Source: Candidatus Firestonebacteria bacterium RIFOXYD2_FULL_39_29
GTDB taxonomy: Bacteria > Oederibacteriota > D2-FULL-39-29
DNA: 33,336 nucleotides
Reading direction: 5' to 3'
Assembly (NCBI GenBank): GCA_001778375.1
Contig: MFGV01000030.1
Location: forward strand, 1 to 33,336
In this document: positions 1 through 33,336 of the stretch, in pieces
Layout: each line of letters begins with the position of its first letter
Numbering within the stretch: the stretch's first letter is position 1
Notes under the pieces: generated by a model
Seen by the model: the letters and a program-made list of their open reading frames with translations, nothing else
Databases searched by the model: none
What the model was told of the DNA's origin: nothing
Translations under genes and position numbers: made by a program

Positions 1-60
1 TACAACGGGTACAAAAGTCCCGATCAGTCAGAGAGCGACTATTACCAACTTAACAAGTAG
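1..60 (+). CDS. C-terminal fragment of an unknown protein (truncated by window edge)
   Basis: Frame 1 is open from the first base and reads a polar, Tyr/Ser/Asp-rich tail ending in QLNK before a TAG stop at 58-60. Nothing in these 19 residues identifies a family. It is called because the reading looks like ordinary soluble protein sequence and because the next gene starts about 70 bases later on the same strand. It could be chance reading; the rest of the gene lies outside the window. Confidence 0.35.
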   Translation, partial: YNGYKSPDQSESDYYQLNK

Positions 61-128
61 TCCACTAAACCGGGGGAATTGCAATTTCCCAAAAAATACA
101 ATGCGTCTTCAAAGGTTGAAATAGCTAA

Positions 129-458
129 ATGAAAAAGATTTTCAAAATAATGTTAGGCGCTAGAACTCTAATTGTTGCGCTTTTTAGTGCTATAATTGGA
201 TATATATTTATTACAAAAATCTATGATAACTATTTTATATCAACTACAATATTAATAGTAATTATTACATTGATTGCAATATTAGGGCTTCGGCGTAGCT
301 GGACGGAAAAGGATTTATCAGACGAAGAAAAACTAAAATTGTCGGAAAAAAGATCTATAAATATAGGTAAACATTACGGAAATTATATTTTAATATTCGT
401 TGCGTTTTCTTTTGTATTCTTTATTATTGTGATGATATCGATATTTGTTTTTAAGTGA
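129..458 (+). CDS. Small hypothetical membrane protein, three predicted TM helices
   Basis: A 109-residue protein starting at ATG 129, with a weak AAAGG (111-115) upstream. Three hydrophobic stretches are visible at about residues 13-29, 36-53 and 85-108. Between the second and third lies a charged, Lys/Glu-rich loop with WTEKDLSDEEK at about 58-68. I do not recognise a family. It sits 57 bases before the signal peptidase gene on the same strand, so co-transcription is possible but not shown. A short imperfect GC-rich dyad at 74-90 lies just upstream and has no T tract after it, so it is not a convincing terminator. Confidence 0.6.
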   Translation: MKKIFKIMLGARTLIVALFSAIIGYIFITKIYDNYFISTTILIVIITLIAILGLRRSWTEKDLSDEEKLKLSEKRSINIGKHYGNYILIFVAFSFVFFIIVMISIFVFK

Positions 459-515
459 TACAATATTCTGCGAAAATTGGCATAGACAGAAGAAACAGTA
501 TTGCCGGAGAAAGAC

Positions 516-1712
516 ATGGATTATATTTATACTATAATAAAGAATCATATGTTAGACATAGTAATTTTAGTCTTACTATTTATTGGAGCATGGAAATATA
601 GAAAAAAGGATATGAATTTATTTAATAAAAATGATCTTAATAGCATTATTAATGATAATGCTGTTGAAGGTAAAAAAGAACCATGGCTTGGAATAATATT
701 TAGTTACATTTTGCCGGGGTTGGGATATTTCTATGCGGAAAACAAGATAAAAGGGCTTGTTGTAATGTTTATTTATCTGCTTTTGGATGTTCTTCTCTAC
801 TACAGCATGTTAGCAGAAAATACAATTTTGACATATGTTATGTTTGTGGTATTTCCCGCTTCAGTGATATTTATGGTTTACCAACTCAAGATTGTTCATA
901 GTTATATCAGAAAGGAGAACCCGAGAAATACTGCAAAATTGAAAGACGAATATCTTGCAGCTTTTTTGAGCATGTTGTTCCCAGGTTTGGGGCAGTTATA
1001 CGTAAAAAAAATTATTAAAGGTGTCTTACTCTTTTTGTTGTATATAATTGCTATTGTTGCTTTAGATATCAATGCTTATTATGAAGCTACTGTAGTACTT
1101 CTTCTTCATATCGTTTCTATTCTGGATGCTTATAAAACTGCAAGAAAACTTAATATGCAAGGGGCCGAATTACCTAAAGTAGAAAAGAAGCTTATCTGTA
1201 TTGCTTTGGCAATATTTTTTATTAATGGTGCTTTTCCGTGGAGTTCGATAATTAAGGAACATATTATGCAGTTTTTTACCTTGCCAACAGGTTCAATGGA
1301 ATCAACTCTTCTGATAGGTGATCATCTTATAGTCTCAAAATATGCATACAAGATCGGAAAAGTCAAAAGGTTTGATATAGTAGTATTTAAAGATCCAAAA
1401 GAAACCGGTAGAGTGCTTGTAAAAAGGTGTGTTGGCGTTCCTGGCGATAAGGTTGAAATAAGAAAAAAGAAACTTTATATTAATGGGATAGAACAGAATG
1501 AGCCATATACGAACCGTATTGATACCATGGTGGTAAAAGAATTCGACGAATATCCATTGATTACTGTTCCAAATGAAAAATACTTCTTTTTAGGAGATAA
1601 TAGAGCTGTTAGCTATGATTCAAGGCATTTTGGGTTGATAGACGAAGAAGATATAGTTGGAAAACCTATTAAGATCTGGTTGCCATTAAATCGCATAGGG
1701 CCGGTTAAATAG
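516..1712 (+). CDS. lepB: Signal peptidase I (S26 family) with N-terminal polytopic membrane domain
   Basis: Inner-membrane serine/lysine-dyad protease that removes signal peptides from exported proteins. The ATG at 516 is preferred over a TTG at 501 because GGAGA at 505-509 sits 6 nt before it. From that ATG the S26 boxes are in order: PTGSMES with the nucleophile Ser260, VLVKRCVGVPGD with the general-base Lys303, and a C-terminal FFLGDNR..SYDSRHFG box at about 357-373. Unlike E. coli LepB, the catalytic part occupies only the last ~145 residues. The first ~250 residues hold several TM segments, including two similar Pro-Gly-Leu-Gly modules (LPGLGYFYAENKIKG near 66-80, FPGLGQLYVKKIIKG near 155-169) that resemble TM2/DUF5683-type membrane repeats. 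The fusion is read directly. The peptidase function is firmly supported by motifs; the role of the membrane repeats is unknown. Confidence 0.93.
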   Translation: MDYIYTIIKNHMLDIVILVLLFIGAWKYRKKDMNLFNKNDLNSIINDNAVEGKKEPWLGIIFSYILPGLGYFYAENKIKGLVVMFIYLLLDVLLYYSMLAENTILTYVMFVVFPASVIFMVYQLKIVHSYIRKENPRNTAKLKDEYLAAFLSMLFPGLGQLYVKKIIKGVLLFLLYIIAIVALDINAYYEATVVLLLHIVSILDAYKTARKLNMQGAELPKVEKKLICIALAIFFINGAFPWSSIIKEHIMQFFTLPTGSMESTLLIGDHLIVSKYAYKIGKVKRFDIVVFKDPKETGRVLVKRCVGVPGDKVEIRKKKLYINGIEQNEPYTNRIDTMVVKEFDEYPLITVPNEKYFFLGDNRAVSYDSRHFGLIDEEDIVGKPIKIWLPLNRIGPVK

Positions 1713-1881
1713 ACTTATGAAGATATTTTGAACCATACTTAAAATACGCGGGATCGGTTTCCAATTTAACAAAAAGCATAAAATATATAGAGCGTAAAGA
1801 CGGGTTTTTTTGATATAATATAATTGTTGTTCTTAAAAGAGGCATTAATCATAATTTAAAAGACGTTATTGGGGGTGGAAA

Positions 1882-4800
1882 ATGAATTTAAGTAGTCAGA
1901 TGAAAAAAACAATAGAAATATTTGCTATTTTCTTGTTCTTTTTCGTTATTTGGTATATTTTTGGTGAGACTTCGGGGGGTATTTTAAAATCAATACCGAT
2001 TATTAATCTCGGAACCCTACCTGTACTGCTTTTTAGTGCCGGAGCCATTCATAGAAAATTATCAAAAAGGAATGGGGTAAAAATTCTGCCAGCACTGGCG
2101 ATTCTTTTCGTCTTTTATGTCTTTTCTAAGGTGATAAATGATATTTCTTCCCTTCTGTTCTATACTTCTATCTTATTGGTTTTATACTTGTTTTATGTGA
2201 TTATGCTGGACTCTGTTACGGAAAAGATATCGCTATCCCTGGGAAAAATAACTGATATTTCGAAGAGACAGTTTGCCTTTTTCCTTTTAATGTATGTCCC
2301 TTACTCTGCAATTCTCTTGTTTGGGTATTCGAGTTATATGGCAGGGGTAAATGGAATATATTATCATATTGCCTTCTCCTTCCTGGTTGCAATTATTGCA
2401 AGGAAAAAATATCTTAATAAGATTATATTTGTCTATGCTGCGGGAATCTACGCAATAACCGCAGTTGTTGTTTTTGGATTATTGGATCTTTTGCTCTCCG
2501 GTATTAATGAAAAAGTCTTTGGCAGCTTGTCTGCTGCAATTGCCGGACTTGTTGCCGGTTCTTTTTATTCGGGAAAAGAATACTTTAATAATGCTAGAAT
2601 ATTTAATGGTTCTATTTTTAGCAAAATATCAAAGAAGTTCAGCTCCCCTGCGCCTTCTTCGTTGGAAAAGAAAAAGGTGGAAAAAGCAAGAAAAGAGAAC
2701 AAGCCAACAACCGAACTTCAGCCGAATAAAATTTCTCTTAGAATACAGATAGGTCAGGTCTCTCAGAAAATGAAAGAGTATATTTTAAAGCAGAAGAAAA
2801 AAATACTTATTGCTTCATCTGTATTAGTAGGTGTTGTAATTGTATATTTTGCTGCTGTATATATTATGAATGTCACTTTTGTAAAAGTAGCATTGTTTAC
2901 TCCGGAAGGGACTGTCTCGCAATCTCCTGTTATACGAGTCGAGTTTAATGAGCCTGTAAGCATAGTCGAGGGTGAAAAGGAAGCTTGCATAAATATCTCT
3001 CCTGCTGTTTCCGGTACGATCGCTCAAGAATCCCCCAATGTCATAGTTTTTACTCCCAAAGAAGAGTTGAAGCCTTCTACTTTTTATTCTGCAACAATAA
3101 ATGGAAAGGCACTAAAATCAACTTCCGGCAAGAGCATTCCTGGGGAAAGTATAAAATTCAATACTCAAAGGCTGCTGGTTCTGGGTGACAGCCTGATTTT
3201 CAACTATGATTATTACAAGGATGTAGAAAAAGAAGTTGTCGGTCAACTGACATTTAACTGGCCCGTGAACATCGAAACCCTGAAGGAATATGTGAAAGTT
3301 ACCGGAGATGGGAAAAATCTGAATTTTACGCTGGAAAAATCCAGTTTTCCGGGGAGAGTATATATAAGAAGCGGAGTTCCGGGACGGGGTGATGAAGTGA
3401 AGGATATATTTATAGTTGTCAAGTCAGGTCTTAATTGTATAAACGGCGGAGCGGGCCTTGCGAAAGACTATGTAAAAAAGATGAGTATCCCGAAAGAAAA
3501 AGAGTTCATGTCCACTGAGATCAAATTATGGCATGAAGCCGGTAACAGTTTCATTAGCGTTCTATATAATATGCCTGTTGAGGCCTCTCAGGTAAGATCG
3601 CATGTGAAAATCAATCCCGAGACACCTTTCACTGTAAAGACTGAATATTGTTATGCAGTAATCAGCGCTGATTTTAAACCAAATGTTTCCTATGAGGTTT
3701 CTATATTGCCCGGCATGGTATCTAAAAACGGGGAAATAATGAAGAATGAGTATGCCAAGAAAGAGTCAATAAAGATTGAAGATAAGCCGTCTTCGGCAGA
3801 ATTTGCGCATAGAGGAAATATTCTGCCGGCAAAAGGACAGATGAATATTGAAATAAGGACGGTCAATCTTGACAGCGTCAGAGTTTCGATAAATAAAATA
3901 TTCAAGAATGGGATCAATAGGTATTTGAGAGAAAGCTCAGATTCTTCAACGACTCCTGTTTTTTACGGTGATTATCCGGTTGTTTCTGGAAAGATAAATG
4001 AAAGCATTCCCGGATATATAAATCTTAAGAAATTCCATTCCATGGAATATAAGGGGATGTTTGAAATAAGGCTTTCTGATACAAAAGGAAGGTATATCGC
4101 CGGCGGGGTACAAAAGTCCTGGGTGCTCTGTACCGATCTGGGAATTATTGCCAAAGAAGCTCAAAATAAGTTGTTTGTGACCGTACTTTCGCTGTCATCC
4201 CTTGAGCCTGTGAGCAATGCTACGGTAAAAATATTGAGTTCCTCCGACCAGGTAATGTATGAGGGGGTTACGGATATTTCAGGCAGGGCGGTCTTTAATG
4301 TCTGGCGGGAAAAGCGTCTTTTTGGAAAGGGTGTAACTTCCAAGTTAAACGCTGATTTAATAACTGCAGAAAAAGATGAAGATTATTCTTTTATGCGTGT
4401 GAGCAATTCTCTATTGAATCAACACAGGTTTAATGTCTCCGGAGATGCTAACCAGCCAAAAAGCAGGGAGGCCTTTGTCTTCTCCGAACGCGGTGTTTAC
4501 AGGCCCGGAGAGAAAGTATTTGTAACAGCTGTAGTTAGAAATAGAGATATGAGTGTTCCTCCGCCTTTTACTCTTAATCTTACGGTAAGAGGGCCTTCTC
4601 AGGGAAATGAAAGACGTTTTAGCTCACGGCCCACCGCCAATGGTACGTCAATTTTTGAATTTACATTCCCGCCGGATATTATCACCGGACCGTATACTGC
4701 AGAAGTAACGGATCAGTCCGGTAACTGGCTTGGAAGCTGTAATTTAAAAGTCGAGGAATTTATTCCGGATAAACTTAAAGTTGCGATAAAGACAAAAAAA

Positions 4801-7800
4801 CAATGGTTTGGTCCTGATGAAAAAATAATATTTACCACCAGTTCTATGCAGCTTTTCGGCGCACCTGCGTCAGGTAATAGAGTTGAAACCGGAATGCGAG
4901 TTACGGGCCGGGAGTATATGAATGAAAACTTTAAAGGATATGTTTTCCGGGACCCGACAAAACCTGAAATTAACGAGTTTTTTGACCTGGGCAAATCAAA
5001 GCTTGATGCTGCCGGCATGAAAGAGTATAGTCTGGATCCTTTTGCTATGAATCCACCATCAGCCTTGAGAGTGGTAGTTATGTCCGAGGTTTTCGACTCA
5101 GGGGGCAGACCGGTAAGTGCTTATAAATATATAGATGTTAACAACTACGAGACTTATTATGGTATTAAACAGGAGAATAAACCGTCTTTCAATGTAGGAG
5201 AAAAGGTAAAAATAGATTGCGTTGCTCTTGGCCCGGACGGTGGTGTCTTGAAAGAGCGTCCGGCTGAGGTCTTAATAAAGAGAAAAGTCTGGTATTCTAT
5301 CTTCAGGCAAACCTTGTGGGGAAGGAATAACTACGAGTCAAATTATTATGAAGAAGTAGTAAAGTCCGAGAAGATAAATATAAATGGCAAAGCAGAGATA
5401 TCTTTTGTGCCGGATATCCCAGGAGAGTATTCTGTGCTTGTTGGAGATTTTAACGGAATGAAGACCGGAAAAGTTATCAGGGTAACCGGAGCGGGAGATG
5501 ATTCGGTTGATCTTGAGTCCGCGGAAACCTTAAAGCTGATTCTGGATAAGGCGAAATATAAGAGCGGGGAAATTGCGTATGTCACAGTAAACGCACCTTT
5601 CTCCGGTAAAATATTGCTGGGCTTGGAAAGAGATGAAGTATTTCAATCTGAAGTTTTCAGCGTAAATAAGGGTGTTAATACTCTGCCTTTGACAGTTTCC
5701 GGCGGATGTTTCCCCAATGCTTTTGTCGTCGGACTCCTGATCCGTCCTGCCACTGTTCAAAATTCCAATCTGCCCATGACTTCTTTTGGCGTGATAGAAT
5801 TGAAAATGGATACCGAAGCAAATAAGGTTAACTTCAAGATGGATGTTCCGGTAGAATGCCGTTCGGCGAAGGGTATTGATGTTGCTCTGACTTTACCTGA
5901 AGACGGGATCAAAGGGACGGATGTCGTTATAATGGCTGTAGATGAAGGTATCCTTCAAATAACGAATCAAATGGTGCCTGAACCCGGAGAGTACTTCTTC
6001 AGGAAAAAGTCTTTGCAGACCTCTACATTCACTTTGTTTAATGATGTGCTTCCCGAAATAAAAGCTTTAAGGGAGGCGGTCGGAGGCGGTGAAGGCGCTG
6101 ATTTTGACTCCAAGATTAAAAAGCATTTGAACCCGCTGTCGGCGAAGAAAGAGAGATCAATGGTTGCATTCTCCGGCGTGCTTACGCCTGATGAAAGCGG
6201 CGTTGTGCGTTATCATGTCAATACCGATGATTTTGCAGGAGAGGTAAGAGTGGTTGCTCTGGCGTTGCAGGGTAATAAATTTGGGGTGCTTAGAAAGAAT
6301 GTTACGGTCTCAGAACCTGTAGTAGTGCAAATCTCCTATCCGAGGTTTGTCGCTCCTCTTGACCAGTTCATTCTGCCGGTTCAGATCTATAATAAATCTG
6401 GGGCTCAGGAAACAATAAGTGTTAATTTAAAAACTAAGGGCCCGGCAAAATGCGTGAACGCTGCTTCTGTAAAGCTTGAGATACAAAACGGTGAGCAGAA
6501 GACCGCAAGATTTGTGTTTGATGCCGATAATGCTATTGGTATCTTCAGATGTGAATTAAATGTGGAAGCCGGGAAATTCAAACAGCAAAAAATTATAGAA
6601 ATACCGGTTCGTCCGGTGCAGGACAGAAGCACTGTCGTTCAGTACGGGAGCTTGAATTCGGGAGAGAGTCAGGATGTAATGGTCAGGGAAGAGCATAATT
6701 CCTATGGGAGAGAGGTTGTGGTATCCTGTTCTTCTTCCAATGTTCTGAAACTCCTCGGAGGTCTGGACTATCTTGTCAGGTATCCGTACGGCTGCCTGGA
6801 ACAGAATGTTTCAACTGCGTTTCCGCTTCTTTTTCTCGAGAAGTTTGGTTTTCAGAATCTTCTTTTTAGTATGGAAAACAAAAATGTTGAATACTATATT
6901 AATGAGGCTATTGCGAATATAGAAAAGAAACAGAATAACGATGGTTCCTTCTCTATCTGGGGAGACAGTGGGAATGCGGGTGAATATTTAAATTGCTATG
7001 CTTCTCATTTTTTGCTGGAAGCCGAGAAAAACGGTTATAAGGTTAACAAACTGATTATGCAGCGTCTTGATGAATATATAAATAGGACGAATGCGTTTAA
7101 TAACAAGCCTGGGTTGCTTGACAGAAGAGATCAGAATAAAGAACCGGAAGCGGTAAATCCCTACCTTCTTTACCTCAAAGCCAAAACAGGTAAACCGGAT
7201 AAAGAGACGATGTCCTTTATGAAAACAAAGAGATTAAACAAAATGAATCAAGCGGAAAGAGCTTTTCTTTCAATGGCGTACTCTGAGATTGGGGATCTGA
7301 AGACAGCTTTATTTGTTCTTGGCAGTGAAAACCTGGGACAGAATGTAGCCAGGAGTCTTGCCGGCTGGTTGAGTTCAGATGACAGGGATGCTGCTTTGTT
7401 CCTGAATGCTCTTGTTTCAGCAAATCCTATGGATCAAAGGATCAACAAGCTTGCCGATAAGCTTTCTGAAAGCCTCAGGAACGGCAGGTTCAGGAACACA
7501 CAGGATAATGCCGTGTGTTTTATCGCTTTGTCTAAAGTTCTAAAAAGATCTGAGGAAAAGGTTACCGTTGAGGTAACGGCCCCGGGTATTGATGCTTCAG
7601 TGATTAAAGGAGATACCGGATATTTCAAACAATCTTTGTTGGAAGGGAAAAAGGTCAAACTTACAAATAAAGGTGCAGTAAAGGCTTACTATAGTATTAT
7701 AAGTAATGGTATTCCTTTGAATGAATCAAGAAAGAATTTCAGCAATGGAATTAAGATTGAAAGGCGTTATCGTGATGAACAGGGGAAGGCGGTAAAGCTG

Positions 7801-8178
7801 GGAGCGGTTGTACAGGGCCAACTGGTGGTTGTAAGTATTCTTGTTTCTCCTTCAAAAACAGGAGTTCAGAATATTATTATTTCCGACCTTTTGCCTGCGG
7901 GTTTTGAGGTGGAAAATATCAGGTTAAGGTCAAATGGAGAGCTTGGTTTTGCTGTAGAAAATACATTTACGCCCTCCTCTTTGGATATCAGGGATGATAG
8001 AGTTTTGCTCTTTAGAAATGAACTGGCCGGAGCTGAAACTTTCACCTACACCTTAAGGGCTATTACTCCGGGCAGGTTCAATCTGCCGGGATGTTTTGTG
8101 GAGGCTATGTATGACCCGGAGATCAAAGCGGGTGACTTCTCTGAAGAAAAACTCGTTATTACACCCGCAGCAGAGTAA
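1882..8178 (+). CDS. Bacterial alpha-2-macroglobulin (thioester protease trap) with polytopic N-terminal membrane domain
   Basis: A 2098-residue protein of the bacterial alpha-2-macroglobulin family, periplasmic traps that covalently capture attacking proteases. The ATG at 1882 follows a strong GGGGGTGG. Visible in order: about eight hydrophobic helices between residues 11 and 228; a charged linker (about 250-305); a further TM at about 307-328; then macroglobulin-type beta domains, with a Big-like segment near 333-430 (EFNEPVSI), the family block AVDEGIL near 1353-1359, and the thioester motif CLEQ at Cys1638-Gln1641 inside YPYGCLEQN. An alpha-helical complement-like domain (NNDGSFSIWG) and the typical C-terminal AMYDPEIKAG end follow. 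Most bacterial members (E. coli YfhM type) are lipoproteins of about 1500-1650 residues; this one is longer, has no lipobox, and seems anchored by the membrane domain. pbpC overlaps its end, the classic partner that repairs peptidoglycan after attack. A TATAAT at 1814-1819 is a possible -10 without a good -35. Confidence 0.95.
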   Translation: MNLSSQMKKTIEIFAIFLFFFVIWYIFGETSGGILKSIPIINLGTLPVLLFSAGAIHRKLSKRNGVKILPALAILFVFYVFSKVINDISSLLFYTSILLVLYLFYVIMLDSVTEKISLSLGKITDISKRQFAFFLLMYVPYSAILLFGYSSYMAGVNGIYYHIAFSFLVAIIARKKYLNKIIFVYAAGIYAITAVVVFGLLDLLLSGINEKVFGSLSAAIAGLVAGSFYSGKEYFNNARIFNGSIFSKISKKFSSPAPSSLEKKKVEKARKENKPTTELQPNKISLRIQIGQVSQKMKEYILKQKKKILIASSVLVGVVIVYFAAVYIMNVTFVKVALFTPEGTVSQSPVIRVEFNEPVSIVEGEKEACINISPAVSGTIAQESPNVIVFTPKEELKPSTFYSATINGKALKSTSGKSIPGESIKFNTQRLLVLGDSLIFNYDYYKDVEKEVVGQLTFNWPVNIETLKEYVKVTGDGKNLNFTLEKSSFPGRVYIRSGVPGRGDEVKDIFIVVKSGLNCINGGAGLAKDYVKKMSIPKEKEFMSTEIKLWHEAGNSFISVLYNMPVEASQVRSHVKINPETPFTVKTEYCYAVISADFKPNVSYEVSILPGMVSKNGEIMKNEYAKKESIKIEDKPSSAEFAHRGNILPAKGQMNIEIRTVNLDSVRVSINKIFKNGINRYLRESSDSSTTPVFYGDYPVVSGKINESIPGYINLKKFHSMEYKGMFEIRLSDTKGRYIAGGVQKSWVLCTDLGIIAKEAQNKLFVTVLSLSSLEPVSNATVKILSSSDQVMYEGVTDISGRAVFNVWREKRLFGKGVTSKLNADLITAEKDEDYSFMRVSNSLLNQHRFNVSGDANQPKSREAFVFSERGVYRPGEKVFVTAVVRNRDMSVPPPFTLNLTVRGPSQGNERRFSSRPTANGTSIFEFTFPPDIITGPYTAEVTDQSGNWLGSCNLKVEEFIPDKLKVAIKTKKQWFGPDEKIIFTTSSMQLFGAPASGNRVETGMRVTGREYMNENFKGYVFRDPTKPEINEFFDLGKSKLDAAGMKEYSLDPFAMNPPSALRVVVMSEVFDSGGRPVSAYKYIDVNNYETYYGIKQENKPSFNVGEKVKIDCVALGPDGGVLKERPAEVLIKRKVWYSIFRQTLWGRNNYESNYYEEVVKSEKININGKAEISFVPDIPGEYSVLVGDFNGMKTGKVIRVTGAGDDSVDLESAETLKLILDKAKYKSGEIAYVTVNAPFSGKILLGLERDEVFQSEVFSVNKGVNTLPLTVSGGCFPNAFVVGLLIRPATVQNSNLPMTSFGVIELKMDTEANKVNFKMDVPVECRSAKGIDVALTLPEDGIKGTDVVIMAVDEGILQITNQMVPEPGEYFFRKKSLQTSTFTLFNDVLPEIKALREAVGGGEGADFDSKIKKHLNPLSAKKERSMVAFSGVLTPDESGVVRYHVNTDDFAGEVRVVALALQGNKFGVLRKNVTVSEPVVVQISYPRFVAPLDQFILPVQIYNKSGAQETISVNLKTKGPAKCVNAASVKLEIQNGEQKTARFVFDADNAIGIFRCELNVEAGKFKQQKIIEIPVRPVQDRSTVVQYGSLNSGESQDVMVREEHNSYGREVVVSCSSSNVLKLLGGLDYLVRYPYGCLEQNVSTAFPLLFLEKFGFQNLLFSMENKNVEYYINEAIANIEKKQNNDGSFSIWGDSGNAGEYLNCYASHFLLEAEKNGYKVNKLIMQRLDEYINRTNAFNNKPGLLDRRDQNKEPEAVNPYLLYLKAKTGKPDKETMSFMKTKRLNKMNQAERAFLSMAYSEIGDLKTALFVLGSENLGQNVARSLAGWLSSDDRDAALFLNALVSANPMDQRINKLADKLSESLRNGRFRNTQDNAVCFIALSKVLKRSEEKVTVEVTAPGIDASVIKGDTGYFKQSLLEGKKVKLTNKGAVKAYYSIISNGIPLNESRKNFSNGIKIERRYRDEQGKAVKLGAVVQGQLVVVSILVSPSKTGVQNIIISDLLPAGFEVENIRLRSNGELGFAVENTFTPSSLDIRDDRVLLFRNELAGAETFTYTLRAITPGRFNLPGCFVEAMYDPEIKAGDFSEEKLVITPAAE

Positions 8179-10540
8179 GGGAAAAAAGAAAAAGAAAATA
8201 ACGAGTAATATACGCCGGATAGCGCTAACGGTCCTGGCTGTATTTATTGCTTATATTGTCTTAATGAAAATATCCCTGTTTCTCTTCCCGTTGCCGCTTA
8301 ATAAACTTGAGACTGAATATTCTGCTGTTTATCTTTCGAAGGAGGGTGAGCTTCTCCGTATAGACCTTAATAAGGCGGGAAATTACAGGATAAAGTTAAA
8401 ATACGAGCAAATGCCTGAAACGCTTATAAAAGGCGTTCCTGTCTGCGAGGATAAATGGTTCTACCTGCATCCCGGGTTTAATGTATTTTCTTTATTCCGT
8501 GCAGGATTTGATAACTGGAAGAAGGGACGGATAGTTTCCGGCGGTTCCACAATAACGATGCAGGTTGCGAAGATGATGGAACACTCAGGCAAAAAAAGGA
8601 CTCTGAAGATAAAATTGAAAGAGCTTTTCAGATCCCTGCAGCTGGAAAGCCGGTATTCAAAAAAAGAGATCCTAGAGATGTACATTAACACCATTTCCAT
8701 GGGCGGGAATATTCAAGGGATTGGGGCCGCGTCTTTCCTGTACTATGGTAAACCTGCAGCTTCTCTTAGCGCGGGTCAATGCAGTCTTTTGATAGGTATA
8801 TTAAAAACTCCGGAAAGAACAAGACCGGATAAAGCAAATAATGATGCCAGACAGGTTAGAGACCGTATTCTAAAAAAAATAAGAAAAGGGCTGAAACTTA
8901 AAAAGGAAGAGATAAGCGAAGCAAAGAGCGAGCGTATTCCCTCCGTCAGGATTCAAAACCCGTTTATCGCGGCCTCTGTTGTCAAAAGAACTTCCGGGAC
9001 AGGGGATCCTTATATTAAACATTTATCGGTAGACCTTGTTATCCAAAAGCATTGTGAAAAAATATTGAATCAACTTGTCGGTGGATTAAAGAAAAATGGG
9101 GTTAATAACGGAGCCCTAATTGCGGTGAACAACAGGACGATGCAGGTGTTGGCTTATTCCGGAAGTGTTGATGAAAGTGATCCTGAAAACGGCGGCCAAT
9201 ATAACGCTGCTAACATTAGCCGCTCTCCGGGTTCAGCTCTTAAACCGTTTGTTTATGCCAGAGCTATAGAGAATGGCTTGATAACTCCAAAAAAAGTCAT
9301 CTTTGATATACCAAGGAATTATGACGGGTATGTTCCTGTTAATTTTGCGAAGTCTTTCCAGGGCGTTGTGACAGCCGAAGAAGCTTTGTATAATTCGCTG
9401 AATTTACCGCCTGTTGACCTTGAGTACAGGATGAAAAAGAACGGTCTGGCTGCTTTTTTGAATGAGGCAGGGATCAGCGGAGCGGATATATCAAAAAACA
9501 GTCCCGGTCTTTCTATTGTACTCGGTGCTTTTCCCGTGACTCTTGAACAGATAGTTAAAATGTACTGTTGTCTTGCGAATGGCGGGGAGTTCCGTGAGTT
9601 GTCATTTTTCCTGGAAAGGGAGAACTCTGCCGGCGGTAAACGGATCATAAGCAAAGAAGCCAGCTACATTGTCAGTGAAATGCTTTCGGAATCAACCCGT
9701 CCTTATCTGCCTAACTCCTGGGAGTTCACTCAGAAGAAAAATAAAGTTGCTTTTAAGACAGGGACTTCTTTTGGCCCGCGTGATGCGTGGTGTATCGGGT
9801 ACACTCCTGAGTTTACGGTGGGGGTTTGGCTTGGCAATCTGGATTCTAAGCCGTCTTTTGCCCTGGAGGGTTCAAAAACTGCGGCTCCGGCAGTGGTAGA
9901 AGTAATTGATTACCTTTCCGGTTCAAGTGATTCCTGGTTCAGTATCCCTCAAGATGTAAGAACAAGAGAAGTATGTGTGGTTAGCGGCGATAAGCCGGGT
10001 CCTTTCTGTGATCACACACGAAACGATCTTTATATTCCCGGAGTATCTTCAAATGTCGAGTGTACTGTACATAAAAGAATATATGTTGATAAGAAAACCG
10101 GAGAGGAAGTCTGCCGTTCCTGTTGTAAGGATCTGTCCAAATGCTCAAGCAGAATAGTAGAGGTCTGGCCTCCTGATCTCACGGATCATTTTCTGAAAAA
10201 AGGGAGACGCTTGGATCTTATACCGCAGCACTCTAAGAGCTGCAACTCTCCCGGGAGATACGGTAAGCTCAGCATTAAAAACCCCGGTAAAAACGCCATT
10301 TACATGCTGCGTAATAATTCAGAGATTAAAGAAGGCATAGCTCTAAAAGCAAATACAAATGTGGAAAGTGAAGAGGTATACTGGTTCCTGGACGATGTTC
10401 TGGTTTCGCATGTTGCTTCCAATGAACAGGTATTCATCAAGCCCCAGCCGGGCAAGCATGCAATCAAAGCAATGACAATCAGCGGACTTTCTGACAGTGT
10501 ATCCATTTATGTCGGACAGGAAAGTGATCCCGTCCGGTGA
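8111..10540 (+). CDS. pbpC: Penicillin-binding protein 1C (bifunctional glycosyltransferase/transpeptidase)
   Basis: Class A PBP that polymerises and cross-links peptidoglycan, anchored by a TM at about residues 36-59. The ATG at 8111 is chosen because GGAGG at 8100-8104 lies 6 nt upstream; the frame is also open to a TTG at 8096. This places the start 68 bases inside the macroglobulin gene in another frame, so translation is probably coupled. The glycosyltransferase domain shows CEDKWFYLHPG (Glu113) and GGSTITMQVAKM. The transpeptidase shows SALK (Ser375, Lys378), SLN in YNSLNLP, and KTGTS (Lys549). The C-terminal region carries a Cys-rich segment (CDHTRNDLY, CRSCCKDLSKC) and the BiPBP_C Ig-like domain typical of PBP1C. 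The macroglobulin-pbpC pairing is well established in diderms. About 809 residues is normal for the family. Confidence 0.95.
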   Translation: MTRRSKRVTSLKKNSLLHPQQSKGKKKKKITSNIRRIALTVLAVFIAYIVLMKISLFLFPLPLNKLETEYSAVYLSKEGELLRIDLNKAGNYRIKLKYEQMPETLIKGVPVCEDKWFYLHPGFNVFSLFRAGFDNWKKGRIVSGGSTITMQVAKMMEHSGKKRTLKIKLKELFRSLQLESRYSKKEILEMYINTISMGGNIQGIGAASFLYYGKPAASLSAGQCSLLIGILKTPERTRPDKANNDARQVRDRILKKIRKGLKLKKEEISEAKSERIPSVRIQNPFIAASVVKRTSGTGDPYIKHLSVDLVIQKHCEKILNQLVGGLKKNGVNNGALIAVNNRTMQVLAYSGSVDESDPENGGQYNAANISRSPGSALKPFVYARAIENGLITPKKVIFDIPRNYDGYVPVNFAKSFQGVVTAEEALYNSLNLPPVDLEYRMKKNGLAAFLNEAGISGADISKNSPGLSIVLGAFPVTLEQIVKMYCCLANGGEFRELSFFLERENSAGGKRIISKEASYIVSEMLSESTRPYLPNSWEFTQKKNKVAFKTGTSFGPRDAWCIGYTPEFTVGVWLGNLDSKPSFALEGSKTAAPAVVEVIDYLSGSSDSWFSIPQDVRTREVCVVSGDKPGPFCDHTRNDLYIPGVSSNVECTVHKRIYVDKKTGEEVCRSCCKDLSKCSSRIVEVWPPDLTDHFLKKGRRLDLIPQHSKSCNSPGRYGKLSIKNPGKNAIYMLRNNSEIKEGIALKANTNVESEEVYWFLDDVLVSHVASNEQVFIKPQPGKHAIKAMTISGLSDSVSIYVGQESDPVR

Positions 10541-10693
10541 GTATGAGGGTGTTTGAACAATGCCGAGAAAGAATAGGAAAAAGAGGAAAGATGGTGGGAG
10601 ATATTCAATACTTCTATTATGTGTTTCTTTGATGAGGTCTCATAGTATTTACAAAGGCGGATATTAAAAGTAACCAGTACAGGAGTGGGAGGG

Positions 10694-12781
10694 TTAGCGG
10701 GCAACTTCTGAAGTTACCTCCTTCTTAATTTCCGTGGTTTCAAACCCGTCATGCTTATTGCATTTTGTCGTAGGTTCCGTCCCTGCAATAAAAACCTCAT
10801 CTAACCATTTTTTACATTTAGTAGTCCAAAGGAGTCCTGTGTCAGGATCTATTCGTACGGTGACAATATTTGGCGGTTTTACAAAGGGTTCAGGAGGTGT
10901 TTCCTTGTAGACTTCTTTCATAAAAGCCGCCCACATAGGTACCGGGGTGTTTGAACTGCTGATCCATTTGCCGAGAGATCTTCTGTCATCAAAACCGACC
11001 CAGCCTCCGGCAACCAGGTCAGAGGTATAACCAATAAACCAGACATCGGATTGATTGTCGGTAGTTCCTGTTTTTCCTGCGCAGCTAAAAGTAACGCCGT
11101 CTGCTCTTATTCTTGTTGCGGTGCCTTCATTGACAACACTTTCCATCATTGAAGTTAGTACATAAGCGCTTTCAGGTCTTAGTACATCCTGGACATGCGG
11201 CTGGTTTTCTTCAAGTACTTTACCCATGCTGTCTTTTACCGTAAGAATTGAAATAGGGTCAACCTTTACCCCGAAGTTTGGAAAGGTGGAATAGGCCGAA
11301 ACAAGTTCCATTAGTGTGACTTCAGAAGTACCAAAAGCGAGCGAAAGATTTTTATGAATCTTACTTTTAATTCCCATTTTATTGGCGTATGCCGCGACAG
11401 AGGAAGCTCCTACTTTCATAAGAAGTTTAAGGGTTACAACATTGCGGGATAAAGTAAGCGCTTTTCTTAAGGTCGTCGGGCCAAAAAACTTTTTTTCGTA
11501 ATTTTCCGGCTTCCAGACTTGCCCTTCATTCCCGTCGCTTAAAGGCATGGGAGCATCTACTATTATGTCTGCCGCGGTAAAACCATTGTCTATTGCGGCG
11601 GTATATATAAAAGGTTTAAATGATGAACCGGGCTGTCTTTTTGATTGCGTGGCTCTGTTGAATTGTGATTCTGAGAAATCTCTGCCGCCTATCAAAGCTT
11701 TGATATACCCGGTTTTTGGATCAATGACAATGAAGGAGGCTTGAATCGGAATATTTTTGCGGAACTCGGCTTCATTAATACTTTCTACCGGTATACCGTT
11801 CTCAAGCGCTATCTTTTTTTCGGCTTCTGCAAGCGTCGCAGCTACTGCTCTTTGCGCCAGATCCTGCAGCTTCATATCCAGAGAGGTGTATACCGACAGA
11901 CCTCCCTTATAAATTACGTTTGCTCCGTATGTTTCTTCAAGTTGTTGTCTGACATGTTCAATAAAATAAGGCGCATTTTTTTGTTCGATCTTATGCACCA
12001 CTATTGGTTCATACTTGGCTGTGTCGGCTTCCAGCTTGGTTATAATTTTTTTCTTTAGCAGCCGGTCCAGTATACGGTTACGCCTTTGCTCCGCCTTTTT
12101 TATATTGTTGTATGGAGAATATTTATTAGGTGCTCTTGGTAATCCTGCAAGAAGAGCGCACTCCGGCAAACTCAATTCTTCTACATGTTTTCCAAAATAA
12201 GTTCTCGCAGCTATTTCAACACCATAGGCTCCTGACCCCATATTAACCTGGTTTAAGTACATTTCCAGAATCTCATCTTTTGTGTACCGGTATTCTATTT
12301 TAAAAGAAAGCATTACTTCTCTGATTTTTCTTGAAAAAGTTCTGTCTTGTGTAAGAAAAAGGTTCTTGGCCAGTTGCTGGGTTATAGTACTGCCGCCTTG
12401 TTCTACTCTGCCGTGTGTAAGATTTACCAGAAACGCTCTAAGAATAGAAAGAGGAGAAATACCAAGGTGTGAATAAAAGCCGTCATCTTCTATTACAAGT
12501 ATTGTTTTCTTAAGTTTATCCGGTATTTTTGAAAGAGGAACAAGCGTTCTTTGTTCTACGAAAAGCTGAGCGATGAGTTCGCCGTTTTGATCATAAATCT
12601 TACTTGCAAGAGAAGGTCTGTAATTTTCTAATTCTGAAAGCGGAGGCAGGTCATAGTAAAAGGCTATCATAAGGCCAAAAAACCAACCCAAAAATATTGT
12701 CATGATTACGGCAAAAATCTGTCTAAACTTCTTGGTTTTTGAATATTCCAATATTTTTGTAAGTCTTGCTTTATAATCCAT
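10694..12781 (-). CDS. mrcA: Penicillin-binding protein 1A-type bifunctional peptidoglycan synthase
   Basis: A 695-residue class A PBP in the inner membrane, convergent with pbpC. One TM at about residues 22-42. The glycosyltransferase domain has IEDDGFYSHLG (catalytic Glu98; the usual Arg of EDxRF is Gly here), GGSTITQQLAKN (129-140) and RKIREV. The transpeptidase has the nucleophile in SSFK (386-389), SRN (445-447) and KTGTTD (570-575). The family (PF00912 plus PF00905) is certain; 1A versus another class A subgroup is judged from the QQLAKN and RQPGSSFKP style. No Shine-Dalgarno precedes the ATG. A TTTACA-17-TAAAAT promoter on the same strand ends only 9 bases before it, so the mRNA may be leaderless or nearly so. 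No terminator hairpin was found in the 153 bases shared with pbpC. Confidence 0.94.
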   Translation of the reverse strand: MDYKARLTKILEYSKTKKFRQIFAVIMTIFLGWFFGLMIAFYYDLPPLSELENYRPSLASKIYDQNGELIAQLFVEQRTLVPLSKIPDKLKKTILVIEDDGFYSHLGISPLSILRAFLVNLTHGRVEQGGSTITQQLAKNLFLTQDRTFSRKIREVMLSFKIEYRYTKDEILEMYLNQVNMGSGAYGVEIAARTYFGKHVEELSLPECALLAGLPRAPNKYSPYNNIKKAEQRRNRILDRLLKKKIITKLEADTAKYEPIVVHKIEQKNAPYFIEHVRQQLEETYGANVIYKGGLSVYTSLDMKLQDLAQRAVAATLAEAEKKIALENGIPVESINEAEFRKNIPIQASFIVIDPKTGYIKALIGGRDFSESQFNRATQSKRQPGSSFKPFIYTAAIDNGFTAADIIVDAPMPLSDGNEGQVWKPENYEKKFFGPTTLRKALTLSRNVVTLKLLMKVGASSVAAYANKMGIKSKIHKNLSLAFGTSEVTLMELVSAYSTFPNFGVKVDPISILTVKDSMGKVLEENQPHVQDVLRPESAYVLTSMMESVVNEGTATRIRADGVTFSCAGKTGTTDNQSDVWFIGYTSDLVAGGWVGFDDRRSLGKWISSSNTPVPMWAAFMKEVYKETPPEPFVKPPNIVTVRIDPDTGLLWTTKCKKWLDEVFIAGTEPTTKCNKHDGFETTEIKKEVTSEVAR

Positions 12782-12789
12782 ATTTCTGT

Positions 12790-12818
12790 ATTTTACGTTA
12801 AAATGCGTGTTTTGTAAA
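12790..12818 (-). promoter_or_regulatory. Sigma70-type promoter for the PBP1A gene
   Basis: On the minus strand, TTTACA (12818-12813) and TAAAAT (12795-12790) are separated by 17 bases. The expected start point, about 7 bases past the -10, falls at about 12783, two or three bases before the ATG at 12781. The hexamers are seen directly; activity and start point are inferred. Confidence 0.6.
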
Positions 12819-12847
12819 CATGTAAATGTGCATATAAAACAATATGT

Positions 12848-12868
12848 TTGTTCATGGCTTGTTCATGG
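12848..12868. repeat. Tandem 10-bp direct repeat with 11-bp period upstream of the rpsU promoter
   Basis: The word TTGTTCATGG occurs at 12848-12857 and again at 12859-12868, one helical turn apart. It ends 4 bases before the -35 box of the rpsU operon promoter. Position and spacing fit a binding site for a regulator that docks next to RNA polymerase, but no regulator is identified. It also lies upstream of the divergent PBP1A promoter. Confidence 0.6.
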
Positions 12869-12872
12869 GCTA

Positions 12873-12901
12873 TTGACAAAATCGGTAATGTTTGATAGAA
12901 T
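12873..12901 (+). promoter_or_regulatory. Strong sigma70-type promoter of the rpsU-rpoD operon
   Basis: A perfect TTGACA at 12873-12878 is followed after 17 bases by TAGAAT at 12896-12901. The predicted start is at about 12908, leaving a leader of roughly 140 nt before rpsU. This is the best promoter match in the window and fits an operon for translation, replication and transcription genes. Confidence 0.8.
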
Positions 12902-12905
12902 GCTC

Positions 12906-12926
12906 ATGTCCACTTGACGTGGACAT
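12906..12926 (+). promoter_or_regulatory. Perfect 8-bp stem-loop at the predicted transcription start of the rpsU operon
   Basis: ATGTCCAC (12906-12913) pairs perfectly with GTGGACAT (12919-12926) across a 5-nt loop, and T residues follow to 12930. It coincides with the predicted +1. As DNA it is a palindromic operator candidate; as RNA it would be a 5'-terminal hairpin that could protect or regulate the message. A second possible pairing in the leader is ATTTGTT (12932-12938) with AACAAAT (12974-12980). Which role applies cannot be told from sequence. Confidence 0.6.
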
Positions 12927-13046
12927 TTTTCATTTGTTTTCTCTCTGTCAAAAGTGTATTTAAGCATATTTGGAACAAATACAGGCTTACTAATTGTCTA
13001 ATAAAAAAAAAGAACAAAAATCTAATTAAAGAAAGGGTGATCTCAA

Positions 13047-13241
13047 GTGGTCGAAGTAATTGTGAAATCCGATGAGTCTTTTGAATCGGCACTGAAAAGG
13101 TTTAAAAGGAAATGCCAGATGGAAGGCATCCTTACCGAAATCAGAAAAAGAGAATTTTATGAAAAGCCGAGCGAAAGAAGGAAAAAGAAAGAAGAAGCTG
13201 CTGCTAGAAAGTTAAGAAAAAGACTCGAGAAGATGGATTAA
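13047..13241 (+). CDS. rpsU: 30S ribosomal protein S21
   Basis: A 64-residue basic protein of the small ribosomal subunit that helps initiation near the 16S 3' end. The GTG at 13047 follows AAAGGGTGA (13032-13040). Family hallmarks are the opening [20 protein letters not shown] and the block [21 protein letters not shown], ending in a Lys/Arg-rich helix. It is the first gene of the operon rpsU-yqeY-mpg-nif3-dnaG-rpoD, as in the classical macromolecular-synthesis operon. yqeY follows 9 bases later. Confidence 0.95.
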
Positions 13242-13250
13242 GGAGTTGGA

Positions 13251-13694
13251 ATGGGCTTGAAAGAAAAGCTTGATGAAGATCTTAAGCTGGCAATGAAGGC
13301 CAAAGATGAGCTTAAGCTTTCCACCGTGAGGTTACTAAAGAATGCAATTAGCAACGCTGAGATTGCAAAGAAAAAAACTTTAACGGATGATGATATTATT
13401 ACTGTCATTCAGTCTTCAATCAAACAGCGTAAGGATTCTATAGAACAGTACACACAGGGTGGAAGAAGTGAGCTTGCGGTACAGGAAGAAACTGAAATGA
13501 AAATACTGCAGGCTTATCTTCCGGAGCAGCTGAGTGAAGAGGAAGTCAGAAAATTTGTATTGGATGTTATTAAAGAGACCGGTGCAGCTTCTGTCAAGGA
13601 AATGGGGAAGGTTATGGGAAAGTTAATGCCCCTGGTTAAAGGCAAAGCAGATAGCTCTCTGGTAAGTTTGATAGTGAAAGAGCACCTTAAATAG
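13251..13694 (+). CDS. yqeY: GatB/YqeY-domain protein
   Basis: A 147-residue all-helical protein related to the tail domain of the GatB subunit of Asp/Glu-tRNA amidotransferase. Characteristic blocks are LKEKLDEDLKLAMKAKD at the start, STVRLLKNAISNAEI near 24-38, and the helical bundle LQAYLPEQLSEEEV with GKVMGKLMPLVKGKADSS near the end. YqeY homologues commonly lie between rpsU and dnaG, as here; their function is not established beyond a presumed tRNA-binding role. AAGGAG lies just before the ATG at 13251. mpg begins 3 bases after the stop. Confidence 0.93.
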   Translation: MGLKEKLDEDLKLAMKAKDELKLSTVRLLKNAISNAEIAKKKTLTDDDIITVIQSSIKQRKDSIEQYTQGGRSELAVQEETEMKILQAYLPEQLSEEEVRKFVLDVIKETGAASVKEMGKVMGKLMPLVKGKADSSLVSLIVKEHLK

Positions 13695-13697
13695 TCA

Positions 13698-14240
13698 ATG
13701 AAGGTATTGGGTGAAAAGTTTTTTAACAGACCTACTCGCACTGTGGCTAAAGAGCTTCTTGGTAAAGTGTTTGTCAGGAATTTTTACGGCAAAACATTTA
13801 TGGGCCGCGTTGTTGAGACAGAAGCCTATCTTGGTACGAAAGATCCGGCCAGCCATGCATATAAAGGACAAACAAAAAGAAATAGTGTTATGTTCGGTAA
13901 ACCCGGGGTTGCTTACGTTTATCTTTGTTATGGCTTCCATTTTATGATGAATGTTGTAACTGAAAAAGATGGTGTTGCGGGAGCGGTGTTACTTCGAGGG
14001 GTTGAACCTCTTAGCGGGCTTAAGGGTAAGGTAACAAACGGACCGGGAAAACTTGCCGGTGCTTTTAAGCTGGGGAAGAAAGAGAACTGTCTGCCTCTTC
14101 TTCTGAAAAGCGGGATATATTTTGCAGATGATGGTTACAAGGATTTTAAAATAATCAGAACCGTAAGGATTGGGATAAAACAGGGGCAGAATTTGCCCCT
14201 TCGGTATTATATAGAAGGGAATAAACACGTATCTAAGTGA
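13698..14240 (+). CDS. mpg: 3-methyladenine DNA glycosylase, AAG/MPG family
   Basis: A 180-residue base-excision repair enzyme that removes alkylated purines from DNA. The family is clear from GRVVETEAYLGTKDPASH (36-53), which holds the catalytic Glu region, then RNSVMFGKPGVAYVYLCYG (72-90), MMNVVTE, and the C-terminal NGPGKLAGAF block. The length is slightly short for bacterial members (about 190-200). The start ATG follows the yqeY stop by 3 bases, with AAATAG as the junction and no strong Shine-Dalgarno, so translation may be coupled. Its presence inside an rpsU-dnaG-rpoD operon links alkylation repair with replication genes. The last codon region runs directly into a heptad-word array that starts at the stop codon. 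Confidence 0.93.
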   Translation: MKVLGEKFFNRPTRTVAKELLGKVFVRNFYGKTFMGRVVETEAYLGTKDPASHAYKGQTKRNSVMFGKPGVAYVYLCYGFHFMMNVVTEKDGVAGAVLLRGVEPLSGLKGKVTNGPGKLAGAFKLGKKENCLPLLLKSGIYFADDGYKDFKIIRTVRIGIKQGQNLPLRYYIEGNKHVSK

Positions 14241-14337
14241 CAAGGACAAAGAACAAAGTACGAAGTGCAATTTATCGAAGTTCATATAAACAACACCAAA
14301 TATTGTCATTTGTCATTAGTATTTTGTAATTTCTTTC
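14237..14337. repeat. Inverted pair of 7-nt-period word arrays between mpg and nif3
   Basis: Left arm 14237-14271: five consecutive heptads of the form GNACAAA or similar, for example GGACAAA at 14244 and GTACGAA at 14258. Right arm 14303-14337: heptads in the opposite sense, TTGTCAT at 14303 and again at 14310, then TAGTATT and TTGTAAT. The spacer between arms is about 31 bases. The left arm begins inside the mpg stop codon; the right arm ends 3 bases before the nif3 Shine-Dalgarno. It lies inside an operon, so it would be transcribed. Confidence 0.6.
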
Positions 14338-14353
14338 GTTGGGAGGGTTTTAC

Positions 14354-15316
14354 ATGAAGTTGGGTGATTTCTATAAAGCAGTGGTAGAAAAAGGCATCGA
14401 GTCGGACCCGAGAGGTAAAGATATAGTAAGAGAAGAGCTTAAAAAAACAGCTGAGGTGTTTAAGGCACTAAAACCTGAAGAAAAAAAGAGTTTTGACGAA
14501 GATAAGCTTTTTAATCCCTATGCTGATACCAGAGTGCTGAATGGTTCGTTAAATTCGGAAATAAAAACAGTTATGGTCGGAGTAGATATTGACTCCGGAG
14601 ATCTTGCGATAGCGGACAGACTTTCGGAAAAGGGTAAAAAGATAGATTTGGTGATGGCTCATCATCCTTCAGGGAAAGCATATGCTAACTTTTATGAAGT
14701 CATGGGTATGCAGAGTGAGCTTTTTCATCAGGCGGGTATTCCTATAAATGTGGCTGAAAATACTATGGGTCCGAGAATGAAAGATGTAGAACGCAGGGTA
14801 ATGCCGTCAAATCACACAAAAACGGTTGATGCCGCAAAGCTTCTTGGTCTAAATATGATGTGCGCGCATACTGTAGCGGATAATCATGTGGCAAGTTATC
14901 TTACCGCGATTTTTGCAAAGAAAAAACCTGAGACACTTAAAGACATTCTTGGAATTCTGAATGAAATTGAGGAGTATAAGATCTCTGCTTCAAATAATGC
15001 CGGGCCAAAAATATTTACAGGCAGTGAAAGCTCTAAATGCGGAAAAATATACGTAGATATGACCGGCGGGACTGAAGGTCCTAAAGAAATCTATGAAGCG
15101 GCCTCAAAAGCGGGTTTTGGTACGTTTGTGGGTATGCATTATTCTGAAGATCACAGGAAAGAGATAAAAAAGAATTTTATGAATATTGTCGTTGCGGGGC
15201 ATATCAGCAGTGATAACCTCGGGTTAAACTTGCTCTTGGATGCGGTAATGAAGCAACGGGGTAAATTGGAAATACTTGAATGCTCGGGTTATCGCAGAGT
15301 AAGCAGATCTAAGTAA
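14354..15316 (+). CDS. NIF3-like (DUF34) putative metal-dependent protein
   Basis: A 320-residue protein of the NIF3/DUF34 superfamily, dinuclear-metal proteins of uncertain biochemical role (GTP cyclohydrolase-like and other activities have been proposed). The ATG at 14354 is chosen because GGGAGGG (14341-14347) is 6 nt upstream; an in-frame TTG at 14339 would include the ribosome-binding site. Possible metal ligands are the AHHPSGKAYA segment near residue 96 and a C-terminal GHISSDNLG block near 285, plus HTVADNHVAS near 172. It has an N-terminal extension of about 60 charged residues (LKKTAEVFKALKPEEKK). It is followed 9 bases later by dnaG, an association seen for NIF3-like genes in several phyla. 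Confidence 0.8.
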   Translation: MKLGDFYKAVVEKGIESDPRGKDIVREELKKTAEVFKALKPEEKKSFDEDKLFNPYADTRVLNGSLNSEIKTVMVGVDIDSGDLAIADRLSEKGKKIDLVMAHHPSGKAYANFYEVMGMQSELFHQAGIPINVAENTMGPRMKDVERRVMPSNHTKTVDAAKLLGLNMMCAHTVADNHVASYLTAIFAKKKPETLKDILGILNEIEEYKISASNNAGPKIFTGSESSKCGKIYVDMTGGTEGPKEIYEAASKAGFGTFVGMHYSEDHRKEIKKNFMNIVVAGHISSDNLGLNLLLDAVMKQRGKLEILECSGYRRVSRSK

Positions 15317-15325
15317 CAGGAAATC

Positions 15326-17116
15326 ATGGGCTTAATACCGCAGGATAAGATTTTACATATTAAGGAAGCCTTTGACATTGTGGACGTAATAAGCGAGCAT
15401 GTTCACTTGAAAAAGTCCGGGCAGAATTTTAAAGGTTTATGTCCTTTTCACAACGAAAAGACGTCTTCTTTTGTGGTCAGTCCGGTTAAACAGATTTATC
15501 ACTGTTTCGGCTGCGGAGAAGGCGGTAATGTACTGCATTTTATATCAAAGATAGAGAATATCAGTTTCATTGAGGCTGTGAAATATTTGGCCGAAAAGAA
15601 GGGGATCACCCTGGATACCGGTGACACGGCAAAAAAAGATGAATACGAAGAGCTTTTCAAGGTTAACGAACTTGCGGTAAAGTACTTTAGACAGAAACTG
15701 AAAGAAAGTAAAACAGCTCAGGATTATTTAAGTAAAAGGAATTTGAACCCGGAGACTCTGGAAAAGTTTGCAATAGGTTTTGTGCCGGAGGAATGGGATG
15801 GTCTTTTAAATTTTGGAAGAAAAAATAATATAAGTCCTGAACTTCTTGAAAAAGCCGGGCTTATCATTAAAAGGGATAAAAAGGACGGACATTATGACCG
15901 TTTTCGTAACAGAATAATATTCCCGATAGTCAGCAGTTTTGGCAGGTACGTAGCTTTTGGTGCAAGGGTCTTGGATAATTCGCTCCCTAAGTATATTAAT
16001 TCTCCTGAGACCCAGGTATACAGTAAAGGTAAGAATCTTTACGGTTGGAATATTGCCAAAACCAATATTCCCGAAGAATTAGGAGTTGTAATTGTCGAAG
16101 GTTATCTGGACTGTATAACCTGTCATCAATACGGGATAACTAATACGGTCGCAACGCTCGGGACTTCTTTAACGAAAGCTCAAGCGCTGCTTCTAAAAAG
16201 GTACACCGATAAAGTTGTAATTGCTTATGATCTTGATGCTGCGGGTATAAATGCTTCTTTACGCGGTATTGCGGTACTTGTGGAAGCGGGCTTGGATGTA
16301 AAAGTTGTGGTATTTTCCGGAAGCAAGGATCCTGATGAGTATTTGAACAAGGAAGGTAAAGTAGCTTTTGTCGAAAAACTGAGATCAGCAAAGAGTATTG
16401 TGGATTTCTGGCTTGACATTGTAAAACCGGAAAACTTGGCCGATCTGAAAGGTAAGTTGAAACTTTTCAGTCAGATGCTCCCGGTAGTGGCTGCGGTTTC
16501 GGATGATGTAAAAAGGGAAGAATATAGAAAAATAATCTCGGCAAGGATGAACCTGCCGGAAAGGCTTATTAGAGAACAGATCGAAAGTTATTATGAAAAA
16601 CTCTATAATGTAACGGTAGATAAAAAGAAAGAAACGGCTAAGAAACCTGGCGTGACCGGAAGAGATGCGAAGGACCTGAGAACTGAAAGAATGGAGAAGC
16701 AGTTGTTGGTTCTCTCCCTCTCTGATATAGAGACTGCAAAGAGAGTCAAGTCATTTGTTTTTCCTTCGGATTTTGATGATGAAGCGGTAAAAAAGATATT
16801 CGAACTTATATTCGGGTATTGTGAAAAAGAGAACGGGTTTGATTATTCGGCGATGGCCGATGAGCTTGAAGGCGAGGCCAGGAAACTGTTTACGGAAGTC
16901 AACCTTGATAAAGTGGAATATTCCGAAGAAAGCAGGATAAAAGCGGAGAAGGATCTCATAAAAGCGGTAAAGAACAGCCGGCTTGAAAAGAGGCTTAAAG
17001 AAATTGATGTTGAGATCAAAAAAGGTAATGTAGATAAGGAACTTTATAACGAATATATGAGCATACAACGGCATTTTAAGGGTTCTAAAACAGAAAAGCA
17101 GCAGGGGGTAAAGTGA
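15326..17116 (+). CDS. dnaG: DNA primase
   Basis: A 596-residue primase that makes RNA primers at the replication fork. In order: the CHC2-type zinc domain with CPFH (39-42) and CFGC (60-63); the RNA-polymerase core with AFGARVL and [10 protein letters not shown]; the TOPRIM domain with IVEGYLD (Glu258), the acidic AYDLDAAG and DPDEYL; then a helicase-interacting C-terminal region rich in charged helices. The length is normal for the family. AGGA precedes the ATG at 15326. The TGA stop overlaps the GTG start of rpoD by four bases, so the two are probably translationally coupled. Confidence 0.96.
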
Positions 17117-18840
17117 AAGAATCAGCAAAGGTCGTAAAAAAGAATAAGCAGAAGATGAAGAAAAGTGAAGTTGAAAAACTCCTAATTGAAAAGGGTAAGG
17201 AAAAAGGTTATTTAACCTATCAGGAAGTAAACGAGATTATACCGGAAGATGTTATCTCTCCGGAGGAAATAGATAATCTTTTAACAAAACTTGATGAAAT
17301 GGATATTAATATTGTTGATGCTCCAAAAGAAGAAAAAGTTGCTGATTTGCATCTTACTGCGGCAACAGATATAGCTATTGATGATCCTATCCGTTTATAT
17401 CTTCGATCTATGGGACAGATTTCCATACTCACAAGGGAGCAAGAGCTGAGTTATGCCGAGGAAATTGAAAAGGCAGAGGAAGAAATTGATAAGATTCTTT
17501 TTGAATCCCCTCTCATTCTTAGTAAATTTAAAGGAATGTCAGATGAGGTGATGGATAATCAAAAAGGCATACATGAGATAATGAACATTGATACCGAAGG
17601 TGAGTTGAGTAACAGAATTATTAAGAAATACAAAAAAATACTTAAGGATAATTTAAGAAAAATCGGACAGGAAGAGGGTAAGGTTAAACATATTAACAAG
17701 CGCTTGAGCAAGAAGTCTGTTTCTGATCGTCAAAGAGCTGCGTTGGAAGAGAAAAAGATAAAAAGTATTGAGAAGATTGTTGAAGTTCTGATTGAACTCG
17801 ATATTAACACTGAAGAAAAAAAGAATATGATAAGCATGGTAAAAACCATGACGGATCAAATTCATTCTTTTGAGCGGGAAACCGATAAAATATTAAAAGA
17901 AACAGGACTCACCAAGGAAGAACTCAGAAAGGTATTTAATTCTAAAAAACTTAAAATTCGCTGTAAATACTCTGTTTCGGAATTATGTGAGTTGTATAAA
18001 AAAATAACAATAAATGAAAAAAACACAAGACAGATCGCGGATAATGCGGGAAGTACTTCTTCAAAGATAAAAGCAGATACCCGGCTTATAGCGGAAAATG
18101 AAACCAGGGCTTATAATGCCAAAATGAAACTTGTGAAAGCCAATCTGAGGCTGGTGGTTTCCATAGCAAAAAAATATACCAACAGGGGTTTGCATTTCCT
18201 TGACCTTATTCAGGAAGGAAATATAGGGCTGATGCGTGCTGTTGATAAATTTGAATATAAACGCGGGTATAAGTTCTCTACCTATGCCACCTGGTGGATA
18301 AGACAGGCAATTACGAGAGCCATTGCCGATCAGGGGCGCACTATCAGGGTACCGGTTCATATGATAGAAACCCTTAATAAACTTATAAAAAATTATAGAG
18401 AACTGGTTCAACATCTGGGTCGTGATCCTCTTCCTGAAGAAGTCGCGAAGAAAATGGGGCTTCCTGTTGAAAAAATCAGAGAAGTATATAAAATAGCGCA
18501 GGAACCGATATCGCTTGAGACGCCGATAGGTGAAGATAAAGACGGGCATTTAGGTGATATTATTGAAGATAAGGAAGTTGTTTCCCCTGCTGTTGCGGCA
18601 GCCCATATGATCTTGCAGGAACAACTGGAAAAGGTTCTCATTACTCTAAAAAGCAGAGAGGCGGAAGTTATCCGTTTACGCTTCGGAATTAATAAACCTT
18701 ATCCGTACACTCTTGAAGAAGTCGGTAACATCTTTAATATTACCAGAGAAAGAGTCCGTCAAATTGAAGCAAAAGCGCTCCGCAAACTGCGGCATCCGGT
18801 AAGAGCGAAGTTCCTGAAGGGCTTTCTGGAACAGCAATAA
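17113..18840 (+). CDS. rpoD: Primary sigma factor (sigma70/RpoD)
   Basis: A 575-residue housekeeping sigma factor. The GTG at 17113 overlaps the dnaG stop (GTGA) and has AGGGGG about 6 bases upstream. Region 1.1 occupies the acidic N-terminus (about 1-85). Region 1.2 is at about 90-125 ([20 protein letters not shown]). A long charged non-conserved region spans about 125-335. Region 2 begins near 341 ([55 protein letters not shown]), followed by region 3. Region 4 is near 512-570 with the helix-turn-helix [20 protein letters not shown]. It ends the operon; an intrinsic terminator follows 56 bases after the stop. Confidence 0.97.
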
Positions 18841-18845
18841 AGATA

Positions 18846-18883
18846 GTCCATAATGTCCGTAAAGTCTATAACAGTCTATAAAA
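18846..18883. repeat. Left word array (9-10-nt period) downstream of rpoD
   Basis: Four consecutive degenerate words begin with GTC: GTCCATAAT at 18846, GTCCGTAAA at 18855, then two GTCTATAA-type words at 18864 and 18874. Read on the other strand the word is TTAYRGAC. A matching array in opposite orientation lies at 19641-19679, so the pair brackets the terminator and msrB. Confidence 0.6.
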
Positions 18884-18895
18884 GTAAAAGCATTG

Positions 18896-18922
18896 AAAGG
18901 GCGGAGAAATCTGCCCTTTTTT
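18896..18922 (+). terminator. Intrinsic terminator of the rpsU-rpoD operon
   Basis: A 10-bp stem (AAAGGGCGGA with its complement, one G-U pair) is capped by a GAAA tetraloop at 18906-18909 and followed by six T residues at 18917-18922. It is a textbook rho-independent terminator, 56 bases past the rpoD stop. Confidence 0.9.
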
Positions 18923-18925
18923 ATT

Positions 18926-18960
18926 GTCATCCTCGAGTGCTTTTATCGGGGATCCAGTGT
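18926..18960. repeat. Palindromic element of the CATCCCCGA...TCGGGGATC type
   Basis: ATCCTCGA (18929-18936) and TCGGGGAT (18946-18953) form an 8-bp stem with one wobble pair around a 9-nt loop, followed by CCAGTGT. The layout resembles dispersed intergenic palindromes seen in many bacterial genomes. Only one copy is in this window, so its repeat nature here is inferred from general appearance. Confidence 0.45.
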
Positions 18961-19022
18961 CTGAGTGCTCTTGGTTTTCTTCTTTTCTGATTATGATCAT
19001 GGTAATATCCTCAGAATAAACG

Positions 19023-19028
19023 TACAAT
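19023..19028 (+). promoter_or_regulatory. Candidate -10 box just before msrB
   Basis: TACAAT ends 6 bases before the A of the msrB ATG, so transcription would begin at or next to the start codon. No good -35 is seen at 16-18 bases and there is no Shine-Dalgarno, so this is a tentative leaderless arrangement. Confidence 0.3.
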
Positions 19029-19033
19029 AAAAT

Positions 19034-19558
19034 ATGAATAGAACTATCATATTTCTGATATTTGCTTTGATACTTTCTTTTGGGTGTAAAAAAGAAGGGG
19101 GAGTTATGCAAAAAGAACCGGCAGGGAAAGTAGATATATTTAATTATGAAACGGGAAAAATTGAATCCCTTGATAAAATAGTTCTTACAAAAGAAGAACT
19201 TAAAGAACTGCCTTCGGATGTATGCTATATCGTTAAAGATAAAGGTACCGAAGCTCCATTTACAGGAAAGTATAATAATAATCATGAAAAAGGAATTTAT
19301 AAATGTATAGTCTGCGGTACGGATCTGTTTGTTTCGGATACGAAATTTGATTCGGGAACCGGTTGGCCAAGCTTTTTTCAGCCTGTCTCCGAATTAAATG
19401 TAAAGATCGTAAGGGATGTAAGTATGAGTATGATAAGAGATGAAGTTGTCTGCGCCAGATGCGGCGCCCACCTCGGCCACGTTTTCGACGACGGCCCCAA
19501 ACCCACCGGAAAACGCTATTGCATGAACTCCGCAGCGTTAAAATTTGTAAAGAAATAA
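19034..19558 (+). CDS. msrB: Peptide-methionine (R)-S-oxide reductase, exported lipoprotein
   Basis: A 174-residue MsrB that reduces the R-epimer of methionine sulfoxide. The N-terminus is a lipoprotein signal (hydrophobic residues 4-17, lipobox FGC with Cys18, then KKEGG), so the enzyme should act outside the cytoplasm on oxidised envelope proteins. The catalytic domain shows the zinc pairs CIVCG and CARCG, the [13 protein letters not shown] block, [10 protein letters not shown], and the resolving/catalytic end [11 protein letters not shown]. No Shine-Dalgarno precedes the ATG at 19034, which must be the start because the signal peptide needs it. The codons from about 19448 to 19540 end almost always in C, unlike the AT-ending codons before them. 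The gene stands alone between two inverted word arrays. Confidence 0.94.
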
Positions 19559-19640
19559 TACTGTGGTCTTGAGTAAGTCTATCCGGCTGTTTTTTAAGAG
19601 AGCTAATTTCTTTTAGAATATAATTCTTCGAGCTTTTACG

Positions 19641-19679
19641 TTATGGACTTTATAGACTTTTAAAGACCTTTACGGACAG
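19641..19679. repeat. Right word array (9-10-nt period), inverted relative to the one after rpoD
   Basis: Words begin TTA and contain GAC: TTATGGACT at 19641, TTATAGACTT at 19650, a TTAAAGAC word at 19660 and a TTACGGAC word at 19670. It is the reverse complement, in style and much of its sequence, of the array at 18846-18883; both are flanked by GCTTTTAC on their msrB-distal or msrB-proximal side in mirror order. Confidence 0.6.
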
Positions 19680-19694
19680 ATATCTAAATTTCCC

Positions 19695-19724
19695 TTGCCT
19701 TTTCTCCCTTTTAATTGCTACAAT
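19695..19724 (+). promoter_or_regulatory. Candidate promoter for the cpaB-cpaC pair
   Basis: TTGCCT (19695-19700) and TACAAT (19719-19724) are spaced by 18 bases, 28 bases before the cpaB start. The match is fair rather than strong. Confidence 0.4.
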
Positions 19725-19751
19725 ATTTAAATCTTAGCTCAAGGGGGCTTT

Positions 19752-20552
19752 ATGAGAAATAAGAATCTGATATTTGCATTAGCGCTTTCTGCTATTGGGG
19801 CACTGATAATCTTTGCTTATTTCTACAGCAAAGAAAAGGAACTTACAGCGAAAGGGGCGCCAAACAAGGTTATCGTTGCGGCAAAATATATTCCTGCGGG
19901 TGCGGCAATAACAGCGAAGCATCTCAATATTGAAGAAGTACCGGAGATGTACATTCAGCCGGGGGCCATTCGAAAGGTCGAACAGGCGGCAGGGACAATT
20001 GCGGTGGCTAATATTTCCGTAGGTGAACAAATTCTGGCAAACAAAATAACCATAATAGCAGAAAACCTTTCTTCAATTGTTCCTATCGGATACAGAGCTG
20101 TTGCAATAAATTTGGACGCGGATTCTGCTGTGGGGGAGTTTTTAAAACCGGGAGATGTTGTTGATGTCCTTGGTGCTTTTGAAGAAACAGGGAAGGCTTC
20201 TTATACCGCCACTTTAATCCAGAGTGTCAGGGTTATTGCGGTGAATGAAAGTTTTACTTGTGTAAAGAAGATAGAAGAAAAGGGGTTTCCTTCCAGGGTT
20301 TCTTCCGGTAGTACTGTGGTTTTAGCGGTCGAACCTTCTGATGCGGAGATAGTAACTTTTTCGGAAAACAAAGGGAAATTAAAACTTTCTCTTCGTAATC
20401 CCGGAGATGATAAGATGGCCTCTCTGCGCACTACAAGTTTTGGAAATGTTCTTCGGAATCAACAGCGTGAGGCGGTAAAACCGGCACCTGAAGTTCCGTT
20501 CCTTGAAATAATCCGGGGCACTGAAGGCGAAAAAGTGCCTTTAAAAAGGTAG
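19752..20552 (+). CDS. cpaB: Flp/Tad pilus assembly protein CpaB (SAF domain)
   Basis: A 266-residue periplasmic protein anchored by one N-terminal TM (about 6-23). The SAF domain is visible at about 38-105 (VIVAAKYIPAGAAITAKHL, VGEQILANKIT), followed by the RcpC/CpaB region (IPIGYRAVAINLDADSAVGEFLKPGDVVDVLG, where the PGD turn is typical). CpaB stabilises or joins the outer-membrane secretin in Tad pili. CAAGGGGG lies just before the ATG. The secretin-family gene follows 6 bases later. No other tad genes (cpaE, cpaF, tadB, tadC, flp) are present before the transposase unit, so the rest of the system, if any, is elsewhere. Confidence 0.9.
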   Translation: MRNKNLIFALALSAIGALIIFAYFYSKEKELTAKGAPNKVIVAAKYIPAGAAITAKHLNIEEVPEMYIQPGAIRKVEQAAGTIAVANISVGEQILANKITIIAENLSSIVPIGYRAVAINLDADSAVGEFLKPGDVVDVLGAFEETGKASYTATLIQSVRVIAVNESFTCVKKIEEKGFPSRVSSGSTVVLAVEPSDAEIVTFSENKGKLKLSLRNPGDDKMASLRTTSFGNVLRNQQREAVKPAPEVPFLEIIRGTEGEKVPLKR

Positions 20553-20558
20553 GCAAGT

Positions 20559-21506
20559 ATGAAAAATATAATTTTAGCTTTATTCCTGGCAGCGGCATTA
20601 TTTGCGGAAGAAAAGATTCAGATAACTATCGGGGAATCGAAGATATTAGCTGTGGATGCGCCAAAAAAGATAGCAGTGGGCAATCCAATTATAGCGGATG
20701 TAAAATCCGTATCTGAAAAAGAACTGCTTTTAATAGGGAAGTCCAGCGGCACAACTTCACTTATAATATGGGATAAAGACGGTAATCAATCAGCGAGTCA
20801 GGTTATTGTACTTGCTTCTAATATAGAAAAAACGATGATTGAAGTAAATGCGCAGGTAATGGAAATAAGAAAAGACAGTAATAATAAATTCGGGATTAAC
20901 TGGGAAGAAGCCTTGGGGGCTTTAAGTGCCGCAGAAAAAACTCTTCCTCCGTTGTTTCAGGTCTCTGATTTTGAGCGGCTGCAAAAAGTGCAGATGAAAC
21001 TTGACCTGCTTGTTAAAAATGGTTATGCGAAAATATTGGCAAAACCAAGACTATTGACGATCTCCGGTTCAAAAGCAAAATTTCTTGCTGGCGGAGAACT
21101 TCCCATACTTATTCAATCCGGCACTCAAAACAGCCCAAATTCAAGCATTGACTGGAAGACCTATGGTGTAAAATTAGATATTGATCCGACAGCGGATGCA
21201 CTTGATAATATTAACTGCCTTATCAGAGTAGAAGTAAGCAATTTGGACTCCTCAGCCGGAGTAAGCTACAACGGTTCAGTGGTTCCTGCCATGAAAACCC
21301 GCTGGGCAGATACTTCTATATACGTAAAGAAAGGAGGAACCATCGTTATCGGCGGCTTACTTCAAACAGAAGACATAAAGCGCGAAACCGGCGTCCCGAT
21401 ATTAAGCGACTTGCCTATTCTTGGTGGTTTATTTAAATCCCAAGAAACCCAAAAACAAGAATCAGAACTGGTAATTTTCGTCACCCCTTCAATAGTCGGA
21501 AGATAA
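20559..21506 (+). CDS. cpaC: Short CpaC/RcpA-like secretin-family protein
   Basis: A 315-residue exported protein with a signal peptide at about 1-16 (ALFLAAALFA). Residues about 18-86 match the pilus-formation N-terminal domain (LAVDAPKKIAVGNPIIADV, KSSGTTSLIIWD). From about 90 onward it is secretin core: VNAQVMEIRKDS, the AKILAKPRLLTISGSKAKFLAGGE region, TRWADTSIYVKKGGTIVIGGLL, and the closing DLPILGGLFKSQE...ELVIFVTPSIV. It should form or join the outer-membrane ring for pilus passage. At 315 residues it is clearly shorter than most CpaC proteins (roughly 400-500), with the reduction between the N-domain and the core. Its last two codons (Arg, stop) fall inside the inverted repeat of the following transposase unit. 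Confidence 0.88.
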   Translation: MKNIILALFLAAALFAEEKIQITIGESKILAVDAPKKIAVGNPIIADVKSVSEKELLLIGKSSGTTSLIIWDKDGNQSASQVIVLASNIEKTMIEVNAQVMEIRKDSNNKFGINWEEALGALSAAEKTLPPLFQVSDFERLQKVQMKLDLLVKNGYAKILAKPRLLTISGSKAKFLAGGELPILIQSGTQNSPNSSIDWKTYGVKLDIDPTADALDNINCLIRVEVSNLDSSAGVSYNGSVVPAMKTRWADTSIYVKKGGTIVIGGLLQTEDIKRETGVPILSDLPILGGLFKSQETQKQESELVIFVTPSIVGR

Positions 21507-21526
21507 ATTAGGGACAGCGACCAATT
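21500..21526. repeat. Left terminal inverted repeat of the RAYT unit
   Basis: It matches the reverse complement of 22239-22265 over 27 bases. It includes AGATAA, the last codon and stop of the upstream secretin gene, then ATTAGGGACAGCGACC. The inner 22 bases (21505-21526) are also repeated directly at 22210-22231. Confidence 0.85.
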
Positions 21527-21546
21527 AAATCAAAGGATTATAAAAT

Positions 21547-22257
21547 ATGCCAAGAGTTGCAAGAATAGTTAGAGTAGGGATGCCTCATCATGTCACGCAA
21601 AGAGGCAATTTTAAACAGAATGTATTTGTTGAAGATAAAGATAGACGGACATATCTGTATCTTCTAGATCAGTATTGTGAAGAATACCGTACCAAAATAA
21701 TTTGCTATTGTCTTATGAGTAATCATGTTCACTTTATAGCGATACCCGGGGAAGAAAATTCTTTAGCCAGAACTTTTAATTGTACACATTTTAGATATTC
21801 ACAATATTTTAATGCTAAGAATAAACAAAAAGGGCATCTTTGGCAAGGCAGATTTTATTCTTGTATCCTGGATGGGTTTCATTTGCCCTTTGCTTGTCGG
21901 TATGTAGAGAGAAATCCGGTTAGATCAGGTTTGGTATCCAATTCCGAACAATGGATGTGGTCAAGTGCAAATGAACATTGTACTGGCCGGTCGGGGATAC
22001 TTAAGCTTTACGATATGTTTTCGGTTGTTAATATTCCAAAATCCAATTGGAAAAAAGCTTTGAGTGATTCTGAGGATCATACCAGCTTGACTGCAATACG
22101 AAAGAACACGATAAAAGGTTTTCCTTTTATGGAAGAAAGCTCTCTGAAAGAATTAGAAAAAGTTCTCGGAAGACCACTTAAGCCAAATCCAGTTGGAAGG
22201 CCAAGTACCAAATTAGGGACAGCGACCAATTTAAGTTTAATTGGTCGCTGTCCCTAA
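21547..22257 (+). CDS. REP-associated tyrosine transposase (Y1_Tnp, IS200-like)
   Basis: A 236-residue HUH-type single-strand transposase. The opening MPRVARIVRVGMPHHVTQRGN is typical of RAYT proteins. The HUH motif is His60-Val-His62 in MSNHVHFIAIP. The catalytic Tyr119 lies in RYVERNPVRSGLV. A charged region near 165-205 and a GRPLKPNPVGRP tail follow. AAAGGA (21532-21537) precedes the ATG by 9 nt. The last ~16 residues (from KLGTATN onward) are translated from the right-end palindrome itself, and the stop TAA is inside it. No frameshift is seen, so the protein may be active. Confidence 0.92.
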   Translation: MPRVARIVRVGMPHHVTQRGNFKQNVFVEDKDRRTYLYLLDQYCEEYRTKIICYCLMSNHVHFIAIPGEENSLARTFNCTHFRYSQYFNAKNKQKGHLWQGRFYSCILDGFHLPFACRYVERNPVRSGLVSNSEQWMWSSANEHCTGRSGILKLYDMFSVVNIPKSNWKKALSDSEDHTSLTAIRKNTIKGFPFMEESSLKELEKVLGRPLKPNPVGRPSTKLGTATNLSLIGRCP

Positions 22258-22260
22258 TTT
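22210..22260. repeat. 22-bp perfect palindrome (REP-like hairpin) at the right end of the RAYT unit
   Basis: Arms 22210-22231 and 22239-22260 are perfectly complementary over 22 bases with a 7-nt loop. Such hairpins are the likely recognition structures for the Y1 transposase. It also lies between two convergent genes and may terminate transcripts from both sides. Confidence 0.88.
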
Positions 22261-23752
22261 ATCTTTTATTTTCTTTGTAGGGGCCTTCGAAGATAGTGCG
22301 AGGGTATAGTTTAGTCTCATCGTATTTGTTGGTAAAGACGACCATTTGATTTGACATGGCGATGATCGGGTATTTTTTGGAGAGGGTCTTGTAGCTTTCT
22401 ATATAAGTTATGACGAAAACATGTTCGTCTGATGAAAGTATTTTTTCAATATCAAATTGTGTTGTAATATCTTTTTTTTCTATTTTAAGAAAAGTATAGG
22501 CCATGAAAGGTTGTTGGAGTGTGAAGTAGTCTTCTGTCTTATAGCGAAGTAAAGTTGTCCCTTTTGGTATATGTCGCTCCAGCATTGGTGAAATCTCCTT
22601 AATATCTTCATCTCTGCCCCAGTTGAGATGAAGAGGGGTCGCTACTATCAATAATGCCGCAATACCGAGTACAATGAGCGAGTATTTAGCAGAGATAGTT
22701 TTTATTTTCTCTGTTTTAATAATATAATTGTTTAAAACTGAGGAAGTAAGAATTGCAAAAGGGATAAATACAGGCAGAATATATCTGAACTCTCTTTCAT
22801 TCCCTACACTCATTATTCCTATAGTGGCAAATATCCAAAGGACCAAAAGCATTCCAAAGGTATCTTTTTTTCTGAAGAAGTTTATAACTGCCATTATCAA
22901 ACCAAAAAAAGCAAATGGAACCCAGGGCCAGTAGAGGATCCATATGTTTTTAACATAAGTAAGGTACGACCAGAAATCCTGTTTGTCTCTGTAGTGAACA
23001 AACCCCCTTTGGAATATTATCCATCCGTAATGAATGTCAATAAATTCTTTGCCGTATTTTGCGTAGTTGGGGATTATCCAGGCAGCCGGTACAGCTAAGG
23101 CAAGTAATATTGATAATAGGTAAAAGGGATTGAAAAGAGTCTTTAAATCCCTGGAGAATAGAAGAAATAAAAATATGCTTATCATAGCGAAAGAACCCAG
23201 TATGCTTTTTGTGAGAATTGCCATTCCTGTGGCAATACCGGTAAGAACAAGATAGAAATTAGCATGGTCTTTGTTCTTTGTTTTTCTTGAGAGGATGAAT
23301 AAAAATATAGTCAGCGTGACCCAGAAAGAAAGTGTGATATCGAACATAGCGTGGCGGGCAAATTTCATCCATATCAGAGTTGTCATTAATATAAGTGAAG
23401 CAAAGAAGCCTGTCCAATTATTATAAATAGCCCTGCCTAGGAAAAAAACAAGTAAAATAGTAAGAAAACCAAAGAATGCCGAGTAGAATCTTGCGGTGTA
23501 TTCGGAAAAACCGAATATCTTGAAAGCAATGGCCATTGACCAGAGACAGAACGGATCATTATGATGAATTGCCTCTCCGCCGTAGTGAGGTGTGAGATAA
23601 TCATTAGCTTCCACCATTCCTCTGGCTTGTGCGGCGTAGAAAGAGTCGTCATAGCTTGCGAGTCCTCCTTCCCAAAGTTTGCAGAAGAGAAAAACAATTG
23701 CAATACATGAAATAAAGAATATTTGAACTTTTATATTCTTGAGGTTGAACAT
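22259..23752 (-). CDS. ArnT/PMT-family (GT39/GT83-like) membrane glycosyltransferase
   Basis: A 497-residue polytopic protein with about ten hydrophobic helices (first at about 9-27). The first extracytoplasmic loop has GLASYDDSFYAAQARGMVE, where the acidic pair matches the catalytic loop of PMT/ArnT lipid-linked sugar transferases, followed by YLTPHYGGEAIHHNDPF and a W-S-M/A-F-K-I-F-G segment. It probably moves a sugar from a polyprenyl-phosphate donor to a lipid or protein on the periplasmic face; the acceptor is unknown. No Shine-Dalgarno precedes the ATG; an extended -10 (TGATAGAAT) ends 7 bases upstream, suggesting a leaderless mRNA. Its stop codon overlaps the RAYT inverted repeat. No lipid A or glycosylation neighbours are present. 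Confidence 0.85.
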   Translation of the reverse strand: MFNLKNIKVQIFFISCIAIVFLFCKLWEGGLASYDDSFYAAQARGMVEANDYLTPHYGGEAIHHNDPFCLWSMAIAFKIFGFSEYTARFYSAFFGFLTILLVFFLGRAIYNNWTGFFASLILMTTLIWMKFARHAMFDITLSFWVTLTIFLFILSRKTKNKDHANFYLVLTGIATGMAILTKSILGSFAMISIFLFLLFSRDLKTLFNPFYLLSILLALAVPAAWIIPNYAKYGKEFIDIHYGWIIFQRGFVHYRDKQDFWSYLTYVKNIWILYWPWVPFAFFGLIMAVINFFRKKDTFGMLLVLWIFATIGIMSVGNEREFRYILPVFIPFAILTSSVLNNYIIKTEKIKTISAKYSLIVLGIAALLIVATPLHLNWGRDEDIKEISPMLERHIPKGTTLLRYKTEDYFTLQQPFMAYTFLKIEKKDITTQFDIEKILSSDEHVFVITYIESYKTLSKKYPIIAMSNQMVVFTNKYDETKLYPRTIFEGPYKENKR

Positions 23753-23758
23753 GTAAGT

Positions 23759-23764
23759 ATTCTA
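23759..23764 (-). promoter_or_regulatory. Extended -10 box directly before the glycosyltransferase ATG
   Basis: On the minus strand TAGAAT (23764-23759) is preceded by TGA, matching an extended -10. It ends 7 bases before the A of the ATG at 23752, so the transcript should start at the initiation codon. The -35 is weak (TTAAAT at 17 bases). Confidence 0.4.
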
Positions 23765-23833
23765 TCACATTAGACTTTAGTATTTAAGTGTTTTTTTATT
23801 GAATATTTAAACCATGAGGTAATGAAATGTGTG

Positions 23834-23863
23834 TTGAAATAAAAGTAAAAAAAAGTGTATAAT
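23834..23863 (+). promoter_or_regulatory. Sigma70-type promoter of the secreted-protein gene
   Basis: TTGAAA (23834-23839) and a perfect TATAAT (23858-23863) are 18 bases apart. The predicted start at about 23870 leaves a short leader with GGAGG at 23879-23883 before the ATG at 23890. Confidence 0.7.
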
Positions 23864-23889
23864 CAGTAATCAAAAATCGGAGGAAAATT

Positions 23890-24840
23890 ATGAGGAAAGT
23901 AATATCTGTACTTGCGATGCTTATGGTTTCGTCAGTTCTATATTCGCAGCAATTGCCGCTAATGAATCTAAAAATATATGAAACGAATAATACGGGAGAG
24001 GCGGTGATAAAATGGGAAAATGTTAAAGATGCCTCCCATTATTTTGTAAGAGTTTTCGATACAGGTGATGTTCCTTCCTATGCCGTAAATATTTTAAAAA
24101 TGAGCAATTTTAACAGCGATGAGGCAGGGTCTGCTAAGATGCTTCAGATGTTGAATGACAGAGCGGTGTTTTCCTTAACCGATACCAATAAAGTTCTGGT
24201 TAGCGGACTTAAGTCAAAAGATTATTTCGTAATTGTAACTGCCTGCGTCTCGCGGCTTGGAAAATATTATTACAAAATGATCGCTGCAAGCGAAATAACG
24301 GGTTTTAACCCTAAGTATGATATTTTCTCCTGGTTTAGAAAGAAAACAGCGGTTAATATTAGTCCTAATCTAATAGAAAAGACCTCAATAAGCGAAGTAT
24401 CAGAAAATCCTGATAAATTTACCGGAAAAACTATAGAAATAGAAGGTACCTATGTATACAAAGAAGATTTTCCGGTAACAGTGAGCGATATTCATAATGA
24501 GTTCTATATTACCGACGGCAAATACAAAATAGGCTGCAGTATGAAAATAGGATTACCTGTACATCCGGAGCTGGATCGCTTGGAATTAAAAGCGAAATCT
24601 CCGAAGGATTATGCGATGCTGGAAAAGAAGTTTAATAAAGAAGTCAGCGGTGCGTACAGGGCCAGAGTAATAGGCAGCATAATAAAAATCAGTGATATTC
24701 CAAAAAAAGAAAAATTAAAAGAGCTTGATAATGAAATGTGGCTGGAGATGCTTACTTTTCAAGGTTCAAGACCAAAAAACGCTAGAGCAATATTGTTCAG
24801 CTATTACGCGCAGAATCTGGGTGTTTCAATAAAAAAATAG
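23890..24840 (+). CDS. Exported protein with FnIII-like and OB-fold-like regions, function unknown
   Basis: A 316-residue protein with a signal peptide (about 1-19; LAMLMVSSVLYSQQ) and no lipobox. Residues about 22-135 have the pattern of a fibronectin-III domain (GEAVIKWENVKDASHYFVRVFD, then VLVSGLKSKDYFVIVTAC). Residues about 165-285 look like an OB-fold: ISEVSENPDKFTGKTIEIEG, then YITDGKYKIGCSM, then ARVIGSIIKISD. Both readings come from pattern only, not a confirmed family. It has its own promoter and a GGAGG ribosome-binding site and stands alone between a divergent glycosyltransferase and a tRNA. I cannot name a function; binding of a sugar or protein ligand in the periplasm is one possibility. 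Confidence 0.75.
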   Translation: MRKVISVLAMLMVSSVLYSQQLPLMNLKIYETNNTGEAVIKWENVKDASHYFVRVFDTGDVPSYAVNILKMSNFNSDEAGSAKMLQMLNDRAVFSLTDTNKVLVSGLKSKDYFVIVTACVSRLGKYYYKMIAASEITGFNPKYDIFSWFRKKTAVNISPNLIEKTSISEVSENPDKFTGKTIEIEGTYVYKEDFPVTVSDIHNEFYITDGKYKIGCSMKIGLPVHPELDRLELKAKSPKDYAMLEKKFNKEVSGAYRARVIGSIIKISDIPKKEKLKELDNEMWLEMLTFQGSRPKNARAILFSYYAQNLGVSIKK

Positions 24841-24931
24841 ATCCGCAGATTCACTTGGTAATTTATATGTTGTGGAATCTTTAACCTTGAAAAAATAATA
24901 CAAGCTTAACAAATCAATTAAACAAATCTCC

Positions 24932-24960
24932 TTGTTTTTAACATCATATTTTGTTATAAT
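24932..24960 (+). promoter_or_regulatory. Sigma70-type promoter of the CAT-anticodon tRNA
   Basis: TTGTTT (24932-24937) and TATAAT (24955-24960) are separated by 17 bases. Transcription would start at about 24967, giving a precursor leader of about 50 nt that contains a heptad-word array. Confidence 0.65.
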
Positions 24961-24973
24961 TCCATTCTGGTAA

Positions 24974-25015
24974 ATGCTTATTAGTTATCAGCAATTAGCT
25001 GTAAGTTATTAATGT
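24974..25015. repeat. Single 7-nt-period word array in the tRNA precursor leader
   Basis: Six heptads in register: TTAGTTA at 24981, TCAGCAA at 24988, TTAGCTG at 24995, TAAGTTA at 25002, with weaker words on each side. No clear opposite arm is present before it. It ends 2 bases before the tRNA. Confidence 0.5.
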
Positions 25016-25017
25016 TC

Positions 25018-25091
25018 GGGCCCTTAGCTCAGCTGGTTAGAGCGTCGGACTCATAATCCGTTGGTCGTAGGTTCGAACCCTACAGGGCCCA
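25018..25091 (+). tRNA. tRNA with CAT anticodon, probably tRNA-Ile2 (lysidine type)
   Basis: A 74-nt cloverleaf: acceptor GGGCCCT/AGGGCCC with A73, D stem GCTC/GAGC, anticodon CAT at 25052-25054 in loop CTCATAA, T arm GTAGG-TTCGAAC-CCTAC. CCA is not encoded. Elongator Met and Ile2 both read CAT here. Ile2 is favoured because the loop, the T43 followed by TGGTC variable region and C4/C5/C6 in the acceptor match known Ile2 tRNAs. The first anticodon-stem pair is T-T (25045 and 25061), a mismatch where E. coli Ile2 has G-U. Confidence 0.9.
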
Positions 25092-25117
25092 TAAAATTTT
25101 GCTTAGCAAAATTTTAT
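25091..25117 (+). terminator. AT-rich hairpin right after the tRNA
   Basis: ATAAAATTTTGC (25091-25102) and GCAAAATTTTAT (25106-25117) are perfectly complementary over 12 bp with a 3-nt loop. The T-rich 3' arm and position directly at the tRNA end fit termination or 3'-end processing. No separate U tract follows, so the terminator call is moderate. Confidence 0.6.
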
Positions 25118-25121
25118 AGAG

Positions 25122-25196
25122 CAATCGAACAATAGAAAATTGAAAATAGATAAAGAATATCGAACGATTGCGGCCTATTGCTCTATTGTCTATTCT
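25122..25196. repeat. Inverted pair of 7-nt-period word arrays before the bactofilin gene
   Basis: Left arm 25122-25156: CAATCGA at 25122, ACAATAG at 25129, AAAATTG at 25136, AAAATAG at 25143. Right arm 25175-25196 in opposite sense: CTATTGCT, then CTATTGT at 25183 and CTATTCT at 25190. The spacer contains a further CGATTG that can pair with CAATCG of the left arm. Confidence 0.6.
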
Positions 25197-25242
25197 CAAG
25201 AGATGAATATTTGTTTACTTCGTACTTTCAAAGGAGCCTTCT

Positions 25243-25644
25243 ATGTTCGGGATGAAAGAAGATAAATATGGAAAAGTAGACAGTTTGATAGGTGCTGAAG
25301 CCGAAATAAAGGGGGATATTATTACAAAGGCGACTATCCGCGTTGATGGACGTGTTGAGGGTGACATTCACGGAGATGGAGATGTTGTTGTCGGAAAAGA
25401 CGGTAATATCAAGGGAGATATTAAAGCTAAGATCGTAATACTCGGCGGAAAAATAATAGGGAATATTTTTGCTGAAGAGAAGGTTGAAGTTATTGACGGC
25501 GGTCAGGTTATGGGTGATATTAAATCTCCTGCAGTGGTTATTGCCGAAGGCGGTATTTTTGAAGGGCATTGCGAGATGATGAGCAGTTCAAAAGGGAAAA
25601 TATTAGAAATACCTGAAAAAAGATCTAAAGGCAGTCAGGGATAG
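25243..25644 (+). CDS. Bactofilin (polymer-forming cytoskeletal protein)
   Basis: A 133-residue protein of the bactofilin family (DUF583), which forms nucleotide-free filaments that scaffold cell-wall enzymes and cell shape. The core is a right-handed beta-helix, visible as short Gly-Asp/Ile repeats: AEIKGDIITKATIRVDGRV, EGDIHGDGDVVVGKDGNI, KGDIKAKIVILGGKIIGNI, MGDIKSPAVVIAEGG. Short polar tails flank the core, the last ~20 residues being Ser/Lys-rich. AAAGGAG (25230-25236) lies 6 nt before the ATG at 25243. serS starts 14 bases after the stop. In this window it is the only cytoskeletal gene; the two class A PBPs earlier are plausible functional partners by general knowledge, not by linkage. 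Confidence 0.93.
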   Translation: MFGMKEDKYGKVDSLIGAEAEIKGDIITKATIRVDGRVEGDIHGDGDVVVGKDGNIKGDIKAKIVILGGKIIGNIFAEEKVEVIDGGQVMGDIKSPAVVIAEGGIFEGHCEMMSSSKGKILEIPEKRSKGSQG

Positions 25645-25658
25645 AACCTTGATCAATT

Positions 25659-26939
25659 ATGCTTGATTTAAAAATTATAAGAGAAAATAAAGAACTCGTA
25701 GAAACAGCCCTGAAAAACAGGAATTCTAAAGTTGATATCTCAGAGATTATTTCCATTGATGAAGCCCGCCGGAAAATTATTCAGGAAGTTGAAGGTCTCA
25801 AATCTGCCAAGAATAAACAATCGGAAGAAATAGGAAAGCTTAAGCGCGAAAAAAAAGACGCAGCTCTTCAGATGGCGGAAGTAGGCAAATTGAATGTTAC
25901 TATAGCCGAGCTTGATACAAGACTTGCCGAAATAGATGCAAAGCTAAGCGAAACGCTGCTTGTACTTCCCAATATCCCGGATAAAAGTGTTCCTGTAGGT
26001 ACGGATGAAAAGGCCAATCCGGTCGTCAGAACAGTCGGTGACATTCCGAAGTACACTTTTAACCCAAAACCCCACTGGGAGCTCGGAGAGCATATGGATA
26101 TAATGACGTTTGAAAAGGCCGTTAAGATTGCCGAGTCCAGGTTTGTAATTCTTAAGAAAGCCGGGGCAAAACTCGAACGAGCGCTTATTAATTTTATGCT
26201 TGATACCCATGTGTCTGCAGGATTTACGGAGATTTACCCTCCTTACCTGGTTAATGGAAAGTCCATGCAGTCGAGCGGGCAATTACCGAAATTTGCTGAT
26301 GAACTTTATAAATGCGCAGAAGACGATCTTTATCTTATTCCCACTGCGGAAGTACCGTTAACCAATATGCATAGAGATGAAGTTGTAAAAGAAGAAGAAC
26401 TCCCTTTTAAATATGTCTCCTATTCTGCTTGTTTTAGGCGTGAAGCGGGCTCCTACGGTAAAGATTTGAAAGGGTTGATTCGTGTTCATCAGTTTGACAA
26501 GGTTGAGCTTTTCAAGTTCACAAATCCCGAAAGTTCTTTTGTTGAACTTGAAAGTATGCTTCTTCAGGCCGAAGAAATTCTTAAGATATTGAAACTTCCT
26601 TATAGAGTTATTCATCTTTGTACAGGAGATATGGGTTTTGCGTCTGCAAAGACTTACGATATAGAGGTGTGGATGCCGGGATTAAATATGTACAAAGAGA
26701 TATCCTCTTGCAGTAATTGCACGGATTTTCAGGCCAGAAGAGCCAATATAAAATTTAAGAGAAAAGCAACCGGTAAATCCGAATTTGTCCATACATTAAA
26801 CGGCTCCGGTCTTGCAGTAGGGAGGACAATGGCTGCTCTAATTGAGAATTACCAGCAGGAAAACGGGGATATTGTGATTCCGGAAGCCTTAAGGTCTTTT
26901 ATGGGCGGCATGGAGAAAATTTCCGTTGGCAAACCGTGA
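25659..26939 (+). CDS. serS: Seryl-tRNA synthetase
   Basis: A 426-residue class II synthetase that charges tRNA-Ser and tRNA-Sec. The N-terminal antiparallel coiled coil (about 25-105) is rich in Lys/Glu/Ala. The catalytic domain shows motif 1 near MLDTHVSAGFTEIYPPYLV, motif 2 FRREAGSYGKDLKGLIRVHQ, and motif 3 NGSGLAVGRTMAALIENYQ. The length is standard. The ATG at 25659 has no clear Shine-Dalgarno. The 3' end overlaps the tsaD start by 14 bases. Confidence 0.97.
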   Translation: MLDLKIIRENKELVETALKNRNSKVDISEIISIDEARRKIIQEVEGLKSAKNKQSEEIGKLKREKKDAALQMAEVGKLNVTIAELDTRLAEIDAKLSETLLVLPNIPDKSVPVGTDEKANPVVRTVGDIPKYTFNPKPHWELGEHMDIMTFEKAVKIAESRFVILKKAGAKLERALINFMLDTHVSAGFTEIYPPYLVNGKSMQSSGQLPKFADELYKCAEDDLYLIPTAEVPLTNMHRDEVVKEEELPFKYVSYSACFRREAGSYGKDLKGLIRVHQFDKVELFKFTNPESSFVELESMLLQAEEILKILKLPYRVIHLCTGDMGFASAKTYDIEVWMPGLNMYKEISSCSNCTDFQARRANIKFKRKATGKSEFVHTLNGSGLAVGRTMAALIENYQQENGDIVIPEALRSFMGGMEKISVGKP

Positions 26940-27927
26940 AGTTATTATACTTGGAATAGAAACATCTTGTGATGACACCGGCGTTGCTCTTGTAAAAAAC
27001 GGCGAAAAAACACTTGCAAGCGTTGTCTCCTCTCAGATAAAAATACACAGTGAATTTGGCGGGGTCGTCCCTGAACTTGCCTCCAGAAGTCATCTTGAGA
27101 ACATATATATAGTAATTGATGAGGCGTTAAAACAAGCTGAACTTGGACTTGAAGATATAGACGGAGTTGCTGTAACCTATGGGCCGGGACTTGTAGGTTC
27201 TATTTTGGTAGGTATAGAAGCGGCAAAGGCAATAGCATACGTATATAATAAGCCCTTGATTGGAGTTAACCACCTTGAAGGTCATATATTCTCAACTCTT
27301 CTTGAAGGAAAAAAACCGGAATTCCCTTTCTTAGCTCTTATAGTTTCAGGTGGACATACCGAGCTTGTATTGGTGAAAGAATTTGGCAAATATTCAATAA
27401 TTGGAAAAACGAGAGACGATGCTGTCGGAGAAGCTTTTGATAAAGTGGCAAAACTCTTGGATCTTGGCTATCCGGGAGGGCCGAAAGTTGAAAAGCTTGC
27501 AAAAGGTTCCGGAAAGAGGGTGAAATTTCCCGAGGCTATAATGAAAGACGGGAGTTTTGATTTTTCTTTTTCCGGTCTTAAAACCGCTGTTTTAACTTAT
27601 AAGAATCAAGATAAAAATATTGACTCAAATGCGCTCTGCGCCGGGTTTCAAGATGCGGTCATTGCGGCGCTTCTCAATAAGACAATGGCGGTTGCTGCCA
27701 GATGTAAGATCAAAAGAGTTGTTCTTGGCGGGGGAGTTGTAGCTAATAAGACAATCCGCGAGGAATTCATAAAAAAAGGTAAAAAAGAGGATCTTGAGAT
27801 ATTTTTCCCTTCAATTTCACTTTGCACGGATAATGGCGCTATGATAGCTGCAGCAGGTTATTTTAAATTCATAAAAAAAGAATATTCAAATTATAATCTT
27901 AATGCCGATCCCGGACTGACCTTATGA
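26926..27927 (+). CDS. tsaD: tRNA threonylcarbamoyladenosine (t6A) biosynthesis protein TsaD
   Basis: A 333-residue ASKHA-fold protein (Kae1/YgjD) that transfers threonylcarbamoyl to A37 of ANN-decoding tRNAs, in complex with TsaB and TsaE. The TTG start at 26926 is supported by GGAG at 26912-26915 inside serS. Seen motifs: LGIETSCDDTGVALV at the N-terminus, the metal-binding HLEGHI (His-X3-His), VSGGHTELVLV, the DAVGEAFDKVAKLLDLGYPGG block, and the C-terminal SLCTDNGAMIAAAG. Both tRNAs in this window, Ile2 and Thr, are potential t6A substrates. The stop overlaps the next ATG by four bases. Confidence 0.97.
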   Translation: MANREVIILGIETSCDDTGVALVKNGEKTLASVVSSQIKIHSEFGGVVPELASRSHLENIYIVIDEALKQAELGLEDIDGVAVTYGPGLVGSILVGIEAAKAIAYVYNKPLIGVNHLEGHIFSTLLEGKKPEFPFLALIVSGGHTELVLVKEFGKYSIIGKTRDDAVGEAFDKVAKLLDLGYPGGPKVEKLAKGSGKRVKFPEAIMKDGSFDFSFSGLKTAVLTYKNQDKNIDSNALCAGFQDAVIAALLNKTMAVAARCKIKRVVLGGGVVANKTIREEFIKKGKKEDLEIFFPSISLCTDNGAMIAAAGYFKFIKKEYSNYNLNADPGLTL

Positions 27928-28910
27928 GTTTAGCTCTAATAATTCTTATAATAATTGTGATTGCCTATGATTATCTTAACGGGATGAACGATTCCGGAAA
28001 TATTGTCGCTTCGATGGTCTCTTCCAGATCAATGTCTTTAAGTTCCGCTCTTTTACTTGCTGCCATCTTTGAATTTATTGGTCCTTTTGTTGTAGGTACA
28101 GCTGTGGCGAAAACAATAGGCAGCGGTCTTGTTGATCCTTCTGTCATTAATCTAAAAATACTTTATGCCGCAGTACTCGGCGCTATTACCTGGAATATTA
28201 TTACTCAAGTGCTGGGTTATCCTTCAAGTTCTTCCCATGCGCTTCTTGGTGGAATAATCGGAGCCGTTGCAGTCTCGGCAGGAGTTAATGCAATAAAATA
28301 TATGGGAGTTCTGAAAATTCTTATTGTACTTTTAGTTTCTCCCCTTCTCGGTTTTCTGATTACTTTTATTGTTATGAAACTGCTTTTTTATCTAAGCAGT
28401 AGTGCCACGCCAAAAATAAATAGAATTTTCAAATACTTGCAGGTGCCTTCTTCTATATTTCTTGCCATAAGCCACGGCGGTAACGATGCGCAGAAATCCA
28501 TGGGTATTATTGTAATAGGACTTATTACATGCGGAATACAGAGTGCTTTTTTAATACCCTTTTGGGTTATGATACTTTGTTCTTTAGCCCTTGCCTCCGG
28601 TATACTTACGGGAGGGATGAGGATAATGAAAACCCTTGGTTCTAAGGTTTTTAAAGTCAAACCTATTCACGGTTTTGGTATTCAATTTTCTTCTGCGTTG
28701 GTTATCTGTTCTGCCGCTTTAATAGGAAGCCCGGTTTCAACGACGCATGTTGTATCTTCTTCCGTGATCGGCGCCGGCAGCAGTGTCGGACTAAATAAAG
28801 TCAGGTGGGGAACAGTAACAGATATCATTCTTTCCTGGGTGTTGACAGTCCCTTTTTCCGCTCTAATTGCTATTGTCTTTTATTATGGTATAATGTATAT
28901 TAATCCTTAA
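27924..28910 (+). CDS. pit: PiT-family inorganic phosphate transporter
   Basis: A 328-residue inner-membrane phosphate (or metal-phosphate) symporter of the PHO4/PiT family with about nine to ten TM helices. The duplicated family signature is present: GMNDSGNIVASMVSSR near 20-35 (usually GANDVAN) and SHGGNDAQKSMGIIV near 184-198, plus the SSSHALLGGIIGA and GSPVSTTHVVSSSVIGAG segments. The ATG overlaps the tsaD stop (ATGA). The DUF47 gene 27 bases downstream encodes the usual PhoU-like partner of PiT transporters. No pho box was recognised. Confidence 0.95.
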   Translation: MSLALIILIIIVIAYDYLNGMNDSGNIVASMVSSRSMSLSSALLLAAIFEFIGPFVVGTAVAKTIGSGLVDPSVINLKILYAAVLGAITWNIITQVLGYPSSSSHALLGGIIGAVAVSAGVNAIKYMGVLKILIVLLVSPLLGFLITFIVMKLLFYLSSSATPKINRIFKYLQVPSSIFLAISHGGNDAQKSMGIIVIGLITCGIQSAFLIPFWVMILCSLALASGILTGGMRIMKTLGSKVFKVKPIHGFGIQFSSALVICSAALIGSPVSTTHVVSSSVIGAGSSVGLNKVRWGTVTDIILSWVLTVPFSALIAIVFYYGIMYINP

Positions 28911-28937
28911 GTGCAAAAGTAAAAGGAGCGATGAATT

Positions 28938-29540
28938 ATGGTGTTTTTCAGAAAAAAAATAGATTTCTTCAGCATACTTGGAGAGCAGACCGCCAAGACC
29001 CTGGAAGGTATGCAGGCGCTTGAAGAATATATGAAAAATCCGACGGAAGAACGCGTAAAAAAAGTATTTGATCTGGAGAGGGACGCTGATAGTATAAGGC
29101 GGACCTTGATAGATAATCTCAATAAAACATTCGCGACTCCTATTGACAGGGAAGATCTCTTCGAACTTTCGAGAGAAATTGATGATATTATTGATTACGC
29201 TAAAAGTACCGTGGATGAGATGCAGCTTTTGGAGATTAAGACCAGCGAACATCTTGTAAAGATGGTTGGTTTACTTGTAAAAGCGACGCTGGAGATCAAA
29301 GATGCCGTCGGACGTCTCAAAGAAAATCCTAATATCGCAACCGAACATGCTCTCCGTGCTAAAAAACTTGAAAACGAAATAGAACTGGTTTACAGGGATG
29401 CCTTAAAGGAATTATTTAAAGGTACTGATGTGATCTATATGCTAAAAACCCGGGAGATTTACAGACATTTGAGCAACGCCGGCGACAGAGTAGATCAGGT
29501 GGCAAATGTAATTTCAAGTATTGTCGTAAAAATGAATTAA
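28938..29540 (+). CDS. DUF47/PhoU-like phosphate transport regulator
   Basis: A 200-residue all-helical protein of the DUF47 (PF01865) family, distant PhoU relatives that usually sit next to PiT transporters and probably modulate them. Seen: the N-terminal FFRKKIDFFSILGEQ, acidic metal-binding-type helices VFDLERDADSIRRTL and LFELSREIDDIIDYA, and the closing REIYRHLSNAGDRVDQVANV. AAAGGAG lies 7 nt before the ATG at 28938. An array of heptad words follows directly after the stop. Confidence 0.92.
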   Translation: MVFFRKKIDFFSILGEQTAKTLEGMQALEEYMKNPTEERVKKVFDLERDADSIRRTLIDNLNKTFATPIDREDLFELSREIDDIIDYAKSTVDEMQLLEIKTSEHLVKMVGLLVKATLEIKDAVGRLKENPNIATEHALRAKKLENEIELVYRDALKELFKGTDVIYMLKTREIYRHLSNAGDRVDQVANVISSIVVKMN

Positions 29541-29547
29541 AAGTAAA

Positions 29548-29649
29548 TGACTAAGATCAAAGCACTAAGCACTAAACGTAAGGAAGTATATTAATATAAT
29601 TACAACGATTTAGTTTAGTGCTTAGAATTTAGTCATTAGTTATTTTTCT
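29548..29649. repeat. Inverted pair of 7-nt-period word arrays before apt
   Basis: Left arm 29548-29575 in heptads: TGACTAA, GATCAAA, then GCACTAA twice (29562, 29569). Right arm 29615-29649 in the opposite sense: TTAGTGC at 29615, TTAGAAT, TTAGTCA at 29629, TTAGTTA at 29636. A 13-bp perfect inverted match (29565-29577 with 29613-29625) and a 9-bp one (29546-29554 with 29629-29637) are nested around a 35-nt spacer. Confidence 0.7.
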
Positions 29650-29662
29650 AAAGGGGGGTTTT

Positions 29663-30178
29663 ATGGATCATATAAAAAAACATATAAAGGATGTACCCGA
29701 TTTTCCTAAAAAAGGAATAGTGTTTAAAGACATTACTCCTTTATTGATGAACCCAAAAGCCCTGCAAAAGGTAATAGACAAATGGGTGGGTCAGCTTAAA
29801 AAGTTTAAAATAAATAAGGTCGTGGCTATGGAATCCAGGGGCTTTTTGTTCGGCGTTCCTATTGCTTTAAGGCTTAAAGCCGGTTTTGTACCTGTAAGAA
29901 AACCGGGAAAACTGCCGAGAAAGACCATAAGCCAGTCTTTTGCTCTTGAATACGGGAAGGATAAACTGGAGATTCATCAAGATGCCATAAAAAAAGGCGA
30001 TAGAGTACTCATTGTCGATGATGTGCTTGCGACGGGAGGGACTGCCGAAGCGGTGACCAAACTCGTTGAAAAGCTTGGCGGCAATATTAAATCGGTGGCA
30101 TTTTTGATGGAACTTACATTTTTAAATGGCCGGAATAAGCTTAAAGGGTATAATATAAGTTCTCATATTAAATACTAG
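29663..30178 (+). CDS. apt: Adenine phosphoribosyltransferase
   Basis: A 171-residue cytoplasmic purine-salvage enzyme making AMP from adenine and PRPP. Seen: the N-terminal IKDVPDFPKKGIVFKDITPLL hallmark, the AMESRGFLFG block near 53-62, VRKPGKLP, and the PRPP-binding loop VLIVDDVLATGGTAEA near 114-129. The length is standard. AAAGGGGGG precedes the ATG at 29663. DUF116, a metal transporter and larC follow with gaps of 10 and 2 bases and an overlap of 4, so the four likely form one transcript. Confidence 0.96.
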   Translation: MDHIKKHIKDVPDFPKKGIVFKDITPLLMNPKALQKVIDKWVGQLKKFKINKVVAMESRGFLFGVPIALRLKAGFVPVRKPGKLPRKTISQSFALEYGKDKLEIHQDAIKKGDRVLIVDDVLATGGTAEAVTKLVEKLGGNIKSVAFLMELTFLNGRNKLKGYNISSHIKY

Positions 30179-30188
30179 GAGAAACTTA

Positions 30189-30941
30189 GTGGCAGATCTG
30201 ATTCCAGAACAAAGAAAGAAAACTAATCTCTATGCGCTTGCAGGTGTGTTGGTCTCTTTTTTTCTTGCGGGCTGCAATTATCTTATTTTTCTCGGACTGC
30301 AGTCTTCTCCCGGTTTTATTTTTACCAGTTTCTTTTTTCAATTAATAATACTGCTTCTTTTTGCTAATCATATTTTAAACATGTTGAAAATTGCCGGTTA
30401 TGTGCGGTTCATTTTTCCTGTTAAGATTAACCGCATGTTGAATAATATTGTTCTAAATGCTTCATATTTTTTTGTTTTTTTTCTCCGGACTTCAAAAGAG
30501 AGACTTGAACATGATTTTGTTGAGTTTAATGCAGAGCTTACCGGGGCAAACAAATTGAAATATGCAGCAGGAGAAATACTGATTCTTCTTCCCCGCTGTA
30601 TGCAAAATTCTGAGTGCAAATACAATGTTGTGAACAATATGGAAAATTGTACCTCCTGCGGTAAATGCGATGTAAAAACCATCAGAGAAATAATAAAGGA
30701 AACCGGGGTTAAAGCCGTTGTGGTAACGGGCGGGACCCAGGCAAGGGCACTTGTGAAAAAAAACAATCCTAAAATAATAATTGCCGTGGCCTGTGAAAGG
30801 GAGTTAATAAGCGGGATGTTTGATGTCCCTAGCTGCGAGGTGATCGGTTTTATTAACGAAAGGCCGGAAGGCCCTTGCTTTAATACCAGGGTCTCCATTT
30901 CCAAGCTGGCGGCTACTTTAAAAGATTTAATAAAGGGCTAA
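30189..30941 (+). CDS. DUF116 protein, membrane-anchored, cysteine-rich
   Basis: A 250-residue protein with a GTG start at 30189 preceded by AGGAGAAA. Two TM segments at about 14-35 and 39-60. The remainder is a DUF116 domain (PF01976), whose function is unknown. A Cys cluster is visible: LPRCMQNSECKYNVVNNMEN then CTSCGKC near 153-159, and later VACERE and the PSCEVIGFINERPEGPCF end. The CxxCxxC spacing could hold a metal or iron-sulfur cluster (inference). Its tight position before a likely nickel transporter and larC suggests a link to metal handling, but apt upstream is also tight, so the link is not specific. Confidence 0.85.
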   Translation: MADLIPEQRKKTNLYALAGVLVSFFLAGCNYLIFLGLQSSPGFIFTSFFFQLIILLLFANHILNMLKIAGYVRFIFPVKINRMLNNIVLNASYFFVFFLRTSKERLEHDFVEFNAELTGANKLKYAAGEILILLPRCMQNSECKYNVVNNMENCTSCGKCDVKTIREIIKETGVKAVVVTGGTQARALVKKNNPKIIIAVACERELISGMFDVPSCEVIGFINERPEGPCFNTRVSISKLAATLKDLIKG

Positions 30942-30943
30942 AA

Positions 30944-31654
30944 ATGATTGACGGTCTCGGAGTGCTTGCAATTACAGCTGTTTCCCTTGGTGTGGTACAT
31001 ACCCTCACGGGGCCTGATCATTATATTCCTTTTATCGCTATGGCGGAAGCCAGAAAATGGAATCTTTTTAAGACCATGTCTATTACTTTTTTCTCAGGGA
31101 TTGGACATATCTTAAGCTCTGTGGTTATCGGCCTTGTCGGTATAAGTATCGGAAGCTCTCTGGAAAAATTTAAAATATTTGAGAATGTCAGAGGTGAAAT
31201 TGCGTCGTGGTTGTTTATTGCTTTTGGTCTTGTATATTTGATCTACGGGATTAAAAAAGCTGTGAGAAAAGAAAGCCATGAACATAAACATTGTCACTTG
31301 AATATTTCCACGCACTCGCATGTCCATTCTCACAACGATGAACATTTGCATCTTCATGCCGGCGGCAAAAAGGATATTTCCGCCTGGGTTTTGTTTACTC
31401 TTCTGGTATTTGGCCCTTGTGAACCGTTAATACCTCTGTTGATTATTCCGGCAATGAAAAACAGTGTTGCGGGAACAATTTTGATAACTGTTTTATTCGG
31501 CCTTGCAACGATACTTACAATGATGGTTACTGTTCTTCTGCTTTATGTCGGGGTCAAAAAAACCCTCTCCAATAAATTATTCAGATTTAATCACGCTCTG
31601 GCGGGTGGGGCAATACTGATGTCAGGGCTTGCTGTTAAGATATTTAAACTATGA
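30944..31654 (+). CDS. NiCoT/UreH/HupE-like metal transporter, probable nickel carrier
   Basis: A 236-residue inner-membrane protein with about six TM helices. The first helix has VHTLTGPDHYIPF, similar to the His/Asp-His metal signature of NiCoT and UreH-type transporters. A second helix has FFSGIGHILSSVVIG. Between helices 3 and 4 is a strongly His-rich loop at about 107-138 (HEHKHCHLNISTHSHVHSH and more), typical of Ni/Co carriers. The later segment VFGPCEPLIPLLIIPA is also found in this group. Substrate is inferred as nickel from the 4-base overlap with larC. The alternative is a TauE/SafE-like exporter of unrelated substrate; the His loop argues against it. Confidence 0.82.
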   Translation: MIDGLGVLAITAVSLGVVHTLTGPDHYIPFIAMAEARKWNLFKTMSITFFSGIGHILSSVVIGLVGISIGSSLEKFKIFENVRGEIASWLFIAFGLVYLIYGIKKAVRKESHEHKHCHLNISTHSHVHSHNDEHLHLHAGGKKDISAWVLFTLLVFGPCEPLIPLLIIPAMKNSVAGTILITVLFGLATILTMMVTVLLLYVGVKKTLSNKLFRFNHALAGGAILMSGLAVKIFKL

Positions 31655-32859
31655 CTTATTCCGCCTATTTTGACTGTTCATCAGGTATATCCGGCGATAT
31701 GATACTTGGCGCTTGTGTTGATGCAGGTGCACCTTTCGGGGCTGTTAAGTCAGAGATAAAACGTCTTAAGCTTCACGATTGTTCTCTTTCGGTCCGCCGT
31801 GTTGTAAAAAAAGGAATTACCGCTTCAAAAGTTGATGTACATATCCACGAGCACCATCATCACGAACGCTGCGGGCATTCACATTCTCATGCAAAATATA
31901 CAGAGATAGATAAATTCATTAAAAATTCCCCTCTTAAGCTTTCCTTAAAAGACAAAACAAGAGAGATATTCCTGGCGATCGCAAAAGCAGAATCCAAAGT
32001 TCACGGTGAAAGTATCAAAACAATACATTTTCATGAATTGGGCAGCCCGGATACAATAGTTGACGTAGTCGGAGCTCTTGTTTGCTTTGAAGAGCTGAAA
32101 ATAGAAAAGATATTTTCTTCGCCTTTGAATGTCGGCGGACCGGTGCTTATTAAAACCGCTCACGGACTGCTTTTGAACCCTGCTCCGGCTACTGTGGAAT
32201 TGCTGAGGGGGATGCCGGTGTACATTTCCGAGATACCTTTTGAGACGGTAACGCCTACGGGTGCGGCAATACTTAAGGTTATGCGGGAAAAAACTAAAGA
32301 GCTTATTCCGGGCACCATAAATATCGAAAAGATAGGTTATGGAGCGGGGGATAGAGAACTTTCTGACAGGCCGAATGTGCTCCGTGTTCTTCTCGGAGAA
32401 GTAGCGGCGTTTGCCGACAAAGAAGAAGTTGTCGTTATGGAATCCAATATTGATGATTCATCTCCGCTTGTTTACGACACTCTAATGGAAAAACTTTTTA
32501 AAGCAGGCGCTTTTGATGTCGCGCTTGTTCCTGTTCAGATGAAAAAGAAACGGCCTGCGGTGAAGCTTGAGATTATCTGTGAAAAAAAGTTCGCTGACAA
32601 GCTGGCAAAAATAGTTTTTGAAGAAACCTCCACTTTCGGTGTGAGAATGTATCCGGTTTCCAGGATAAAACTTGAAAAAGAAATAAGTACCATCGCCACT
32701 CCGTACGGGGAAATAAGAGTGAAGACCGGCCGGCTTAACGGCAAAATAATGAGCGTCTCTCCGGAGTATGATGATTGTAAAAAACTTTCCTATAGGCTTA
32801 AGGTGCCTGTTAAAACTATACTCGCTTCAGTACTGCTTTCAGGGAAAGAAAAGAAATAA
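31651..32859 (+). CDS. larC: Nickel insertion protein LarC (pyridinium-3,5-bisthiocarboxylate mononucleotide nickel chelatase)
   Basis: A 402-residue CTP-dependent chelatase family protein (DUF111) that inserts Ni into the nickel-pincer nucleotide cofactor of lactate racemase and its relatives. Family blocks: FDCSSGISGDMILGACVDAG at the start, the HIHEHHHHERCGHSHSH stretch near 65-81, HFHELGSPDTIVDVVGAL near 127-144, and the TPTGAAIL and NIDDSSPLVYDTLMEKLF blocks; the C-terminal domain ends near GRLNGKIMSVSPEYDDC. It is one continuous frame, unlike Lactobacillus larC, which needs a frameshift. LarB, LarE and LarA are not in this window. The ATG overlaps the transporter stop (ATGA). Confidence 0.93.
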   Translation: MTYSAYFDCSSGISGDMILGACVDAGAPFGAVKSEIKRLKLHDCSLSVRRVVKKGITASKVDVHIHEHHHHERCGHSHSHAKYTEIDKFIKNSPLKLSLKDKTREIFLAIAKAESKVHGESIKTIHFHELGSPDTIVDVVGALVCFEELKIEKIFSSPLNVGGPVLIKTAHGLLLNPAPATVELLRGMPVYISEIPFETVTPTGAAILKVMREKTKELIPGTINIEKIGYGAGDRELSDRPNVLRVLLGEVAAFADKEEVVVMESNIDDSSPLVYDTLMEKLFKAGAFDVALVPVQMKKKRPAVKLEIICEKKFADKLAKIVFEETSTFGVRMYPVSRIKLEKEISTIATPYGEIRVKTGRLNGKIMSVSPEYDDCKKLSYRLKVPVKTILASVLLSGKEKK

Positions 32860-33022
32860 CCGACAATGTTGATCCATAAAAAGCGTATATGTATCAATGT
32901 GTTTTAACTGTGGGCATTTATTGCTCTTATTTGCATATTAGAACGAAGGTTTTAACCCTTTTGATTGTTTTAAAACATCAATAATTAATATCTGAAATAT
33001 CCAAGAAAAACGTCTAAAACTG

Positions 33023-33052
33023 TTGACAGTACAATACCTGTTATGATAAAAT
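33023..33052 (+). promoter_or_regulatory. Strong sigma70-type promoter of the tRNA-Thr/tuf operon
   Basis: A perfect TTGACA (33023-33028) is followed after 18 bases by TAAAAT (33047-33052). The predicted start is at about 33059. The 271-base gap between larC and the tRNA holds this promoter plus an upstream 12-bp palindrome TGTTTTAAAACA at 32966-32977; no gene is seen there. Confidence 0.75.
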
Positions 33053-33059
33053 CTTACTT

Positions 33060-33077
33060 CCGTAATTACAGTTACGG
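33060..33077 (+). promoter_or_regulatory. 6-bp stem-loop at the predicted transcription start of the tRNA-Thr/tuf operon
   Basis: CCGTAA (33060-33065) pairs with TTACGG (33072-33077) around a 6-nt loop, then a T-rich stretch follows (33081-33107). It starts at the predicted +1, the same layout as at the rpsU operon. It may be an operator dyad or a 5'-end RNA hairpin. Confidence 0.5.
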
Positions 33078-33130
33078 CTATTTTTTATTTTGTTTTTTAT
33101 TTATTTGGGCGTTTTATTTTTTATTATTTT

Positions 33131-33204
33131 GCCCATGTAGCTCAGTTGGCTAGAGCACATCCTTGGTAAGGATGAGGTCATCGGTTCAATCCCGATCGTG
33201 GGCT
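33131..33204 (+). tRNA. tRNA-Thr (GGT anticodon)
   Basis: A 74-nt cloverleaf: acceptor GCCCATG/CGTGGGC with T73, D stem GCTC/GAGC, anticodon stem CATCC/GGATG, anticodon GGT at 33165-33167 in loop TTGGTAA, T arm ATCGG-TTCAATC-CCGAT. CCA is not encoded. It lies 49 bases before tuf, a tRNA-Thr/tuf linkage also known from E. coli. Confidence 0.96.
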
Positions 33205-33208
33205 TTGA

Positions 33209-33336
<128 letters not shown>

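Follow-up and report, generated by a model that had tools for sequence, protein, structure and literature searches.

A candidate leader RNA at the predicted transcription start of the rpsU–dnaG–rpoD gene set in an uncultured bacterial phylum

The predicted mRNA of rpsU in the 33,336-nucleotide window that we analyzed (the whole of contig C30 of a 3.0-Mb assembly) opens directly with a conserved hairpin followed by a U tract. Our tentative reading of this element, in which we place a little less than even confidence, is that it is a leader RNA that acts in cis: it would attenuate transcription in the manner of a terminator and also cap the 5′ end of the mRNA. The promoter and leader serve the gene set rpsU-yqeY-mpg-nif3-dnaG-rpoD, all on the forward strand. 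These genes encode ribosomal protein bS21 (13047–13241; TIGR00030, 86 bits), a GatB/YqeY-like protein with weak GatE matches only (13251–13694), which we take to be YqeY-like, a DNA-3-methyladenine glycosylase (13698–14240), a possible NIF3-like protein with a weak match far below the cut-off (14354–15316), primase (dnaG, 15326–17116), and the primary sigma factor (rpoD, 17113–18840). A terminator-like hairpin after rpoD (18895–18920) likely marks the end of the operon. Because the PBP1A-family gene on the other side is divergent from rpsU, there is no upstream gene on the forward strand for the dyad at the start of the leader to terminate.

For comparison, 43 genomes of the phylum besides the window's own (39 + 4) were searched for S21; three of them (G017, G026, and G037) had no match to S21 and were left out of the leader counts. 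Families carry arbitrary labels: f1 is the window's own family (G000–G004), f2 comprises G005–G008, and f11 comprises G018, G030, G033, and G036. Because f1 and f2 are families of a single order, part of their agreement reflects descent; within f2, the rpsU leaders of G006 and G008 are identical.

The promoter described in the first-pass annotation is there, with TTGACA at 12873–12878, four bases past the second of two TTGTTCATGG words, and TAGAAT at 12896–12901 after a 17-bp spacer. The -35 element is TTGACA in 5/5 f1 and 3/3 f2 leaders, and the -10 element is extended (TG-A-TAGAAT, 12893–12901, with the TG at 12893–12894). With 11 of 12 matches this is the best promoter in the scanned region, and it is kept in all five f1 genomes; it has the form of a sigma-70 type promoter (TTGACA, a spacer of 16–18 bp, and a TATAAT-like hexamer) and is conserved in orthologues. 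The arrangement TTGACA-17-TATAAT, allowing at most one mismatch, occurs at 185 places in the genome compared to 49 for the reversed pattern, an enrichment indicating that this promoter type is in use in this genome. The predicted transcription start is G12908, 7 nt past the -10 element, an offset shared by all five f1 leaders.

The 8-bp dyad reported over this start, ATGTCCAC-TTGAC-GTGGACAT at 12906–12926, is also present. Shuffling makes both it and the direct repeat formed by the two TTGTTCATGG words only mildly unusual: 63/1000 shuffles of the intergenic region contained an 8-bp dyad with a loop of 3–8, and 32/2000 dinucleotide shuffles of the 265-bp intergenic region contained an exact 10-mer repeat 8–25 bp apart. 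Conservation therefore has to decide. The six inner base pairs of the dyad are conserved in 5/5 f1 genomes and begin at the predicted start; the outer AT/AT pairs are not conserved and precede the start.

All five f1 genomes read GTCCAC-TTGAC-GTGG(A/G)C followed by T5–6, beginning 7 nt after the -10 element. Since the first G of the stem keeps this distance throughout f1, the RNA should begin with the stem. The window's dyad is followed by T5, and as a result scores as an intrinsic-terminator-like site. As RNA, the element is a predicted 5′-terminal hairpin, GUCCAC-(UUGAC)-GUGGAC (12908–12924), supported by conservation and pair changes, and then a U tract and U/C-rich stretch, A/T-TTTTT-CATTTGTTTTCTCTCT (12925–12946), that is kept in f1. 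The f1 stem has 6 bp and a predicted stability of -9.1 kcal/mol. Most of the leader drifts within f1; the block GTCCACTTGACGTGG(A/G)C-(A/T)TTTTT-(C/A)ATTT is nearly invariant. In G003 and G004 a U-A pair of the stem becomes U.G, an RNA-type change that makes the second half-site GTGGGC. An RNA hairpin explains the dyad better than an operator does.

A covariance model of the 39-nt block found the rpsU site in 5/5 f1 genomes at 63–68 bits (E at most 7e-11). The next best match in 59 genomes scored 32 bits (E 4.2e-4) and proved to be a terminator in an intergenic region, with an unrelated ORF downstream; the best eight weaker matches are an ordinary terminator, hairpins with a T run, or sites in or against unrelated ORFs. 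The f2 and f11 rpsU sites were not among the matches of this search, whose filters can lose weak matches at such a size. The looser pattern CTTGACRN2-10T5 occurs at 17 places in the genome compared to 35 for reversed controls, and of 16 places viewed by eye with their flanks (L127 left out), a hairpin leader was seen at rpsU only. A minus-strand mini-ORF over the dyad was rejected upon inspection by eye: its frame is not kept and its ATG is lost in G003.

The core of the element, CTTGACG at 12913–12919, is common to the f2 and f11 rpsU leaders in the form CTTGACR. In f2, a hairpin at +1 is followed by a second one, GTTCCC-TCTTGAC-GGGAAC with TTTTCTTTTTT, which bears the motif and lies about 45 nt past the start. 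When the stem pairs of f1 and f2 were compared by listing, two pairs proved to differ in both bases (C-G to U-A and A-U to C-G) with UUGAC kept in the loop. In f11 the motif comes without a +1 hairpin; the hairpin starts some 6–9 nt in and is a long, stable stem ending CTTGACAG(A/G)C-N2-3 before T6–7, with CUUGAC in its 3′ strand and the U tract after the stem. The CTTGAC motif was also considered as a second -35 element, but by eye the f1, f2, and f11 leaders offer no suitable -10 element at 16–18 bp.

The pattern CTTGAC[AG]-N5-6-TTTT is found in 13/13 rpsU leaders of these three families (f1 5/5, f2 4/4, f11 4/4), a count that is descriptive because the pattern was derived from them beforehand. 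The controls are 0/28 leaders of twelve other families, 1/79 rpsU leaders from other named records, and a background of 4 in 930,956 nt. The single case among the named records is L046 (344–443), from JALSQH010000133.1, an unclassified MAG that is not among the phylum genomes sampled and that has CACTTGACAGCACATTTTT upstream of rpsU. A weight matrix built from f1 finds the element in 6/7 f2 and f11 leaders, G006 being left out as a duplicate, with shuffle p values of 0.003–0.027; the f11 genome G030 did not rise above its shuffles (p 0.95), and 2/28 other leaders fell under 0.05.

In the mechanism that we propose, transcription from the TTGACA-17-TAnAAT promoter would start at G12908, and the mRNA would open with GUCCAC-UUGAC-GUGGAC and then the U tract. 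Hairpin and U tract would together act as a weak promoter-proximal intrinsic terminator, either an attenuator or a terminator-like pause, that sets the number of polymerases entering rpsU...dnaG-rpoD. In read-through mRNAs the same hairpin would leave no unpaired 5′ nucleotide and would guard that end against pyrophosphohydrolase. A trans factor may recognize the CUUGACR core, as its conservation suggests. What the sequences show is the promoter, the hairpin, the motif, and their conservation; the start site, termination, 5′-end protection, and any trans factor are inferred. The terminator reading draws on the fact that the T run and CTTGAC core are kept where the hairpin is off +1, as in f11 and f2; the 5′-sealing reading draws on the fact that the +1 position is kept in families f7 and f8, which lack the motif. 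In f1 the two sets of elements are one structure.

As in a terminator or attenuator, a GC-containing hairpin and U tract lie between the promoter and the first gene. The f1 and f2 leaders showed no alternative antiterminator: no RNA lies upstream of the f1 hairpin, so an antiterminator cannot come from there, and none was seen by eye in the f2 leaders. The f1 stem is only 6 bp long, and termination so close to the start, at some 23 nt, would be unusual. Against a plain terminator, the conservation runs beyond the U tract (CATTTGTTTTCTCTC), which a terminator does not need.

The hairpin may instead be only a 5′-terminal mRNA stabilizer, resisting 5′-end-dependent decay at +1, with the U-rich stretch as a single-stranded spacer or binding site; we regard this as unlikely, though it deserves serious consideration. 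Taking the best predicted promoter of each leader (L069 dropped for its short upstream region, G006 as a duplicate), we found predicted pairing of at least 0.8 at +1 to +3 in 20/40 leaders, namely all of f1 (5), f2 (3), f7 (3), f8 (7), f6 (1), and f15 (1), whose sequences are quite different; pairing at +1 itself is at least 0.9 in 20/20 of these. The stem begins 0–2 nt from the 5′ end, as in stabilizing stem-loops, given the predicted start. Pairing at +1 by chance is common: 7/30 perfect promoters of this genome and 16/78 rpsU leaders of other named records reach 0.8, although a strict stem in the first 4 nt is found at only 1/30 of the promoters. The +1 hairpins of f7 and f8 lack the CTTGAC motif and those of f8 the T run as well, so a hairpin at +1 does not have to be an attenuator. 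According to PMC3997798, the Bacillus pyrophosphohydrolase acts only where two or more 5′ nucleotides are unpaired, and titles among its references concern 5′-terminal stem-loops that stabilize E. coli mRNA (papA and others). Those stem-loops likewise lie at the extreme 5′ end, a position that is predicted from sequence here, but our element carries a conserved loop and a U tract in addition. What a stabilizer leaves unexplained is the T run and CTTGAC core in all the leaders of three families, and the f11 hairpin some 6–9 nt in. In the remaining families, f11 included, 0/20 leaders reach 0.8 at +1 to +3. In f8, 7/7 leaders (L013–L015, L017–L020) open with a GC-rich hairpin within about 3 nt of the predicted start, and these hairpins differ in sequence.

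A more ambitious version of the attenuator reading is that the CUUGACR hairpin and U tract form a new autoregulated ribosomal-protein leader RNA, read by S21 or another trans factor, which would couple S21 supply to primase and the primary sigma factor. We consider this doubtful. If true, this operon would have an RNA regulator in cis, and a review (PMC10931766) calls the control of rpsU in E. coli unknown. No title on an rpsU leader or attenuator was found in the literature searched, which mostly excluded subscription papers. The leaders described in PMC2965389 offer a close likeness: in the rpsL leader, a hairpin and T run also stand between the promoter and a ribosomal-protein gene, and relatives conserve ribosomal-protein leader attenuators while the stems vary. 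They differ in that the f1 element is at +1, and ligand, antiterminator, and rRNA mimicry are not part of the predicted element; the terms "S21" and "rpsU" are absent from that text. At gathering cut-offs, Rfam yielded two tRNAs only in the window and no leader family for the element, and the best matches under relaxed settings were at chance level. In an uncultured phylum, three families carry the motif ahead of rpsU, and in this genome dnaG and rpoD follow too; the leader is a short, testable RNA for rpsU control, a modest but testable lead.

The PyrG leader (Rfam RF02371) senses CTP and attenuates through slippage at 5′ G residues. It too is an attenuator right at the transcription start, and it gave a weak Rfam match over the same stretch; in contrast to our element, it serves pyrG. 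We rejected PyrG-like slippage, as the match is at chance level (17 bits against a cut-off of 65, E 7.6) and GUCC, the predicted 5′ end, lacks a run of G.

It is improbable that the dyad is a DNA operator over +1 for a dimeric repressor. It forms a perfect palindrome over the start, and the half-site GTCCAC is invariant in the five f1 genomes, but the GTGGGC of two genomes keeps RNA pairing and breaks DNA symmetry. Moreover, the motif-bearing f2 hairpin lies well past the start with another stem and the same loop, and no f1 genome has a second strong site.

We see a slim chance of a translational switch, in which CCACUUGA of the hairpin would pair with UCAAGUGG, which covers the start codon of rpsU, and would block initiation unless the hairpin forms. 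The long-range pairing, weakly suggested, would involve TCAAGTGG over the GTG start (13043–13050) and the complementary CCACTTGA of the hairpin. The complementarity spans 8 nt in 4/5 f1 leaders and 6 nt in the fifth, and compared with shuffled start regions the f1 duplexes have p values of 0.03, 0.03, 0.053, 0.08, and 0.137; it is absent in f2 and f11 (p 0.13–0.8), and because both partners vary little or not at all within f1, covariation is uninformative. Pairing of the loop with the ribosome-binding site in f2 and f11, also tried, was no better than shuffles.

The rpsU gene has an extended Shine-Dalgarno sequence, GGGTGATC (13035–13042), and the anti-SD GGATCACCTCCTT was found in the genome. 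At -13.3 kcal/mol this is the strongest of 23 window genes compared, but only by a small margin, another window gene reaching -13.1 kcal/mol, so we dropped the idea of a sole outlier. In f1 and f11 relatives, too, the sequence is present as GGGTGA. In Flavobacterium, bS21 autoregulates through an extended Shine-Dalgarno sequence (PMC9976891); the long GGGTGATC of rpsU is alike, but here another gene is nearly as strong, neighboring genes use SDs, and a hairpin is no part of the Flavobacterium mechanism.

The eye-catching DNA repeat is a distraction. It consists of two TTGTTCATGG words (12848–12857 and 12859–12868) in the arrangement TTGTTCATGG-C-TTGTTCATGG, with the period of 11 that the first-pass annotation reported, and that annotation took it for an activator or repressor site on one face of the helix. 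This is very unlikely: an exact 10-mer repeat does stand immediately upstream of the -35 element, but paired sites with at most 3 mismatches occur at this one place only in the 3.0-Mb genome, the repeat is present in 0/6 relatives (G001–G005 and G007), and single words, allowing up to one mismatch, are not enriched over the reversed control (34 vs 44). G001, of the same genus, reads TTTGTTCCTGTGC before TATTGACA at this place, a single diverged copy, and G002, G003, and G004 show no repeat. It is neither conserved at orthologues nor found at other promoters, and its plain reading from these comparisons is a recent, local 11-bp tandem duplication rather than a conserved operator. Of the control region as first described, the promoter and inner dyad stand, being kept in all f1 genomes, and the repeat as operator falls; the growth-rate controller proposed along with it gains no support.

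Parts of the element match the genome's own 16S rRNA (L207) in both senses, and rRNA mimicry or antisense pairing was set aside; the matches are possibly coincidence, and we know of no link between the matching parts and S21. The leader hairpin ACTTGACGT (12908–12924) is complementary to ACGTCAAGT, which lies about 340 nt from the end of the 16S stretch compared, and CTTGAC is present in the sense orientation about 547 nt from that end. Elsewhere in the genome, two perfect TTGACA-17-TATAAT promoters lie 80 bp apart (L187 and L188; G000:C19 15974–16082), upstream of a 16S rRNA 3′ end at C19:17866, and are probably tandem rRNA promoters.
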